DNA from: Xanthomonas rydalmerensis
GTDB taxonomy: Bacteria; Pseudomonadota; Gammaproteobacteria; Xanthomonadales; Xanthomonadaceae
Assembly: GCF_033170385.1 (NCBI RefSeq)
Contig: NZ_CP126170.1
Location: 4,860,001 to 4,924,000 of the forward strand
Length of the DNA: 64,000 nt
Reading direction: 5' to 3'
This document shows, piece by piece, positions 1-64,000 of this stretch. The notes below the pieces were generated by a model that was not told the origin of the DNA, did no database searches, and saw nothing but the letters and a program-made list of their open reading frames with translations. Position 1 is the first letter of the stretch, and each line of letters starts with the position of its first letter. The translations under genes and the position numbers were made by a program.

Positions 1-1
1 C

Positions 2-166
2 GGCGCGTTCGAGGCCGAATTCCTGCTCGACTTCGTCGCCGAGCGCATCGGCGCGCATTACTACAACCGCGGCCTGCACGATGCCCGCGCGCTGCTGGCC
101 ACGCAGCTGGATACCCTGGACGACGCGCTCTACCAGCTTGAACAGGCGACCGGGCCGCGCCGCTAG
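2..166 (+). CDS. DUF2164 family protein, C-terminal part (5' end outside window)
   Basis: This is the last 54 codons of a gene that begins before the window, ending in TAG at 164-166. The visible protein has a FLLDFVAERIGAHYYNRG stretch followed by a helical tail, which fits the C-terminal half of the small DUF2164 family (about 80-90 residues in full). The function of the family is not known. The gene converges on the DUF421 gene, whose stop lies 91 bp away. The call rests on the resemblance of the core motif only. Confidence 0.7.
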   Translation, partial: GAFEAEFLLDFVAERIGAHYYNRGLHDARALLATQLDTLDDALYQLEQATGPRR

Positions 167-257
167 GCCGCCACCTTCTGGGGCGGCATCCCCCGATGGG
201 GCATTGCCGACAGCCCCTCGCGATCACCAGGTCTGCGTCGTCTGCCGGGATCTGCGA

Positions 258-737
258 TCAACTGCCCTTGTTGCTGAGAATGGTGATGTGGCCATTGGTC
301 TCCAGCAACGCCAGGCGCAGGTCGTCGATGCCCTGGCACCCCTGCTGGCGCATCGCCGCCTCGAAATCGGCATGGCTGACCAGTTCGCGGCGCAGCACCT
401 GGCGGAACACGTGGCCGTCGCGGGCCAGCACCACCGGTTCGCCCTCGATCAAGCGCTCCACGCGGGCGCTGCGCGAGGTGACCAGGCCGACCGTGAAGTT
501 CAGCGCGATCAGCGTCGCCGCCAGCAACAGACCGCCGCCGAGCGAGGTGTCCTCGCCGAGCAGGGCGTTCTGCACCGCATTGCCTAGCAGCACGATCAAC
601 AGCATGTCGAACGGCGTCAGCTGGCCCATGGCGCGCTTGCCCGACACCCGCACCATCACCAGCACCGCCACGTACACCACCACCGCGCGGAAGACGAATT
701 CCCACCATGGCATCGACAGATGGAAAAGATCGGGCAT
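258..737 (-). CDS. DUF421 (YetF-like) membrane protein
   Basis: A 159-residue protein with an N-terminal membrane part of two to three hydrophobic segments (about residues 10-85) and a small soluble C-terminal domain (about 90-155). The segment MVRVSGKRAMGQLTPFDML near residue 30 and the EGEPVVLARDG stretch near 98 are typical of the DUF421/YetF family. The biochemical role is unsettled; members occur in spore and stress contexts in Bacillus. The ATG at 735-737 is the natural start. It lies downstream of the sX13-like sRNA on the same strand, but a terminator separates them, so it is probably transcribed separately. Confidence 0.85.
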   Translation of the reverse strand: MPDLFHLSMPWWEFVFRAVVVYVAVLVMVRVSGKRAMGQLTPFDMLLIVLLGNAVQNALLGEDTSLGGGLLLAATLIALNFTVGLVTSRSARVERLIEGEPVVLARDGHVFRQVLRRELVSHADFEAAMRQQGCQGIDDLRLALLETNGHITILSNKGS

Positions 738-821
738 CGCACGGCTCGCAGGGATGGTGGAGCGGCGACCTTACGCTGTGACGTGCAGACGGCGATAGGG
801 CCAGGTCCGGCGCGCGGGCAT

Positions 822-945
822 AAAAAAGCCCCGCGGACCAGGGGGAGGTCGGCGGGGCCAGGGAACGGAGACTTGGGGAGGAGTCGCCGTTCCTGGATCT
901 GCTCCAGGGGATGGGAGGAGATCCGCGACAGGTATTGCGCCTGTC
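822..945 (-). ncRNA. sX13: sX13-like small regulatory RNA
   Basis: Read on the minus strand, this segment folds into a small 5' hairpin (GACAGG/CCTGTC, 927-945) and then three hairpins: 895-924 (GGATCT/AGATCC), 862-893 (GGAACGG/CCGTTCC) and 828-857 (GCCCCGC/GCGGGGC). Each of the three carries a C-rich loop (CAUCCCCU, CCUCCCCA, UCCCCCU). The last hairpin is followed by six U residues (822-827), so it doubles as the terminator. Known sX13 of Xanthomonas is about 115 nt, lies between polA and a hypothetical gene, and uses C-rich loops to pair with ribosome-binding regions of target mRNAs. Position, strand, size and loop motifs all agree. The 5' end is estimated from the -10 box. Confidence 0.85.
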
Positions 946-1260
946 GAGGGATATAAGAACATTTCCCACCTTGCTCGTTCGTGAAGATTTAAGTTAAAAA
1001 TTTGTCAGATTAAGGACGGATTCATTCCCAAAACTTCGCCCGAAATACACCGCGTCAAAATTCCGTTCAAACGCTGCAGTGCCGGGTGTTTCAGGGTGTG
1101 ACGCCAGTTGGCATTTCAGGGCTTTCAGCGCGCGATCGGGTCAAAAAAACAACGCGAATGGGAAAGCGAAAATCACTGGCGGGATAATCCGTCCGAAAAC
1201 CGGATTCCATTCGCAGCGGGCGACGCGCGCGCTGTCTACGCAAGACACCGCAACACCAGG
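946..1260. other. Gene-free stretch between polA and the sX13-like sRNA
   Basis: No gene with credible composition was seen. The stretch has a locally AT-rich part (about 985-1020) upstream of the sRNA on the minus strand, where its promoter region would lie. Long open frames here are only the ends of antisense frames through polA. Confidence 0.5.
951..956 (-). promoter_or_regulatory. Candidate -10 box of the sX13-like sRNA
   Basis: The minus strand reads TTATAT here, about 6-7 nt before the first hairpin of the sRNA. No convincing -35 element stands out upstream, so the box is proposed from spacing alone. Confidence 0.45.
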
Positions 1261-1292
1261 CCGGGCCCTGGAGCCATCTCCAGGACCCGGGT
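1261..1292 (-). terminator. Stem-loop downstream of polA
   Basis: CCGGG(C)CCTGGAG and CTCCAGG(A)CCCGG form a strong hairpin with a CCAT loop just after the polA stop codon (1295-1297 on the minus strand). The sequence after it is only weakly T-rich, so it may act as an mRNA 3' end stabiliser or an imperfect intrinsic terminator. Confidence 0.55.
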
Positions 1293-1294
1293 GG

Positions 1295-4066
1295 TCAATG
1301 CGCCTCGTCCCAGTTGTCGCCCACGCCGCTGTCCACCACCAGCGGGACCTTCAGCTCCGCCGCGGCGGACATCCGCCCCGTCACTTCCGGCAGCAAGGTG
1401 TCGACGAAGTCGGCATCGGCTTCGAACACCAGTTCGTCGTGCACCTGCAGGATCATCAACGCGCGGTCGCGGTGGTCCTGCAGCCAGGCGTCCACGCCGA
1501 CCATGGCGCGCTTGATGATGTCGGCGGCGGTACCCTGCATCGGCGCGTTGATCGCGGCGCGCTCGGCACCGGCGCGCAGGCCTTGCTGGCGGGCGTTGAT
1601 GTCGTTCAGGTACAGGCGGCGGCCGAACAGGGTCTCCACGTAGCCCTGAGTGCGGGCCTGCTCGCGCATGCGCTCCATGAAGTCGCGCACACCCGGGTAG
1701 CGGCTGAAGTACAGCGCCACGTAGTCCTGCGCCTCGCCGCGGCCGATGCCCAGGTTGCGGGCCAGGCCGAACGCGCTCATGCCGTACATCAGGCCGAAGT
1801 TGATCGCCTTGGCGGCGCGGCGCTCGTTGCCGGTGACCTCTTCGAGCTTGCGCCCGAACACCTCGGCGGCGGTGGCGCGATGCACGTCCACGCCGCTGCC
1901 GAAGGCGCGCAGCAGGCCCGGATCCTCGGACAGGTGGGCCATGATCCGCAGCTCGATCTGCGAATAGTCGCAGGCGATCAGCTTGCGCCCGGGCGGGGCG
2001 ACGAAGGCGCGGCGGATGCGGCGGCCGTCGTCGGTGCGGATCGGGATGTTCTGCAGGTTGGGATCGGAGGAGGACAGCCGGCCGGTGGCGGCGCCCGCCT
2101 GGTGGTAGCTGGTGTGCACGCGGCCGGTGTCGGGATTGAGCATCTCCGGCAGCTTGTCGGTGTAGGTGCTGCGCAGCTTGGCCAGGCCGCGGTACTCCAG
2201 GATCACCCGCGGCAGCTCGTGCTGGTCGGCGATCGCCTCCAGCGCCTCCTCGTTGGTGCTGGGCTGGCCCTTGGGGGTCTTCAACACCGCCGGCAGCTTC
2301 AGTTCGTCGAACAGCACCGCCTGCAGCTGCTTGGGCGAATCCATGTTGAAGCTGCGCCCGGCCAGCGCGGTGGCCTTCTGCTGCGCGGCCAGCATGCGCT
2401 GGCTCAGGTCCTGGCTCTGCTTGCGCAGCTCGGCGATGTCCACGCACACGCCGTTGGCCTCGACCCGCGCCAGCACCGGCACCAGCGGCATCTCGATGTC
2501 GCGGTAGACCTGCGCCAGCGCCGGCTCGGCGTCCAGCTGCGCCGACAGGGTGCGGTGCAGGCGCAGGGTGATGTCGGCGTCCTCGGCGGCGTAGCGGGTG
2601 GCATCGTCGATGGCCACCTGCGAGAAGGCGATCTGCTTGGCCCCCTTGCCGGCCACGTCCTCGTACTTGACCGTGTCGTAGCCCAGGTAGCGCCTGGCCA
2701 GCGAGTCCATGTCGTGGCGGCTGGCGGTGGAGTTGAGCACGAAGCTCTCCAGCATGGTGTCGTCGGCATAGCCGCGCACCTCCACGCCGTGGCGGCGCAG
2801 CACGTGCAGGTCGTACTTGCCGTGCTGGCCGACCTTGGCCTTGGCCGGGTCTTCCAGCAGCGGCTTGAGCAGCGCCAGCGCCAGCGCGCGGTCCAGTTGC
2901 ACCGGCGCACCGGGATAGTCGTGGCCCAGCGGCAGGTAGTCGGCGCGGCCCGGCTCGGTGGCGAAGCTGAGGCCGACCAGGTTGGCGCGCATCGCGTCCA
3001 GCGCGTCGGTCTCGGTGTCGAAGGCGAAGCCGTCGGCGGCGCGCAGGCGCACCAGCAGTTCCTCGAACTGCTCGGGAGTGGTCACCGCGGTGTAGTCGCC
3101 CTTGGCGGCCAATGCCGGGTCCAGCGCCGTATCGGCGGCAGGCGCCGCGGCCCGGGCATAGCCGGCGGCGGTGCCGCGCAGGCTGGGCGTGGCCTCGCTG
3201 GCGGCTTCCGGCGCGGCCACGCCGCCGTCCAGGTCGCGCAACGCCTGGGTGAAGCCGTAACGCTGGTACAGGCCGCGCAACTGCTCGGGCTCCTGTTCGC
3301 GCAGGCCCAGGGTGCGCGGCCCGCCGGCCAGCGCCACGTCGGTCTTGATGGTGACCAGTTCGCGGTTCAGCGGCAGGCGCTCCAGCGCCGCGCGCAGGTT
3401 CTCGCCGATCTTGCCCTTGATGCTGTCGGCGTGGGCGATCACCCCGTCCAGCGAGCCGTATTCGGCCAGCCACTTGGCGGCGGTCTTGGGGCCGCACTTC
3501 TCCACCCCGGGCACGTTGTCGATGGCATCGCCCATCAGCGCCAGCAGGTCGACGATCTGGTGCGGCCAGACCCCGAACTTCTCCATCACCGCCGCGTCCG
3601 AATCCATGCGGCTGCCGCTCATGGTGTTGACCAGCTGCACGCCCGGGCGCACCAGCTGGGCGAAATCCTTGTCGCCGGTGGAGATGGTGACGTCCAGGCC
3701 GTCGCCGGCGCCCTGCAGGGCCAACGTGCCGATCACATCGTCGGCCTCGACCCCGTCCTGGCGCAGGATGGTGATGCCCAGCGCATGCACGATCTGGCAC
3801 ATCGGCTCGACCTGCGCGCGCAGTTCGTCGGGCATCGGCGGCCGGTTGGCCTTGTACAGCGGGTACAGATTGTCGCGGAAGGTCTTGCCCGGCGCATCGA
3901 CCACGAAGGCCACGTACTCGGGGCGCTCCTTGAGGGTGGCGCGCAACATGTTGACCACGCCGAACAGCGCGCCGGTGGGCTCGCCGGCGGCATTGGTCAG
4001 CGGCGGAAGCGCGTGGAACGCGCGATACAGGTAACTGGACCCGTCGATCAGGACTAATCGGCTCAT
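1295..4066 (-). CDS. polA: DNA polymerase I
   Basis: A 923-residue protein, full length for bacterial Pol I, which fills gaps and removes primers in replication and excision repair. The N-terminal 5'-3' exonuclease/FEN domain spans about 1-290 (start MSRLVLIDGSSYLYRAFHAL). A 3'-5' proofreading domain follows (about 325-500) and keeps the DTETDAL metal-binding motif, so proofreading is probably active. The polymerase domain (about 540-923) shows motif A (DYSQIELRI), motif B (RRAAKAINFGLMYG) and motif C (QVHDEL). The ATG at 4064-4066 begins the conserved N-terminus. The gene is single, with an sX13-like sRNA downstream and a tandem repeat array upstream, and it diverges from the DUF2782 gene. 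Confidence 0.98.
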   Translation of the reverse strand: MSRLVLIDGSSYLYRAFHALPPLTNAAGEPTGALFGVVNMLRATLKERPEYVAFVVDAPGKTFRDNLYPLYKANRPPMPDELRAQVEPMCQIVHALGITILRQDGVEADDVIGTLALQGAGDGLDVTISTGDKDFAQLVRPGVQLVNTMSGSRMDSDAAVMEKFGVWPHQIVDLLALMGDAIDNVPGVEKCGPKTAAKWLAEYGSLDGVIAHADSIKGKIGENLRAALERLPLNRELVTIKTDVALAGGPRTLGLREQEPEQLRGLYQRYGFTQALRDLDGGVAAPEAASEATPSLRGTAAGYARAAAPAADTALDPALAAKGDYTAVTTPEQFEELLVRLRAADGFAFDTETDALDAMRANLVGLSFATEPGRADYLPLGHDYPGAPVQLDRALALALLKPLLEDPAKAKVGQHGKYDLHVLRRHGVEVRGYADDTMLESFVLNSTASRHDMDSLARRYLGYDTVKYEDVAGKGAKQIAFSQVAIDDATRYAAEDADITLRLHRTLSAQLDAEPALAQVYRDIEMPLVPVLARVEANGVCVDIAELRKQSQDLSQRMLAAQQKATALAGRSFNMDSPKQLQAVLFDELKLPAVLKTPKGQPSTNEEALEAIADQHELPRVILEYRGLAKLRSTYTDKLPEMLNPDTGRVHTSYHQAGAATGRLSSSDPNLQNIPIRTDDGRRIRRAFVAPPGRKLIACDYSQIELRIMAHLSEDPGLLRAFGSGVDVHRATAAEVFGRKLEEVTGNERRAAKAINFGLMYGMSAFGLARNLGIGRGEAQDYVALYFSRYPGVRDFMERMREQARTQGYVETLFGRRLYLNDINARQQGLRAGAERAAINAPMQGTAADIIKRAMVGVDAWLQDHRDRALMILQVHDELVFEADADFVDTLLPEVTGRMSAAAELKVPLVVDSGVGDNWDEAH

Positions 4067-4142
4067 CGGCCAATTCTACGCTGGGTGGGTTCACGCCCCC
4101 GAAATGAGTACCGCCCCCGGGGCAGCGGTGCACGGCGGTTAG

Positions 4143-4621
4143 CCCCTCTCCCACCGGGAGAGGGGTTGGGGTGAGGGTCGGCGCGAAGCGACGCGCTGAC
4201 TTGGTCCACGCGGCTGCGCCCGTACCCTCATCCGCCCCTGCGGGGCACCTTCTCCCGACGGGAGAAGGGAGAGCCAAAGCCCCTCTCCCCCCGGGAGAGG
4301 GGTTGGGGTGAGGGTCCGGCGCGCAGCGACGCGTTGACTTGGTCCACGCGGCTGCGCCCGTACCCTCATCCGCCCCTGCGGGGCACCTTCTCCCGACGGG
4401 AGAAGGGAGAGCCAAAGCCCCTCTCCCGCCAGGAGAGGGGTTGGGGTGAGGGTCGGCGCGAAGCGACTCGCTGACTTGGTCCACGAGGCTGCGCCCGTAT
4501 CCTCATCCGCCCCTGCGGGGCACCTTCTCCCGAGGGGAGAAGGACAAGCCAAAGCCCCTCTCCCACCGGGAGAGGGGTTGGGGTGAGGGTCCGGCGCAAA
4601 GCGACTCGCTGACTTGACCCA
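4143..4621. repeat. 137-bp tandem repeat, about 3.5 copies
   Basis: Units begin at 4143, 4280, 4418 and 4555 with the sequence CCCCTCTCCC, giving a period of 137-138 bp; the last copy stops after about 67 bp. Each unit contains two palindromes: CCCCTCTCCC.CCGGGAGAGGGG, and CACCTTCTCCCGACGGGAGAAGG with CCCCTGCGGGG beside it. Copies differ by scattered substitutions, for example in the loop bases. Open frames through it are an artefact of the repeat being stop-poor. This fills most of the divergent polA/DUF2782 intergenic region (4067-4712). Confidence 0.95.
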
Positions 4622-4712
4622 CAAGCCTGCCATCCGCCCTTGCCATTCGCACACCGCATGCGACTACTCGGCGCATACTCTGCGTCATGCCCTACCCGTG
4701 GAGAATACCGTC

Positions 4713-5006
4713 ATGAAAGCCCTGATCCTGGTCCCGTTGTTGCTGCTGGCGGGCTGCGCCTCCACTGGCCTTGGCCCGGACGGTGCGCCGGTGGACGTGC
4801 GCGGCGCGGAGACGACCCAACGCAAGATGGAGAACGGCGACACCGTCGACGAGTACCGGGTGGGCGGCCAGTTGCGCATGGTCAAGGTGACGCCGGCGCG
4901 CGGCCCGGCCTATTACCTGTACGACCGCAACGGCGACGGCCATATGGAAGTGGACGGCAGCAAGGACAACGTATCGCCGGTGTACTGGAAGCTCTACAGC
5001 TGGTGA
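4713..5006 (+). CDS. DUF2782 family lipoprotein
   Basis: A 97-residue protein with a lipoprotein signal: a hydrophobic segment LILVPLLLLAGC with the lipobox Cys at residue 15. The rest has the DUF2782 pattern (GDTVDEYRVGGQLRMVKVTP, then YYLYDRNGDGHME). The function is unknown, but in Pseudomonas a member also lies beside polA, which supports the assignment. Longer in-frame extensions upstream run into the repeat array; the ATG at 4713 gives a proper signal peptide. Confidence 0.85.
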   Translation: MKALILVPLLLLAGCASTGLGPDGAPVDVRGAETTQRKMENGDTVDEYRVGGQLRMVKVTPARGPAYYLYDRNGDGHMEVDGSKDNVSPVYWKLYSW

Positions 5007-5160
5007 CACATGCCAAGCGCGCTGCGGAACGGCAGCGCGCGGCGGTATGCGTGCGTATCCGACGAACGGTCGGATGCCAGCCGCACGTCGCAAGCCCGCC
5101 GACCTGCCCAAACCCGGCGCGGCCAGGCATATGCGCTGGCCGCAACCCAACAGCCGCCTC

Positions 5161-5550
5161 CTAGACGTCGGCGAAGGCCGGAATCGCCGGGAACCCAGCC
5201 GGCGCGGTCGCGGTGCCGGCGGTCTTGGTGCCCTTGTGGTACCAGAGGTAGTACGGATAGATGCTGGCCGGCGGGCTCAGGCCCAGGCCCTGGTCGGCCG
5301 AGTAGGAACCGTTGTTGGCTGTCACCTTGACCAGCACCGGCAGCGCCTGCTTCTTGAAGGTGGCATCGCAGACGGCGCAGGGAAACGCATCCTGCACGAT
5401 CAGGTACGGGCCCGCGGCCGCCTTCTTGCCGAGCGCGTTGTAGACGCCGATCTCCGAATGCTGCTGCTTGCCCTGGCCGGTGATCTGGCCTTCGGCGCCG
5501 AGTTTCCACTTGCCGCCGTTGACGTAATAGCCTTCGGTGTTGATGGTCAT
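5161..5550 (-). CDS. Small standalone deaminase-fold protein (HxE / PCxxC)
   Basis: A 129-residue protein without signal peptide. It has H31-S-E33 in a predicted helix and P57-C58-A-V-C61 at the end of a predicted strand, which are the zinc ligands and proton-shuttle glutamate of the cytidine/nucleic-acid deaminase superfamily. Spacing between the two motifs (about 25 residues) and the GPYLIVQDAFPC strand fit that fold. The Xanthomonas XOO_2897-like toxin deaminases belong to the same superfamily, though membership in that family was not tested. The start at 5548-5550 has a good GAGGAGAA ribosome-binding site. No trafficking domain and no obvious immunity partner are adjacent. The substrate is unknown; it could be a detached toxin domain or a metabolic deaminase. 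Confidence 0.6.
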   Translation of the reverse strand: MTINTEGYYVNGGKWKLGAEGQITGQGKQQHSEIGVYNALGKKAAAGPYLIVQDAFPCAVCDATFKKQALPVLVKVTANNGSYSADQGLGLSPPASIYPYYLWYHKGTKTAGTATAPAGFPAIPAFADV

Positions 5551-6150
5551 GCACGTTCTCCTCAGTCGTGTGTGATGAGCGCCGGCGGCGCCGCGCCGAT
5601 CCATGCGCCGTCGTCCGCCGCGTTCGTGGGCGCATGACAACCGCCACGCTTCCCTTCGAACGCGTGCGGATCCAGGCCTATGAATGGTCGCGGCGGAACC
5701 GGCGGGAACAGCGTCGCCCCGCGCGGCACAGCGGACCATCGGCGCAAGCCTGATCCTGCGGGGAGGGCGCGATGACACGCGCTCGCAGGGAAACGCGGCC
5801 GAGAGAAGTCGCGCTACGGCGCGAACGGGTCGCGGTCGCGCCATGGCTGCGACGCACGCAATCGACGCCCCTGGGCAGCAGCATGATGGGCGCCGGAAGC
5901 AACGCGATCGGTGCTCGGCGACGACAGGAGGCCGGACGCGGCGGAAGCCATGCGTGGGCAATTGCATCGCGGCGGCTTGCGCCGCGCCGCGAGGCGTCAT
6001 TCGCGGTAGCGGTCGCCGGCCTGGTCAACCACCACCTGATCGCTGTGCACGGTGCGCGACGGCGCCGCAGCGCGCCGTGCCGGCAACCACCGAACGCGGG
6101 CCTCGAACTTTCAGCGCCCGCGCCGCCCCCGGCGTGGGCTGGTCAACGCC
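5551..6150. other. 600-bp stretch without a recognisable gene
   Basis: Several open frames cross this stretch on both strands, but their products are Arg/Ala/Pro-rich with no family resemblance and no good ribosome-binding sites. I see no gene, repeat or RNA structure I can support. It could hold decayed coding sequence next to the deaminase gene. Confidence 0.4.
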
Positions 6151-6597
6151 TCAGCGGATCACCAGCACCGGCACCTGGCTGTTGGCGAGCACTTCCGCGG
6201 TCTGGCTGCCGAGCAGGACCCGGCTCATGCCGCGGCGGCCGTGCGAGGTCATCACGATCAGGTCGCTGTTGCAGGCCACGGCCATGTCGATGATGCCCTC
6301 GGCGGCGTAGCGGTCGAGCACGTGGCGGCCGTGCGCGGTCACTCCGGTGGCCGCGGCGGCGGCCAGCGCCGGCGCCAGGATCTTCTGCGCGCCGGCTTCG
6401 CGGTCCTGGCGGTATTCGGGGCTGGCCTCGTAGCCCACGCTCCAGCCCATGGCGTCGTACATGCCCATCGCCCACGGCTCGGACACGGTGACGATATCCA
6501 CCTGCGCGCCGAGCGTGGCGGCGAGCGCCAGTCCCTGCTGCAAGCCCTTGGCGGACAACTCGGAACCATCGATGGCGATCAGGATGCGCTGGTACAT
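6151..6597 (-). CDS. Universal stress protein, UspA family
   Basis: A 148-residue single-domain UspA protein. It begins MYQRILIAIDGSELS, with the nucleotide-facing D at residue 9, and ends with the ATP-binding loop pattern G-x2-G-x9-G-(S/T) in SHGRRGMSRVLLGSQ followed by VPVLVIR. Proteins of this type are cytoplasmic and accumulate during starvation, oxygen limitation or other stress. An FNR/ANR-type palindrome lies 69 bp upstream, which suggests induction at low oxygen. The ATG at 6595-6597 was preferred over an upstream in-frame start because it sits at the conserved N-terminus. Confidence 0.9.
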   Translation of the reverse strand: MYQRILIAIDGSELSAKGLQQGLALAATLGAQVDIVTVSEPWAMGMYDAMGWSVGYEASPEYRQDREAGAQKILAPALAAAAATGVTAHGRHVLDRYAAEGIIDMAVACNSDLIVMTSHGRRGMSRVLLGSQTAEVLANSQVPVLVIR

Positions 6598-6665
6598 GGG
6601 GTGCTCCGGTGACGCCGCGCGCGGCGGCTGGGAGAGCATTGCACACCCGATGCGCAGCGCCTTCC

Positions 6666-6679
6666 TTGACCCGGATCAA
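6666..6679. promoter_or_regulatory. FNR/ANR-type binding site upstream of the usp gene
   Basis: The minus strand reads TTGATCCGGGTCAA, a near-perfect match to the FNR/ANR/Dnr dyad TTGAT-N4-ATCAA. It lies in the 84-bp gap between the acetyltransferase stop and the usp start, 69 bp before the usp ATG. It therefore probably serves the usp gene alone. Confidence 0.65.
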
Positions 6680-6681
6680 AT

Positions 6682-7242
6682 TCAGTCGCTGTGCGGCTTC
6701 AGCAGGCGTGCCGGATTGCCGGCCACGCGCGCGCCGGCGGGCACGTCGCGGGTGACCACGCTGCCGGCGCCGATCACCGCGTCGTCGCCGATGGTCACCC
6801 CCGGCAGCACGATCGCGCCGCCGCCGATCCAGACGTTGCGCCCGATCGTCAGCGGCCGCCCCAGTTCCAGCCCCTCGGCGCGCTGCGCGGCATCGCGCGG
6901 GTGATCGGCGGCATAGAGTTGCACCGCCGGCCCGATCTGGGTGCCGGCACCGATGTGCACCGGCGCCACGTCCAGGATCACGCAGTTGAAGTTGAGGAAC
7001 ACGTCCTCGCCGAGATGGATGTTGTAGCCGTAGTCGCAATGGAACGGTGGCCGGACCACCGCGCCGTGTCCGACCGAACCCAGTCCCTCGACCAGCAGCG
7101 CGTGCCGACGCGCCGGCGGCTGGGCCAGCGCCGCGTTGTAGCGCAGCATCCAGGCACTGGCCGCGTCCTGCTCGGCCTGCAGCTGCGCGTCGTTAGGCCG
7201 ATAGGCCTCGCCGGCCAGCATCTTCTCTTTCTCGCTTCGCAT
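6682..7242 (-). CDS. Sugar O-acetyltransferase, maltose/galactoside acetyltransferase type
   Basis: A 186-residue protein with the N-terminal Mac domain (MLAGEAYRPNDAQL near residue 8) followed by a left-handed beta-helix of hexapeptide repeats (about 60-180; for example GAVVRPPFHCDYGYNIHLGE, IGRNVWIGGGAIVLPGV). It transfers acetyl from acetyl-CoA to a sugar hydroxyl. The catalytic His region is visible in the AADHPRD segment. The start at 7240-7242 matches the family N-terminus. The natural substrate cannot be told from sequence. Confidence 0.9.
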   Translation of the reverse strand: MRSEKEKMLAGEAYRPNDAQLQAEQDAASAWMLRYNAALAQPPARRHALLVEGLGSVGHGAVVRPPFHCDYGYNIHLGEDVFLNFNCVILDVAPVHIGAGTQIGPAVQLYAADHPRDAAQRAEGLELGRPLTIGRNVWIGGGAIVLPGVTIGDDAVIGAGSVVTRDVPAGARVAGNPARLLKPHSD

Positions 7243-7308
7243 CCTGCCCTCCCAGGCATCGGTCGAGCCGGCATGATCGCATCGCGCTGCGTAACGGCGC
7301 GTAGCCTG

Positions 7309-7341
7309 GTCACGACGCGGGCGGCGCGGCGACGTCGTGAC
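7309..7341. repeat. Inverted repeat in divergent promoter region
   Basis: GTCACGACG (7309-7317) and CGTCGTGAC (7333-7341) form a perfect 9-bp dyad separated by 15 bp. It sits between the divergent acetyltransferase gene and the gene at 7454. It may be an operator or a hairpin; no family was recognised. Confidence 0.4.
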
Positions 7342-7453
7342 TTGCAGGCCACGCGGCATTCACCGTCCAGCAACACACACGCAGCCGATCATCGAACGAC
7401 CGTGCCGCCCATGCCTGGCCGCGCGGGCTCTCTCCCAGACAAGGCGGTGCGCG

Positions 7454-7750
7454 ATGTCCGAGCATGTGGAAGCAGGTCAGACGGTCTTCGTCGCCGACGG
7501 CGAGGTCGGTGTCGGCGCGGTGCGCGAAGTGCGCGACGGCGGTGCGACGTTCGTCATCAACATCGAGAATGGCGGCGATTTCGTGGTGCCGTCGAGCGCG
7601 GTGCGCGACGTGCATTTCGGCAAGGTGATCCTGGCGGTCGAACATCTGCCGGCGCCGCTGCGCGAGGCGCTGCGGCATCCGCACGCTGCAGAACTGCCGA
7701 CCTCGACCTATGCCGCCAGCGATCCGAGCGACGGGGCGCTGAAGGACTAG
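7454..7750 (+). CDS. Hypothetical small protein, possible PRC-barrel-like fold
   Basis: A 98-residue protein with no signal peptide. The N-terminal half (about 8-55: VEAGQTVFVADGEVGVGAVR ... GGDFVVPSSAVRDV) has the alternating beta pattern of small PRC-barrel/DUF2171-like proteins, but I do not recognise a specific family. The C-terminal part is helical and ends in an acidic tail. The ATG at 7454 is preceded by a GGCGGTGCGCG stretch rather than a clear Shine-Dalgarno sequence. Function unknown. Confidence 0.6.
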   Translation: MSEHVEAGQTVFVADGEVGVGAVREVRDGGATFVINIENGGDFVVPSSAVRDVHFGKVILAVEHLPAPLREALRHPHAAELPTSTYAASDPSDGALKD

Positions 7751-8224
7751 TCGCGCGACGACACGGACACGGCGGCGTACAGACGATCGACCGCGCCGCC
7801 TGGCATCGAACGCATGCCCTTGCCGGGGCATGCCTGTGTCCTCGAGCAAAACGCCGGTTCCATTGAGGGTGTGATCGCTGAGGGCGTGATCGCAAGTTCA
7901 ATCACCGCGCGGCGCGGCTGCAGCCGTTCCCACAAGACCACGGTCGGCATGGAGGACGCCTTCCCGGTCTGCGCGATCCGGGCGACCGATCGCCCGCAGG
8001 CACCGCTGTGGCCGCCGCGGACCAAGAACAACTCAGCCGCTGGCGATGCAACAGGTCGCCGAGGTCATTTTGCACCCCGCGCCCCGACCGCCATCAGCCC
8101 ACCCGGTGCCCGCATGAACGGCATCGCCTGGCGCTTGCGCGGCCAGGCAGACCCGGTACGCCGGCGATGCCGGCAAGTGCTAACGTTCCGCGCTTCCGTA
8201 CCTCATGTTGCCTCGGAGCCGCGC
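7751..8224. other. 474-bp intergenic region with a degenerate REP
   Basis: No credible gene. At about 7913-7934 the sequence GCGCGGCTGCAGCCGTTCCCACA is a decayed half of the REP seen elsewhere in the window. A short repeated GTGATCGC stands at 7871-7892. The long open frame through the region is only an upstream extension of the M61 peptidase frame without a signal peptide at its start. Confidence 0.5.
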
Positions 8225-10162
8225 ATGTCCGCCACCGCTTTCCCCGCCTCCCGTCGCGCCCATCGGGCGCTGGTCCTCGGCATCGGCCTGGCGCTCGCCG
8301 GCGCCGCGCAGGCGCAGGTGGTGCGCGCGCCCGACGTGCCGGCGCCGGAGGACACGCCCTACCCCGGCACCCTGACCTTGCAGGTGGACGCCGGCGACGT
8401 GCGCCAGGGCATCTACCGCGTGCACGAGACCATCCCGGTCAGCGCCGGGCGGCTGACCCTGCAGTACCCGCAGTGGATCCCCGGCGATCATTCGCCGAGT
8501 GGGCCGGTGGCGATGCTGGCCGGCCTCACCCTCACCGCCAACGGCAAGCCCCTGCCGTGGCGCCGCGACACCTTCGACGTGTACAGCTTCCACGTCGACG
8601 TGCCGCAGGGCGTGAGCGCGATCGACGCCAGCTTCCAGTATCTGTCGCCGCGCGACGACGGTTTCGAGATGACCGACAAGATGCTGCAGCTGGAGTGGAA
8701 CAAGGTGGCGCTGTACCCGGCCGGCCACGACACCCGCGGCATCACCGTGACGCCCAGCGTGACCCTGCCGGCCGGCTGGGAGTTCGGCACGGCGCTGGAG
8801 ACCGCCAGCCGCGACGGCGCCACCACCACCTTCAAGCCGGTGGACTTCACCACGCTGGTCGACTCGCCGATCTACGCCGGGCACTACTTCAAGCGCGTGG
8901 ACCTGACCCCGGCCGGCGGTGCGCCGGTGCATCTGGACGTGGTCGCCGACGCGCCGCGGTTCCTGGACATCAGCGCCGAGCAGCTGCAGGTGCACCGCAA
9001 CCTGCCGGTGCAGGCGATCAAGCTGTTCGGCTCGCACCACTACGCGCATTACGACTTCCTGTTCTCGCTGTCCGACGTGCTCGGCGGCAACGGCCTGGAG
9101 CACCACCAGTCCAGCGAGAACGGGCTGGGCGCCGATTACTTCAGCGCCTGGGACGAGAACGCACCCGACCGCGACCTGCTGGCGCACGAGTACACGCACT
9201 CGTGGAACGGCAAGTTCCGGCGCCCGGCCGACCTGTGGACGCCCACCTTCAACGTGCCGATGGGCGACTCGCTGCTGTGGGTGTACGAGGGCCAGACCCA
9301 ATACTGGGGCTATGTGCTGACCGCGCGCGCCGGGATGTGGACGCCGCAGCAGTTCCGCGACGCGCTGGCGATGACCGCGGCCAACTACGACCGCAACCGC
9401 GCCGGCTTCCGCTGGCGCTCGCTGGAGGACACCACCAACGATCCCACCGCCGCGCACCGCGCGCCGCTGCCCTACCGCAGCTGGCAGATGAGCGAGGACT
9501 ACTACAGCGGCGGGCAGATGGTGTGGCTGGCGGTGGATGCCAAGCTGCGTGCGATGAGCGGCGGGCGCAAGTCGCTGGACGACGTGGCCAAGGCGTTCTT
9601 CGGCGTCGACGACGGCAGCTTCGCGGTCAAGACCTATACCTTCGACGACGTCGTCGCCGCGCTCGACGGCGTGGTCCACTACGACTGGGCCGACTACATC
9701 AACCGGCGCGTGTACCAGGTGGATCCGCCGCTGCTGGAAGGCCTGCAGGCCAGCGGCTGGAAGCTGGTGTACACCGACCAGCCCAGCGCATTCGAGAAGC
9801 AGTACGACGGCCGCCACCAGTCGGCGCGGCACCGCTACAACTTCGCCTGGTCGATCGGCCTGGTGATGAACGACGACGCCAGCATCAACGACGTGCTGTG
9901 GGACGGCCCGGCGTTCAAGGCCGGGGTCAGCAGTGGCGCCACGGTGCTCGCGGTCAACGGCCAGGACTACTCCCGCGACACGCTCAAGCAGGCCATCGCC
10001 GACGCCAAGGGCGGCAGCGCGCCGATCGTGCTGACGCTCAAGTACCAGGGCGGCGTGCGCGACGTGCCGGTGAACTATCACGACGGCCTGCAGTATCCGC
10101 ACCTGGTGCGGGTCGAGGGCACGCCGGACTACCTGAGCAAGATCATCGCCGCACGGCGCTGA
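8225..10162 (+). CDS. M61 family metallopeptidase with PDZ domain (glycyl aminopeptidase type)
   Basis: A 645-residue exported protein. A signal peptide covers about residues 1-25 (ending AGAAQAQ). A peptidase M61 N-terminal domain follows, then the catalytic domain with zinc motif HEYTH in LAHEYTHSWNGKFRRP (around residue 320) and the downstream glutamate in LLWVYEGQTQYWG. A PDZ domain is near the C-terminus (about 550-620; WDGPAFKAGVSSGATVLAVNG). The family cleaves N-terminal small residues from peptides in the periplasm. The ATG at 8225 is chosen because the signal peptide starts there. Confidence 0.93.
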   Translation: MSATAFPASRRAHRALVLGIGLALAGAAQAQVVRAPDVPAPEDTPYPGTLTLQVDAGDVRQGIYRVHETIPVSAGRLTLQYPQWIPGDHSPSGPVAMLAGLTLTANGKPLPWRRDTFDVYSFHVDVPQGVSAIDASFQYLSPRDDGFEMTDKMLQLEWNKVALYPAGHDTRGITVTPSVTLPAGWEFGTALETASRDGATTTFKPVDFTTLVDSPIYAGHYFKRVDLTPAGGAPVHLDVVADAPRFLDISAEQLQVHRNLPVQAIKLFGSHHYAHYDFLFSLSDVLGGNGLEHHQSSENGLGADYFSAWDENAPDRDLLAHEYTHSWNGKFRRPADLWTPTFNVPMGDSLLWVYEGQTQYWGYVLTARAGMWTPQQFRDALAMTAANYDRNRAGFRWRSLEDTTNDPTAAHRAPLPYRSWQMSEDYYSGGQMVWLAVDAKLRAMSGGRKSLDDVAKAFFGVDDGSFAVKTYTFDDVVAALDGVVHYDWADYINRRVYQVDPPLLEGLQASGWKLVYTDQPSAFEKQYDGRHQSARHRYNFAWSIGLVMNDDASINDVLWDGPAFKAGVSSGATVLAVNGQDYSRDTLKQAIADAKGGSAPIVLTLKYQGGVRDVPVNYHDGLQYPHLVRVEGTPDYLSKIIAARR

Positions 10163-10281
10163 GCACGCGCTCGCCGCCGCTGCTGGCAATACAGCGGCGG
10201 CAGGTGCGCGAGGTGACACCGTCACACGCCGCACGCGGACGCTGGCGACAATGGCAGGCGTAATTTCCGTCCTGCCCCGGC

Positions 10282-11022
10282 ATGCCTGCGATCGAGTTGC
10301 TGACCATCAATGCGCACATGGGCTTCAGCGTGCTGAAGCGGCGCTTCATGCTGCCGGAGTTGCGCGCGGCGATCCGTGCCCTGCCCGCGGACCTGGTGTT
10401 CCTGCAGGAGGTGCTGGGCGAGCATCAGGTGCATGCTGGCCGCCACGCCGACTGGCCGGCGCAGAGCCAGTACGAATTCCTCGCCGATACGCTGTGGCCG
10501 CAGTTCGCCTACGGCCGCAATGCGGTGTATCCGCACGGGCACCACGGCAACGCGCTGCTGTCGCGCTTCCCGATCGCCTCCTTCGTCAACCGCGATGTCT
10601 CCATCGCCGGCCACGAGCACCGCGGGCTGCTGCATGCAGTGCTGGAAATCCCCGGGCATGCCGTGGCGCTGCATGCGATCTGCGTGCACCTGGGCCTGCG
10701 CGAGGCGCACCGGCGGCGGCAGATCGGCCTGCTCGGCGCGCTGATCGCCGAACTGCCAGCACAGGCGCCGCTGATCGTCGCCGGCGACTTCAACGACTGG
10801 CGCCAGCGCGGGCATCCGCTGCTGCAGCGGCATGGCCTGACCGAGGCCTTCGCGCACCTGCACGGACGCGTGGCGCGCAGCTTCCCGGCGCGTTGGCCGC
10901 TGCTGCCGCTGGACCGCATCTACCTGCGCAATGTGCGCATCGAGGCCGCGCGGGTGCTGACCGGCCGCCCGTGGTCGCACCTGTCCGACCACGCCCCACT
11001 GCATGCCAGGATCGTGCTGTGA
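10282..11022 (+). CDS. ybhP: Endonuclease/exonuclease/phosphatase family protein, YbhP-like
   Basis: A 246-residue EEP-fold protein. The metal and phosphate-binding residues are visible in order: N10 in LLTINAHMG, E45 in FLQEVLG, the central H in CVHLGLREA, GDFNDW near 170 and SDHAPLHA at the C-terminus. The substrate may be a phospholipid or nucleic acid and is not known. Its stop overlaps the GTG start of the next gene (GTGA), and the order EEP protein, ClsB, YbhN repeats the E. coli ybhP-ybhO-ybhN arrangement. Together they suggest a role in cardiolipin metabolism. Confidence 0.88.
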   Translation: MPAIELLTINAHMGFSVLKRRFMLPELRAAIRALPADLVFLQEVLGEHQVHAGRHADWPAQSQYEFLADTLWPQFAYGRNAVYPHGHHGNALLSRFPIASFVNRDVSIAGHEHRGLLHAVLEIPGHAVALHAICVHLGLREAHRRRQIGLLGALIAELPAQAPLIVAGDFNDWRQRGHPLLQRHGLTEAFAHLHGRVARSFPARWPLLPLDRIYLRNVRIEAARVLTGRPWSHLSDHAPLHARIVL

Positions 11023-12224
11023 ACCGCGCGGCGAACCGCGACACGTGCTGGCGCCAGGGCCACCGCCTGCAGTTGCTGGAGAACGGCGATGCGTATTTCC
11101 CGCGCGCCTTCGCCGCGATCGACGCGGCCCGGCGCGAGGTGTTGCTGGAGACCTTCATCTGGTTCGAGGACAAGGTCGGCCTGGCGCTGAAGGACCACCT
11201 GGTCGCCGCCGCACGCCGCGGCGTGCGCGTGCACCTGCTGGTGGACGCGTTCGGCTCGCCGGATCTCTCGCCCGGGTTCGTGCGCGAACTGACCGAAGCC
11301 GGCGCCGAGCTGCGCCTGTTCGACCATCAGCCGACCCTGCTCGGCGTGCGCCTGAATGTGTTCCGGCGCATGCACCGCAAGCTGCTGGTGGTGGACGGGC
11401 GGATCGGCATGATCGGCGGCATCAACTGGTCGGCCGATCACCTGGCCGATTTCGGACCGGAGGCCAAGCAGGACTACGCGGTGGAGGTGCACGGCCCGGT
11501 GGTGGCGGACATGGTCGCGTTCGTGCGCCGGACCCAGGACACGCACGGCACCGGCGCGGGCTGGGTGCCGCAGGCGCAGGTCGATGTGCCGCCCGCTGGC
11601 GAGGCCGAAGTGTGCTTCCTGCCGCGCGACAATGCCGGCCGCTCGCGCAGCATCGAGCGCGCCTACCGGCAGGCGTTCCGCGGCGCCCGGCAGGAGATCG
11701 TGGTCGCCAATGCGTACTTCTTCCCCGGCTACGGCTTCCTGCGCGACCTGTGCGCCGCCGCGCGCCGCGGGGTGGCGGTGAAGCTGATCTTCCAGGGACA
11801 ACCGGACACGCCGCTGGCGCTGTTCGCCGCACGCGCGCTGTACCGGCATCTGGTCGACGCCGGCGTGCAGATCTTCGAATACTGCGAGCGCCCGTTCCAC
11901 GGCAAGGTCGCGGTGATCGACGGCCACTGGAGCACGGTGGGATCGAGCAACCTGGATCCGCTGAGCCTGGCGCTGAACCTGGAAGCCAACCTGGTGATCC
12001 GCGACGCCACCTTTGCGCGCGACCTGCATGGGCGCCTGCAGCGGCTGATGCAGCGGCATTGCCGGCAAGTCGTGCCGGCACAGGTACCGCGCGGGCGCTT
12101 CTGGCAACCGCTGCTGCGGCCGCTGCTGTTCCACGTGCTGCGCAACGTGCCGCAGTGGGCCAGCCGCTTGCCGGCACGCACGCCGCGCACCGCGGTGCTG
12201 CGACGCAATCGGCACGCACCATGA
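11019..12224 (+). CDS. clsB: Cardiolipin synthase B
   Basis: A 401-residue phospholipase-D superfamily protein that makes cardiolipin. It has two HKD motifs: HRKLLVVDGRIGMIGG (about residue 120) and HGKVAVIDGHWSTVGSSNLD (about 295). It lacks the two N-terminal membrane segments of ClsA, which fits the ClsB/YbhO class. The start is GTG at 11019, overlapping the ybhP stop by 4 bp; its own stop overlaps the ATG of ybhN (ATGA). All three genes are therefore translationally coupled. A second cardiolipin synthase of the ClsA type is encoded at 19947-21365. Confidence 0.93.
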   Translation: MNRAANRDTCWRQGHRLQLLENGDAYFPRAFAAIDAARREVLLETFIWFEDKVGLALKDHLVAAARRGVRVHLLVDAFGSPDLSPGFVRELTEAGAELRLFDHQPTLLGVRLNVFRRMHRKLLVVDGRIGMIGGINWSADHLADFGPEAKQDYAVEVHGPVVADMVAFVRRTQDTHGTGAGWVPQAQVDVPPAGEAEVCFLPRDNAGRSRSIERAYRQAFRGARQEIVVANAYFFPGYGFLRDLCAAARRGVAVKLIFQGQPDTPLALFAARALYRHLVDAGVQIFEYCERPFHGKVAVIDGHWSTVGSSNLDPLSLALNLEANLVIRDATFARDLHGRLQRLMQRHCRQVVPAQVPRGRFWQPLLRPLLFHVLRNVPQWASRLPARTPRTAVLRRNRHAP

Positions 12225-13183
12225 GCCGTGCGCGTCCGCGCTGGCGCATGCTGCGCCGCTTCGCCTATCTGGCCTTCCTGGTGCTGGTGACGGTATTGCT
12301 GGTCCGCGCGGCGCGCACCGTGGACTGGGCGCAAGTCGGCACCACCCTGGCCGGCTACGGTACCGGCACCCTGGCCGCCGCGGCCGGACTGAGCCTGGCC
12401 AGCTACCTGCTGTACGGCGGCTACGACCTGGCCGCGCGTCGCTACGCGGCGCATGCGGTGGCGACGCCGCGGGTCATGGCGATCGCAGACATCGCCTACG
12501 CCTTCAGCCTGAACATCGGTGCGCTGATCGGCGGCACCGCGATCCGCTACCGCCTGTACGGCCGCGCCGGGTTGGGCCTGGCGACGATCAGTCGCGTCAT
12601 CGGCTTCGCCATCGCCACCAACTGGATGGGCTATCTGCTGCTGACTGGTGTGCTGCTAGTCAGTGGCCGCCTGCGCATGCCAGCGCAGTGGTCACTGAGT
12701 GGTGCGGCGCTGCCGTGGATCGGCGCGGCGATGCTGGCCGCGGTGCTGGCGTATCTGATCGGCTGCCAGCGTGCGCATGGCCACACCCTGCAGGTGCGCG
12801 GCCATGTCCTGCACCTGCCGCCGTTGCCGCTGGCCCTGCTGCAACTCGGTCTGGGCACCGGCAACTGGGCGCTGATGGGCGCCCTGCTGTACGTGCTGAT
12901 GCCGGCCGGCGTCGGCTATACCTCGGTGCTCGGCGCACTGCTGGCGGCGGCCGTGGCCACCGCCATCGCGCATGTGCCGGCCGGTATCGGCGTGCTGGAA
13001 GCGGTGGTGCTGCCGCTGCTGGGGTCGCAGGCGCCGCAAGCGGAACTGCTGGCGGCGTTGCTGGCCTACCGCGCCTTCTACTACCTCGGCCCGTTGCTGC
13101 TCGCCTGTGCCGGCTATGCGGTGCTGGAGGCGCGGCGCCGGCGCGGCGCTCAGGCGCCACCACACGCAGCGGGCACCGACTGA
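12221..13183 (+). CDS. ybhN: YbhN family integral membrane protein (lysylphosphatidylglycerol synthase TM-like)
   Basis: A 320-residue inner-membrane protein with about eight hydrophobic segments and the GALIGGTAIRYRLYGRAGL signature near residue 100, followed by IGFAIATNWMGY. This is the flippase-like domain of the LPG_synthase_TM/UPF0104 family. The C-terminal AHVPAGIGVLEAVVL is also typical. It is coupled to clsB by an ATGA overlap, so a role in phospholipid transport or supply linked to cardiolipin is likely but unproven. Confidence 0.9.
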   Translation: MSRARPRWRMLRRFAYLAFLVLVTVLLVRAARTVDWAQVGTTLAGYGTGTLAAAAGLSLASYLLYGGYDLAARRYAAHAVATPRVMAIADIAYAFSLNIGALIGGTAIRYRLYGRAGLGLATISRVIGFAIATNWMGYLLLTGVLLVSGRLRMPAQWSLSGAALPWIGAAMLAAVLAYLIGCQRAHGHTLQVRGHVLHLPPLPLALLQLGLGTGNWALMGALLYVLMPAGVGYTSVLGALLAAAVATAIAHVPAGIGVLEAVVLPLLGSQAPQAELLAALLAYRAFYYLGPLLLACAGYAVLEARRRRGAQAPPHAAGTD

Positions 13184-13202
13184 CACGGCTGCGGCCAATC
13201 GC

Positions 13203-13370
13203 GTTAGCGGCGGCCCCGGCGAGCTGAAGGCGATCGCGCAGTTCCTTCTCGACTGTGCCGCGGAGATGGAGCGCGTGGGTGCCGATTACGATCATCTGCA
13301 CCTTTCCGACCACATCGCGCAGTTCGAGACTGCACCGCAGTTCGTGGTGGCTGCCGCGACGTTGGGATGA
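13203..13370 (+). pseudogene. Fragment of a small protein gene, possibly immunity-protein-like
   Basis: An open stretch ending in TGA at 13368-13370 encodes 55 residues with the segment GELKAIAQFLLDCAAEMERV followed by DHLHLSDH. This looks like the C-terminal part of a small globular protein. There is no start codon with a ribosome-binding site in the right place, and the frame continues upstream only into the end of ybhN in another frame. It reminds me of Imm32-like immunity proteins, but that is an impression. A 5'-truncated relic is the simplest reading. Confidence 0.4.
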
Positions 13371-13445
13371 TGCAGTCCGCGCCGGAGCGGTCGGCGGGCG
13401 ACCTGCGCACCACGCCGCCCCCCGGCATACCACCATCGCCGCGGC

Positions 13446-15647
13446 CTACAGCACCGTCAGATTGGCGTACGCCATCACCAGCCACTTGGCGCCGGCCTCG
13501 TCGAACTGCACCTGCACGCGGGCGTGGGCGCCGCTGCCTTCGTAGTCGATGACCACGCCGCCGCCGAACTTGGGATGCTGCACGTTGGCACCGAGCTTGA
13601 CCGCCGGCGCCTCGATCACGCCATGCCCCATGCTGCGCGGCGCGCCCAGCGATGCGCTGCGCGAGACCTGCACCTTCGGCCGTACTTCGTGCAGCAGCTC
13701 GCGCGGGATCTCGCGCAGGAAGCGCGAGGGCACGTTGTAGTTGTCCTGGCCGTGGATGCGCCGCGATTCGGCATAGCTCAGCACCAGCTTGTGGCGGGCG
13801 CGGGTGATGCCGACGTAGGCCAGGCGCCGCTCTTCCTCCAGGCGCCCGCTCTCTTCCAGCGAACGCGCACTGGGGAACAGGCCGTCTTCCATGCCGGCCA
13901 GGAACACGATCGGGAATTCCAGGCCCTTGGCCGAGTGCAGGGTCATCAGCTGCACGCCCTCCTCGCCGGCCTGGGCCTGGCCTTCGCCGGCCTCCAGCGA
14001 GGCGTAGGCCAGGAACGCGACCAGTTCGGTCATCGCCTGGCGGCCTTCGTCGGCGTCCTCGTCGCCGTCGGCGCGGACGAAGCGCGAGGCCACCGACACC
14101 AGTTCGTCGAGGTTGTCGGTGCGCGATTCCGAATCCAGCCCGCCGCGGCTCTCCTTGCTCCAGTGCTCGCGCAGGGTGGAGCGCGCCAGCACCTGGTCGA
14201 TCTGCTCGGGCAGCGGTAGCCCTGCCACTTCCGCGGCCAGTTGCTCGATCAGGCCCAGGAACTGGCCCAGCGCGTTGCGCGCGCGTGCGGCCAGTTCGCC
14301 GCCCTGCTGCGCGGCCTGTTGCGCCGCCGCCCACAGCGACAGCGACTGCGCGCGCGCCAGCCGCCGCACCTCGTCGAGCGTGCGATCGCCGATGCCGCGC
14401 GCCGGCGTGTTCACCGCGCGCTCGAACGCCGCATCGTCGGCACGGTTGGCGACCAGGCGCAGGTAGGCCAGGGTGTCCTTGATTTCGGCGCGCTCGAAGA
14501 AGCGCATGCCGCCATAGACGCGGTACGGCACCTGTTCGGCGATCAGCGCCTCTTCGAACGCGCGCGACTGCGCGTTGCTGCGGTAGAGCACCGCCGCCTC
14601 GCTGTAGCTGCCGCCGTCGCGTACCCACTGGCGCACGCGCTCGACCACGTAACGCGCCTCGTCCACCTCGTTGTAGGCCGCGTACAGGTCGATCGGCTCG
14701 CCATCGCCCGAATCGGTCCACAGCTGCTTGCCGATGCGGTCGGGGTTGTGCGCGATCACCGCGTTAGCGGCGTTGAGGATGTTGGCGCTGGAGCGGTAGT
14801 TCTGCTCCAGGCGGATGGTCTGCGCGCTCGGGAAATCGGTGAGGAAGCGCTGCACGTTCTCGACCTTGGCCCCGCGCCAGCCATAGATCGCCTGGTCGTC
14901 GTCGCCGACCACGAACACGTGGCCGCTGTCGCCGGCGAGCACGCGCACGAACGCGTACTGGATGGCGTTGGTGTCCTGGAACTCGTCGACCAGGATCTCG
15001 CCGAAGCGGGCGCGGTAGTGCGCCAGCAGCGCCGGGGTGTCGCGCAGCAGTTCGTGCGCGCGCAGCAGCAGTTCGGCGAAGTCGACCAGGCCGGCGCGGT
15101 CGCAGCGCTCCTGGTACAGCGCATAGGCGCTGCGCAGGGTGGTGACCCACTCGTCGCGCGGCTCCGGCTGGATGTGCTGGGCGCGGCGGCCCTCGTCCTT
15201 CTGCTGGTTGATCCACCACACGATCTGCTTGGGCGGGAACTTGCCCTCGTCCAGCTCCAGCTGCTGCACCACGCGCTTGACCAGCCGCAGCTGGTCATCC
15301 GAATCGAGCACCTGGAAGCTCTCGGGCAGCTTCGCGTCCTGCCAGTGCAGGCGCAGCAGCCGGTGCGCCAGGCCGTGGAAGGTGCCGATCCACATGCCGC
15401 GGCTGCCGTTGCGCAATTGCAGGTCGGTGCGCTGGCGCATCTCGCCGGCCGCTTTGTTGGTGAAGGTGACCGCAAAGATGCCGTGCACCGGCACGCGCTG
15501 GACTTCGTTGAGCCAGGCGATGCGGTGAATGAGCACGCGCGTCTTGCCGGACCCGGCGCCGGCCAGGACCAGGTAATGGCCGGGCGGTGCGGAAACGGCC
15601 TCGCGCTGGGCGGGGTTCAGATCGTCGAGCAAATGAGAGACATCCAC
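13446..15647 (-). CDS. uvrD: DNA helicase II UvrD
   Basis: A 733-residue superfamily 1A helicase working 3'-5' in nucleotide excision and mismatch repair. Motifs in order: Q-motif LNPAQREAV (residue 10), Walker A AGAGSGKTR (about 30), motif Ib, Walker B DEFQDTN (about 220), GDDDQAIYGWRGA (about 250), QNYRS, motif V LMTLHSAKGLEF and motif VI YVGITRARHKL. The C-terminal Tudor-like tail is present (GANVQHPKFGGGVV). The start is GTG at 15645-15647, which gives the conserved MDVSHLLDDLN N-terminus. It is a single gene with no operon partners. Confidence 0.97.
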   Translation of the reverse strand: MDVSHLLDDLNPAQREAVSAPPGHYLVLAGAGSGKTRVLIHRIAWLNEVQRVPVHGIFAVTFTNKAAGEMRQRTDLQLRNGSRGMWIGTFHGLAHRLLRLHWQDAKLPESFQVLDSDDQLRLVKRVVQQLELDEGKFPPKQIVWWINQQKDEGRRAQHIQPEPRDEWVTTLRSAYALYQERCDRAGLVDFAELLLRAHELLRDTPALLAHYRARFGEILVDEFQDTNAIQYAFVRVLAGDSGHVFVVGDDDQAIYGWRGAKVENVQRFLTDFPSAQTIRLEQNYRSSANILNAANAVIAHNPDRIGKQLWTDSGDGEPIDLYAAYNEVDEARYVVERVRQWVRDGGSYSEAAVLYRSNAQSRAFEEALIAEQVPYRVYGGMRFFERAEIKDTLAYLRLVANRADDAAFERAVNTPARGIGDRTLDEVRRLARAQSLSLWAAAQQAAQQGGELAARARNALGQFLGLIEQLAAEVAGLPLPEQIDQVLARSTLREHWSKESRGGLDSESRTDNLDELVSVASRFVRADGDEDADEGRQAMTELVAFLAYASLEAGEGQAQAGEEGVQLMTLHSAKGLEFPIVFLAGMEDGLFPSARSLEESGRLEEERRLAYVGITRARHKLVLSYAESRRIHGQDNYNVPSRFLREIPRELLHEVRPKVQVSRSASLGAPRSMGHGVIEAPAVKLGANVQHPKFGGGVVIDYEGSGAHARVQVQFDEAGAKWLVMAYANLTVL

Positions 15648-15717
15648 CCGCGCATTTTAGCCGGTGCGGCGGCGCAGCGGCTGCGACAGCGCGCGCCGAT
15701 CGGCGTGCGGCATCGCC

Positions 15718-16599
15718 TCAGTCGGCGCGGAACAGCCGATCGGCGAGGAAATCCACGAACACGCGCAGCTTCGGCGACAGCTGCCGGCTCGAGGGCCACA
15801 CCACGAAGAACGCGCCCCCGTCGGCCAGGTGCGCGTCCAGGACCGACTGCAGGCGGCCGTCGGCCAGTGCATCTTGCGCAAGGAACGCCGGCATGCAGGC
15901 GATGCCCATGCCGGCGATCGCCGCCGCGCGCACCGCTTCCATGTTGTTGCAGGTGAGCACCGCCGGCGGCAGCGGCGCCGGTTCCGCCAGCGGCCAGTCC
16001 TGCGGCTTGCCGGTGCCGGGAACGCGGAACAGCACGCCGTCGTGCGCGGCCAGCTGCGCCGGGGTCTGCGGTACGCCGCGGCGGCGCAGGTAGTCCGGCG
16101 CGGCGCACAGACAGAAACGGAACGGCCCCAGGCGCCGCGCCAGCAGCCGCGAGTCGGCCTGCACGCCGCTGCGGATCACCGCGTCCAGGCCGTGTTCGAG
16201 CAGGTCGACCACGCGGTCGTCGAACGCCAGGTCCAGTTCCACGTCCGGATAGCGCTGGCGGAACTCGGGCAGCAGCGGCACCAGGAAGCGGTAGCCGATC
16301 GTCGGCAGGCCGACCCGCAGCCGCCCGCGCGGCGCCTGCCGGGTCTGCGCCAGCGCGTCCTCGGCCTCGCGCAGGTCGGCCAGTACGCGCTGGCAATGCT
16401 CCAGGAACAGCGCGCCCTCGGCGGTCAACGCGATGCGCCGGGTGGTCCGCTGCAGCAGGCGCACGCCGAGCTCGCGCTCCAGCGCGGCCACGCTCTTGCC
16501 CACCGCCGAGGCCGAGATGCCGAGCACGCGGCCGGCGCCGACGAAACTGCGCTGTTCGGCGGTGCGGACGAAGGCAACGATGCCGGTGAGGCGATCCAT
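15718..16599 (-). CDS. LysR family transcriptional regulator
   Basis: A 293-residue LTTR. The N-terminal winged helix-turn-helix covers about residues 1-60 (RSFVGAGRVLGISASAVGKSVAALE), and the effector-binding domain about 90-290. It is of the CrgA/DhcR-like subgroup that often controls a divergent transporter. It diverges from the MFS gene at 16715 across a 115-bp gap, so it probably regulates that gene and itself. The ligand is unknown. Confidence 0.93.
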   Translation of the reverse strand: MDRLTGIVAFVRTAEQRSFVGAGRVLGISASAVGKSVAALERELGVRLLQRTTRRIALTAEGALFLEHCQRVLADLREAEDALAQTRQAPRGRLRVGLPTIGYRFLVPLLPEFRQRYPDVELDLAFDDRVVDLLEHGLDAVIRSGVQADSRLLARRLGPFRFCLCAAPDYLRRRGVPQTPAQLAAHDGVLFRVPGTGKPQDWPLAEPAPLPPAVLTCNNMEAVRAAAIAGMGIACMPAFLAQDALADGRLQSVLDAHLADGGAFFVVWPSSRQLSPKLRVFVDFLADRLFRAD

Positions 16600-16714
16600 G
16601 CCGGGATATTAGAGCGTTCCATTCCGCAAAGCGCGGAGGACTGCGGCCTTTTTCGCGGATTGCCGCCTCGGTATCTCTAGTGGCGTCCCGATCTCCGCCG
16701 CAAGAGTCGCTCCG

Positions 16715-18277
16715 ATGACCTCCGCTTCAACCTCCGCTTCAACCTCCGCTTCAACCTCCGCTTCGCCCTCCCGCTCCACTCCCGTGCCGCGCCGCGGCGC
16801 CGCCCTGGCCGCGGTGTGCCTGGCCGCCCTGGCACTGCCGCTGAACTTCTCCGGCGGCGCCGTCGCCACCCCGGCGATCGGCGCGGCCCTGGGCGGCAGC
16901 GCGCTGGCCCTGGCCTGGATCACCAACGCGTTCATGCTCAGCTTCGGCAGCCTGCTGCTGGCCGCCGGCGCGCTCGCCGATCGGCATGGGCGGCGCCGGG
17001 TGTTCCTCGGCGGCCTGGCACTGTTCGCCACGGCCAGCCTGGGCGTGGCCGTGGCCGGCTCGGTCGCGGCGATCGATCTGTGGCGGGCGCTGCAAGGCGT
17101 CGGTGCCGCCGCCGCGCTCGCCGCCGGCACCGCGGCGCTGGCGCAGCTGTACACCGGCGCGGCGCGCACGCGCGCGTTCAGCCTGCTCGGCACCACCTTC
17201 GGCACCGGCCTGGCGTTCGGCCCACTGGCCGCCTGCGCCCTGAGCGAACAGTTGGGCTGGCGCGCGATCTTCTTCGGCGTGGCCGCGGTCGCGGCACTGG
17301 CGTGGGCACTGGCCGCGCGCTGGCTGCCCGCCTCGCGCGCTCCGGCCGCCGGGCCGCCCGACCGCGCCGGCGCGCTGTGTTTCAGCGCGGCGCTGGCGCT
17401 GTTCACCGCCGGCCTGATCCAGGGGCCGCACAGCGGCTGGGGCAGCGCCGCGACGCTGGCCCTGCTCGGTGCCGCCGCGCTGCTGCTGCTCGCTTTCGTG
17501 CGGATCGAACGGCGCCGCCGCCATCCGCTGCTGGACCTGAGCCTGTTCCGCTACCGGCGCTTCGTCGGTGTGCAGCTGCTGCCGGTCGCCACCTGCTACA
17601 GCTACGTGGTGCTGTTGGTGCTGCTGCCACTGCGCATGATCGGCGTGGATGGCGCGCCGGCCGCCAGCGCCGGCCTGACGCTGCTGGCGCTGTCGGCGCC
17701 GATGCTGCTGGTGCCGAGCCTGGCCGCCGCACTGGCGCAGCGCATCGCCCCGGCCTGGCTGTCCGCGGCCGGGTTGGCGGTGGCCGCGGCCGGCCTGTGC
17801 TGGCTGGGCGCGCGGCCACCGGCGCAGGCGCTGCCGGCGCTGCTGTTGATCGGCGCCGGCACCGCCCTGCCCTGGGGCCTGATGGATGCACTGTCGGTCA
17901 GCGTGGTGCCGACCGAACGCGCCGGCATGGCCGCCGGCCTGTTCGGCACCTTGCGCGTGGCCGGCGAAGGCATCGCCCTGGCCAGCGTGGCGGCCTTGCT
18001 GGCGGCGTTGTTGCACGTGCGCCTGGCCGCGCTTGCGCCGCTGCTGCCGCACGCGGCCCTGGCGGACACCGCACAGCGGCTGGTCGCCGGCGATCTACCG
18101 GCATCCTTACAGGGGGGCGCGTTGTCCGCAGCGCAACTGCGCTTGGCCTACGCCGCGGCCTTCGGCACGCTGACCCGGGTGCTGGCGGCGATCACCGCGC
18201 TGGCGGCGATCGCGATCTGCGTGCTGCTCGGGCGCACGCCGCAGGATGCGGTGGAGGGAAGCCGCGGATCGCGATAG
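16715..18277 (+). CDS. MFS transporter, DHA2 (EmrB/QacA-like) drug efflux type
   Basis: A 520-residue inner-membrane protein with about 14 hydrophobic segments, the length and segment number of the DHA2 family of proton-coupled drug exporters. Motif A-like ADRHGRRRVFLGG follows the second segment (about residue 88), and motif C-like GTTFGTGLAFGPLA lies in the fifth. The N-terminal cytoplasmic leader is unusual: four TSAS units encoded by a 12-bp repeat. The start could also lie further downstream near residue 18-25, since the repeat is not part of the family. Divergent from a LysR gene that likely controls it. Confidence 0.88.
   Translation: MTSASTSASTSASTSASPSRSTPVPRRGAALAAVCLAALALPLNFSGGAVATPAIGAALGGSALALAWITNAFMLSFGSLLLAAGALADRHGRRRVFLGGLALFATASLGVAVAGSVAAIDLWRALQGVGAAAALAAGTAALAQLYTGAARTRAFSLLGTTFGTGLAFGPLAACALSEQLGWRAIFFGVAAVAALAWALAARWLPASRAPAAGPPDRAGALCFSAALALFTAGLIQGPHSGWGSAATLALLGAAALLLLAFVRIERRRRHPLLDLSLFRYRRFVGVQLLPVATCYSYVVLLVLLPLRMIGVDGAPAASAGLTLLALSAPMLLVPSLAAALAQRIAPAWLSAAGLAVAAAGLCWLGARPPAQALPALLLIGAGTALPWGLMDALSVSVVPTERAGMAAGLFGTLRVAGEGIALASVAALLAALLHVRLAALAPLLPHAALADTAQRLVAGDLPASLQGGALSAAQLRLAYAAAFGTLTRVLAAITALAAIAICVLLGRTPQDAVEGSRGSR
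16717..16765 (+). repeat. 12-bp tandem repeat in the MFS leader
   Basis: The unit ACCTCCGCTTCA occurs four times in tandem, the last one altered at its end, just after the ATG. It encodes Thr-Ser-Ala-Ser. Gain or loss of units keeps the frame, so it varies leader length rather than switching the gene off. Confidence 0.8.
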
Positions 18278-18287
18278 GAGCCCCCCT

Positions 18288-18353
18288 GTAGGAGCGGCTT
18301 CAGCCGCGACGGGCTTTCCCGAAATCCCGGGTCGCGGCTGAAGCCGCTCCTAC
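18288..18353. repeat. REP pair (BIME): GTAGGAGCGGCTTCAGCCGCGAC in inverted orientation
   Basis: The forward copy is at 18288-18310 and the inverted copy at 18331-18353. Each is itself palindromic (GCGGCTTCAGCCGC). The pair lies between the convergent MFS and FAD-protein genes. It matches the REPs flanking the RAYT gene at 30485. Confidence 0.93.
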
Positions 18354-18408
18354 AAAAGGAGGTCGCGGCTGCGCCGCGCGCAACCGCGGCCGGCATGCGC
18401 CGCGGCGC

Positions 18409-19833
18409 TCAATGCACGGCGGCGACCGGCAACTCCAACGTCAGCAAGGCTTGCGCGGTCTGCTGCGCCTGCGCCCGCAGCTCGGGGATCGCCAGGCTTT
18501 CCCACAGGCTGCCGATGCGCAGGCTGCCGAGCACGCGGATACGCGGCGTGGCGCGGCCGTCGGCGTCGAGCAGCGCCCCGTCGGCGGCGCTGCCCACGCC
18601 GATGCCGTGCGGCCCCGGCTGCGCATGGCCGCAGCCGAGCAACTGATGCAGCAGCGGATTGCGCATGGTCTGCGCGCGCAGTTCGACGCCGGTGGCGTTG
18701 ATCACGCAGTGCGCATCGAGCTGCAGCGGCACGCCATCGGCGCCCGTGCCGTTGACCTGCACGCAGGCGCCGACCGGGAACACCGTGTCCAGCCGCGCGC
18801 GGTGCAGGCGCAACTGGCCGACCCGGCGCATCGCCTGCAGTTGCGCGAAGACCGGTGCGGCGATGCGATGACGGTGCACGTCCCAGTAGCGCACCACGTG
18901 GCGCAGGAAGCGGCGCTGCTCGGCCACCGACAGCGACTGCCACAGCGCCTGGCTCAGCGGCCGCACCCGGTCCATCACGCTCTGCCAGGGCTGGCCCTGC
19001 GCCTGCGCCGCGGCGGCGTGGCGGCGCAGCGCGCGCATCCGCTGGCGCAGCGGCATCGCCAGCAGCGCCTGCGCATCGAAGTCGGCTGGCGCGCCATGCG
19101 CAGCGTGCGGTAACGGCAGCAACGCATGCCGCGACACCACGTGCACCGGGCCACGGTGCGCGTTGGCCAGCAGGGTCAGCACGCTGTCGGCCATGCTCAG
19201 CCCGGAGCCGACGATGCACACCGTCGCCTCACGCGGAATCGCCTGCAACTGCGCGTAATCCCACGCCTCCACTCGCGCCGGCGCATCGAGACTGGGGGCG
19301 CCGCGCGCCGGCAGCGGGCGCAGGCTGTTGCCCAACGCCAGCACGGTGGCGCCGGCATGCAACTGGCCACCCTCGTGCAACTGCAGACGTTGTCCGCCCG
19401 TCGGCTGCGGGTGCAACGCCAGCACCCGCGCCTGGCGCCATTGCAGACGCGCCGGCCCGGCGGCCTGCGCCTGCAGCAGGCGCGCGCGCAGATAGGCGGC
19501 GTAATGGCGGCGCTGCACGTAGGCCTCGGCCAGTGCGGCGCGCGACAGCTGCGGATACAGCGCCTGCTGCTGCAGCCAGTCGAGGAAATCGTCGGGCGCC
19601 TCGACGAAGGCGCTCATGCGCCCGGCCGTCACGTTCAGCAGGTGCTCGGCGCAGGGCGTCGCATAGGCCACGCCCTGCGCCAGCGCCGGCTGCGACTCGA
19701 TCAGTTGCACGCGCAGCGCGGTGCCGGCCCGGCGCAGCACCTGCAACGCGACCAATACGCCGGCCGCGCCGCCGCCGACGATGGCGATATCGCAGTCGTC
19801 GTCGGCCGGTTCGCTGGGCACAAGCTCATTCAT
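18409..19833 (-). CDS. FAD/NAD(P)-binding protein
   Basis: A 474-residue flavoprotein of the FAD-NAD(P)-binding family (PF13454 type). The Rossmann motif VGGGAAGVLVALQVL is at about residue 20. A GxGxS motif CIVGSGLSMADSVL near 210 is a second dinucleotide site, and the ATG-like CVINATGVEL is near 405. The family includes uncharacterised oxidoreductases related to HI0933 and lysine/ornithine monooxygenase-like proteins. The ATG at 19831-19833 was chosen because the upstream in-frame extension is basic and lacks family resemblance. The substrate is unknown. Confidence 0.8.
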   Translation of the reverse strand: MNELVPSEPADDDCDIAIVGGGAAGVLVALQVLRRAGTALRVQLIESQPALAQGVAYATPCAEHLLNVTAGRMSAFVEAPDDFLDWLQQQALYPQLSRAALAEAYVQRRHYAAYLRARLLQAQAAGPARLQWRQARVLALHPQPTGGQRLQLHEGGQLHAGATVLALGNSLRPLPARGAPSLDAPARVEAWDYAQLQAIPREATVCIVGSGLSMADSVLTLLANAHRGPVHVVSRHALLPLPHAAHGAPADFDAQALLAMPLRQRMRALRRHAAAAQAQGQPWQSVMDRVRPLSQALWQSLSVAEQRRFLRHVVRYWDVHRHRIAAPVFAQLQAMRRVGQLRLHRARLDTVFPVGACVQVNGTGADGVPLQLDAHCVINATGVELRAQTMRNPLLHQLLGCGHAQPGPHGIGVGSAADGALLDADGRATPRIRVLGSLRIGSLWESLAIPELRAQAQQTAQALLTLELPVAAVH

Positions 19834-19946
19834 GCGGCGATTGTAAGGGAAGCCCCCACCGGCCCGGCCCTTGGCTGAGAACCGTCGCGCATGTGCCCGC
19901 ACCGATCGCGCATGAGCGCGTCATGCGCCTGTCATCGGCATGCGCT

Positions 19947-21365
19947 TCACATCAGCGCATCGGCCAGGCGCGCGATACCTTCGCGGCTGCGTCGCCAGGC
20001 CGGCCGCTTGCGCCAGTCCTGCAGCGTCAGCATCCGCGCATCGGCCAGGTAGTCGGCTTCCACCGCGCGCAGCCGCTGCACCACCGCGGCGCTGTAGCAG
20101 AGCATGCCGACCTCGGCGTTCAGCGCGAACGAGCGGATGTCCAGGTTGATCGACCCGACCAGGGCGATGCCCTCGTCCACGCTCAGGTGCTTGGCGTGCA
20201 GGAAGCACGGCCGGTACAGCGCGATCTTGACCCCGCTGCGCAGCAACTCGTCGTAATAGGCCTCCTGCGCCCAGGCGGTGAGCCGCTGGTTGTTGCTCTC
20301 GGACACGATCAATTGCACGTCCACCCCGGACAGCGCGGCGATGCGCAGCGCGCTGAGCGTGGCCTCGTCCGGCACGAAGTACGGCGTGACCATGACGATG
20401 CGCCGCCGCGCCAGGTGGATCAGCGCGTTGACCGTGTCGCGCGCGTTCTCGAACGGGTACGCCGGCCCGCTGGGCAACAATTGCGTGGCGACGCCGCCGC
20501 CGTGGATGGAGGCCGGGGCGACCACGCTCAGGCGCTGCCCGGTCTCGATGAACCAGTCGCTGGCGAACACCGCTTCCAGATGCGCCACCACCGGCCCCTG
20601 CACCCGCGCCACCAGTTCGCGATTGGGATGGCCGGGGACGAACTGCGGCTCGGCCAGGTTCTGCGAACCGATGTAGCCGACGCGGTTGTCGATCACCGCG
20701 ATCTTGCGATGGTTGCGCAGATCCATGCGGCCGCTACGGCGCCAGCGCAGCCCGCCCGGCAACAGCGCCTGCACCTCGACCCCGGCCGCGTGCAGGCGCC
20801 TGCGGTAGCGGCACAGGCCACGACGACCGCCGCGCGCATCCAGCAGCAACCGGCAGTGCACGCCACGCGCGGCGGCGCGCAGCAACGCGGCGCTCACCGC
20901 ATCGCCGACCGCGTCGTCGAACATCAGGTAGTACAGCAGGTGCACGCGCTCGACCGCCGCGTCGATGTCGTCGATCAGCGCCTGCAGCGAGGACGCATAG
21001 CGGTCGAGCAGCTCGACGCTGTTGCCGTGGGTCGGCATGAAGTCGCCCTGGCGCTCGACCAGCGGCACCACCTCGGCGACCACGGTGTCGGCCGGCGGCG
21101 CCCAGCGCAGCGCGGTCAGCGGCACCTGCTGCTCGCGGATGACCTGCGAGGCCAGCGCCTGGCGGCGGATGCGCTCGCGCGACAGCCAGGGGTGGCCGAG
21201 CAACAGGTACAGCGGCAGCCCCAGCAACGGCACGAAGCCCACCAGCAGCAGCCAGCTGCGCGCCGCGCCCGGCGTGGTGCGGGTGGGGATCCACAACAGC
21301 GCCACCAGCCGGATCAACCAGTCCAGCGCCAGCAGCCACGTGCCTTCCAACCAGACCGGCAGCAT
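19947..21365 (-). CDS. cls: Cardiolipin synthase, ClsA type
   Basis: A 472-residue membrane-anchored phospholipase-D family enzyme. Two hydrophobic segments lie at the N-terminus (about 8-60), followed by two HKD domains: NHRKIAVIDNRVGYIGSQNL (about 225) and HAKHLSVDEGIALVGSINLD (about 405). It condenses two phosphatidylglycerols to cardiolipin. In the second motif the catalytic Lys and the following Asp/Glu are kept (HAK....DEG). The ATG at 21363-21365 gives the full N-terminal anchor. It is the second cardiolipin synthase in this window. Confidence 0.95.
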   Translation of the reverse strand: MLPVWLEGTWLLALDWLIRLVALLWIPTRTTPGAARSWLLLVGFVPLLGLPLYLLLGHPWLSRERIRRQALASQVIREQQVPLTALRWAPPADTVVAEVVPLVERQGDFMPTHGNSVELLDRYASSLQALIDDIDAAVERVHLLYYLMFDDAVGDAVSAALLRAAARGVHCRLLLDARGGRRGLCRYRRRLHAAGVEVQALLPGGLRWRRSGRMDLRNHRKIAVIDNRVGYIGSQNLAEPQFVPGHPNRELVARVQGPVVAHLEAVFASDWFIETGQRLSVVAPASIHGGGVATQLLPSGPAYPFENARDTVNALIHLARRRIVMVTPYFVPDEATLSALRIAALSGVDVQLIVSESNNQRLTAWAQEAYYDELLRSGVKIALYRPCFLHAKHLSVDEGIALVGSINLDIRSFALNAEVGMLCYSAAVVQRLRAVEADYLADARMLTLQDWRKRPAWRRSREGIARLADALM

Positions 21366-21467
21366 CGCGATCCTCGCAACCCAGGTCGCCCGATTCTGCG
21401 GACTGCGCCGACAAACGCAACCATGGCCGCATCAACGGCGGGTTTTTCCATGCCCCCAGACGCACGA

Positions 21468-21487
21468 AACCCGCCTTGCGGCGGGTT
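21468..21487 (-). terminator. Stem-loop after rpmB-rpmG
   Basis: AACCCGCC and GGCGGGTT form a perfect 8-bp stem with a 4-base loop, 38 bp past the rpmG stop on the minus strand. It is followed by a short T run (TTTCG), so it is a moderate intrinsic terminator that would separate rpmBG from cls. Confidence 0.7.
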
Positions 21488-21525
21488 CCGTGTCCAGCGT
21501 GAGCAGCGATCCGAGGATCAGCCGA

Positions 21526-21690
21526 TCACTTGATCTTGCCTTCCTTGTACAGGACGTGCTTGCGCACGACCGGATCGTACTTGAGGAATTCCATCTTCCC
21601 CGGGGTGTTCTTCTTGTTCTTGTCCGTGGTGTAGAAGTGGCCAGTACCGGCCGAGGAAATCATACGGACCTTATCGCGCTTGCCTGCCAT
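21526..21690 (-). CDS. rpmG: 50S ribosomal protein L33
   Basis: A 54-residue ribosomal protein beginning [17 protein letters not shown] and ending YKEGKIK. It lacks the paired CxxC zinc motifs, so it is the zinc-independent (C-minus) form. It follows rpmB by 13 bp on the same strand, the usual rpmB-rpmG order. The gene is short and ends at a TGA at 21526-21528. Confidence 0.97.
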
Positions 21691-21703
21691 GATGCTCTAC
21701 TCC

Positions 21704-21940
21704 TCAGACCTTTTCGCCGCGCGCACGCAGCTCAGCCAGAACGCTGTCGATGCCGTTCTTGTCGATGGTGCGCAGCGCGTGCGCGGAAACCTTCAGCTTG
21801 ACCCAGCGGTTCTCGCTGGCGACCCAGAAACGGCGCTCGTGCAGGTTGGGCAGGAAGCGACGACGGGTTCTGTTGTTGGCGTGGGAGACGTTGTTACCCG
21901 TCTGCACACGCTTGCCGGACACTTGGCATACGCGGGACAT
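21704..21940 (-). CDS. rpmB: 50S ribosomal protein L28
   Basis: A 78-residue ribosomal protein beginning [20 protein letters not shown] and ending LRARGEKV, standard for L28. First gene of the rpmB-rpmG operon. The ATG at 21938-21940 gives the conserved N-terminus; longer frames upstream do not belong. Confidence 0.97.
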
Positions 21941-22239
21941 TGCGCACCTCGATAGTAGTTTGAGTCGCCCATAGCCTGGGAGACGGCGGCCCCGGCAGCC
22001 CTGCGGCCACCACGCGACGTGGGAAATCAAGCGGTTACGCTGGAAGAGGCCGGCCGGAGATCGCGCATCCGGCCGCCGTTCCGACCGGAGCCGGGCACAG
22101 CGAGCCGCGCATTATGCAGGCGATCAAGCACTTGTGCAAGTTGTCCACAGGGGCCGGGCGGTGTGCGGGTCCGTGCCGCTGGACCGAGCAGGCGTTGCTA
22201 TTGTATCCGGCCGAATCGGCTTGCTAGCCTGCCCCGGTC

Positions 22240-22578
22240 ATGCGCCGCCTGTTCCGACCACTGCGTACCTCCCTGCTGATGCTGCTGCTGGCGGCATTCG
22301 TGGTCGTGCCGGTGGCCGATGCGCTGGCCTGCGCGCTGGAGCCGGAGTCCGCCGACGCCGTGCACACGCCCGCCGCGGCGCATGCCGATGGCGACGACAG
22401 CGACGGCAAGCACGCCGGCAGTTGCAGCCACAATCATTGCCACCACTCGAATCTGAGCCTGCCGGCGAGCACCCTCGCCATGCTCGGCGCGCCACGACCG
22501 GCGCGCTGGATGCAGGCCGGCGAGGCCGCACCCGACGGTCTCGTCCAGGACGGATTGAAGCGACCTCCCCGAGCGTGA
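22240..22578 (+). CDS. CzcI-like His-rich periplasmic metal-binding protein
   Basis: A 112-residue protein with a signal peptide (hydrophobic 10-27, cleavage near ADALA). A metal-binding-looking patch (HADGDD....CSHNHCHH, about 45-70) rich in His and Cys follows. It precedes the outer-membrane component of a czcCBA operon by 57 bp, the position of czcI in Cupriavidus and of CopL-type proteins in Xanthomonas copper operons. It likely senses or buffers zinc, cobalt or cadmium, but this is inferred from composition and position. Confidence 0.65.
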   Translation: MRRLFRPLRTSLLMLLLAAFVVVPVADALACALEPESADAVHTPAAAHADGDDSDGKHAGSCSHNHCHHSNLSLPASTLAMLGAPRPARWMQAGEAAPDGLVQDGLKRPPRA

Positions 22579-22634
22579 GTTGAGCGTGTCCCGCGATCGC
22601 GGGTTTCCGTTTCCCTCACCTCTGGAATTTCTTC

Positions 22635-23888
22635 ATGTCGACTCCGACACGTCTGCCGCCGCGCGCGGCCGGGCGGGTCGTTGCCGTGCTGCTGGGCCTG
22701 GTCCCGGCCGCGCTGGCGATGGCGCAGACCGCCCCTTCCTACGACACCTTGCTCGAACGCCTCGACCAGTTGCCCGGCACCCGCGTGGGCGCGGCGCTGG
22801 CCGAGGCCGCAGACGCACGCGCCGACCAGGCCCGTGCGCTGCCCAACCCGTCGCTGTCATACTCCACCGAAAACGCCTGGGGCACCGGCGCCTATGCCGG
22901 CACGGGCCGGGCCGAAACCACACTCAGCCTGTCGCAGCCGCTGGAGCTCTGGGGCCAGCGCGGCGCACGCGTGCGCGCGGCCCGCGCCGAGGCCGACAGC
23001 GCTGCATTGCGCGGCGCGCAAAGCCGCAGCGATGCCGCCGGCGAACTGGCGCTGGCCTACGCGCAGGCGGAGGCCGCATTGCGCCGCGCCGCCCTGGCCG
23101 AACAGGCGCTGGCGCTGACCCGCGACGATGCGGCGGCCATGGCCGCGATGGTCGCGCAGGGCCGCGAGCCGCAACTGCGTGCGGTGCAGGCGCGCAGCGA
23201 GGTGGCCGATGCCAGCGCCGCGGTGGACGAGGCACAGGCATTCCGCGACGCGGCGCTGGCACGCCTGGCCGCGATCGCCCTGCTGGAGACGCCGGTGCAG
23301 TCCATCGACGCCGGCCTGCTCGACCGCGCGCCCCCACTGCCGCGCGCGCGCGAGGCGGCGGCGCTGCCGGTGCGCATCGCCAGCGCCGAGGCCGAGGCCG
23401 CCGCGCGCCTGGTCGAGGTGGAGCGCAAGCGCGCCCTGCCCGACCTGAGCCTGACCGCCGGGCAGACCCGCTTCCGCGAAGACCGCGCCCACGCCTACAC
23501 GCTCGGCGTCAGCCTCAGCGTGCCGCTGTTCGACCGCAACCGCGGCGGCATCCGTGCCGCCAGCGCCGAACAGCGCGCGGCCGAGGCGCGGCTGGACCAG
23601 CAACGCCGCGCCAGCGCCGCCGACCGCCTGGCCGCGCTCGCCACGCTGAAGGCCGCCGGTAGCCGCACGCGCGCGGCCGACGACGGCGTGGCGGCCGCGG
23701 AGGAGGCCTATCGCCTGGCCCGCATCGGCTTCGATGCCGGGCGCATCGCACAACTGGAACTGCGCAGCACCCGTGCTGCGCTCATCGCCGCCCGCGGCAT
23801 CGCCGTGGACGCCCGCCTGGCGCGGGTCACGGCAGAAATCGAGCTGGCCCGCCTGGAAGGGCGCGCGCCGTTCATGGAGGTCCAATGA
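22635..23888 (+). CDS. czcC: Heavy-metal efflux outer membrane factor, CzcC type
   Basis: A 417-residue TolC-family outer membrane factor with a signal peptide (ends ALAMAQT) and two outer-membrane-efflux repeats of long helices (about 45-230 and 250-410). The segment LPNPSLSYSTENAWG is typical of CzcC/CusC proteins. It forms the exit duct of a tripartite Zn/Co/Cd efflux pump with the next two genes. The stop overlaps the czcB start (ATGA). Confidence 0.9.
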   Translation: MSTPTRLPPRAAGRVVAVLLGLVPAALAMAQTAPSYDTLLERLDQLPGTRVGAALAEAADARADQARALPNPSLSYSTENAWGTGAYAGTGRAETTLSLSQPLELWGQRGARVRAARAEADSAALRGAQSRSDAAGELALAYAQAEAALRRAALAEQALALTRDDAAAMAAMVAQGREPQLRAVQARSEVADASAAVDEAQAFRDAALARLAAIALLETPVQSIDAGLLDRAPPLPRAREAAALPVRIASAEAEAAARLVEVERKRALPDLSLTAGQTRFREDRAHAYTLGVSLSVPLFDRNRGGIRAASAEQRAAEARLDQQRRASAADRLAALATLKAAGSRTRAADDGVAAAEEAYRLARIGFDAGRIAQLELRSTRAALIAARGIAVDARLARVTAEIELARLEGRAPFMEVQ

Positions 23889-25087
23889 ACCTGTCCCGTC
23901 CGATCTTCCGCGCCGGCTGCCTGCTGCTGGGGCCCCTGCTGGCACTGCTGCTGGCCGCGTGCGCCGGCGACAAGCAGGCCGCCCCGGCGGCCGCCGATGC
24001 CCACGGCCATGGCACTGAACGCGAGGACGCCGCGCGCGAGCGCACCGACACGCCCGATGCCGATGCCGATGCCGATGCCGGCGACACGGTACGGCTGACC
24101 CCGCAGCAACGCGCCGCATCGGGGATCGAGGTGGTCGCGGTCGGCCGCGGCGGTGGCGCATCGACCCGCCTGGCCGGCCGGGTCGAACCGGCGGTGGGTG
24201 CACGCGCCGCGGTGGCCGCGAGCATCACCGGCCGCGTCGAGCGCGTGCTGGTCGCGCCCGGCAGCACGGTGCGCCGCGGGCAGCCGCTGGCGATCGTGGT
24301 CAGCGGCGAGGCCGCGGTGTTCCGCGCCAATGCGCTGGCCGCCAGCGCCGAGGCCGAGGCCGCGCGGCTGGTGCATGCGCGCGACCAGACCCTGGTCGCG
24401 CAGGGCGTGGTCGCCCGCCAGGAGCTGGAAAGCTCGCATGCGCGGGCCGTGGCGGCGCGTGCGCAGGCCGCGGCGGCACAGGCGCAGGCTGCGGCCAACG
24501 GCGCGCCCGACGCCAGCGGCCGCGTGCGCATCGTCAGCCCGCTGGACGGGCGGGTCGGCGCGGTGCAGGTCACCCCGGGCAGCGTGGTCGCGGCCGGCAG
24601 CGTGGTGGCCGAGGTCACCGATCCGGCCATGAACGAACTGGTGTTCGCCGCGCCGCCGGCACTGGCGGCGCAGGTCGCACCGGGGACGACGCTGGAGGTG
24701 AGCGCGCCAGGCGCCAGTTTCGCCGCCACGGTCACTGCGGCGACCGCCGACCTGCGCGCCCCGGGCGGTGCCGCGGTGATCCGCGCCATGCCGGTCGCCG
24801 CGCCGCTGCCGCCGGCGGGGTCGCCGGTGTCGGCGGTGGTCGTCACCGAAGGCCAGGACACCGCGCTGAGCGTGCCGGCCGACGCGGTGCAGACCGTGGA
24901 AGGCCGCAGCGCGGTGTTCGTCGCCGTCGCCGAGGGCTTCCGCGCGCAGCCGGTGCTGACCGGACGCCGCGCCGGCGACCGCATCGAGATCCTCGACGGG
25001 TTGCGCGGCAGCGAACGCATCGCCGGCCGCAACGCCTTCCTGCTCAAGGCCGAACTGGCCAAGGGCGACGCCGAGCACGGCCACTGA
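23885..25087 (+). CDS. czcB: Heavy-metal efflux periplasmic adaptor, CzcB type
   Basis: A 400-residue membrane fusion protein. A lipoprotein-like signal (LLALLLAACAG, Cys near residue 23) is followed by a short acidic/His stretch with an Asp-Ala repeat (DADADADAGD, about 58-67). Lipoyl and alpha-hairpin domains (about 85-220) and a beta-barrel/membrane-proximal region follow. It links CzcA in the inner membrane to CzcC. It begins 4 bp inside the czcC stop. Confidence 0.9.
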   Translation: MNLSRPIFRAGCLLLGPLLALLLAACAGDKQAAPAAADAHGHGTEREDAARERTDTPDADADADAGDTVRLTPQQRAASGIEVVAVGRGGGASTRLAGRVEPAVGARAAVAASITGRVERVLVAPGSTVRRGQPLAIVVSGEAAVFRANALAASAEAEAARLVHARDQTLVAQGVVARQELESSHARAVAARAQAAAAQAQAAANGAPDASGRVRIVSPLDGRVGAVQVTPGSVVAAGSVVAEVTDPAMNELVFAAPPALAAQVAPGTTLEVSAPGASFAATVTAATADLRAPGGAAVIRAMPVAAPLPPAGSPVSAVVVTEGQDTALSVPADAVQTVEGRSAVFVAVAEGFRAQPVLTGRRAGDRIEILDGLRGSERIAGRNAFLLKAELAKGDAEHGH

Positions 25088-25097
25088 GGACGCGACC

Positions 25098-28000
25098 ATG
25101 TTCACTCTCATCATCGACACCGCGGTGCGCCTGCGCTGGCTGGTGCTGTTCCTGGCCGCGCTGATCGCCGGCTGGGGCCTGTACCAGTTGGGCCGGCTGC
25201 CGATCGACGCGGTCCCGGACATCACCAACCGCCAGGTGCAGCTCAACACCGTCGCCCCGGCGCTGACCCCCGAGCAGATCGAACGCCAGGTGACCTATCC
25301 GCTGGAGACGGCGCTGGCCGGCATTCCCGGCCTGGTCACCACGCGCTCGCTGTCGCGCAACGGCTTCTCGCAGGTCACCGCGATCTTCAGCGACGCCACC
25401 GATCTGTACTTCGCCCGCCAGCAGGTGGCCGAGCGCATGCGCGAGGCGGCCGAGGATCTGCCCGACGGCGTGACGCCGCGGCTGTCGCCGGTGACCACCG
25501 GCCTGGGCGAGGTGCTGATGTGGACGGTGGACTTCACCGCGTTCGACCCGGCCCGGCTGGCGCGGCCGGGCGCGGCGGGCTGGCAGGCCGGCGCGGTCTA
25601 CCGCACGCCGGAAGGCGAACTGCTGCGTACGCCGCAGGAACGCGCCACCTACCTGCGCACCGTGCAGGACTGGATCATCGCGCCACAGATGCGCTCCAGC
25701 CCGGGCCTGGCCGGGGTCGACACGATCGGCGGCTACGTCAAGGAATACGCCGTGCATCCGGACACCGCGCGGCTGGCCGCGCATGGCCTGGGCCTGGCCG
25801 ATCTGGTGACGGCCCTGCAGCGCGCCAACGTGCAGGCCGGCGCCGGCTTCGTGCAGCGCGCCGGCGAAGGCCTGGTGGTGCGTGCCGACGGCCTGGCGCT
25901 GGGCGCCGACGATCTCGCCCAGGCGCCGGTGGCCACCCGCAATGGCGTGGTGGTACGTGTGGCCGACGTGGCCGAGGTCGCAACCGGCCGCGCACCGCGC
26001 CTGGGCGCGGCCAGCCGCAACGGCCACGAGGCGGTGCTGGGCACGGCGTTGATGCTCGCCGGCGACAACAGCCGCACCGTGGCACAGGCCGCGGCCGCGC
26101 GTTTGCAGCAGGTCAACGCCACGCTGCCGCCGGACATCGTCGCCATGCCGGTGCTGGACCGCAGCGTGCTGGTCAACGCCACCATCCGCACGGTGGCCAA
26201 GAACCTCACCGAAGGCGCGTTGCTGGTGGTGGTGGTGCTGTTCCTGCTGCTGGGCAACCTGCGCGCGGCGGCGATCGCCGCGCTGGTGATCCCGTTGTCG
26301 TTCCTGTTCGCGGTGATCGGCATGCAGCGCTTCGGCATCAGCGGCAACCTGATGAGCCTGGGTGCGCTGGACTTCGGCATCCTGGTCGACGGCGCGGTGA
26401 TCGTGGTCGAGTCGACGCTGCTGCTGTTGGGCCAGCGCCGCGCCGCGCTGGGCCGCGCCCTCACCGCGGCCGAGCGGCTGGGCGTGGCGGCGGAGGCGGC
26501 ACGCAAGATGGCGCGGCCGGCGGCGTTCGGGCAGTTGATCATCCTGCTGGTGTTCGCGCCGATCCTCACCCTGGAGGGCGTGGAGGGCAAGACGTTCCAG
26601 CCGATGGCGGCGACCTTCATGCTGGCCCTGGTCGGCGCGTTCCTGTTCTCCTTCACCTTCGTGCCGGCGATGGCCGCGCTGCTGGTGCGCGAGCCGACCC
26701 CGCGCGCCGATGCGGCCCCGGACCACGCCGGCGAGCACGAGACCTGGTTGATCGGCTGGCTGCGGCGGCGCCTGCAACCGCTGATCGGCGGCGCGGTCGC
26801 GCGTCCGCGCACGGTGGCCGCTGGCGTGGCGCTGGTGGGCGTGCTGGGCGTCGGCGCGTTCGCGCTGCTGGGCCGCGAGTTCATGCCGACGCTGGACGAA
26901 GGCAACGTGGCGATGCAGGCGTTGCGCGTGCCCTCGACCTCGCTGGAGCAGTCGCTGGCGATGCAGCTGGCACTGGAGACGGCCATCGCCCGGCAGCCTG
27001 AGGTGGCGGCGGTGTTCTCGCGCATCGGCACCGCCGAGGCGGCGATCGACCCGATGCCGACCAACATCTCCGACAGCTTGATCATGCTGAAGCCACGCGC
27101 GCAGTGGCCCGATCCGGCATTGCACAAGGAAGCGCTGGTGGAACGCCTGGAACAACTGGCCGGACAGCAGCTGGGCAACGGCGTGGAGTTCAGCCAACCG
27201 ATCGAGCTGCGTTTCAACGAGTTGATCTCCGGCGTGCGTACCGACCTGGCGGTGATGGTGTTCGGCGACGACATGCAGCGCCTGCGCGCCACCGCCGACC
27301 AGGTGGCGCTGAAACTGCGCGCGGTGCCCGGCGCCGCTGACGTGCGGGTGGAACAGGTCGCCGGCCTGCCCACGCTCAACGTGCGCATCGATCACGTCGC
27401 GGCCGCGCAACTCGGGCTGACTGCGGCCGACGTCAGCGAGGCGGTGAGCACCGGCATCGGCGGCGCCGCGGCCGGGCGGATCTTCGAGGGCGACCGCCGC
27501 TTCGACGTGGTGGTACGGCTGGACGACGCCGCGCGCAACGATCCGGACCAGCTGGCCGCACTGCCGATCGCCACGCCTGCCGGGCAGGTGATTCCGTTGT
27601 CCTCGGTGGCGCGCATCGACGTCAGCGAAGGACCGAACCAGATCAGCCGCGACAACGGCAGCCGCCGCGTGGTGGTGCAGGCCAACGTGCGCGGTCGCGA
27701 CCTGGGCGGCTTCGTCGCCGCAGCGCAGGCGGCGGTGGCCGAAGTAGCGCTGCCGCCGGGCGCCTACCTGCGCTGGGGCGGACAGTTCGAGAACCTGCAG
27801 CGTGCCGAACGGCGCCTGGCGATGGTGGTGCCGGTGGTGTTCCTGCTGATCGGCAGCCTGCTGTTCATGGCCCTGCGCAACGCCAGGGAAGCGTTGCTGG
27901 TGTTCGGCTGCGTGCCGCTGGCGCTGGTCGGCGGCATCCTCGCCCTGCTGCTGCGCGGCATGCCGTTCTCGGTCTCGGCGGCGGTCGGCTTCATTGCCGT

Positions 28001-28307
28001 GTCCGGCGTGGCGACCTTGAACGGGCTGGTGTTGATGCAGGCCATCGGCGAGCGCCGCCAGGCTGGCGAGGCGCCGTGGCAGGCCGCGATCGACGGCGCG
28101 GCCAGCCGCCTGCGCGCGGTGCTGACCACCGCGCTGGTGGCGATCGTCGGCTTCCTGCCGATGGCCATCGCCAGCGGCGCCGGGGCGGAGGTGCAGAAAC
28201 CGCTGGCGACGGTGGTGATCGGCGGGCTGCTCACCGCCACCGCGCTGACCCTGCTGGTGCTGCCGACGTTCGCCGCGCGCATCGCCGGGCCGCGCGTGGC
28301 CGGCTGA
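25098..28307 (+). CDS. czcA: Heavy-metal efflux RND transporter, CzcA type
   Basis: A 1069-residue RND pump of the HME class, normal length. The proton-relay pattern of the Zn/Co/Cd-type (HME1) pumps is present in TM4: ALDFGILVDGAVIVVES, with two Asp and one Glu. The N-terminal PDITNRQVQLNT stretch and GREFMPTLDEGN near 590 are family signatures. It lies 10 bp after czcB. The motif favours divalent Zn/Co/Cd rather than Cu/Ag as substrate, though this cannot be settled by reading alone. Confidence 0.93.
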   Translation: MFTLIIDTAVRLRWLVLFLAALIAGWGLYQLGRLPIDAVPDITNRQVQLNTVAPALTPEQIERQVTYPLETALAGIPGLVTTRSLSRNGFSQVTAIFSDATDLYFARQQVAERMREAAEDLPDGVTPRLSPVTTGLGEVLMWTVDFTAFDPARLARPGAAGWQAGAVYRTPEGELLRTPQERATYLRTVQDWIIAPQMRSSPGLAGVDTIGGYVKEYAVHPDTARLAAHGLGLADLVTALQRANVQAGAGFVQRAGEGLVVRADGLALGADDLAQAPVATRNGVVVRVADVAEVATGRAPRLGAASRNGHEAVLGTALMLAGDNSRTVAQAAAARLQQVNATLPPDIVAMPVLDRSVLVNATIRTVAKNLTEGALLVVVVLFLLLGNLRAAAIAALVIPLSFLFAVIGMQRFGISGNLMSLGALDFGILVDGAVIVVESTLLLLGQRRAALGRALTAAERLGVAAEAARKMARPAAFGQLIILLVFAPILTLEGVEGKTFQPMAATFMLALVGAFLFSFTFVPAMAALLVREPTPRADAAPDHAGEHETWLIGWLRRRLQPLIGGAVARPRTVAAGVALVGVLGVGAFALLGREFMPTLDEGNVAMQALRVPSTSLEQSLAMQLALETAIARQPEVAAVFSRIGTAEAAIDPMPTNISDSLIMLKPRAQWPDPALHKEALVERLEQLAGQQLGNGVEFSQPIELRFNELISGVRTDLAVMVFGDDMQRLRATADQVALKLRAVPGAADVRVEQVAGLPTLNVRIDHVAAAQLGLTAADVSEAVSTGIGGAAAGRIFEGDRRFDVVVRLDDAARNDPDQLAALPIATPAGQVIPLSSVARIDVSEGPNQISRDNGSRRVVVQANVRGRDLGGFVAAAQAAVAEVALPPGAYLRWGGQFENLQRAERRLAMVVPVVFLLIGSLLFMALRNAREALLVFGCVPLALVGGILALLLRGMPFSVSAAVGFIAVSGVATLNGLVLMQAIGERRQAGEAPWQAAIDGAASRLRAVLTTALVAIVGFLPMAIASGAGAEVQKPLATVVIGGLLTATALTLLVLPTFAARIAGPRVAG

Positions 28308-28317
28308 TCCCGCACAG

Positions 28318-28350
28318 GCCGGCGCGCTTCCCGCTGGAAGCGGCGCCGGC
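28318..28350. terminator. Bidirectional stem-loop between czcA and the DUF885 gene
   Basis: GCCGGCGCGCTTCC and GGAAGCGGCGCCGGC pair with one bulge around a CGCT loop in the 57-bp convergent gap. No clear T run on either side, so its action as terminator is inferred from position and stability. Confidence 0.5.
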
Positions 28351-28364
28351 CCGCGCGGCGGCCG

Positions 28365-30179
28365 TCAGGCCTTCTTCTTGCGCGCGGCGATGTAGGCGCG
28401 GATCTGCTGCTGCAACACCGGCAGCGGCACCGAGCCCTGCTGCAGCACCGCGTCGTGGAAGGACTTGATGTCGAAGTCCGGGCCGAGTTCGCGCTCGGCC
28501 TCGGCGCGCAGGTCGAGGATGGTCAACTCGCCGAGCTTGTAGCTCAGCGCCTGGCCGGGCCAGGAGATGTAGCGGTCGACCTCGGTGGTGACCTCGTGCT
28601 CGCTGAGCGCGGTGCGCTCGCGCAGATAGGCCTGCGCCTGCGCGCGGGTCCAGCCCTTGTGGTGCACGCCGGTGTCGATCACCAAACGGCAGGCGCGCCA
28701 CATCTCGTAGCTGAGCCGGCCGAAGTCCTCGTAGGGCGTGGCATAGATGCCCATCTCCTTGCCCAGCTTCTCGGTGTACAGCGCCCAGCCCTCGCCGTAG
28801 GCGGAGATGTAGTTCTCGCGGCGGAACGCCGGCTGCGCGCTCTGTTCCTCGGCCAGCGCGCCCTGCAGCGAATGGCCCGGCGAAGATTCGTGCAGGGTCA
28901 GCGCCGGCAGGTTGTACAGCGGCCGCGACGGCAGGTCGTAGGTGTTGAGCCAGTAGGTGCCGACACCACCGCGGCCGGCGGTCCAGAACGGGGCGATGTC
29001 CGCCGGCACCGGCACGATGGTGAAGCGCCCGCGCGGCAGCGTGCCGATGAACTTGCCGACCTCGCCATCCACCCGCTTGGCGATCCACGCGGCGCGATCG
29101 AGCAGCTCCTGCGGGGTCTTCACGTAGAACTGCGGATCGGTGCGCAGGAACTGCAGGAACGCCGGGAAGGTCTTCTGCCCGGCCGGCGCCTGGAAGCCGA
29201 CCTGCTGGATGATCGCGTCCATCTCCTTCTGGATCCGCGCCACCTCGCGCAGGCCGAGCTGATGGATCTGCTCGGGGTCCATGTCCAGCGTGGTGTACTC
29301 ACGGATCTGCTGCCGGTAGAAGGCCTTGCCGTCGGGCAGGGCTTCGGCGGCCAGCGTGGTGCGCGCCTGCGGCATGTACTCCTGGCGATAGAAGGTCAGC
29401 AGCTGCGCGTAGGCCGGGATCACCTTGTCGCGCAGCGCCGCCTGCGCCTGCGCGCGCAGCTGCGCCTGCTCGGCGGCGGGAATCTGCGCCGGCATCTGCT
29501 TGAACGGCGTGTACAGCACCGCCGCGGTCGGATCCTTCAGTTCGGCCACATTGGCGATGGCGCCGTCGCGACCATCGAGCACCGCACGCGGCACGCTGAA
29601 GCCGCGCTTGAGCCCGGCGCGCATGTTGTCGGTCTGCTGCGCGAAGTAGCGCGGCACGTCCTCCAGCCGCGCGATGTAGGCGCGGTACTCGTCTGCAGTG
29701 CGCAGATTGCGTCGGGCCATGAACGCCAGGTCCGACCAGAACGCGCTGTCGGAGTTGAACGGCATCTCGTAGGCGCGCAGCCGCACCGAGGCGGCCAGGT
29801 TCTCCACCTGCGGCCGGTACACCGCCAGGTTCACCTGGTTCTCCGGCGAAAGCTGGGCCGCATCGAGCGTGTCCAACTGCTGCAGCACGTCCTCCCACAC
29901 CTTCAAGCGCGCTGCCTGCGCGGCGGCGCCGACGTCCGGCAGACGGCGGTTGTCGCCGCTGCTGTCGCTGTCCTCGTCGGCCTGGCCGAGCTGCGCCTGG
30001 CGCCAGGCCCACTCCTTCTCGTAGATGGCCTGGAAGCGCGCATCGGCGGCGCTGGCAGCGGCCGTGGCCGGCACTGCGCCGGACGTCGGCGACGCCGGCG
30101 GTGCGGCCAGCGCGGGCGCAGCGACGGCGAGCGCGAGCAGCAGGGAAGCGGCCAGTGGGGTCTTGGCGAACATCGGCAT
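28365..30179 (-). CDS. DUF885 family exported protein
   Basis: A 604-residue protein with signal peptide (LAASLLLALAVAAPALA). It belongs to the DUF885 family, recognised by HESSPGHSLQGAL (about residue 400) and ENYISAYGEGWALYTEKL (about 425). The HExxxxH plus downstream Glu arrangement suggests a zinc metallopeptidase, as has been proposed for the family. The frame also opens with a GTG 9 bp upstream and an ATG 6 bp downstream. I chose the ATG at 30177-30179 because it directly precedes the signal peptide. Confidence 0.85.
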   Translation of the reverse strand: MPMFAKTPLAASLLLALAVAAPALAAPPASPTSGAVPATAAASAADARFQAIYEKEWAWRQAQLGQADEDSDSSGDNRRLPDVGAAAQAARLKVWEDVLQQLDTLDAAQLSPENQVNLAVYRPQVENLAASVRLRAYEMPFNSDSAFWSDLAFMARRNLRTADEYRAYIARLEDVPRYFAQQTDNMRAGLKRGFSVPRAVLDGRDGAIANVAELKDPTAAVLYTPFKQMPAQIPAAEQAQLRAQAQAALRDKVIPAYAQLLTFYRQEYMPQARTTLAAEALPDGKAFYRQQIREYTTLDMDPEQIHQLGLREVARIQKEMDAIIQQVGFQAPAGQKTFPAFLQFLRTDPQFYVKTPQELLDRAAWIAKRVDGEVGKFIGTLPRGRFTIVPVPADIAPFWTAGRGGVGTYWLNTYDLPSRPLYNLPALTLHESSPGHSLQGALAEEQSAQPAFRRENYISAYGEGWALYTEKLGKEMGIYATPYEDFGRLSYEMWRACRLVIDTGVHHKGWTRAQAQAYLRERTALSEHEVTTEVDRYISWPGQALSYKLGELTILDLRAEAERELGPDFDIKSFHDAVLQQGSVPLPVLQQQIRAYIAARKKKA

Positions 30180-30484
30180 GGGCGGCACACGGCAGGAACG
30201 GATCGTCGATCATCGCATCCCCACCCTGCTTGGCGGGTGGGCCGGAAGTCCTGTGTGGAGCGATGATGGGGTGACGGCGTAAGGTATCTGATAACCCGCT
30301 CTTTGCCGGAACCAACGTGGCATGTCGTCATTCGTAGGAGCGGCTTCAGCCGCGACGGGCGTTACCGACAATGCCGGCCGCGGCTGAAGCCACTCCTACA
30401 GTGGGCCTTCCCCACCGATTAGAAGCCCCTGAGACCACCGATACACATGCACCTCCACCGTTGGCTTCGGTTGCGGCTGCCACT
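30180..30484. other. Intergenic region carrying a REP pair downstream of the RAYT gene
   Basis: Contains the inverted REP pair at 30334-30399 (listed separately) and the DUF885 promoter region; nothing else was recognised. Confidence 0.6.
30334..30399. repeat. REP pair downstream of the RAYT gene
   Basis: The forward copy GTAGGAGCGGCTTCAGCCGCGAC is at 30334-30356. An inverted copy with one mismatch in the stem ends at 30399 (GCCGCGGCTGAAGCCACTCCTAC). It lies about 86 bp beyond the stop of the RAYT gene. Confidence 0.9.
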
Positions 30485-30964
30485 TCACGAAGGAGAAGTC
30501 AGCCATACCGCATCCCAATACGGATATTCGCCCAGACGCGGCACCAGGCCGGCACGCAATGGATTAGCCACGATGTAACGGGCAACACGCAGGACATCGT
30601 CGTCGCGCCGCAGCGCATGATCATGGAAGCCACGCGACCAGACACAGCCGCCACGACCGCGCGCGAGATTCACTGCGCGGGCGCACCGCCCCTTGGCCCG
30701 CTGCATGGCCTGCGCCAACGTCATGGTGGCATGTAGTTCGATCAGGCCATGCCAGTGGTCGGGCATCAACACCCAGCACAGCAGGCGAGCACCGGGCCAG
30801 CTGCTTCGCTCTGCCAGGCACGCCGCAGCCGCATGGGCGCACCGCCAATCCGCGAACAATGGCGCGCGCTCGAACGTCACAGCGGTCAGCAAGTAGAGCT
30901 GCCCCGTATCGCCATGGCGTCCAGCGCGCAACGCGCGATGGCCTTTGGTTGGTTCGATGTGCAT
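30485..30964 (-). CDS. REP-associated tyrosine transposase (RAYT)
   Basis: A 159-residue Y1/HUH transposase-domain protein. The HUH motif is H70-W-H72 in VLMPDHWHGLIEL, and the catalytic tyrosine is Y130 in VARYIVANPLRAGLV. The N-terminus GRHGDTGQLYLLTAVT near residue 15 is typical of RAYTs, which bind and nick REP hairpins. REPs of the same sequence flank it on both sides (30334-30399 and 31131-31153), and more copies occur across the window. I chose the ATG at 30962-30964; a longer frame upstream adds residues outside the family. All catalytic residues are intact. Confidence 0.9.
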   Translation of the reverse strand: MHIEPTKGHRALRAGRHGDTGQLYLLTAVTFERAPLFADWRCAHAAAACLAERSSWPGARLLCWVLMPDHWHGLIELHATMTLAQAMQRAKGRCARAVNLARGRGGCVWSRGFHDHALRRDDDVLRVARYIVANPLRAGLVPRLGEYPYWDAVWLTSPS

Positions 30965-31130
30965 GGCACCAGCATCCAGCTCATCGCACCATGGCAACAG
31001 CGGCGCTTGACTGGCGCGCTTGTCGGAATAGTGCGCGAATCCATGTCGGATTGGTGCCGGCAACGGCGGGGCGCGTGCTTGCCGCGGTGTCTGCGCCGTG
31101 ATCCTTGCCACTGAGGGCGGCAAGGTCCGG

Positions 31131-31153
31131 GTCGCGGCTGAAGCCGCTCCTAC
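31131..31153 (-). repeat. Single REP upstream of the RAYT gene
   Basis: GTCGCGGCTGAAGCCGCTCCTAC, an exact inverted copy of the REP at 18288 and 30334. It lies 167 bp upstream of the RAYT start. Confidence 0.92.
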
Positions 31154-31218
31154 GAGAGGGCCGGTCGCGATCGGAAACTGTTACGCGCCGTCTGCGATCC
31201 CGCGCCGGCGCGCCGCGC

Positions 31219-31560
31219 TCAATGCGAGGCGCGGTCGCGGCGCCAGCCGCGGTGCTTGATGTCCAGGTACAGGCTGTAGAACGCGGTGAAGGCGGGGAAC
31301 AGGTTCTGCAGCACGCCGACCGAGTCCTGTTTGGCCGAGAACATGAAGTAGCTCAGCGTCATCAGGCTGCCGACCACGCTCATGTACCAGAACAGGCGCG
31401 GAATCACCGGCTTGCCGGCGCGCTTGGAGGCGACGAACTGCACCAGCCAGCGGCCGCCGAACATCAGCGCGCCGACGTAGCCGATCAGCTTCCAGCCGGT
31501 GACGTGCAGCCCGGTCCAGTACAGCGCCTGGATCGGTTCGTTGAGGAAATGCGCGTCCAT
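31219..31560 (-). CDS. Lipid A biosynthesis N-terminal (LAB_N) domain membrane protein
   Basis: A 113-residue membrane protein with three hydrophobic segments and the LAB_N pattern (GWKLIGYVGALMFGGRWLVQF, RLFWYMSVVGSLMTLSYF). Such proteins accompany glycosyltransferases that modify lipid-linked sugars. It follows the GT2 gene with 1 bp between them, so they are surely cotranscribed. Its exact biochemical role is not established. Confidence 0.85.
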   Translation of the reverse strand: MDAHFLNEPIQALYWTGLHVTGWKLIGYVGALMFGGRWLVQFVASKRAGKPVIPRLFWYMSVVGSLMTLSYFMFSAKQDSVGVLQNLFPAFTAFYSLYLDIKHRGWRRDRASH

Positions 31561-31561
31561 C

Positions 31562-32284
31562 TCAGCGCTCCTGCACCGCGGTGCGGCGGCTGCGAGCGAT
31601 CAGCCAGGCCACGCCGCGCAGATCGCGGATGCCGACCAGGGCGCGGTTGAGGTTGTTGTACTTGGACACGCCCGAGGTGCGGTGGCGATGGTTCACCGGC
31701 ACGCTCAGGGTCTGCCAGCCGGCGCGCTGCATCAGTGCCGGCAGGTAGCGGTGCATGTGGTCGAAGTACGGCAGGTCCAGGAACGCCTCGCGCTCGAACA
31801 GCTTGATGCCGCAGCCGGTGTCAGGGGTGTCGTCGCGCAGCATGCGTGCGCGGATCGCATTGGCCCACTTCGACGCCCAGCGCTTGCTGCCCGAATCCTG
31901 CCGCGACACCCGCCAGCCGGCGAACAGCTTGACCAGCGGCTCGGCTGCCTGGCGTGCGGCCAGCAGCTTGGGAATGTCGGCCGGGTCGTTCTGGCCGTCG
32001 CCGTCGAGGGTGGCGATCCACAGCCCGCGTGCGGCCTTGACGCCGTTGCGCACCGCCGTGCTCTGCCCGCTCTGGCTGACGTGGTGCAGCACGCGCAGCT
32101 CCGGCGTGGACGCCTTCAGCCCTTCGAGCACCGCCAGGGTGTCGTCGCGCGAATGATCGTCGACGTAGACGATCTCGAAATCGATCGTGCCACGCAGCGC
32201 GGCGACGATCTCGGCGACCAGCGGCGGCACGTTGTCGCGCTCGTTGAACACCGGGACGACGACGGAGAGGGAAAGCTGGCTCAT
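31562..32284 (-). CDS. Family 2 glycosyltransferase, polyprenyl-phosphate type
   Basis: A 240-residue GT-A enzyme. The N-terminus SLSVVVPVFNERDNVPPL and the YVDDHSRDDT and TLDGDGQNDP (DxD) motifs place it with DPM1/ArnC-like enzymes that move a sugar from a nucleotide to undecaprenyl phosphate. There are no C-terminal transmembrane segments. The LAB_N partner beside it may supply membrane association. The sugar is unknown. Confidence 0.88.
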   Translation of the reverse strand: MSQLSLSVVVPVFNERDNVPPLVAEIVAALRGTIDFEIVYVDDHSRDDTLAVLEGLKASTPELRVLHHVSQSGQSTAVRNGVKAARGLWIATLDGDGQNDPADIPKLLAARQAAEPLVKLFAGWRVSRQDSGSKRWASKWANAIRARMLRDDTPDTGCGIKLFEREAFLDLPYFDHMHRYLPALMQRAGWQTLSVPVNHRHRTSGVSKYNNLNRALVGIRDLRGVAWLIARSRRTAVQER

Positions 32285-32370
32285 GGATTCGGCAGGGCTG
32301 GGCGCGGGGCGCGCGTGGGGGAAAAAGCGGCAGGCATTGTGCCGCGGACCGATGATCCGCGGATGAAGCG

Positions 32371-33336
32371 TCAGGCGGCGGCGCCGAAGTACTCCCGGCA
32401 CCAGGCCACCACCTGCGGCAGGCCGACCTCGATCGGGGTGCTCGGATCGAAGCCGAACGCGGCGTGGGCCCGTGCAGTATCGGCCATCGTCTCGATCATG
32501 TCGCCCGGCTGCATCGGTCGGTACTGTTTTTGGGCGCTGCGCCCGGCGGCGGCCTCGATCACCGCGATGAAACGCTCCAGTTCCACCGGGGTGTGATTGC
32601 CGAGGTTGAACACGCGGTGCGGCGCCGGCTCGGTGGAGGGGTGTTCGAGGGCGCCGAGCACGCCGGCGACGATGTCGGCGACGAAGGTGAAGTCGCGGCG
32701 CATGCGACCGTGATTGAACACCTCGATCGGGCGCCCGGCCAGCACCGCGCGGCTGAACAGCAGCGGCGCCATGTCCGGGCGGCCCCAGGGGCCGTACACG
32801 GTGAAGAAGCGCAGCCCGGTGGCGCGCAGGCCGTACAGCTGCGCATAGGTGTGCGCCATCAGCTCGTTGGCGGCCTTGGTCGCCGCGTACAGCGAGCGCG
32901 GCTGGTCGATGCGCTGGTCCTCGGAGAACGGCGGCGTCGCCGAATCGCCGTACACCGAGCTGCTGGACGCGTAGACCAGGTGCTCCACGCCACGGTGCCG
33001 GCACAGCTCCAGCATGTTGACGAAGCCGACCAGATTGCTGTCGACATAGGCGTAGGGGTTCTGCAGCGAATAGCGCACTCCGGCCTGCGCGGCCAGGTGC
33101 ACCACGCGGGTCGGCTGCACCTCGTCGAACAGCGCGGCCAGGCCGTCGCGATCGGTCAGGTCCAGGGTCCGGATGTCCGCGTTCGCGCACAGCGCGGCAA
33201 CGCGGTCGTGCTTGAGCTGCGGGTCGTAGTAGTCGTTGTAGTTGTCCAGGCCTACCACCAGTTGCCCGGCGGCACGCAGCGCGCGAACGGTATGGGCGCC
33301 GATGAAGCCGGCGGCGCCGGTGACGAGAATGGGCAT
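32371..33336 (-). CDS. NAD-dependent UDP-sugar epimerase (UDP-glucuronate 4-epimerase type)
   Basis: A 321-residue extended short-chain dehydrogenase. The NAD-binding GxxGxxG motif is at the start (VTGAAGFIGAHT), LDNYNDYYDPQLK is typical of UDP-glucuronate epimerases, and the catalytic Y-x3-K is in YAATKAANELM (about 150). It acts in the cytoplasm on nucleotide sugars for surface polysaccharide. An 86-bp gap separates it from the GT2 gene on the same strand, so they may share an operon. Confidence 0.88.
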   Translation of the reverse strand: MPILVTGAAGFIGAHTVRALRAAGQLVVGLDNYNDYYDPQLKHDRVAALCANADIRTLDLTDRDGLAALFDEVQPTRVVHLAAQAGVRYSLQNPYAYVDSNLVGFVNMLELCRHRGVEHLVYASSSSVYGDSATPPFSEDQRIDQPRSLYAATKAANELMAHTYAQLYGLRATGLRFFTVYGPWGRPDMAPLLFSRAVLAGRPIEVFNHGRMRRDFTFVADIVAGVLGALEHPSTEPAPHRVFNLGNHTPVELERFIAVIEAAAGRSAQKQYRPMQPGDMIETMADTARAHAAFGFDPSTPIEVGLPQVVAWCREYFGAAA

Positions 33337-33395
33337 GGCGGAGATCCTGGAAAGCTTGGAACGGCGTGCGCGGGGCGCGGGGGCGGAGCAGCGGG

Positions 33396-34121
33396 TCAGA
33401 ACAGCCCGAAGCGCTTGCGCGCGACATTGGGCCGGGCGGGGTCGATCACGTCCTGCAGGCCCTTGGCGTCGAAGCGGTCCAGCAGCGCCTCGGCGCCCTT
33501 CTTCAGCTTGAGCGCCATTTCCTCCGGATACAGCGGCACCAGGGTCATGAACGCGATGGTCTTGTCGGCATCGATGACCAGCTCCGCGAACGCCTCCGGG
33601 GTGCTCACCGGCGGCAGCACGATCGCGCCGTCGAAGCCGACGCCGGGCGCGTACGGCTCGGCCGGGTCACCATTGGGCACGGTGTGGCCGAACCCCAGCC
33701 AGGTGTCGTACTTGTGCGGCAGTCGCGCCAGGGTCTTGAGCAGGCGCACCGGCCAGTAGTGGCGCTCGTCCTGGAAGTCGTCCTGGGTGATCGGCCAGTC
33801 GGGCGGCAGGGTCAGCATCAGCTCCATGAAGCGCGGCGCCTCCACGCCCTCGGGCAGGACCATCGGCAGGTCGCTCATGCCCGAGGTCACAAGCCGCAGG
33901 TACGGCGCTTCCGCCGTCGCCGGCACCACGTGCACGTCCAGGTGCACGGTGTCGGAGATGATCTCGTGCAGCACGCCGGCGACCGGCCCCAGGTGGCGTT
34001 CGATGTGCGCGCCGATCTGCTCGATGCAGGAGTCGCCGCGCGCCGGTGCGAACGGCTTTTCCTCGCGATGCTGCAGGATCGGGCTACCGCCCGGGCTGAT
34101 CTGCGTGTCCTCGTTGCTCAT
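33396..34121 (-). CDS. Suppressor-of-fused (SUFU) domain protein
   Basis: A 241-residue soluble protein with the bacterial SUFU domain covering most of its length (about 35-235): DVHVVPATAEAPYLRLVTSGMS and the LMLTLPPDWP and FMTLVPLYPEEM segments are diagnostic. Bacterial members are often linked to immunity or unknown intracellular roles; nothing adjacent encodes a toxin here. Function unassigned. Confidence 0.85.
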   Translation of the reverse strand: MSNEDTQISPGGSPILQHREEKPFAPARGDSCIEQIGAHIERHLGPVAGVLHEIISDTVHLDVHVVPATAEAPYLRLVTSGMSDLPMVLPEGVEAPRFMELMLTLPPDWPITQDDFQDERHYWPVRLLKTLARLPHKYDTWLGFGHTVPNGDPAEPYAPGVGFDGAIVLPPVSTPEAFAELVIDADKTIAFMTLVPLYPEEMALKLKKGAEALLDRFDAKGLQDVIDPARPNVARKRFGLF

Positions 34122-34161
34122 GCAATGCTCCGGTTGCTGGCCAGCGCCGCGGCGCGCGGCC

Positions 34162-34470
34162 TCAGCGCAAGGTCAGCGGCGCGTCCTTGGCCAGCGCCGC
34201 CTTGCGCTCCTTGCTGAATTCCCACCACGGGCGCGGCGTCTCGCCCTGCATGAAACGCACGATCGACAGGAACACGTCGATCACGCAGTGGTCGTGGACC
34301 ACGCCGGTGCGCAGGCACAGCTGCGCGTACATATCGTAGGGATCGCGGCCCTGCAGGTGCGCGGGCACGCGGATGCCGATCAGGCGCAGGTCCTTCTCGC
34401 AGGCCGGCCCGACGTTGGGCAGGTCGGTCAGGCGCAGCAGATGGTGGCGGTCGACCTTACTGGGATGCAT
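34162..34470 (-). CDS. Cdd1-type helix-hairpin-helix protein
   Basis: A 102-residue protein of the pathogenicity-locus (Cdd1) family with an HhH-like start (LLRLTDLPNVGPACEKDLRLIGI, about 10-32) and the characteristic DVFLSIVRFMQG segment. The family is often annotated as mitomycin resistance or DNA-binding, without good evidence for function. It lies just upstream of the SUFU gene on the same strand (40-bp gap). Confidence 0.85.
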   Translation of the reverse strand: MHPSKVDRHHLLRLTDLPNVGPACEKDLRLIGIRVPAHLQGRDPYDMYAQLCLRTGVVHDHCVIDVFLSIVRFMQGETPRPWWEFSKERKAALAKDAPLTLR

Positions 34471-34506
34471 GGCGGAGGCGGTCCTGGCGGACGCGGGCGG
34501 CGGCGC

Positions 34507-35427
34507 TCAGGCCTGCCGCGGACGCAGTTTCTCGAGCACGCCGTCCAGCGTGTCCAGGTCGGTGTAGTGGATCACCAGCTTGCCCTTGCCGCCGCGGCCG
34601 TGGGCGATGGACACCTTGGTCCCCAGCGACTCGGACAACTCGGTCTCCAGCGAGGCGATGTCGGCCTGCGGCGCGGTGCGCGCCGGCTTGGCCTTGCGGT
34701 TGCTCGGCACCTTGCCGGCGGCGAACTGCTGCGCGCGGTGCTCGACCTCGCGCACCGACCAGCCCTGGTCGGCGGCGTCGGAGGCCAGGCGACTGGCCAG
34801 CTCCGGCGACAGCGTCAGCAAGGCACGCGCATGGCCCATCTCCAGGCGCCGCGCTTCCAGCAGCGCGCGGATCGCCGGCGGCAGTTCCAGCAGGCGCAGC
34901 AGGTTGGACACCGAGGCGCGCGAGCGGCCGACGGCCTCGGCGGCCTCGGCGTGGGTCAGCGAGAATTCGTCGATCAGCCGCTGCAGCGCCTGCGCCTCTT
35001 CCAGCGGATTGAGGTCCTCGCGCTGGATGTTCTCGATCAGCGCCATGGCGATGACGGTGCGGTCGTCGAGCTCGCGCACCACCACCGGCACGTCGCTGAG
35101 GCCGGCCAGTTGCGAGGCGCGCCAGCGGCGCTCGCCGGCGACGATCTCGAAGCTGCCCGGCGCCAGTTCGCGGGCGACGATCGGCTGGATCACGCCCTGC
35201 GCCTTGATCGACTCGGCCAGCTCCTGCAGCTTGGCCTCGTCCATTTCCTGGCGCGGCTGGTACTTGCCCGGCTGCAGTTGCCCGACCGGCAGGCGGCGCA
35301 GGCTCTCGCCCGGCTGCAGCTCGGCGGTGGGCGCCGGCGCGGCCGCGCCCTTCGGCCCCAGCAGCGCTTCCAGGCCACGGCCGAGGCCGCGCTTCTTCGC
35401 TCCGAGGGCGGGGGGCTTGGCACTCAT
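34507..35427 (-). CDS. parB: Chromosome partitioning protein ParB
   Basis: A 306-residue ParB/Noc protein that binds centromere-like parS sites and hydrolyses CTP. N-terminal GLGRGLEALLG helix, then the ParB domain with the CTP-binding GERRWRAS motif (about 105) and ENIQREDLNPLEEAQ (about 135). A central HTH (FSLTHAEAAEAVGRSRASVSN, about 155-175) and a C-terminal dimer domain follow. Its ATG overlaps the parA stop by 1 bp, so the two are coupled. No parS 16-mer was seen in the window. Confidence 0.95.
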   Translation of the reverse strand: MSAKPPALGAKKRGLGRGLEALLGPKGAAAPAPTAELQPGESLRRLPVGQLQPGKYQPRQEMDEAKLQELAESIKAQGVIQPIVARELAPGSFEIVAGERRWRASQLAGLSDVPVVVRELDDRTVIAMALIENIQREDLNPLEEAQALQRLIDEFSLTHAEAAEAVGRSRASVSNLLRLLELPPAIRALLEARRLEMGHARALLTLSPELASRLASDAADQGWSVREVEHRAQQFAAGKVPSNRKAKPARTAPQADIASLETELSESLGTKVSIAHGRGGKGKLVIHYTDLDTLDGVLEKLRPRQA

Positions 35428-36224
35428 CAGTACGTCTCCATGGCCGGCACCGGCCGATTGCGTTCGTTGCGGCGGCGCACGATCTCGCCGGCCAGTCCCA
35501 GGTAGGCGACGCCGCCACGCGAGGTGCGGTCGTAGCCGACGATGCTCTGGCCATGGCTGGGCGCCTCGGCCAGGCGCACGTTGCGCGGCACGATGGTGCG
35601 GAACACCTTGTCGCCGAAGTGGTTGGTTAGCTCCGCCGACACCGCGTTGGCCAGGTTGTTGCGCACGTCGAACATGGTCCGCAGCACGCCTTCGATCTCC
35701 AGCGCCGGGTTCAGCTCGGCGCGCAGCGCCTCGATGGTTTCCAGCAGCGCGGTCAGCCCTTCCAGCGCGTAGTACTCGCACTGCATCGGCACGATCACCG
35801 AATCGGCGGCGGTCAGCGCGTTCAGGGTCAGCAGCGACAGCGCCGGCGGGCAGTCGATCAGGATGAAGTCGTAGGCCTCGCGCAGCGGCGCCAGCGCGGT
35901 CTTCAGCCGCTGCTCGCGCGCCGGCTGATCCATCAGCTGGATCTCGGCGGCGGTGAGATCGATGTTGCCCGGCAGCAGGTCGAAGCCCTCCGGCGCGGTC
36001 ACCCGGATCTGTTCGGCGCTGCTCTCGCCGAGCAGCACGTCGCAGGTGGAGGCAGCCAGCTCGCGCTTGTCGATGCCGCTGCCCATCGTCGCATTGCCCT
36101 GCGAGTCCAGGTCCACCAGCAGGACGCGCTGCGACTGCCGCGCCAGCGACGCGGCCAGGTTGACCGCGGTGGTGGTCTTGCCGACGCCGCCCTTCTGGTT
36201 GGCGATGGCGATGATGCGGGCCAT
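35427..36224 (-). CDS. parA: Chromosome partitioning ATPase ParA
   Basis: A 265-residue deviant-Walker ATPase. The KGGVGKTT motif (about residue 11-18) holds the signature lysine, LVDLDSQGN is the A' box and LIDCPPALS is Walker B. It moves ParB-bound origins. The order parA-parB is upstream of rsmG-like genes in many bacteria; here rsmG lies on the same strand 89 bp further upstream. Confidence 0.96.
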   Translation of the reverse strand: MARIIAIANQKGGVGKTTTAVNLAASLARQSQRVLLVDLDSQGNATMGSGIDKRELAASTCDVLLGESSAEQIRVTAPEGFDLLPGNIDLTAAEIQLMDQPAREQRLKTALAPLREAYDFILIDCPPALSLLTLNALTAADSVIVPMQCEYYALEGLTALLETIEALRAELNPALEIEGVLRTMFDVRNNLANAVSAELTNHFGDKVFRTIVPRNVRLAEAPSHGQSIVGYDRTSRGGVAYLGLAGEIVRRRNERNRPVPAMETY

Positions 36225-36313
36225 GCGGGAGCCTCGTCGGCGATGGGGTGGGACCGGGCATTATGCGGTCACAGCCCCCCATGGCGGAAATCGGGGCCGG
36301 CCGCGGCCGCCGC

Positions 36314-36955
36314 TCAACCGCGCTCGACCACCACCAGGTGGCGGTCGGCGCCCAGGCCGGGGACCTGCAGCGGGTGCACCGTCGGCGCCACCCAGCCCGG
36401 TGGCAGCGCGGCGATCTCCTCGTCCGGGCGTACGCCCTTCATCGCCAGCAGGCGCCCGCCCGGGCGCAGCAGGTGGCCGCCGACGGCGACGATGCCGGCC
36501 AGCGTATCCAGCGCGCGCGCGGTCAGCAGGTCGTAGGCGCCGGGCTCGTCCAGCGCCTCGGCGCGCGACTCGGCCACCCGCGCGTTGTCCAGGCGCAGCT
36601 GGCGCACCGCCTCGCGCAGGAACCGCGCCTTCTTGCCGTTGCTCTCCACCAGGGTCACCCGCAGCTGCGGCCGCGCGATCGCCAGCGGGATCCCGGGCAG
36701 TCCGGGACCGGTACCCAGGTCGGCCAGCGCGCCCTCCTGGGCGAACGGCTGCATGGCCAGCGAATCCAGCAGATGGCGGGTCACCATCTCGTGCGGGTCG
36801 CGGATCGCGGTCAGGTTGTAGGTGCGGTTCCAGCGCGTCAGCAGCGCCAGGTAGGCCAGCAGCGGTGGCGCCAGCGCGGCGGCGTCCAGGCCTTGCGCGT
36901 GCAGGCCCTGCTCGAGCGCGACACGGACGGAATCGGGAAGAGAGGCATCGGTCAT
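36314..36955 (-). CDS. rsmG: 16S rRNA (guanine527-N7)-methyltransferase RsmG
   Basis: A 213-residue class I SAM methyltransferase that methylates G527 of 16S rRNA; its loss gives low-level streptomycin resistance. The SAM-binding motif is [17 protein letters not shown] (about 73). The family signature [14 protein letters not shown] is near 41 and the RHLLDSLA motif near 60. The ATG at 36953-36955 is the only start that gives a correct N-terminus. Confidence 0.96.
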
Positions 36956-37001
36956 CGGCGGATTATCGCAGGTGGCGCCGCTGCCCGAGACGCGCGCTGC
37001 G

Positions 37002-37670
37002 CTAGGACGCGGTCTCGACCGGCACCTCCGCGCACCAGGCCAGCGCGGCCCGATAGCCGGGTGCGGCCTCCCATTCGTACAGGTGCCAGGCCTGGGCCGC
37101 GCCCAGCCCCGGGTCGCACCAGACCAGGCGCAGCGCGCCGGCGGCATCCTCGGCAAAGCGCAGCCGGTGCAGGCCGAAGGCGATGCCGTGGCCGTGCGCC
37201 TTGAGCAGCGCCTCCTTGGCGCACCACAGGCGGAAGAAAACCGCCTCGCGTTCCGGCGCCGCCAGCGCGGCCAGCAGCGCGACCTCCTCCGGGTGGAAGA
37301 AGCGCTGCGCCAGTTCCAGCAGGCGTGGCCGCGGCCGCTGGCGCTCGATGTCCACGCCCAGCCGCGCGTGCGTGGCGACCGCCACCAGCAGATAGCCGCC
37401 GCTGTGGCTCCAGCCGGTGTCCACGTGCGCCAGCGGTGCGTGCAGCCCGGGCCGGCCGCGGGCGTCGCGGCGCAGCGGCAGCTGTGCCGCCGGCACCGCC
37501 AGCTCCCCGGCCAACAGGCGCCGCGCCTGCGCCTCGCCGGAAGTGCGCGGCGGATGCGGGCGCAGCCACAGCGCCACCGGGCCGACACGCCAGTCCGGTG
37601 CTTCGGCGGCAACGGCGACAGGCGGGGGTGCGGACTCGCTCACGCCGTCGCCACAAACTGTAATGGCCAC
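37002..37670 (-). CDS. 4'-phosphopantetheinyl transferase (Sfp/Gsp type)
   Basis: A protein of about 222 residues that activates carrier proteins by adding phosphopantetheine from coenzyme A. The metal-binding LGVDIE motif (about 111-116) and the [16 protein letters not shown] motif (about 144-159) are intact. It is the two-half Sfp type used for polyketide, peptide or fatty-acid carriers. No carrier gene is adjacent. The start codon is GTG; either 37670 or an in-frame GTG at 37640 is possible. Confidence 0.9.
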
Positions 37671-37772
37671 TGCGCGGTGCCGCCGGCGTTATACGGCCGC
37701 TTCACGACGGCGCTCCTTAAATGGCGCCCACCCCACCGCTTCTGGTGCGGACCGAACCGAGGAGTCTGACGC

Positions 37773-38024
37773 ATGGGCATCATTATCTGGTTGATCGTCG
37801 GCGGCATCGTGGGCTGGCTGGCCAGCATCATCATGCGCCGTGACGCACAGCAGGGCATCATCCTGAACATCGTGGTCGGCATCGTCGGCGCGCTGATCGC
37901 CGGCTGGCTGTTCGGCGGCGGCATCAACCAGGCGATCACCCTGTGGACGTTCCTGTACTCGTTGATCGGCGCCATCATCCTGCTGGCGATCGTCAACCTC
38001 TTCACCCGCGGCCGCGCGCGCTGA
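37773..38024 (+). CDS. GlsB/YeaQ/YmgE family small membrane protein
   Basis: An 83-residue membrane protein with three hydrophobic segments and the family pattern GIIIWLIVGGIVGWLASIIM followed by DAQQGIILNIVVGIVGALIAGWL. The family is stress-associated and has been called transglycosylase-associated, but its activity is not known. A good ribosome-binding sequence (GAGGAG) precedes the ATG, and an intrinsic terminator follows. Confidence 0.92.
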   Translation: MGIIIWLIVGGIVGWLASIIMRRDAQQGIILNIVVGIVGALIAGWLFGGGINQAITLWTFLYSLIGAIILLAIVNLFTRGRAR

Positions 38025-38050
38025 CGCAGCGCCTTCGCCGCTTGCGCAAA

Positions 38051-38073
38051 CGCCCGGTTCGCCGGGCGTTTTG
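38051..38073 (+). terminator. Intrinsic terminator of the GlsB-like gene
   Basis: CGCCCGG-TTCG-CCGGGCG forms a perfect 7-bp stem with a stable UUCG tetraloop, followed by TTTTGC, 26 bp after the stop codon. Confidence 0.85.
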
Positions 38074-38088
38074 CGTTTGCGGCCCCGC

Positions 38089-38520
38089 TCACGGCGCAAC
38101 GCGGTCGGCGGGATGGCGTACGCCGTCCTCGACCGGCACCGCAATGGTCAGCGCATACGGGTCCACGCCCTCCAGGCAGCCGACGTTGTAGCCGTACAGG
38201 CTGGGATCGGAGCGGCGCCGATGATGCGTGTAGATCCCGCAGGTGCCGCAGAAGTAATGCTGCGCGGTGTGGGTGTGGAACTGGTACAGGCGCAGCGCCT
38301 GCTCGCCCTGGCGGACATGCAGGGCCGCCAGCGGCACCGAGGCGACGATGGCACCACGGCGCCGGCACAGCGAGCAGTTGCAGCGGCGCGGGTCGACGAT
38401 GCCGTGCGGCAGGTCCAGGTCGATCTGCACCGCACCGCAGTGGCAGCTGAGCCGATGCAGCGGCGCGATCGCGGTGTCGCCGACCTTGTCGATGCAGCGG
38501 CGCACGTGGCGCTCGCTCAC
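38089..38520 (-). CDS. GFA family zinc protein
   Basis: A 143-residue GFA-domain protein with cysteine-pair zinc sites: LSCHCGAVQI, RRCNCSLCRRRG and YFCGTCGIYT. The family is named after a glutathione-dependent formaldehyde-activating enzyme, but most members are uncharacterised carbon-sulfur lyase-like proteins. It starts with GTG at 38518-38520, overlapping the stop of the exonuclease III gene by 4 bp (GTGA), so it is translationally coupled to it. Confidence 0.85.
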   Translation of the reverse strand: MSERHVRRCIDKVGDTAIAPLHRLSCHCGAVQIDLDLPHGIVDPRRCNCSLCRRRGAIVASVPLAALHVRQGEQALRLYQFHTHTAQHYFCGTCGIYTHHRRRSDPSLYGYNVGCLEGVDPYALTIAVPVEDGVRHPADRVAP

Positions 38521-39293
38521 GCCGCCGGCTCCAGCTCGACCCAGGCCGGCGCATGGTCGCTGGGGCGGTCCCAGCCGCGCGGCTCGCGGTCGATGCCGGC
38601 GCCGCGGGTGCGCGCCTTCAGCGCCTCGGACACCAGGGTCAGGTCGATGCGCAGGCCCAGGTCGCGGCGGAAACCGGCCTGGCGGTAATCCCACCAGCTG
38701 AAGATGCCGCCGTCGGCGTGGTGCAGGCGGAAGCCATCGTGCAGGCCGAGCGCGAGCAGCTTGTGCAGGGCACCGCGCTCGGCGGTGGAAGTGAGGATGT
38801 GGTTGTCGCTCCACACCAGCGGATCGTGTACGTCGCGCGCGTCCGGGGCGATGTTGAAGTCGCCCAGCACCACCAGCCGCGGATGCCGCTGCAGCTCGTC
38901 GGCCAGCCAGGCGTGCACCGCTTCCAGCCAACGCAGCTTGTAGGCGTACTTGTCGGTGCCCACGTCCTGGCCGTTGACCACGTACAGATTGACGATGCGC
39001 AGGTCGCCGACGGTGGCGGCGATGGCGCGCTTCTGCTCGTCCTCCAGGCCCGGCACGCCGATCTGCACGTCGCTGATCGGCAGGCGCGACAGGATCGCCA
39101 CGCCGTTGTAGGTCTTCTGCCCGGCGAACACGCTGCGGTAGCCGGCCTCGGCCAGCGCGGTGTCGGGAAACTTGTGGTCCTCCAGCTTGGTCTCCTGGAT
39201 CCCGACCACGTCCGGCGCGAACGCGGCCAGCCACTGTTGCAGGTGCGGCAGGCGCACGTTGAGCGAGTTGACGTTCCAGCTGGCGATCTTCAA
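38517..39293 (-). CDS. xthA: Exodeoxyribonuclease III
   Basis: A 258-residue EEP-fold AP endonuclease. Conserved motifs in order: IASWNVNSLNVRLPHL, VGIQETKLED, NLYVVNGQ, VLGDFNIAPDARD, WDYRQAG and the terminal SDHAPAW. It repairs abasic sites and degrades 3' ends. The start is TTG at 39291-39293, giving the conserved MKIASWN N-terminus. It is coupled to the following GFA gene. Confidence 0.94.
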   Translation of the reverse strand: MKIASWNVNSLNVRLPHLQQWLAAFAPDVVGIQETKLEDHKFPDTALAEAGYRSVFAGQKTYNGVAILSRLPISDVQIGVPGLEDEQKRAIAATVGDLRIVNLYVVNGQDVGTDKYAYKLRWLEAVHAWLADELQRHPRLVVLGDFNIAPDARDVHDPLVWSDNHILTSTAERGALHKLLALGLHDGFRLHHADGGIFSWWDYRQAGFRRDLGLRIDLTLVSEALKARTRGAGIDREPRGWDRPSDHAPAWVELEPAA

Positions 39294-39371
39294 GAGAAAT
39301 CCGGGACGGGGAAGCCGGCCGCTATTCTGACCGCAGCCGCGGCGCCGGCCAAACCGCGGATACCAGGCCGT

Positions 39372-40220
39372 TCAGCGCCGCGCGCAGCACTGCGCGAACA
39401 GCGCCGGCGCCAGGTTCAGCGCCTGCTGCCGTTGCGCCTCGTTCAAGCCGTCGAGCAGTTCCTCGGCGCCGAGCGCCTGCTCCGGCGGCGGGAACGGTCG
39501 CTCCGGCGCCTGCCGCGCGGCCAGTTGCCAGGCCGCGGCGTACGGCGGATCGGCCACCGCCAGCCAGGGCGCACGCAGCAATTGCGCCAAGGCGTCGATC
39601 GACGTGCGGTCGCCGTGCAGCGCGCGATCTTCCAGTTGCGTCACCACGTCCTCGGCATCGCGCTCGTCGGCGGCCGACAGCGGGGTGCGTTGCCCGTCCG
39701 CGTCGACACTGCCGGCCCGCGCCACCAACTGCGCCACCCGCTGCGCCAGCAACTGGCGTTGCGCATCGGCATCGCCGCGCGCGGCCGCGCTGCGCAGCAT
39801 CGCCTCGATCTGCGCGGCATCGAACCCGGCAACGCCACGGCAGGCCGCGAGACGTTGCCGCTCGGCCGCCCGTCTCGCCGCAGCGGCCGCGGCGTCCTCG
39901 GCGTCTGCGCCCGGCAGCAATGCCGGACGGGACGGCGGCGCTTGCGCGCGTTGTCGGCAATCCAGCGCCAGCAGCGCGGTGGCGGACAGGCGCTGCGCCT
40001 CGCTGGTGCCGGCCGCCAGCGCCGCATCGGGCGGCGTGGTCGCGGACGTCGGCAGCGGCGACGATGCTGCAGACCGCGGCGGCGACGGCGCTTGCGCCTT
40101 GTTCGCGGCAACGGCCGGCGCGGCCGTCGGCTGTATCAGTTTCGCCGCGAGCGTGAGCGCGGCCACCCCCACCACCACCGCGCCGCCGAACCAAAGCAGC
40201 GCACGCCGCATCCCCGCCAT
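39372..40220 (-). CDS. Hypothetical membrane-anchored protein next to the PpiC gene
   Basis: A 282-residue protein with one N-terminal membrane segment (about 6-25), a low-complexity Ala/Pro/Ser linker (about 30-75) and a helical Ala/Gln/Arg-rich domain (about 85-280). No family was recognised. Its start is 2 bp after the PpiC stop, so the two form an operon, and it may be a periplasmic partner of that chaperone. Two cysteines stand near the C-terminus (CCARR). Confidence 0.7.
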   Translation of the reverse strand: MAGMRRALLWFGGAVVVGVAALTLAAKLIQPTAAPAVAANKAQAPSPPRSAASSPLPTSATTPPDAALAAGTSEAQRLSATALLALDCRQRAQAPPSRPALLPGADAEDAAAAAARRAAERQRLAACRGVAGFDAAQIEAMLRSAAARGDADAQRQLLAQRVAQLVARAGSVDADGQRTPLSAADERDAEDVVTQLEDRALHGDRTSIDALAQLLRAPWLAVADPPYAAAWQLAARQAPERPFPPPEQALGAEELLDGLNEAQRQQALNLAPALFAQCCARR

Positions 40221-40222
40221 GC

Positions 40223-41107
40223 TCAGTGCGCCGCCGCCGTGTAGGCGTCGCGGTCGAACGCCATCGGCTGCGCCTGGCGCAGGCGCTGCATGGCGTCGGC
40301 CGCGGCCTGCTCGCGCAACTGCAGGTCGATCTGCCCGCGCACCGCCTCGAAGCGCGCCGCGGTCTTCGCATCCAGGCGGATCAGGTGATAGCCGTCGGGT
40401 CCGCGCACCGGCGCGGAGACCTGCTCCACCGCCAGCCGGCGGATCGGCGCATCGAACGCATCGGCCAGATAGCGGCCGAAGGTCGGCGACAGCTGCCCGC
40501 CCTCGCCGGCGGTGGCGGTGTCGTCGGACTCGTGCATCGCCAGGGTGGCGAAGTCGGCGCCGCCATCGAGCTGGCGCTTGAGCGCCTCGGCGCGCTGCAA
40601 CGCCTGCGCCTCGGTCAGGATGTGCCCGCTGCGCGGCCCGCCCTGCGGGTGCAGGGCGACGAACAGGTGGCGCAGATGGTATTCGGTGTAGTCGTCCGGA
40701 TGCGCGGCGAACTGCCGGCGCAGCATCGCCTCGTCGATGTGCGCGTCGGCGCTGAGCCGCGCCTGCGCGGCCTCGGCCAGGATCGCATCGGCGGCGCGGC
40801 GCAGGCGCGCGGCCACCACCGGGTCGTCCTGCAGATGCTGTTGCCGGGCCTGGTCGAGCAGGATGGCGCGGTCGGCGAAGCGGCGCACCACCGAGGCATC
40901 GTCGATGCCGGCGGCGCCGCGCGTGGCGTCGCCGGCCAGGGCGCGGTATTCGCTGGCGGTGAACTGCTGCGCACCGACGCGCAGCACTACCGGGTCGGCG
41001 GTGGCGGTCTCGGCGGCCGGCGCGGCCAGGACGGCGAACGCGGCCACCGCGCACGTGACCAGGGTGATGGACCTGGCCACGGCGGACGTTGCGAAAGACA
41101 GGGACAT
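40223..41107 (-). CDS. Exported peptidyl-prolyl isomerase, PpiC/parvulin type
   Basis: A 294-residue periplasmic protein with signal peptide (TLVTCAVAAFAVLAAPAAETA). A SurA-like N-terminal helical region (about 45-130) is followed by a parvulin domain (about 135-245: EYHLRHLFVAL, GGADFATLAMHESDD, GGQLSPTFGRY, GPDGYHLIRLD). It would help fold exported proteins. The ATG at 41105-41107 gives the signal peptide; the longer frame adds residues before it. Confidence 0.88.
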   Translation of the reverse strand: MSLSFATSAVARSITLVTCAVAAFAVLAAPAAETATADPVVLRVGAQQFTASEYRALAGDATRGAAGIDDASVVRRFADRAILLDQARQQHLQDDPVVAARLRRAADAILAEAAQARLSADAHIDEAMLRRQFAAHPDDYTEYHLRHLFVALHPQGGPRSGHILTEAQALQRAEALKRQLDGGADFATLAMHESDDTATAGEGGQLSPTFGRYLADAFDAPIRRLAVEQVSAPVRGPDGYHLIRLDAKTAARFEAVRGQIDLQLREQAAADAMQRLRQAQPMAFDRDAYTAAAH

Positions 41108-41206
41108 GCGCTTCTCCAGGAGTGAAGAGGGCGGCACGCGACGCCGGAGCGTCGCGGCCGCAACGAGGCGGCCGACACGGGGCCGGCCGCCAGGACCTGC
41201 AAGGAC

Positions 41207-42310
41207 TCAGTCGTGCTTGCCGCGCGCCTTCAGGTACGCGATCGCCGCCTTCGGGTCGTCGGTGGTGATCAGGCTGAACGCCTCCTGGTTGACGATGAAG
41301 TTGAGATCGCCACGGTTGTCGGCGGTGTCGCGGCCGCCGGAGTAGGAGAAATAGAGGTCAGACAGCTGATAGCAGCAGGCGCCGCTGTTCTGGTAGAACT
41401 TCCCGGCCAGCGGGCTGTCCGGAATCGCCTGGAACACGCCGACGCGCACGCCACGCTCGCGCACGCGGTCGGCCTGGCCCTGCAGCAGGCCACCGAGCTG
41501 CTTGACGTTGATCTCCATCGCCTCCTTGGTATCGCTCCAGGCCGATATGGCGTTGTCGACATTGATCTTGGTCAGCATGTTGGTGGTGAACACCGGAATG
41601 CCGACCATGCTGGTGGTGTCGGCGCGGAACGCCGAGCGGCTCGGGTACAGGGTGGCATTGACCTTGGCCGCGACGAAGTTGGACGCACCCACTGAGAACG
41701 CGGCATCGGCCGCACGCGACACCGCACGCACCGAGGCGGCGTCCTTGATGTCGAACACGATCGGGGTCTTCAGGCCGTGCTGCTTGAAGTAGGAGAACAG
41801 CTCGTCCACGCGCGGCACGTGGTAGCCGGTAGTGGTGCGGCGGTCGGGGGTCAGCAGGAACAGGCCGCTGACCACCGACCACGGGGTCACGGTGATCGAC
41901 GGGTTGTAGCCCTGGTTGCTCATCGGGTCGTACTTGGTTTCGCCGGCACGGCTGGTCCACACGTTGGTGGTGCGACCGAGGTTCCAGTCGTGCAGCACCA
42001 CCGGCACGCCGTCGCTGGTCATCTTGATGTCCAGCTCCACGCCGTCCATGCACTGGTCGTTGGCCAGCTGCAGCGAACCGCGCGAGTTTTCCGGCATGTC
42101 GGGGAAGTTGCCATACTTGCCCCACAGACCGCGGTGGGCCAGCACGACGCTGTCGCCGCTGCTGTCGCCGAACAGGATGTTGCTCATCTTGGTACCGACG
42201 GTGTCGTTGCAGTTGGCCATCGCCAGCTGCGGCACGACGGCCAGGGTCACCAGGGCGCCGAGCACGCGGCAGGCGCGCGCCAGGGGCGAGGGAACGAATG
42301 CGATCTTCAT
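41207..42310 (-). CDS. Exported glycerophosphodiester phosphodiesterase family protein
   Basis: A 367-residue protein with signal peptide (cleavage near QLAMA). The GDPD catalytic residues are visible: AHRGLWG (about 58), PENSRGSL, VELDIKMTSDGVPVVLHDWNL (about 90-112). It also has three Cys in the C-terminal half (GACCYQ). The enzyme would release glycerol-3-phosphate from phosphodiesters in the periplasm. Like PI-PLC-like bacterial enzymes, it has an insertion between the core strands. Its base composition is a little less GC-rich than neighbours. Confidence 0.88.
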   Translation of the reverse strand: MKIAFVPSPLARACRVLGALVTLAVVPQLAMANCNDTVGTKMSNILFGDSSGDSVVLAHRGLWGKYGNFPDMPENSRGSLQLANDQCMDGVELDIKMTSDGVPVVLHDWNLGRTTNVWTSRAGETKYDPMSNQGYNPSITVTPWSVVSGLFLLTPDRRTTTGYHVPRVDELFSYFKQHGLKTPIVFDIKDAASVRAVSRAADAAFSVGASNFVAAKVNATLYPSRSAFRADTTSMVGIPVFTTNMLTKINVDNAISAWSDTKEAMEINVKQLGGLLQGQADRVRERGVRVGVFQAIPDSPLAGKFYQNSGACCYQLSDLYFSYSGGRDTADNRGDLNFIVNQEAFSLITTDDPKAAIAYLKARGKHD

Positions 42311-42511
42311 TGGGCTGCGTCCGGTTCTGAAGGAAAGGGGGAGACACGGGGGGGACGAGCGCCGGTCAGGTCGACGCATGGCGGCATCTCGTGTGTTGCG
42401 CTCCGCACGGACGTCTCGCGCAGGAGCCTGAGCCACCGTGATCGGCGGCGGCGTCGGGCGAGAACCTAATAACTTACTGTGAATTATTTATTTCCAGGGT
42501 GCGACCCGGTG

Positions 42512-42555
42512 CGGGACTGTGGACTGCACCCCGATTTGGTGCAGTTTCGGTCCCG
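42512..42555. repeat. Two-part inverted repeat
   Basis: CGGGAC and GTCCCG form the outer arms; ACTGCACC and GGTGCAGT form the inner arms around CCGATTT. The inner dyad resembles an NtrC half-site pair (TGCACC/GGTGCA), but the spacer is 7 rather than 5 bp. It lies about 200 bp upstream of the phosphodiesterase start and could be an operator or a transcript hairpin. Confidence 0.6.
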
Positions 42556-42641
42556 CGATGGGCCCTGGTGGCGGGAGTTCGGACACCGCCTTGTGCGCGC
42601 GCTGCCGTCGGGAGCGCGCTAGCTGCATCGAGGACGTGCCG

Positions 42642-42767
42642 GTCGCGGCTGAAGCACGCCTCCAGTCATCGCCGCTGTTGCCGCGACATGGCGAGACACG
42701 TGGTTACGTTGTGGGAGCGGCTTCAGCCGTGACGAGGCGTTACCGGCCAGGCTGTCGCGGTGAAGCC
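42642..42767. repeat. Degenerate REP cluster
   Basis: A decayed inverted copy at 42642-42664 is followed by GTGGGAGCGGCTTCAGCCGTGAC at 42711-42733 and a partial inverted copy at 42753-42767. Same family as the RAYT-flanking REPs with several substitutions. Confidence 0.8.
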
Positions 42768-42833
42768 AAACCCGCGCGCACGTGCCCTATCGCCCCGCCC
42801 TGCACCCGCACCTGGACGTCGGCTGCGCCCCGC

Positions 42834-44270
42834 TCACCGCACCAGGAACGAGAGCATGCGCGCGATCCGCGCATACGGCGGTTTCAGCAGGTCGCTGCCG
42901 GCGCGGCGCGACTGCCACAGGACCGGCAGCGCCTTGCTGAAGGCGTCGAAGCCGGCACGACCGTGATAGGCGCCCATGCCGCTGGGGCCGATGCCGCCGA
43001 ACGGCAGCGCGTTGGCGGCGAAATGCAGCAGGCTGTCGTTGACGGTGACCCCGCCGGCGAGGGTGGCGTGCAGGATGGTCTCGATCCGCGCGCGGTCGTG
43101 GCTGAAGGGATACAGCGCCAGCGGCCGGTCGCGGCTGTTGATCTCGGCGATGGCCGCATCCAGGGAGCGGTAGCTGCGCACCGGCAGGATCGGGCCGAAG
43201 ATCTCCTCCCGCATCAGCAGCGCGTCGTCGCCCGGCTGCAGCACCAGCGTGGGCACGATCAACCGCTCGCGCTCGGCACGTTCGCGTTCCACCGTGGCCA
43301 GTTCGATGACCTCCAGGCCGCGCGCACGGGCATCGTCCAGATAGCTGCGCAGGCGCCGGTACTGGCCCTCGTTGACGATGCGGGTGTAGTCCTCGGCGCT
43401 GGCGAAATCGCCGTAGCGCGCCAGCACCTGCGCACGCAGCGCCTGCACCAGCGCCGCCTCGCGGCCTGCGTCGATCAGCACGTAGTCCGGGGCGATGCAG
43501 GTCTGCCCGGCGTTGAACCACTTGCCGGTGGCCAGGCGCGCGGCGGCCTGTTCCAGTGGGTAGTCGGCGCAGACGATGGCCGGCGACTTGCCGCCCAGTT
43601 CCAGGGTCAGCGGGGTCAGGTTGGCGGCGGCGGCCGCCATCACCTTGCGCCCGACCGCGGTGGAGCCGGTGAACACCAGGTGGTCCAGCGGCAGCGCGGC
43701 GAACGCCGACGCCACTTCGGCACCGCCCAGCGCCACCGCCACGCGCTGCGGCGGGAACACCTCGGCCAGCAGCGACTGCAGGAACTGCGCGCTGCGCGGG
43801 GTGTGCTCGGAGGGTTTCAGGTAGACGTGATTGCCGGCGGCGATGGCGGTGGCCAGCGGGATCAGCGCCAGGTTGACCGGGTAGTTCCAGGGCGCGATCA
43901 CCCCGACCACGCCGACCGGCACCGGCCGCACTTCCGCGCGTGCCGGCCACAGCCGCCAGCCGGCGCCGACCCGCTGCGGGCGCATCCAGCGCTTGAGGTG
44001 GCGCAGCAGGTGGTCGATCTCGCCAAGCACGGTCATGCCGTCGGCGAGCAGCGATTCATGGCGCGAACGGTGGCCGAAATCGGCGGCGATGGCATCGGCC
44101 ATCTCCGGCAGCCGCCGCTTCAGCGCCGCGCGCAAGCGCAGCAGGTCCTCGCGGCGCTGCGTCCGCTCCGGCTTGGCCGATTGCCAGGCCGCGCGCAGGC
44201 GCTGCAGGGTGACTGGCAGGGCGGCCAGCGGCGTGTCGGCGGAAGCGGCATCGGCAACGGGGGTCGGCAT
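42834..44270 (-). CDS. Aldehyde dehydrogenase, coniferyl aldehyde dehydrogenase type
   Basis: A 478-residue NAD(P)-dependent aldehyde dehydrogenase. The N-terminal region with GEIDHLLRHLKRWMRP and the PWNYPVNLAL, TLELGGKSPAIV (Glu) and GQTCIAPDYVL (catalytic Cys) motifs place it with the coniferyl/class 3-like aldehyde dehydrogenases that lack extended C-terminal tails. A hydrophobic C-terminus is present. It may oxidise plant phenylpropanoid or fatty aldehydes; the substrate is inferred from similarity only. Confidence 0.88.
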   Translation of the reverse strand: MPTPVADAASADTPLAALPVTLQRLRAAWQSAKPERTQRREDLLRLRAALKRRLPEMADAIAADFGHRSRHESLLADGMTVLGEIDHLLRHLKRWMRPQRVGAGWRLWPARAEVRPVPVGVVGVIAPWNYPVNLALIPLATAIAAGNHVYLKPSEHTPRSAQFLQSLLAEVFPPQRVAVALGGAEVASAFAALPLDHLVFTGSTAVGRKVMAAAAANLTPLTLELGGKSPAIVCADYPLEQAAARLATGKWFNAGQTCIAPDYVLIDAGREAALVQALRAQVLARYGDFASAEDYTRIVNEGQYRRLRSYLDDARARGLEVIELATVERERAERERLIVPTLVLQPGDDALLMREEIFGPILPVRSYRSLDAAIAEINSRDRPLALYPFSHDRARIETILHATLAGGVTVNDSLLHFAANALPFGGIGPSGMGAYHGRAGFDAFSKALPVLWQSRRAGSDLLKPPYARIARMLSFLVR

Positions 44271-44362
44271 GGGCGCACTATACGATGGCGGTTGCGGGTG
44301 TCGTGCGCGTCAGTCGCAGGGCAGCGGCACGACCGAGACCCTGAGGTTTCACAGCGGGTCGC

Positions 44363-44446
44363 GTCGGGACTGAAGTCCCTCCCACAAGGGGCGCGCCAGC
44401 ATCGCCGCGGACTGAAGTGCCACCTGTGGGAGGGACTTCAGTCCCG
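44363..44446. repeat. Second REP family, GGGACTTCAGTCCC type
   Basis: An inverted copy at 44363-44385 (GTCGGGACTGAAGTCCCTCCCAC), a decayed copy near 44409-44423, and a forward copy at 44426-44446 (GTGGGAGGGACTTCAGTCCCG). The same architecture as the RAYT-flanking REP but a different stem, so probably a sister family. Confidence 0.88.
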
Positions 44447-44484
44447 GCCCGATGGAGCTGGGCACGCGAGACGCTGTGCTCCGG

Positions 44485-45168
44485 CTACGCCGGTTCTTCC
44501 AGCAACCACGCCTGCAACTGCGCCAGCGAGGCGACTTCATGGTGCGGCACGATGCCCTCCGGCGCCGCGGCGCCGTGCGCATTGAACCAGCAGGTGTGCA
44601 GGCCCGCGGCCAGGCCGCCGCCGATGTCCGCCTGCGGGTTGTCGCCGACCATCAGCACCTGCGCCGGCGGCGGATCGCCCAGTTGCGCCAGCGCGTGCGC
44701 GAAGATCCCTGGGTGCGGCTTGGCCACGCCCACCACCTCGGAAATGGCGATGACCTCGAAGCGATCGTGCAGGCCGGTGCGTTGCAGGCGCGCGTTCTGC
44801 AGTGCGCCGAAGCCGTTGGTGACCAGGCCGAGGCGGGCGTGGCCGCGCAAGGCGTCGAGCAAGGCCACCGCCCCGTCCAGCGGCGTGCACAGTTCGGCCA
44901 TCGCCGCCAGGAACGCCGTGTTCAAGGTCTCCGGCTCAGTCTGCAGGCGCTGCGCCCAATCGGCGAAACGGCGCTGCTGCAATTGCAGCGCGGTGATCGC
45001 GCCGTTCTGGTACTGCACCCACAGCGGTCGATTGCAGGCGGTATAGGCGGCGTACTCGGCTTCGCCGAACTGCACGCCGTAGCCGGCGAACATGCGCTGC
45101 AGGCCGGCGAAGGCGTCGAAGTGGAACAGGGTGTCGTCGGCGTCGAACAGGATCCAGCGGTAGCGCAT
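44485..45168 (-). CDS. yjjG: Pyrimidine 5'-nucleotidase YjjG
   Basis: A 227-residue HAD hydrolase. Motif I FDADDTLFHFDAF (Asp9 and Asp11), motif II LVTNGFG (about 116), and motif III/IV KPHPGIF ... MVGDNPQADI (about 152-178) are all present. YjjG removes phosphate from non-canonical pyrimidine nucleotides, a house-cleaning role. The ATG at 45166-45168 has the conserved MRYRWILFDADDTL start. Confidence 0.9.
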   Translation of the reverse strand: MRYRWILFDADDTLFHFDAFAGLQRMFAGYGVQFGEAEYAAYTACNRPLWVQYQNGAITALQLQQRRFADWAQRLQTEPETLNTAFLAAMAELCTPLDGAVALLDALRGHARLGLVTNGFGALQNARLQRTGLHDRFEVIAISEVVGVAKPHPGIFAHALAQLGDPPPAQVLMVGDNPQADIGGGLAAGLHTCWFNAHGAAAPEGIVPHHEVASLAQLQAWLLEEPA

Positions 45169-45226
45169 GTGGCGGCACGACGAAGGCGGCGGGCGCTCAT
45201 GGTAGCGCCGCCTCGCCGTGCAGACG

Positions 45227-45252
45227 ACGACGCCGGCCCTCGGGCCGGCGTC
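45227..45252. terminator. Strong stem-loop between the M35 gene and yjjG
   Basis: CGACGCCGGCCC and GGGCCGGCGTCG (hairpin with a short loop) lie in the 123-bp gap between two minus-strand genes. Not followed by a long T run. Confidence 0.6.
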
Positions 45253-45291
45253 GTGTGCGGCAACTCAGTACCGCGCTGCCGCCTGGCGCCG

Positions 45292-45789
45292 TCATCCGCC
45301 CGTCCGTGCCAGGTCCTCGACCAGCAACTCGTAGGCATCGGCGGTGTTGCGCTTGAGCGTATAGGACAGCGCCCGGACCTGCCGCTCGCCATAGGCATGG
45401 TCGTCGGTGCCCCGCACCACCGCCCAATGCGACGCCTCGTGAACCAGGGTCCCCGCCTGCTCCACCGCATCCAGGGTGAAGTACGCCGCGCACAGGTAGA
45501 TCCGCTGCGGATTGTTCGGCCACACGTACGCGATCGTGTCCTCGGCCTCGTGCTCGTCGAACTCGAACGCAGCCTTGCGGTCCAGCCGCTGCAACGCCTC
45601 GACGATCTGTCGGTAGTCTCGACGGTAGCCGTCCAGATGCGCGGGGGTGCCGCGGCTGTCGAAGTGCTTGCCGACCAGGCCGGCGAGCGCCTGATCGGAC
45701 AGCCCGAGGACGTGGTTGCAGAGGGCCACGGCGTTTGCCAGCGCTTTGTCGGCGACCTTGAATTCCTGCGGATTCAATGGGCGTGTCAT
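45292..45789 (-). CDS. Small M35/aspzincin metallopeptidase-domain protein
   Basis: A 165-residue protein without signal peptide or membrane segment. H117-E-A-S-H121 is followed by G127-T-D-D130-H-A-Y-G134, the aspzincin signature (HExxH plus GTxDxxYG) of the M35 and lysine-specific metallo-endopeptidase families. All three zinc ligands are therefore present. The domain is alone, without a propeptide. Aspzincins are mostly secreted enzymes or toxin domains; without a signal this one acts in the cytosol or needs a dedicated secretion system. Flanked on both sides by hairpins, so it is a single-gene unit. Confidence 0.8.
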   Translation of the reverse strand: MTRPLNPQEFKVADKALANAVALCNHVLGLSDQALAGLVGKHFDSRGTPAHLDGYRRDYRQIVEALQRLDRKAAFEFDEHEAEDTIAYVWPNNPQRIYLCAAYFTLDAVEQAGTLVHEASHWAVVRGTDDHAYGERQVRALSYTLKRNTADAYELLVEDLARTGG

Positions 45790-45923
45790 CGTTCTGCCTC
45801 GTCATCGGCCACATGGCCGTGACGCAAGCGTGCGGCGACCAGCACGAGCCGGCACTCGGTCAGCGCCTCAGATCGGCAGGCGCAGATGCTGATGCCAAAA
45901 AGTCACGATCGCTCCAACGCAGA

Positions 45924-45944
45924 ACGCCGGCACGAGGCCGGCGT
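45924..45944 (-). terminator. Stem-loop downstream of actP
   Basis: ACGCCGGC-ACGAG-GCCGGCGT forms an 8-bp stem 28 bp past the actP stop on the minus strand, followed by TCTG; a moderate terminator. Confidence 0.6.
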
Positions 45945-45971
45945 CCTGTCGATGACCGCCGTGTCGATGGC

Positions 45972-47702
45972 TCAGTGACCCGACCCCCGCGAGGCGCCCA
46001 GCCCGGTCTCGGCGCGGATCTGCTGCGCCTTGAACGCGGCGCGTTCCTTGCCGGCCTGCGCGCTGCGGTCCAGCACCGAGAACAGCCAGATGCCGACGAA
46101 GCCGATCGTCACCGAGAACAACGCCGGCGAGGTGTACGGGAACGGCGCCGAGCCGGTCGGGTTGCCCAGCGTGTCCACCCACACCGACGGCGACAGCACC
46201 GTCAGCACCAGCGAGGAGATCAGGCCCAGGAAGCCGCCGATCACCGCGCCGCGGGTGGTGCAGTCCTTCCACAGCAAGGACAGGATCAGCACCGGGAAGT
46301 TGGCCGAGGCGGCGATGGCGAAGGCCAGCGACACCATGAAGGCCACGTTCTGCTTCTCGAACACGATGCCCAGCAGCACCGCGATGATGCCCAGCGCGAT
46401 GGTGGTGACGCGCGACACCTTCAGCTCCGAGCCCGGGGCCGGATTGCCCTTCTTGATCACCGTGGCGTACAGGTCGTGGGACACCGCCGAGGCGCCGGAC
46501 AGGGTCAGGCCGGCGACCACCGCCAGGATGGTGGCGAAGGCCACCGCGGAGATGAAGCCCATGAACACGTTGCCGCCCACCGCGTTGCCGACCAGCACCG
46601 CCGCCATGTTGGCCGCGCCCTTGCCGCCGTGGATGGTGCCGGTGGCGACGTCGGCGAACTGCGGGTTGGTCAGCACCAGGGCGATGGCGCCGAAGCCGAT
46701 GATGAAGATCAGGATGTAGAAGTAGCCGATCCAGGTGGTGGCCCACAGCACCGACTTGCGCGCCTGCTTGGCGTCGGGGACGGTGAAGAAGCGCATCAGG
46801 ATGTGCGGCAGGCCGGCGGTGCCGAACATCAGCGCCATGCCGAAGGAGATCGCCGAGATCGGATCCTTGACGAAGCCGCCCGGGCCCATGATCGACAGGC
46901 CGGCACTGGCCGCCTCTTCCGGCGAGGCGCCGCCGTTGGCCGCCACTGCGGTCTTCACCCGCACGCCCTCGGCGAACAGCGCCTCGAAGCTGAAGTTGAA
47001 GTGCCACATGATCGCCACGGCCATGAAGGTCACGCCGGTCAGCAGCAGCACCGCCTTGATGATCTGCACCCAGGTGGTGGCGGTCATGCCGCCGAACAGC
47101 ACGTAGACCATCATCAGCACGCCGACCAGGCTCACCGCCACCCAGTAGTCCAGGCCGAACAGCAGCTTGATCAGCGCGCCGGCGCCGACCATCTGCGCGA
47201 TCAGGTAGAACAGCACCACCACCAGCGTGCCGGAGGCGGCGAAGCTGCGGATCGCGGTCGGCGCGAAACGGTAGCCGGCCACGTCGGCGAAGGTGTACTT
47301 GCCGAGGTTGCGCAGGCGCTCGGCCATCAGGAAGGTCAGGATCGGCCAGCCGACCAAAAAGCCGATGGCGTAGATCAGGCCGTCGTAGCCGTTGGTCATC
47401 ACCGCCGCGGTGATGCCCAGGAACGAGGCCGCCGACATGTAGTCGCCGGCGATCGCCAGGCCGTTCTGGAAGCCGGTGATGCCGCCGCCGGCGGTGTAGA
47501 AGTCGGATGCCGAGCGGGTCTTCTTCGCCGCCCATTTGGTGATCCACAGCGTGCCGGCGACGAAGAAGGCGAACATTCCGATCGCCACCCAGTTGGTCGG
47601 CTGCTTGTCGGTCTGGCCGACATCGCCGCCCGCGGCCAGGGCCGCGCCGGCCGGCAGCAGCGCGGCCAGCAGCAGCAGAAGGAAGCGCAGGTGCTTGCTC
47701 AT
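45972..47702 (-). CDS. actP: Cation/acetate symporter ActP
   Basis: A 576-residue sodium:solute symporter family protein with an N-terminal signal-like segment and about 13 membrane segments. [33 protein letters not shown] (about 60-95) is characteristic of ActP. It imports acetate and similar short acids with sodium. Its ATG overlaps the stop of the DUF485 gene (ATGA), the usual yjcH-actP pairing. Acetyl-CoA synthetase is encoded nearby in the opposite direction. Confidence 0.95.
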
Positions 47703-48016
47703 TGGCGGGCGTCCTCGAGGATGTCGGCGGTCAGCTGGTCGTACACGGTGTTGGCGCGACGCACGTAGATCGCGGTGATGGCGATGGTGAAGACCATCAC
47801 CCCGATCGCGATCGGAATGCCGATGGTGGTGACGCCGCTGCCCATCGGCTGGGCCAGGAACGCCTTGTCGAAGGCGATCAGGCCGATGAAGCCGAAGTAG
47901 GCCAGCAACATCAGGATGGTCAGCGTCCAGCCCAGTGCGTTGCGCTGGCGCTTGAGCGCGTGATACTTCGGATTGGCGTCGATCTTGGCGATCAGCGCGT
48001 CGTTGGAGAGGGTCAT
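47699..48016 (-). CDS. yjcH: DUF485 inner membrane protein, YjcH type
   Basis: A 105-residue protein with two hydrophobic segments (about 28-50 and 62-85) and the DUF485 features [16 protein letters not shown] and [12 protein letters not shown]. It nearly always precedes actP and may be a small subunit of the transporter. Translationally coupled to actP. Confidence 0.93.
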
Positions 48017-48048
48017 GTGGTGACTCCGGAAAGTGGCCGCGGCGCGGA

Positions 48049-49461
48049 TCAGAAGCTGTATTTGGTGGTGAACTGCAGGCGGGTGATGTCGCCCTTGGCG
48101 CCGCTTTCGATCTCGCGCTTGCCGTACATCAGCTCGGCGCCGATATCGACCTTGGGCAGCGGCGAGTAGAAGACGTTGCCGCGGATGCTCTGCACGCTCT
48201 TGGTCACGCCCAGGCCGGTGCGCGCGGTGTCGTTGTCGTAGTCGCTGCGCGCATAGATCAGGTTGGTGCGCAGCTTGGGCGAGAACGCGTGGCGCCAGCC
48301 GACATAGCCGGCGACCACCCCGACCGTGTCCAGGTCGCGGTCGGCGGCGTCGTACACCGCGTTCTGGGCGATGCCCAGGCCGATGTAGCGGCCGATGCCT
48401 TCGCCGCCGGTGAGCTGGTAGAACAGGCTGTCGCTGTCGCTGGCCACCCACTTGCCGCCCAGGGTCAGGCCGCCGGAGGCCTTGCTGGCGTCGGCACCGG
48501 TGGCGCGGTTGTCGACCTTCTGCTGGCCGACCACGCCGGCGACGCCGAAGCTGCCCCAGTCGCCCTTCCAGCCGTAGCGCACGGTCAGGTCCGGCAGCGC
48601 GCCGCGGTCGGAACTGGCGGTACTGACCACGCCGGCCACGCTGCGCGTGTACAGGGTGGTTTCCGGGTTCTCCAGGGCGATGCTGAAGCCGCCGTTGGTG
48701 TAGCGCACCTGCGCCTGGCGCACGAACACCACGCCATCGGTGGGGCCGATGAAGTCGGCCGCTTCCGGCAGCGCCGCCGGATCCATGAAGTTGGACCAGG
48801 TCTGGCCGGCCAGCCAGTGGTTCCAGTACATGTAGGCATGGCGCAGGGTGGCGCCGTAGGTGTTGGTGGCGGTCTGGGTGCCCAGGGAATTGCCGAAGAA
48901 GTCCAGCTCCACCAGCGCGCCGGCCTTGTTGCCGCCTTCGGTGACGCTGTCCACGCCGAAGTTGATCCGCGAGAACTTGGCGTGGGCGTTGTAGTCGGTG
49001 CCGGACTTGGCGCCGCCCACCGGAGTCTGCCCGGGCAGGTACAGCGCGCGGCCGGTGGCGTCGTCGGCGAGCTGGCCGTCGCCGGTGCGGGTGGCCAGGA
49101 AGTCGGCCTTGATGAAGCCACCGACCTTGAAGGTGGTGCCGGGCGTGGCCCCCGGGGTGATCGTGGTGACCTGGATCGGCGCCTTGCCGGCCGGCGGTGT
49201 CGGGGGTGCCGGCGGCGGCGCGGCCTGGGTCGAGCGGACCGCGGCGACCTCGGTCTGGGTCTGCGCGATCTGCCCCTGCTGCTGTTGCTGCGCGGACAGC
49301 AGTTGTTGCACCTGCCGCTCCAACTCGGCCACGCGGGTCTCCAGCGCCTGTTCGCGCGCCGAGGGTTTGCCTTGGGCGAAGGCCGCGCCAGGCGCGACCA
49401 GGGCCACCAACAGCGCGGCCGCCAACGGGCGACGCGCCAAGGATGCGATGCGGTTGCTCAT
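48049..49461 (-). CDS. DcaP-like trimeric outer membrane porin
   Basis: A 470-residue outer membrane protein. Signal peptide (ends GAAFAQG), then a coiled coil (about 30-65: [17 protein letters not shown] and a Gln-rich run), a Pro-rich linker, and a beta-barrel ending in a terminal Phe (QFTTKYSF). This is the DcaP organisation: porin for carboxylic acids. It lies upstream of yjcH-actP on the same strand, so it may supply acetate to ActP across the outer membrane. Confidence 0.85.
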
Positions 49462-49548
49462 TACTCCCTCCCGAATAATGGATCGCCGCGCACACAGGCG
49501 CGGCCGAACCGCAGCGTGCGCGACCGCGCTGGCCGCGCCTATTGGCCA

Positions 49549-49585
49549 TTAGTCGAACGTCGGCTGAGTTACGACCATCGTCTAA
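49549..49585. promoter_or_regulatory. Imperfect dyad in the acs / porin divergent promoter region
   Basis: TTAGTCGA (49549-49556) and TCGTCTAA (49578-49585) form an inverted repeat with one mismatch, spaced by 21 bp. The position between two divergent acetate genes suits a regulator such as the LuxR-type protein encoded at 51760, but no binding consensus was compared. Confidence 0.35.
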
Positions 49586-49676
49586 GGCCCGGCGCGTGTG
49601 CGCTTAACGCCGGATGCGGCACACTTCGCATTGACGCGCCGCCGCATGCGGCGCCCCGTTCATTGCAGAGGGAACC

Positions 49677-51620
<1,944 letters not shown>

Positions 51621-51627
51621 GGCGCGC

Positions 51628-51755
51628 CGGGATTCGGGAGTCGGGATTGGGGATTCGCCAAAGCGGTCCCCTGTCCGTGTCCAATCTCCTGACGACGTCA
51701 CGCTCCGCTGTTGCTGTTGCTCTACGAATCCCCAATCCCAAATCCTGAATCCCCG
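51628..51755. repeat. Inverted GGGATTCGGG-type intergenic element
   Basis: A left arm of alternating GGGATT / CGGGA units (51628-51657) and a right arm of the complementary sequence (51725-51755, CGAATCCCCAATCCC...) enclose about 67 bp between acs and the response regulator. A one-armed version of the same repeat occurs at 60140-60164. Confidence 0.8.
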
Positions 51756-51759
51756 CCCC

Positions 51760-52425
51760 ATGCCCACCCTGCTGATCGCCGACGACCATCCCCTGTTCCG
51801 CGAGGCGCTGCGTGGGGCGGTGCAGCGGGTGATGCCTGGGGTGCAGCTGTACGAGGCCGACAGCGTGGAGGCGCTGTACGCGCTGGCCGATCGCCACGCC
51901 GATGCCGATCTGCTGCTGATGGATCTCAACATGCCTGGCGCGCAGGGCTTCAGCGCGCTGGTGCACATGCGCGCGCTGCATCCGCAGTTGCCGGTGGTGG
52001 TGGTGTCCGCACGCGAGGAGCCGACGGTGATGCGGCGCGCGCTGGACCACGGCGCGTTCGGCTTCATTCCCAAGTCGGCCGACTCGGACACCATCGGCCT
52101 GGCCCTGGGTACGGTGCTGGACGGCGAACACTGGGCGCCGCCGGAGGCGCACAACGTGCCGCCCACCGACCGCGCCGAGCGCGAGGTCGGGCAGCGCTTG
52201 CGCGAACTGACCCCGCAGCAGTTCCGGGTGCTACAGATGCTCGGCGCCGGCAGCCTCAACAAGCAGATCGCCTACGACCTGGGCGTGTCCGAGGCCACCA
52301 TCAAGGCCCACGTCACCGCAATCCTGCGCAAGCTCGGCGTCACCAACCGCACCCAGGCGGTGCTGCTGGCCGGCAAGCTGGCCATCGACAGCGACGCCAT
52401 CGTGCTGCCGCCGGAAGAGGACTGA
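51760..52425 (+). CDS. LuxR-family response regulator, CrbR/ErdR-like
   Basis: A 221-residue two-component regulator. The receiver domain (about 1-120) has the acidic pocket DDHP and the phospho-acceptor Asp in LLLMDLNMPG (about 54), and a C-terminal LuxR-type helix-turn-helix (NKQIAYDLGVSEATIKAHVTAIL, about 167-189). Regulators of this type next to acs (CrbR/ErdR, AgmR) activate acs and actP in Vibrio and Pseudomonas. The location here, 139 bp after acs, supports that role. The histidine kinase partner is not in the window. Confidence 0.85.
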   Translation: MPTLLIADDHPLFREALRGAVQRVMPGVQLYEADSVEALYALADRHADADLLLMDLNMPGAQGFSALVHMRALHPQLPVVVVSAREEPTVMRRALDHGAFGFIPKSADSDTIGLALGTVLDGEHWAPPEAHNVPPTDRAEREVGQRLRELTPQQFRVLQMLGAGSLNKQIAYDLGVSEATIKAHVTAILRKLGVTNRTQAVLLAGKLAIDSDAIVLPPEED

Positions 52426-52467
52426 GCCGCCGCCGGGAGCGCGCACGCTCCGGCCTGCAGGCCACGC

Positions 52468-53130
52468 TCAGCCCGATGTCCCGTCCTCGTCGCCATAGAA
52501 CACCACGCCGAGCTTGATCCGTTCGCGGCCCTGCGCGCGGCGGTGGCGGTTGGTGTCGCGCAGCGAATACACACAGCCGCAGTATTCCTGCTGGTAGAAG
52601 CGCTCGCGCTTGCTGATCTCGACCATGCGCGCGGCGCCACCGTGCTTGCGCCAGTTGTAGTCCCAGTAGGTCAGCGCCGGGTACGGGGACGCCGCACGGA
52701 TACCGCTGTCGGTGATCTGGCGCATGTCCTTCCAGCGCGAAATGCCCAGCGAACTGGTCATCACCGCATAGCCGTGCTCGTGCGCGTACAGCGCGGTGCG
52801 CTCGAAGCGCATGTCGAAGCACATCGTGCAGCGGATGCCGCGTTCGGGCTCGTTCTCCATGCCCCGGGCGCGGGCGAACCAGTTGTCGGTGTCGTAGTCG
52901 GCGTCGACGAAGGGCACGCCATGCTGTTCGGCGAAGCGGATGTTCTCCTGCTTGCGCAGTTCGTATTCCCTGGCCGGGTGGATGTTGGGGTTGTAGAAGA
53001 ACACCGTGTAGTCGATACCGGACTCGACGAAGGCCTCCATCAACTCGCCGGAACACGGCGCGCAACACGAGTGCAGCAGCAGGCGTCCACCGTCGCCGGG
53101 CAGGGTCAGGCGCTCGCGGACATTGCTCAT
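52468..53130 (-). CDS. queH: Epoxyqueuosine reductase QueH
   Basis: A 220-residue QueH protein, the cobalamin-independent enzyme for the last step of queuosine synthesis in tRNA. The N-terminal [11 protein letters not shown] motif (about 18-28), the [14 protein letters not shown] motif (about 100) and the YCGCVYSL motif (about 183) provide the cysteine ligands for the iron-sulfur and metal sites. It is the last gene of the valine operon: its ATG overlaps the mmsB stop (ATGA), so it is translated with it. The operon leader carries a cobalamin riboswitch. Confidence 0.93.
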
Positions 53131-54017
53131 GGCGAATCCGCCAACAGTTGCACGACGCTGGAGAAGTCCAGGCCGCCGCGGCCCTGGCGGCGGTTCAGCG
53201 CGTACAGGTTGCGCGCCAGTTCGCCGAGCGGGATCGCCGCGCCGGTGGCCATCGCCGCCTCCGCGGCCAGGCCCAGGTCCTTGAGCATCAGGTCGCTGCC
53301 GAAGCCGCCGCTGTAGCCGCGCGAGGCCGGCGCCTGTTCCAGCACGCCCGGCCACGGGTTGCAGACCTCGGTGGCCCAGCTGCGGCCGGTGCTGACCGCC
53401 ATCATCCGCGACAGCGCCGCCGGATCCAGCCCATGCGCGGCGCCCAGCGCGAGCGCTTCGCCGGTCGCGGCCATGATCACCCCCAACGCCATGTTGTTGC
53501 ACAGCTTGGCCACCTGCCCGGCGCCGGCCTCGCCCATGTGGAAGATGTTGCGGCCCATCGCCTCCAGTACCGGCCGCGCGCGCTCCAGGGTGGCGGCCGG
53601 GCCGCCGACGATGAAGGTCAAGGTCCCGGCAGCGGCGCCGGCGGTGCCGCCGGACACCGGCGCATCCAGCGGCTGCAGGCCGCGGGCCTCGGCCGCAGCG
53701 GCCAGCGCGCGTGCGGAGGCGGGAGCGATCGTGCTGCTGTCGATGAGCAGCGCGCCTGCGGGAATGTGCGCGAGCAGCCCCTGCGCACCGAGGAACAGGT
53801 CTTCGACGTGGCGGCTGGCCGGCAGCATCGAGATCACCACCTCGGCCTCGGCGACCGCGGCCACCGCGCTGTCGGCCGCATGCGCGCCAGCGGCGGCGGC
53901 AGCCGCGAGGGCGGTGGGGTTGAGGTCGAACACGCGGACCACGTGCCCGGCCTTGACCAGGTTGACGGCCATCGGGCCGCCCATGTTGCCCAAACCGATG
54001 AAGGCGATCCGGCTCAT
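53127..54017 (-). CDS. mmsB: 3-hydroxyisobutyrate dehydrogenase
   Basis: A 296-residue NAD-dependent enzyme oxidising 3-hydroxyisobutyrate to methylmalonate semialdehyde in valine degradation. Rossmann motif [14 protein letters not shown] at residue 4, [16 protein letters not shown] (about 118) with the substrate-binding serine, and KLCNNMALG (catalytic Lys, about 170). Start overlaps the previous gene's stop (ATGA), as does its own stop with queH. Confidence 0.94.
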
Positions 54018-55201
54018 GCGCGGGTCTCCGTGTGGCGGCCGAGATCGGCCAGGGGGTGGGCCTGCGGCGGCCAGGGCGCGTGGAAGAAATCGTGCGCCCA
54101 CGCGGCGGACGCGGCCTCGAGCGTGGCCGGCTGCCAGTGCGGGGCGCGGTCCTTGTCGATCAGCAGCGCGCGGATGCCTTCGGCGAAATCGCCATGCGCG
54201 GCGCAGTGCAAGGCGACGGTGTACTCCAGCCGGAACACCTCGGCCAACGACAGCGATGCGGCGCGCTGCTGCAGCTCGAAGGCCAGCCGTGCCGAGCCTG
54301 GCGCGCCGGCCGCCAACGTCGCCTGCGCCGTCGCGATCCACGGATCGGTGGCGTCGAGGCCGGCGATCGCCGCCACCGCCGCGTCCAGCGTGGAATGCGC
54401 GCAGGCGTCGGCGATCGCGGCGGCGTGCCGTTGCAACGGGCCGGCCGGCGCAGGCGTGGCGAAGCGGGCCAGCAGCGCGTCCAGCGCGTGCGAGGTGTCG
54501 TGCGCGGCGGCCGGCCAGGCCGTCGCCTGCAGGGCGGCCAGCACCTCCGCGCGCGCCGCCTCCGGCACGTGCACATCGGCCATGCCGGCATAGATCGCAT
54601 CGCCGGCGCCCAGCGGCGCGCCGGTCAAGGCAAGGAACAGGCCCGCATGCGCCGGCACCCGCGACAGCAGCCAGCTGCCGCCGACGTCGGGAAACAGGCC
54701 AACCGTGATCTCGGGGAAGGCGAGCCGGGACCGTTCGCCGACCACGCGGTGGCTGGCGCCCGCCATCAGCCCGATCCCGCCGCCCATCACGATGCCGTGG
54801 CCCCAGCACAGCACCGGCTTGGGGAAGGTATGGATGCGGTAGTCGAGGCGGTACTCGGTTTCGAAGAAGGCCTCGGCATGCGCATCGCCGCGCGGGTCCG
54901 CCTGCGCGTCAACGCCGCGCGCCGCACGCTCGCGCATTCCGCGATACAGGCCATGCAGATCGCCGCCGGCGCAGAACGCCTTCTCGCCCGCGCCCTGCAA
55001 CACCACCAGCGCCACCGTCGCGTCCTGCGCCCACTGCGTCAGCTGCGCATCCAGCAGGCGCGCCATCTCCAGCGACAGGCCGTTGAGCGTGCGCAGCGCG
55101 TTGAGCGTGGCGATGCCGATGCGGCGGCCGTCGCCAGCGGCACGTGTCTCGAACAGCACCGCGGCGGCGTCGGTGGCGAGCGCGCTCACGCGTTCCTCCA
55201 T
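54014..55201 (-). CDS. 3-hydroxyisobutyryl-CoA hydrolase (enoyl-CoA hydratase/isomerase family)
   Basis: A 395-residue crotonase-fold protein of the HIBYL-CoA hydrolase type, longer than simple hydratases. [12 protein letters not shown] (oxyanion hole), [13 protein letters not shown] and [15 protein letters not shown] (catalytic Glu) are all present. It releases CoA from 3-hydroxyisobutyryl-CoA. Its start lies 16 bp inside the upstream gene, a rather long overlap. Confidence 0.9.
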
Positions 55202-55995
55202 ACAGGCGCACGCTTGCCGAGGAAGGCGTTGACGCCCTCGGCCTGGTCGGCGCTGTCGAACAGATCCACGAACGCCTCGCGCTCGCTGATCAGCGCGCTC
55301 GCATGCGACTGCATGCGGGTGGCCTGCACCAGGCGCTTGGCCGCGGCCACGCTGATCGGACTCTGCCGCGCCGCCTTGGCCGCCCAGTCCAGCGCGCGCG
55401 CCAGCGCCTGTCCGCTCGGCACGACTTCCTCGACCAGGCCGATCCGCAGCGCGGTCTCGGCATCGACCCGTTCGCCGAGCAGGATCATGCGCTTGGCCCA
55501 GCCTTCGCCGACCAGCCGCGGCAGGTTCTGGGTGCCGCCGGCGCAGGGCAGGAGGCCGACCGTCGCTTCGGGCAAGGCCATCTGCGCCTGCGCCTCGGCG
55601 ATGCGCAGGTCGCAGGCCAACGCCGCTTCGAGCCCGCCGCCCATCGCATAGCCGTTGATCGCGGCGATGCTGACGCCGCGGAATCCGCTCAGCGCCTCGA
55701 AGGCCTCGCCGAAGCGGCGGGCCGCTTCGCGCGCCAGCGCCTTGTCGCCGTCGGCGAACTGCTTGAGGTCGGCACCGGCGCTGAAGAACTTCTCGCCGGC
55801 GCCCACGAGCACCAGCGCATAGATGTCGCGATCGGCGTCCAGCGCGTCGACCAGCTCGCGCAGCGCACGCAGACTGTGCACGGTCCAGGTGTTGGCCGGC
55901 GGATTGGACAGGGTGACCACGGCAGTGTGGCCGTCGATCTGCAGGGCCAGCCCGGTCCAGTCCCGGCGGCGGTAGGAGGTGTCGGCGGCGCTCAT
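55186..55995 (-). CDS. Enoyl-CoA hydratase
   Basis: A 269-residue crotonase-family hydratase. FFSAGADLKQFADG and NGYAMGGGLEAALACDLRIAE provide the oxyanion hole, and LPEATVGLLPCAGGTQ holds the second catalytic glutamate. In this operon it likely hydrates methacrylyl-CoA to 3-hydroxyisobutyryl-CoA. Its ATG overlaps the acyl-CoA dehydrogenase stop. Confidence 0.92.
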   Translation of the reverse strand: MSAADTSYRRRDWTGLALQIDGHTAVVTLSNPPANTWTVHSLRALRELVDALDADRDIYALVLVGAGEKFFSAGADLKQFADGDKALAREAARRFGEAFEALSGFRGVSIAAINGYAMGGGLEAALACDLRIAEAQAQMALPEATVGLLPCAGGTQNLPRLVGEGWAKRMILLGERVDAETALRIGLVEEVVPSGQALARALDWAAKAARQSPISVAAAKRLVQATRMQSHASALISEREAFVDLFDSADQAEGVNAFLGKRAPVWRNA

Positions 55996-57182
55996 CGCAA
56001 TTCCTCTTCGGTGTTCAACAGGTGGCGCGCGACGATCACGCGCATGATTTCGTTGGTGCCTTCCAGGATCTGGTGCACCCGGCTGTCGCGCAGCAGGCGT
56101 TCGACCGGGTACTCGCGGATGTAGCCGTAGCCACCGTGCAGCTGCAGCGCGTCGTTGCAGATCGAAAAGCCGGCATCGGTGGCGAAGCGCTTGGCCATCG
56201 CGCACCACACCGTCGCATCGCGCGCGCCGGCGTCGAGCTTGCGTGCGGCGGTGTGCACCATCTGCCGCGCGGCGACCAGCTGCGTGGCCATGTCGGCCAG
56301 GGTGAACTGCAGGGCCTGGAATTCGGCGAGCTTCTTGCCGAACTGGCGGCGCTCGCCCAGGTAGCGCCGCGCCGCATCCAGCGCGCCCTGCCCCGCCCCC
56401 AGCGAGCACGCAGCGATGTTGAGGCGGCCGCCGTCGAGGCCGCGCATCGCGATGCGGAAGCCCTCGCCTTCCTCGCCCAGGCGATGCGCGAGCGGCACGC
56501 GCACGCCGTCGAAACTCACCGCGCGGGTCGGCTGGCTGTGCCAGCCCAGCTTGTCCTCGTTGCGCCCATAGGCGATGCCCGCCGCATCGGCCGGCACCGC
56601 GAAGGCGCTGATGCCGCGCGGGCCGTCCTCGCCGGTGCGTGCCATCACCACCAGCAGGTCGGTCGCGCCGGCGCCGGAAATGAACGCCTTGCTGCCGTCG
56701 ATGCGGTAGCCGTCGCCATCGCGCACCGCCCGGGTCTTCAGCGCGGCCGCGTCGGAGCCTGCGCCGGGTTCGGTCAGGCAGTACGAGGCGAGCTTGGCGC
56801 CACTGGCCAACGCCGCGCCCCAGTCCCTGCACACGGCCGGCGTGGCGAAACGGGTCAGCATCCAGGTGGCCATGTTGTGGATGCTGATGAAGGCCGCGGT
56901 GGACGGATCGACCGCGGCCAGTTCCTCGAACACGATCGCCGCATCCAGGCGCGACAGCCCGCTGCCGCCGGCGTGCTCGTCCACGTACAGGCCGCAGAAG
57001 CCGAGTTCGCCGGCCTTGCCGATCGCCTCGCGCGGAAAGATCCCGTCCGCGTCCCAGCGCGCCGCGTGCGGCGCCAGTTCGGCCTGGGCGAAGCCGCGCG
57101 CGGCCTCGCGATAGGCGCGCTGCGCCTCGTCCAGCCCGACATCGGCCGACTGCTCCAGCGGCCACTGCATCGCCGCGGCCAT
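55992..57182 (-). CDS. Acyl-CoA dehydrogenase, isobutyryl-CoA dehydrogenase type
   Basis: A 396-residue FAD enzyme with the three acyl-CoA dehydrogenase domains. YCLTEPGAGSDAAALKTRA is near 138 and the C-terminal QILEGTNEIMRVIVARHLL near 370. The catalytic Glu is in the family's HGGYGYIREYPVERLLRDSR region or the nearby EGTNE. By context it oxidises isobutyryl-CoA to methacrylyl-CoA. Its first codon overlaps the mmsA stop. Confidence 0.92.
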   Translation of the reverse strand: MAAAMQWPLEQSADVGLDEAQRAYREAARGFAQAELAPHAARWDADGIFPREAIGKAGELGFCGLYVDEHAGGSGLSRLDAAIVFEELAAVDPSTAAFISIHNMATWMLTRFATPAVCRDWGAALASGAKLASYCLTEPGAGSDAAALKTRAVRDGDGYRIDGSKAFISGAGATDLLVVMARTGEDGPRGISAFAVPADAAGIAYGRNEDKLGWHSQPTRAVSFDGVRVPLAHRLGEEGEGFRIAMRGLDGGRLNIAACSLGAGQGALDAARRYLGERRQFGKKLAEFQALQFTLADMATQLVAARQMVHTAARKLDAGARDATVWCAMAKRFATDAGFSICNDALQLHGGYGYIREYPVERLLRDSRVHQILEGTNEIMRVIVARHLLNTEEELR

Positions 57183-58705
57183 CACGACAGGCGGATCGTG
57201 GTGTTGACGCCCTGCCCGGCGCCGGCATCGTCGAACCAGCGCGCAGTGACGGTCTTGGTCTGCGTGTAGAACTGCACCGCCTGCTTGCCGTAGGGGCCGA
57301 GGTCGCCGAGCTTGGAGGCGCGCGAACCGGTGAACGAGAACAGCGGCACTGGCACCGGGATCGGCACGTTGATGCCGACCTGGCCGACGTCGATCTCCTC
57401 CTGGAACTTGCGTGCGGCGGCGCCGGACTGGGTGAACAGCGCCGTGCCGTTGCCGTTCGGATTGGCGTTGACCAGGGCGATCGCGTCCTCCAGCGTGGCC
57501 GCCTCCAGGATCACCAGCACCGGGCCGAAGATCTCCTCGTCGTAGATGCGCATGCCCGGCGCGACCCCGGAGAAGATCGTCGGGCCGACGAAGTTGCCAT
57601 GAGCGAATCCGGGCACCGTCGGGTTGCGTCCGTCCAGTTCCAGCGTCGCGCCCTCGGCGATGCCGGTGGCGATCAGCGCTTCGATGCGCTCGCGCGCACT
57701 GCGCGAGATCACCGGCCCCAGATCGGTGCCGGGTTCGCTGCCGGCGTTGACCTTCAGCGTCTGCGCCTTGGCCACCAGCGCCGGAATCCACTGCCGCGCC
57801 TCGCCGACCAGCACCAGCGTCGAAGCGGCCATGCAGCGCTGGCCGGCGGCGCCGAAGGCCGCCCCCACCAACGCGTCGAGGGTCTGCTCGCGCGCCGCAT
57901 CCGGCAACACCACCGCATGGTTCTTCGCGCCCATCATGCATTGCACGCGTTTGCCGGCCAGCGCCGCACGCCGGTAGACGTGGGTGCCGACCTTGGTGGA
58001 GCCGACGAACGACAGCGCCTTGATGTCGGCGTGGTCGCACAGCGCATCGACCACCTCGGCGCCGCCATGCACGACGTTCAGCACGCCCTTGGGCACGCCC
58101 GCCTGCACCGCCAGTTCGACCAGGCGCATGGTCACCAGCGGATCCTGCTCGGATGGCTTGAGCACGAAGGTGTTGCCGGTGGCGATGGCCATCGGGAACA
58201 TCCACAGCGGGATCATCGCCGGGAAGTTGAACGGGGTGATGCCGGCGCACACGCCCAACGGCTGCAAGAGCGTGTAGGTATCCACGCCGTTGGCGACGTT
58301 GTTGGCCAGTTCGCCGAGCTGCAGGTTGCCGATCGCCGCGGCCTGTTCCACCACTTCCAGGCCGCGGAACACGTCGCCTTCCGCGTCCGCCAGGGTCTTG
58401 CCCTGCTCGCGGGTGAGGATCGCCGCCAGCTCGCCCATGTGCGCACGGATCAGCTGCTGATAGGCCAGGAAGATCCGCGCACGGGTACCGATCGGCGTCT
58501 TGCGCCAACTCGCGAATGCGCGTTGCGCGGCGGCCACGGCGGCATCCACTTCCGCGGCCGTGGCGAACGGCACGCGCGCGAGCACGTCCTGGGTCGCCGG
58601 ATCGACGACCTCGCGCCATTGGCTGCTGCTGGATTCGACGAACGCGCCGTCGATCAAGAGCTTGACGGTCGCCACGTCGGCGCCGGTCCGGGTCATCTGG
58701 TTCAC
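57182..58705 (-). CDS. mmsA: CoA-acylating methylmalonate-semialdehyde dehydrogenase
   Basis: A 507-residue aldehyde dehydrogenase of the CoA-acylating MMSDH type, converting methylmalonate semialdehyde to propionyl-CoA, CO2 and [20 protein letters not shown] (about 150), the GQRCMAAST catalytic cysteine region (about 290) and [13 protein letters not shown] (about 458) are family signatures. Starts with GTG at 58703-58705, preceded by AGGAGA; an ATG 9 bp downstream is the alternative. First gene of a six-gene coupled operon with a cobalamin riboswitch about 145 nt upstream. Confidence 0.95.
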
Positions 58706-58850
58706 GGGTCCTGTCTCCTCATCGCATCACCACCGGGCGGGCGGCGATGGACAGGACAAGCGAACGCGCGGCGCAAGGGCCCCGACGTCGTTCCGCTCGT
58801 CAGGTTGCCCACCGCAACACCCGAGAAAGAACGTCGCAGGACGTCCACGT

Positions 58851-58997
58851 CAGGCCGGTCTCCGGGCTTGCGAGCAATGCGCGACCGCATCACCCCGACA
58901 CCTTCCCGCTTGCGCAGTGGTCTGTTGTCGGGTGTTCTCGCCTACCGTTGCGGGGGCAGCGCCGGCATCGGACCGGCTTCCCGTTTCACCCGGTGCG
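58851..58997 (-). promoter_or_regulatory. Cobalamin (B12) riboswitch in the mmsA-queH leader
   Basis: On the minus strand the sequence runs GGTGAAACGGGAAGCCGGTC, then GCGCTGCCCCCGCAACGGTAG (the B12 box region), CCACTG, GGAAGGTGTCGGGGTGATG and finally AAGCCCGGAGACCGGCCTG. These are the conserved blocks of the cobalamin aptamer in the correct order and orientation. The P1-like ends CAGGCCGG/CCGGTC close the core. The aptamer faces mmsA with no gene in the 145 nt between, so it should repress the operon when adenosyl- or related cobalamin is abundant. The expression platform was not resolved. Confidence 0.93.
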
Positions 58998-59029
58998 TCT
59001 TGCGACGACCAGGCACCTGAAGCGTGGCC

Positions 59030-59056
59030 AGTGTAGTCGCGCCGCGGCGACAGCAA
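59030..59056 (-). promoter_or_regulatory. Candidate promoter upstream of the cobalamin riboswitch
   Basis: On the minus strand a TTGCTG-like -35 (59051-59056) and TACACT -10 (59030-59035) are spaced 15 bp, placing the start near 59024, just before the aptamer. Spacing is short, so this is tentative. Confidence 0.35.
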
Positions 59057-59365
59057 CACGCTGCAGCGCAGCGCGCGGTGTTGGCGTCGGCAAGCAGCGC
59101 GCCATTACCGACCGCGCACAGCCGCGTTCGCCTCAGCAGGCGGCGCGTATCACCAGCATGCACAGCGCCGCAGCGGCGACACCGGATTCCCTGCAGCGAT
59201 CAACCGAATGCGCTGCAGTGATCACGGGCGCTGCGGGCCATCGCAGCACCCCACGCGGAACGCCGGCCGGCACGCCCCGCTATAGCCGATGCTAAGAAGA
59301 GAAGCTGCAGGTTCGCGTGCGTTCCAGGGATGTTCGCCGCAGTTGGCCGCTGTTAGACTGCGCGT

Positions 59366-59490
59366 CCCCTTGGGGAGTAGCCTGCTGTCCGACCTGCGCG
59401 GACAGCGCCCGTGTCAACACACTCGGCCGATGCGCCGTGGTACGGGCAGCCAGTTCGGTTGGCGAGACCAGCGGCGAGTGCGCAAGGCGA
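59366..59490 (+). promoter_or_regulatory. yybP-ykoY manganese riboswitch upstream of mntP
   Basis: CCCCTTGGGGAGTAGCC at the 5' side, then GTGTCAACACACTCGG, and GGCGAGACCAG toward the 3' side are the conserved pieces of the yybP-ykoY aptamer. It precedes mntP, whose expression is turned on by manganese through this riboswitch class in E. coli and others. A TTAGACT -10-like box lies just upstream (about 59352). Boundaries are approximate. Confidence 0.92.
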
Positions 59491-59540
59491 AGGCCGGGCG
59501 CGCGCGCTCGTCGTTGTCGCCTGTCCCGGTACGGTCCCCC

Positions 59541-60116
59541 ATGTCGTTTCTTTCGATTCTCCTGCTCGGCATCGCCATGTCGACCGACGCCTTCGCCGCC
59601 GCCGTCGGCAAGGGCGCGGCGATGCAACGCCCACGCTGGGCCGACGCGCTGCGCGCCGGCCTGATCTTCGGCTGCATCGAGGCACTGACACCCGCGCTGG
59701 GCTGGGTGCTTGGCCAAGCCGCGTCCAAGTACGTGGTCGCCTTCGACCACTGGATCGCCTTCGGCCTGCTCGGCGCGCTGGGCGTGCACATGATCGTCGC
59801 CGGCCTCAAGCCGGAGTCCGACGCGCCCGACGAGGCCGCGCCCAAGCGTCACGGCTTCTGGAGCCTGGCCGCCACCGGGTTCGCCACCAGCATCGACGCG
59901 ATGGCGGTCGGCGTCGGCCTGGCCTTCCTGGACGTGAACATCGTCGAGGTCGCGGCGATCATCGGCCTGTGCACGCTGACCATGGTCACCCTGGGCATCA
60001 TGCTCGGCCGCGCGCTCGGCGCGCTCGCCGGCAAGCGTGCGGAGATCGTCGGCGGCGCCCTGCTGATCGCGATCGGCAGCACCATCCTGTTCGAGCATCT
60101 GCACGGCGCGGGGTGA
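59541..60116 (+). CDS. mntP: Manganese efflux pump MntP
   Basis: A 191-residue inner-membrane protein with six hydrophobic segments and the MntP repeats [21 protein letters not shown] (residue 4) and [18 protein letters not shown] (about 113), whose Asp residues form the metal path. It exports Mn2+. The ATG at 59541 begins MSFLSILLL; it is preceded by a manganese riboswitch, which fixes both the start region and the function. Confidence 0.96.
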
Positions 60117-60471
60117 GCGCCGCGGCGCCTGTTTCGGCCGGGATTGGGGATTCGGGATTGGGGATGTGCGACGACGGTGCGCGCCCATCTCGCCATGCCG
60201 GCGCCTTGGGTCAGGCCGGCCTGTCAGTGAAGTCCAGGTAGGTGGACAGGATGCAGTGATGGCACTGCGCAGCGCCACCCAGGGAGTTGGGTGCGCGGCG
60301 CGACCAACATCATGAGTTCTGCGGGAAGAATCCATAACTTGCCGTTGAAATTGATGGCGTGTTCGGGAAATCCTCACCAGCACCAAACCAACAACCAGGC
60401 ATTACCCACTTGGAATCAGCGCCCCATGAAGAGGCGCCGATGCCATTTACTTCGCAACACCTTGCTGCGCA
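60117..60471. other. 355-bp convergent gap with a GGGATTCGGG repeat
   Basis: A one-armed copy of the GGGATTGGGGATTCGGGATTGGGGA repeat stands at 60140-60164, close after the mntP stop. The rest, including a moderately AT-rich part before the TonB receptor stop, shows no gene or strong terminator. Confidence 0.55.
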
Positions 60472-63228
60472 TTAGAACTTGTACGTGGCACGCATCCAGT
60501 AGTAGCGGCCCAGCGTGTCGTAGGTGCTCACGTCGGTGTTCGCGTTCAACACGTTGTTCTGGTACATCATCGGCGGCTGCTTGTTGGTCAGGTTGTCCAC
60601 GCCAAGATCCAGGCGCAGGTTGGCCCCGGCCATGTCGTAGCCCACCTGCAGGTTGTGGTACATGTAGCTGCCGTAGTCCAGCACCACGCCCTTGAACGCC
60701 GCATCGGCGGACATGTTCTGGGTCAGGTCGCCGCTGCCGACCTGCATCTTGCCGATCCAGCGCGTGGTCCAGCTCGCATCCCAGTTGCCCAGCTTCCAGC
60801 CGAGCAGGGCATGCGCGCGCCAGTGCGCGTAGTTGCCGTAGGACGAGTTGTAGCGGCCGGCCATGTGCACCACCGTGTCCCCGGTGTCGATGTCGTAGCG
60901 GTGCAGGTAGGTGCTGTCCACGGTCACGGTGAACTTGCCGTAGTCGGTGGCGGGCAGCGCGTAGCTCGCCCCCAGGTCGATGCCCTGGGTATTGAGCTTG
61001 CCGATGTTCACCACCGGCGTCTGGATGTAGTCGATGTTGCCGGCGCTGACGCTGCTGGCGGGATAGCGGTGGATGTAGCTGCAGTACGGGCTGTTGTTGT
61101 CGTTGTAGCAGAGATCGGCCACGGTCTGCGCGGAGATCGGCTGGATCAGATCATTGAGCTTGACCTTCCACCAGTCGAGGTTGACCGACAGGCCCGGCAC
61201 GTACTCGGGGCTGTAGACCAGGCCGTAATCGAACGAGGTGCCCTTCTCCGGCTTGAGCTGGTAGCCGACATAGGTGGCACCGGACTTGATCGCGTTGGTC
61301 TGCGAAAGGCCCGTGCCGCTGAAGCCGGCCGGCACGCCGGCGCAGGCGTTGTCATGGCCGCTGCCGCTATAGCCGACGCACGGATCGATGAAGTTCGGCG
61401 CGTCGGCGGTAGGGCCCTGGTAGATGTCGGTGATGGTCGGCGCGCGGAACACCTGCGCCGCGGTGCCACGCACCATCAGGTCGTGGATCGGCCGCCATTC
61501 CACCTGGAACGAGGCGCTGTTGTTGCCCGAACGTACGCTGCTGTAGTCGGAGTAGCGATCGCTCAGCGTCAGGTTGAGCGCGCCGATCGGCGAGGACTGC
61601 TCCAGCACCGGCAGGAACAGCTGCGCGTAGGCTTCCTTGACGTTGAAGCTGCCGCTCAGCGGCGAGGCGCAGGCTTCGGAGGAGACCGCACAGGTGTTGT
61701 CGCTGTTGATCAGCGCGTTGGCCGACACGCTGGAGCTCAGGCTCTCCTTGCGGTACAGCGCACCGACCGCCAGCTGCGCGGCGCCGGCCGGCATGTCCCA
61801 CAGGCTGCCGTTGGCGCTGGCTTCCCACTGGCGCATGATGGTGGTGGTTTCCTGGCGCGGGATCGACTCGTTGCTCTGCAGCCAGGCGACCGTGGTCGGG
61901 CTGCCCTGGTCGAGGATGTTGACCTGCCCGGCATTGATGGCGTTCTGCAGCGCGGCGTAATCGACGTAGCCGTGGCTCCAGTTGCGCTGGCGGTAGTGGC
62001 CGTAGTTGAAGTTGGCGTCCCACACCCAGCTGCTGTCGCCGATGCCGCCCTTCAGGCCGATCACGTCCTGGTCGGTGGCGGTGTCGTAGAAGCCTTCGCG
62101 CTGGCCGAGCGAGGTGAAGCGCGTCTGATACTCGTAGCCGTTGGGGCCGAACTCCACACCGAACGGGTTGTACGGATTGTTGGCGGCGATGGTGATGCCG
62201 TCGTTCTGCGCATCGAGCGGCAGCGGCGCGATCGCGAAGTTGGACATGGTGTGGTTGTGGTAGGCGTTGACGTACGCCTGCATCGAGTCGGTGATGTTGA
62301 AGCTGCCGAGCACGAAGCCGCCGACGCGCTGCTGCGGGGTCAGCAGCAGGTTCTGCGCCTCGTAGTTGTAGGAATCGGCCGAGGAGCTGTAGCACTTGTA
62401 GCCACCGCTGCCGTTGCCGGTCAGCGCGCCGTCGGCGGCGCAGCCGTTGGCCGCCAGGGTCGCCGCCGGCAGCTTGTAGTAGCCGGTCGGCGTGCGCGCG
62501 GAACCGCCCTTGTAGACGCTGCCGCTGGACAGGTACATCGCGTACTTGGAGAACGCGCGATTGGCGGTGGAGACCTCCTTCTGCTTGTTGTAGTCCAGGC
62601 CGACCACGACGTTGCCGCGGTCCCAGGTCTTGCCGAAGGTGAAGCTGCCGCCCTGGCGCGCGCCGTCGCCGCGGCTGGTCTGGCCATAGTTGGCCGAGAC
62701 TTCGCCGCCTTCGAAGTTCTTGCGCAGGATGAAGTTGACCACGCCGCCGATGGCATCGGAGCCGTACATCGCCGAGGCGCCGACCTTCAGCACTTCGACG
62801 TGGTCGATCATGTTGGCCGGGATCGAGTTGACGTCGTTGTTCTGGATGCGGTGGCCGTCGATCAGGATCAGCGTGCGCTCGTCGCCGAGGCCGCGCAGCG
62901 AGATGGTCGAGGCGCCGTCGCCGCCGCCGTTGTTGACCTGCGGGTTGGTGGCGGCACCGGCGATACCGGGCAGCGCCTGCAGCAGATCGCCCAGGGTCTG
63001 CTTGCCGCTCTGCTGGATCTGCTGGCGATCGACCACGGCGACCGGGCTGGCGGTCTCCACGTCCACGCGACGCACCAGCGAACCGGTGACGGTGAGCTTG
63101 TCCAGGGTCACCGGCGCATCGCCGGACGCGGCCGCCGCCGGCGCGGCGCTCTGCGCATAGAGCGTGGCGGGAAGCGTCGCCATGGCCAGGCAAACGGCGT
63201 GGGCGAGTCTGTTCTTTGCTACGGACAT
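60472..63228 (-). CDS. TonB-dependent receptor
   Basis: A 918-residue outer membrane transporter. Signal peptide (MATLPATLYAQS), plug domain (about 45-170: PVAVVDRQQIQQSGKQTLGD, ISLRGLGDERTLILIDGHR, GASAMYGSDAIGGVVNFI), then a 22-strand-type barrel ending in an aromatic residue (MRATYKF). Several extracellular loops carry closely spaced cysteine pairs (for example CAVSSEAC, CYNDNNSPYC), suggesting disulfide-locked loops. The substrate is unknown. It has no Fur box or carbohydrate genes nearby. A sulfotransferase is encoded upstream on the same strand. Confidence 0.94.
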   Translation of the reverse strand: MSVAKNRLAHAVCLAMATLPATLYAQSAAPAAAASGDAPVTLDKLTVTGSLVRRVDVETASPVAVVDRQQIQQSGKQTLGDLLQALPGIAGAATNPQVNNGGGDGASTISLRGLGDERTLILIDGHRIQNNDVNSIPANMIDHVEVLKVGASAMYGSDAIGGVVNFILRKNFEGGEVSANYGQTSRGDGARQGGSFTFGKTWDRGNVVVGLDYNKQKEVSTANRAFSKYAMYLSSGSVYKGGSARTPTGYYKLPAATLAANGCAADGALTGNGSGGYKCYSSSADSYNYEAQNLLLTPQQRVGGFVLGSFNITDSMQAYVNAYHNHTMSNFAIAPLPLDAQNDGITIAANNPYNPFGVEFGPNGYEYQTRFTSLGQREGFYDTATDQDVIGLKGGIGDSSWVWDANFNYGHYRQRNWSHGYVDYAALQNAINAGQVNILDQGSPTTVAWLQSNESIPRQETTTIMRQWEASANGSLWDMPAGAAQLAVGALYRKESLSSSVSANALINSDNTCAVSSEACASPLSGSFNVKEAYAQLFLPVLEQSSPIGALNLTLSDRYSDYSSVRSGNNSASFQVEWRPIHDLMVRGTAAQVFRAPTITDIYQGPTADAPNFIDPCVGYSGSGHDNACAGVPAGFSGTGLSQTNAIKSGATYVGYQLKPEKGTSFDYGLVYSPEYVPGLSVNLDWWKVKLNDLIQPISAQTVADLCYNDNNSPYCSYIHRYPASSVSAGNIDYIQTPVVNIGKLNTQGIDLGASYALPATDYGKFTVTVDSTYLHRYDIDTGDTVVHMAGRYNSSYGNYAHWRAHALLGWKLGNWDASWTTRWIGKMQVGSGDLTQNMSADAAFKGVVLDYGSYMYHNLQVGYDMAGANLRLDLGVDNLTNKQPPMMYQNNVLNANTDVSTYDTLGRYYWMRATYKF

Positions 63229-63418
63229 CGGGAAGACCTCATGTGATGTGCGACAAGCGCCAGCGCTGCACGCAGGCGCGAAGCGTCCCGAACGCGCGGC
63301 TGCGCGGCGGGTGGAATGGATGCCTCGGGCCTGCGGTCCATTACAGGACCGTCAGGCACTTGTTAGTTTTTTATAAGAGGGGTGTTGTTTCGGTGTGCCA
63401 ACGTGCGCCAGGGCCTGA

Positions 63419-63457
63419 CAAAAACGCCACTGCAACCGGCTGCAGCGCACGCGGCGT
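63419..63457 (-). terminator. Intrinsic terminator after the sulfotransferase gene
   Basis: Minus-strand ACGCC...CTGCAGCCGGTTGCAG...GGCGT forms nested stems followed by TTTTTGT, 50 bp past the sulfotransferase stop. It would separate this gene from the TonB receptor. Confidence 0.7.
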
Positions 63458-63507
63458 CCTTACCGTTCAACCGGCAGACGGGAACGATTCAGGCAACCGC
63501 GCGGGAC

Positions 63508-64000
63508 TCAAGCGCCGCGGTAATCCCAGCGCTGCAGGAACGGCTGCAGTACCGGCAGCACCGGGGCGAAGGCATCCTGGTAGGCACGCCAGCGGTCCAG
63601 GGCCTTGCGGTTGATGCCCTCCACCACCTGCGCGTAGCTCGGCGTGCTGATGAAGCCCTTGCCCTGCGCATGCCGCTGGAACTCCAGCAGGCGTTCCGGC
63701 TGCTCCAGGTGCAGGAACTGCCCCAACCGCGCCACCTGCGCCTGCGGGTCGGCCACCAGGTCCTCGTAACGCAGTTCCAGCGCGCGCGGCTGCAGCAAGG
63801 CGGCGTGATACAGCCAGAACTCCATCGCATCGGCATAGCCGCGGGCCAACCGCGGCAGGCTGGAACACAGCAGGGCGAAGGCCGGCGAGCGGAACGCCTG
63901 CATGTAGCAGCTCAGCAGCACGTCGCAGGGATGGCGCAACGCCAGGATCACCGGGGCCTCCGGGAACAGCCGCCGGATCAGCGGCAGACGCAGCAGGTTC
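63508..64000 (-). CDS. Sulfotransferase family protein, C-terminal part (5' end outside window)
   Basis: The visible 164 residues start in NLLRLPLIRRLF and include ALRHPCDVLLSCYMQAF (3'-PAPS-binding region) and LELRYEDLVADPQAQVARLGQFL, typical of the sulfotransferase family often fused to TPRs in Xanthomonas. The gene continues past position 64000, so its N-terminus, including the P-loop, is not seen. The internal GTG at 63949-63951 is not the start. It may act on a peptide or on a cell-surface molecule; the substrate is not known. Confidence 0.85.
   Translation of the reverse strand, partial: NLLRLPLIRRLFPEAPVILALRHPCDVLLSCYMQAFRSPAFALLCSSLPRLARGYADAMEFWLYHAALLQPRALELRYEDLVADPQAQVARLGQFLHLEQPERLLEFQRHAQGKGFISTPSYAQVVEGINRKALDRWRAYQDAFAPVLPVLQPFLQRWDYRGA

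Follow-up and report, generated by a model that had tools for sequence, protein, structure and literature searches.

A cobalamin riboswitch ahead of a valine-degradation operon ending in queH in Xanthomonas rydalmerensis, with IcmF and QueG as candidate B12-dependent counterparts

The stretch of Xanthomonas rydalmerensis DNA analysed in this study (64,000 nucleotides, hereafter the window) carries a cobalamin riboswitch on its minus strand, directly in front of an operon that opens with mmsA and closes with queH. The explanation preferred here, which is considered probable by a modest degree, is that one switch governs two B12-free substitutes, the mms genes for the mutase IcmF and QueH for QueG. 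An OFF-type riboswitch responding to adenosylcobalamin would lower the whole operon, the direction and the ligand both being assigned by analogy with the riboswitch's family. The first substitute, mmsA-acd-ech-hibch-mmsB, would oxidise valine-derived isobutyryl-CoA to propionyl-CoA without B12, and the B12-dependent alternative would be IcmF, whose gene lies at another place in the genome and which would rearrange isobutyryl-CoA to butyryl-CoA for beta-oxidation. The second, QueH, would stand in for the B12-dependent QueG at the final step of queuosine synthesis. Both B12-independent targets have a B12-dependent counterpart in the same genome (queH/queG and mms/icmF), which is the pattern of an isozyme regulon, and isozymes of B12-dependent enzymes have been described as one of four functional categories of cobalamin riboswitch targets (PMC3766115).

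The riboswitch and the operon

The initial annotation had placed a cobalamin riboswitch on the minus strand ahead of mmsA, and this was confirmed by Rfam cmscan, in which the whole of RF00174 was matched (model positions 1–189 of 189, running from 59035 to 58836) with a score far above the gathering threshold of 31.5 bits (E 9e-26; Table 1). The stretch first delimited, 58851–58997, is the inner part of this full match. The riboswitch and mmsA are separated by 130 nt, in which no minus-strand ORF was found among the listed ORFs of 120 aa or more. A single weak hairpin resembling a terminator lies in the leader at 58849–58835 (5 pairs, tail ACGTTCTTTC). It is one of 4 terminator-like matches in the 7.1 kb scanned, against a mean of 2.4 in shuffled sequences, and is not a convincing terminator. 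The initial annotation's statement that no gene lies between riboswitch and mmsA is borne out at the level of these listed ORFs. Three genus mates have the riboswitch at the corresponding position, with identities of up to 98%.

Table 1. Features of the riboswitch-mms-queH locus, in order of transcription (window coordinates)
Feature	Position	Strand	Basis
Cobalamin riboswitch aptamer (RF00174), whole model	58836..59035	(-)	cmscan 106.9 bits
P13-like hairpin CTCGG..GTTGC-GGYGG-GCRAC..CGAG	58790..58830	(-)	Conserved motif; loop and 5' arm complementary to aptamer L5 region GCCCCCGCAAC
Predicted translation-start sequestor, GTCCTGTC pairing with GACAGGAC directly ahead of GTG start	58706..58760	(-)	Folding only
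mmsA, methylmalonate-semialdehyde dehydrogenase, 507 aa	57182..58705	(-)	TIGR01722 730 bits (cut-off 448.5)
Acyl-CoA dehydrogenase, 396 aa	55992..57182	(-)	Pfam Acyl-CoA_dh domains; isobutyryl-CoA step inferred from operon
Enoyl-CoA hydratase, 269 aa	55186..55995	(-)	PRK09076 435 bits (cut-off 286); ECH_1
3-hydroxyisobutyryl-CoA hydrolase (HIBCH), 395 aa	54014..55201	(-)	PRK05617 336 bits (cut-off 274); ECH_2
mmsB, 3-hydroxyisobutyrate dehydrogenase, 296 aa	53127..54017	(-)	TIGR01692 398 bits (cut-off 291.6)
queH, B12-independent epoxyqueuosine reductase, 220 aa	52468..53130	(-)	PF02677 211 bits (cut-off 23.5)

The six-gene operon with overlapping gene ends that had been described from mmsA to queH is borne out, as all five junctions overlap (by 1, 4, 16, 4, and 4 nt in the order of transcription, with ATGA at the mmsB/queH junction) and the family scans support the gene names. 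Elsewhere in the window, a match to the Xanthomonadaceae sRNA family sX13 (RF02232, 116 bits) lies at 936–822 on the minus strand.

The window genome, a single contig of 5.04 Mb, has four cobalamin riboswitches, of which the one at mmsA scores highest. The other three precede genes for an NrdA-type ribonucleotide reductase alpha subunit, a TonB-dependent B12 receptor (btuB-like), and a metE-like protein, these names being the best families of part-length proteins that score below whole-protein cut-offs. The invariant core of the window's aptamer is common to 28 aligned aptamers. Overall, the element is genuine and looks functional; it belongs to a known riboswitch family, and its targets are unusual.

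Cobalamin riboswitches ahead of queH

QueH (PF02677) has been reported as a B12-independent replacement of QueG (PMC5372724), and as in this known pair both genes are present in the window genome. Within the family, queH is found in 72 of 395 genomes, the window's included, and Rfam scans of the fetched neighbourhoods placed a cobalamin riboswitch ahead of it in 44 of these 72, in four layouts. The mms genes lie between riboswitch and queH in 19 genomes, the riboswitch is directly ahead of queH in 14, metE intervenes in 10 (verified in 10/10), and a short MetE of family PRK06520 intervenes in 1. No riboswitch was detected upstream of queH in the other 28 within the fetched stretch, which was mostly 5 to 7.5 kb, although one of these (G072) could not be judged as its contig ends 129 nt upstream of queH. 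The 28 comprise 19 genomes of genus g17, 3 of g1, 2 of g47, and 4 singles, and a member of g17 (G035) possesses QueG as well as its riboswitch-free queH.

Among the close relatives (60 genomes: the window's own, 19 of the same genus, and 40 others) a cobalamin riboswitch was found in 59. A close mmsA (97% identity) is present in three of the 19 genus mates (G007, G010, and G019), and in each of them the riboswitch precedes mmsA and queH closes the operon. QueH is encoded in 9 of the 60 genomes, the window's included; QueG is missing from G002 and G016, while in G050 QueG is represented by weak matches below the cut-off. In G002 and G016 the 5 to 6 kb fetched upstream of queH contain no riboswitch, which would fit a constant need for queH in these QueG-less genomes.

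In a tree of the aptamers, which was a quick reconstruction with long branches in which the btuB aptamer of the window genome groups with those of mms type, the mms-type riboswitches are set apart from the metE and queH types. The riboswitches directly ahead of queH cluster together within the metE ones, as though metE had been lost from between riboswitch and queH. The pattern points, short of proof, to queH having been brought under cobalamin riboswitches two or more times in the family.

Among the best 80 of 577 named queH loci, some of which are from the same genomes, a riboswitch was found upstream in 16. Luteibacter yeojuensis and Dyella mobilis have the mms layout with a riboswitch. In the alphaproteobacterium Paracoccus caeni the riboswitch is directly ahead of queH (68 bits with our own model), and in another, Devosia soli, it heads a riboswitch-metE-prpC-prpB-queH unit (locus L191, 1895–7639; Rfam, 120 bits). 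The habit is not universal, however, because no riboswitch was found close to queH in any of 29 QueH genomes from other families of the phylum (among these, G714 is below the family cut-off and queH of G610 is 540 nt from a contig end). The logic proposed in the initial annotation, that a B12 riboswitch fits queH as the B12-independent counterpart of QueG, is supported by QueG in the same genome, by the four layouts in the family, and by the two alphaproteobacterial loci, and queH can be regarded as a well-supported target of the riboswitch.

Several further observations were made at these loci. A Luteibacter MAG (L130) has mms genes running into queH with no detectable riboswitch, unlike L. 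yeojuensis and D. mobilis. The prpC and prpB genes of D. soli are methylcitrate genes, of the B12-free propionate route, that share a B12-riboswitch unit. Near a riboswitch-metE-like-queH operon in G020, an SAH riboswitch (RF01057, 44.6 bits; L051, 4694–4803, plus strand) lies just ahead of an ORF that is presumably adenosylhomocysteinase-like, as we recognise its sequence. A contig labelled Bacillus subtilis SK7B5 (L147, 4147–7642) carries a riboswitch-metE-queH arrangement of Stenotrophomonas type and is probably a contaminant or a mislabelled record. In G060 a cobalamin riboswitch follows queH and points away from it (L078, 8266–8446, plus strand), and queH is in two frames in G090, in G274, and in one of the two G211 copies (L125, L123, and L124), through frameshift or assembly error.

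The mms genes and IcmF

PF01642 was used to look for methylmalonyl-CoA mutase in 73 genomes (the 72 queH genomes and G319), 20 of which gave matches. The sole protein of the methylmalonyl-CoA mutase (MCM) family found in the window genome is an IcmF of 1200 aa, which scores 1651 bits against NF045497 (equivalog cut-off 1500) and 1287 bits to PDB 4xc6, and which, like these known IcmF proteins, has fused B12-binding, G-protein, and mutase domains (Pfam). Against the MCM equivalog PRK09426 it reaches 355 bits, where the cut-off is 876. Ten of the 20 mutases were fetched, and all have the B12 motif, the G-protein motif, and F and Q at two substrate positions (RMFAGEG, KEDQAQN), as has 4xc6 at the aligned places. 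We take these two positions to be the ones that decide the substrate, with Phe/Gln in IcmF where methylmalonyl-CoA mutase has Tyr/Arg. The remaining ten are represented by domain matches only, with the same split. A Glu/Leu/Phe/Val dehydrogenase gene lies beside icmF in 6 of the 10 fetched loci, and no riboswitch was found ahead of icmF in any of the ten (best match 10 bits). The mms pathway starts from isobutyryl-CoA, for which IcmF and the mms genes would thus compete; IcmF would handle valine carbon, and the two routes would replace each other here. ICM is listed among the B12 enzymes (PMC2667541).

A close mmsA is present in 104 family genomes, with the riboswitch in front of it in 20. The mutase was found in 19 of the 20 genomes with the riboswitch at mmsA and in none of 48 without (68 of the 104 scored; Fisher 6e-16, uncorrected for descent), and the 9 of those 19 mutases that were fetched are all IcmF. 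G319 is the single genome scored for the mutase among the 37 that have a close mmsA and no queH. In 55 riboswitch-negative genomes, our own model found nothing above 11 bits in the 600 nt upstream of mmsA.

The riboswitch at mmsA also tracks a contiguous queH, which follows in 19 of 20 genomes with the riboswitch and in 1 of 82 without when G298 and G072 are excluded. When G298 is counted, the latter figure becomes 2 of 83; its operon is broken across contigs but continues into queH, and the 600 nt examined contain no riboswitch. This association, together with the 24 of 72 queH genomes in which the riboswitch stands before queH directly or via metE with no mms genes between, favours a different account, in which the riboswitch serves queH alone and the mms genes were merely carried along when operons fused, their repression being tolerated. 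The mutase and queH correlates are entangled, and therefore the exceptions matter.

When mms operons running into queH are considered by themselves (21 scored), the riboswitch is present in 18 of 18 genomes with the mutase and in 1 of 3 without (p 0.014). G319 has the riboswitch, the mms genes, and IcmF, and lacks queH; in comparison with G194, flanks that are 95–96% identical enclose a clean loss of ~0.6 kb containing queH. G090 likewise has the riboswitch, the mms genes, and IcmF, and its queH sequence shows a frameshift, which may be an assembly error. Retention of the riboswitch in these two genomes speaks against queH as the only target, as do G366 and G298, in which mms genes run into queH with neither a riboswitch nor a mutase match, the mutase association itself, and the riboswitch-mmsA link reported in Streptomyces griseus (PMC8914203). 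On the other side is G337, in which riboswitch, mms genes, and queH occur with no mutase match and which speaks for queH. Control of queH alone is thus regarded as rather unlikely, and the view in the initial annotation that repression of valine degradation would be a side effect appears doubtful, given the mutase counts and the riboswitch kept after the queH deletion in G319.

G319, G090, and the mutase association could also be taken to mean that the riboswitch serves the mms genes alone, following the IcmF logic, with queH as the passenger. This is very unlikely, as queH sits under other cobalamin riboswitches that lack mms genes. Control of both substitutes is the preferred reading, and for the valine genes the better reading, held with some confidence, is that they are themselves a target, with IcmF as their counterpart.

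The initial annotation had also raised the routing of propionyl-CoA, in which the switch would tune its supply to a B12-dependent methylmalonyl-CoA mutase as against the methylcitrate cycle. The mms pathway makes propionyl-CoA, and in D. soli the genes behind a cobalamin riboswitch include prpC and prpB alongside metE and queH. For the window genome the idea is a misfit, with IcmF as the sole MCM-family protein found, and an OFF switch would halt the supply exactly when the B12-dependent mutase could use propionyl-CoA. It was dropped as no canonical MCM was found, and is given hardly any credence.

The IcmF half of the preferred reading rests on co-occurrence, seen in sequence data, with few independent events. 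Genome G017 has IcmF and no close mmsA. In genus g48, G379 has the riboswitch-mms genes and IcmF, on different contigs, and its 23 genus mates have neither, but do have a close mmsA; in genus g47, G393 has riboswitch-mms and IcmF, and G366 and G397 have neither. On a tree of mmsA (76 rows) a single change of riboswitch state is seen, which leaves one independent pair and places significance out of reach, and an attempt to prove the IcmF link by independent contrasts failed on that single pair. On this tree G379, G337, and G393 cluster with the riboswitch carriers and apart from their genus mates, which suggests that the operon was transferred or retained as a whole.

Mode of control and relation to known systems

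The P13-like motif (Table 1) is present in 20 of 22 riboswitch-mms leaders, being absent from the two of Rhodanobacteraceae. In the ligand-free minimum-energy fold, the 5' arm and loop of this hairpin pair with GCCCCCGCAAC around L5. A kissing contact is known for the cobalamin riboswitch family, and the predicted pairing would fit either such a contact at L5, to which the complementarity points, or an alternative pairing of the ligand-free state.

A hairpin at the start region is predicted for the last 80 nt of the leader. In the window the GTG start codon is paired (0.999) and the Shine-Dalgarno-like GAGGA is unpaired (0.03), while in 18 leaders outside the window's clade GGAG is paired with a probability of 0.67 or more. 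When Shine-Dalgarno pairing was set against that in mmsA leaders that lack a riboswitch, the difference was weak evidence (p 0.015), with only 12 of 55 controls usable and the window's clade misfitting in that its Shine-Dalgarno is unpaired and its start codon paired. A transcription terminator as the control device of the leader was rejected and translational control preferred, because the leader shows only one weak terminator-like hairpin; these folding predictions would favour control at the translation start for the operon.

With B12 plentiful, the aptamer would close, the P13-L5 contact would form, and the mmsA start region would be held in a hairpin, turning the operon down. The effect could reach queH, 5.6 kb downstream, by translational coupling of the overlapping genes or by polarity, and in the absence of B12 both the mms genes and QueH would be made. 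We infer ligand binding, the direction of the response, the translational mechanism, and the reach to queH. That this translation-level mechanism is a prediction from folding leaves some room for the element being a relic, or acting elsewhere with no control of the operon, but the full-length aptamer with its invariant core, the P13-like hairpin in most leaders, and the same position in Xanthomonadaceae and two Rhodanobacteraceae make this highly improbable. Chance or relic was dropped as an explanation on the RF00174 score, the family layouts, and the conserved hairpin.

The metE/metH pair has been tested as a cobalamin riboswitch case (PMC9600662). Like the riboswitches at metE and nrd genes, in which RF00174 shuts off a substitute when the B12-dependent enzyme works, the window's riboswitch would act on substitutes, but its targets are a whole five-gene catabolic pathway together with queH. 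The terms 'mmsA' and 'COG1636' do not appear in the main text of PMC3766115, nor 'queH' and 'valine' in that of PMC9600662. The available text of PMC10570037, PMC6593275, PMC5372724, PMC11071462, PMC6461909, and PMC7694415 makes no mention of a cobalamin riboswitch before queH, QueH having been left out of the analysis in PMC6461909, and that of PMC11494915 does not make the mmsA-riboswitch link. Neither a queH-riboswitch link nor a pairing of IcmF with a riboswitch-controlled mms operon was found in the literature search, which covered main texts; such an absence is weak evidence.

A close known system on the mms side is that of Streptomyces griseus, in which a cobalamin riboswitch has been reported before the MMSDH gene and valine-degradation genes, with growth-phase-dependent premature termination in transcript data (PMC8914203). 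It is like the window in having the riboswitch ahead of the MMSDH gene, but belongs to another phylum and shows termination, where sequestering of the start is predicted here. Its authors noted a complete lack of work on cobalamin and these enzymes and, in the text available, offered no explanation, and 'isobutyryl' does not appear in the main text (PMC8914203).

A broader proposal can be put forward tentatively. The riboswitch may switch a whole carbon route, to IcmF with B12 and to the oxidative mms operon without it, and the combination of a riboswitch at mmsA with a B12-dependent isobutyryl-CoA mutase may be a general rule with separate origins in the Xanthomonadaceae/Rhodanobacteraceae and the streptomycetes, queH being a second recurrent target. 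Streptomycetes have isobutyryl-CoA mutase.

The explanation preferred here would offer a reason for a B12 sensor on valine breakdown, a link that was reported unexplained in S. griseus, and would extend the set of B12-independent substitutes controlled by cobalamin riboswitches to include queH and a catabolic pathway of five genes. A further prediction is that the B12 supplied by neighbours would alter both the use of branched-chain amino acids and the completion of queuosine on tRNA.
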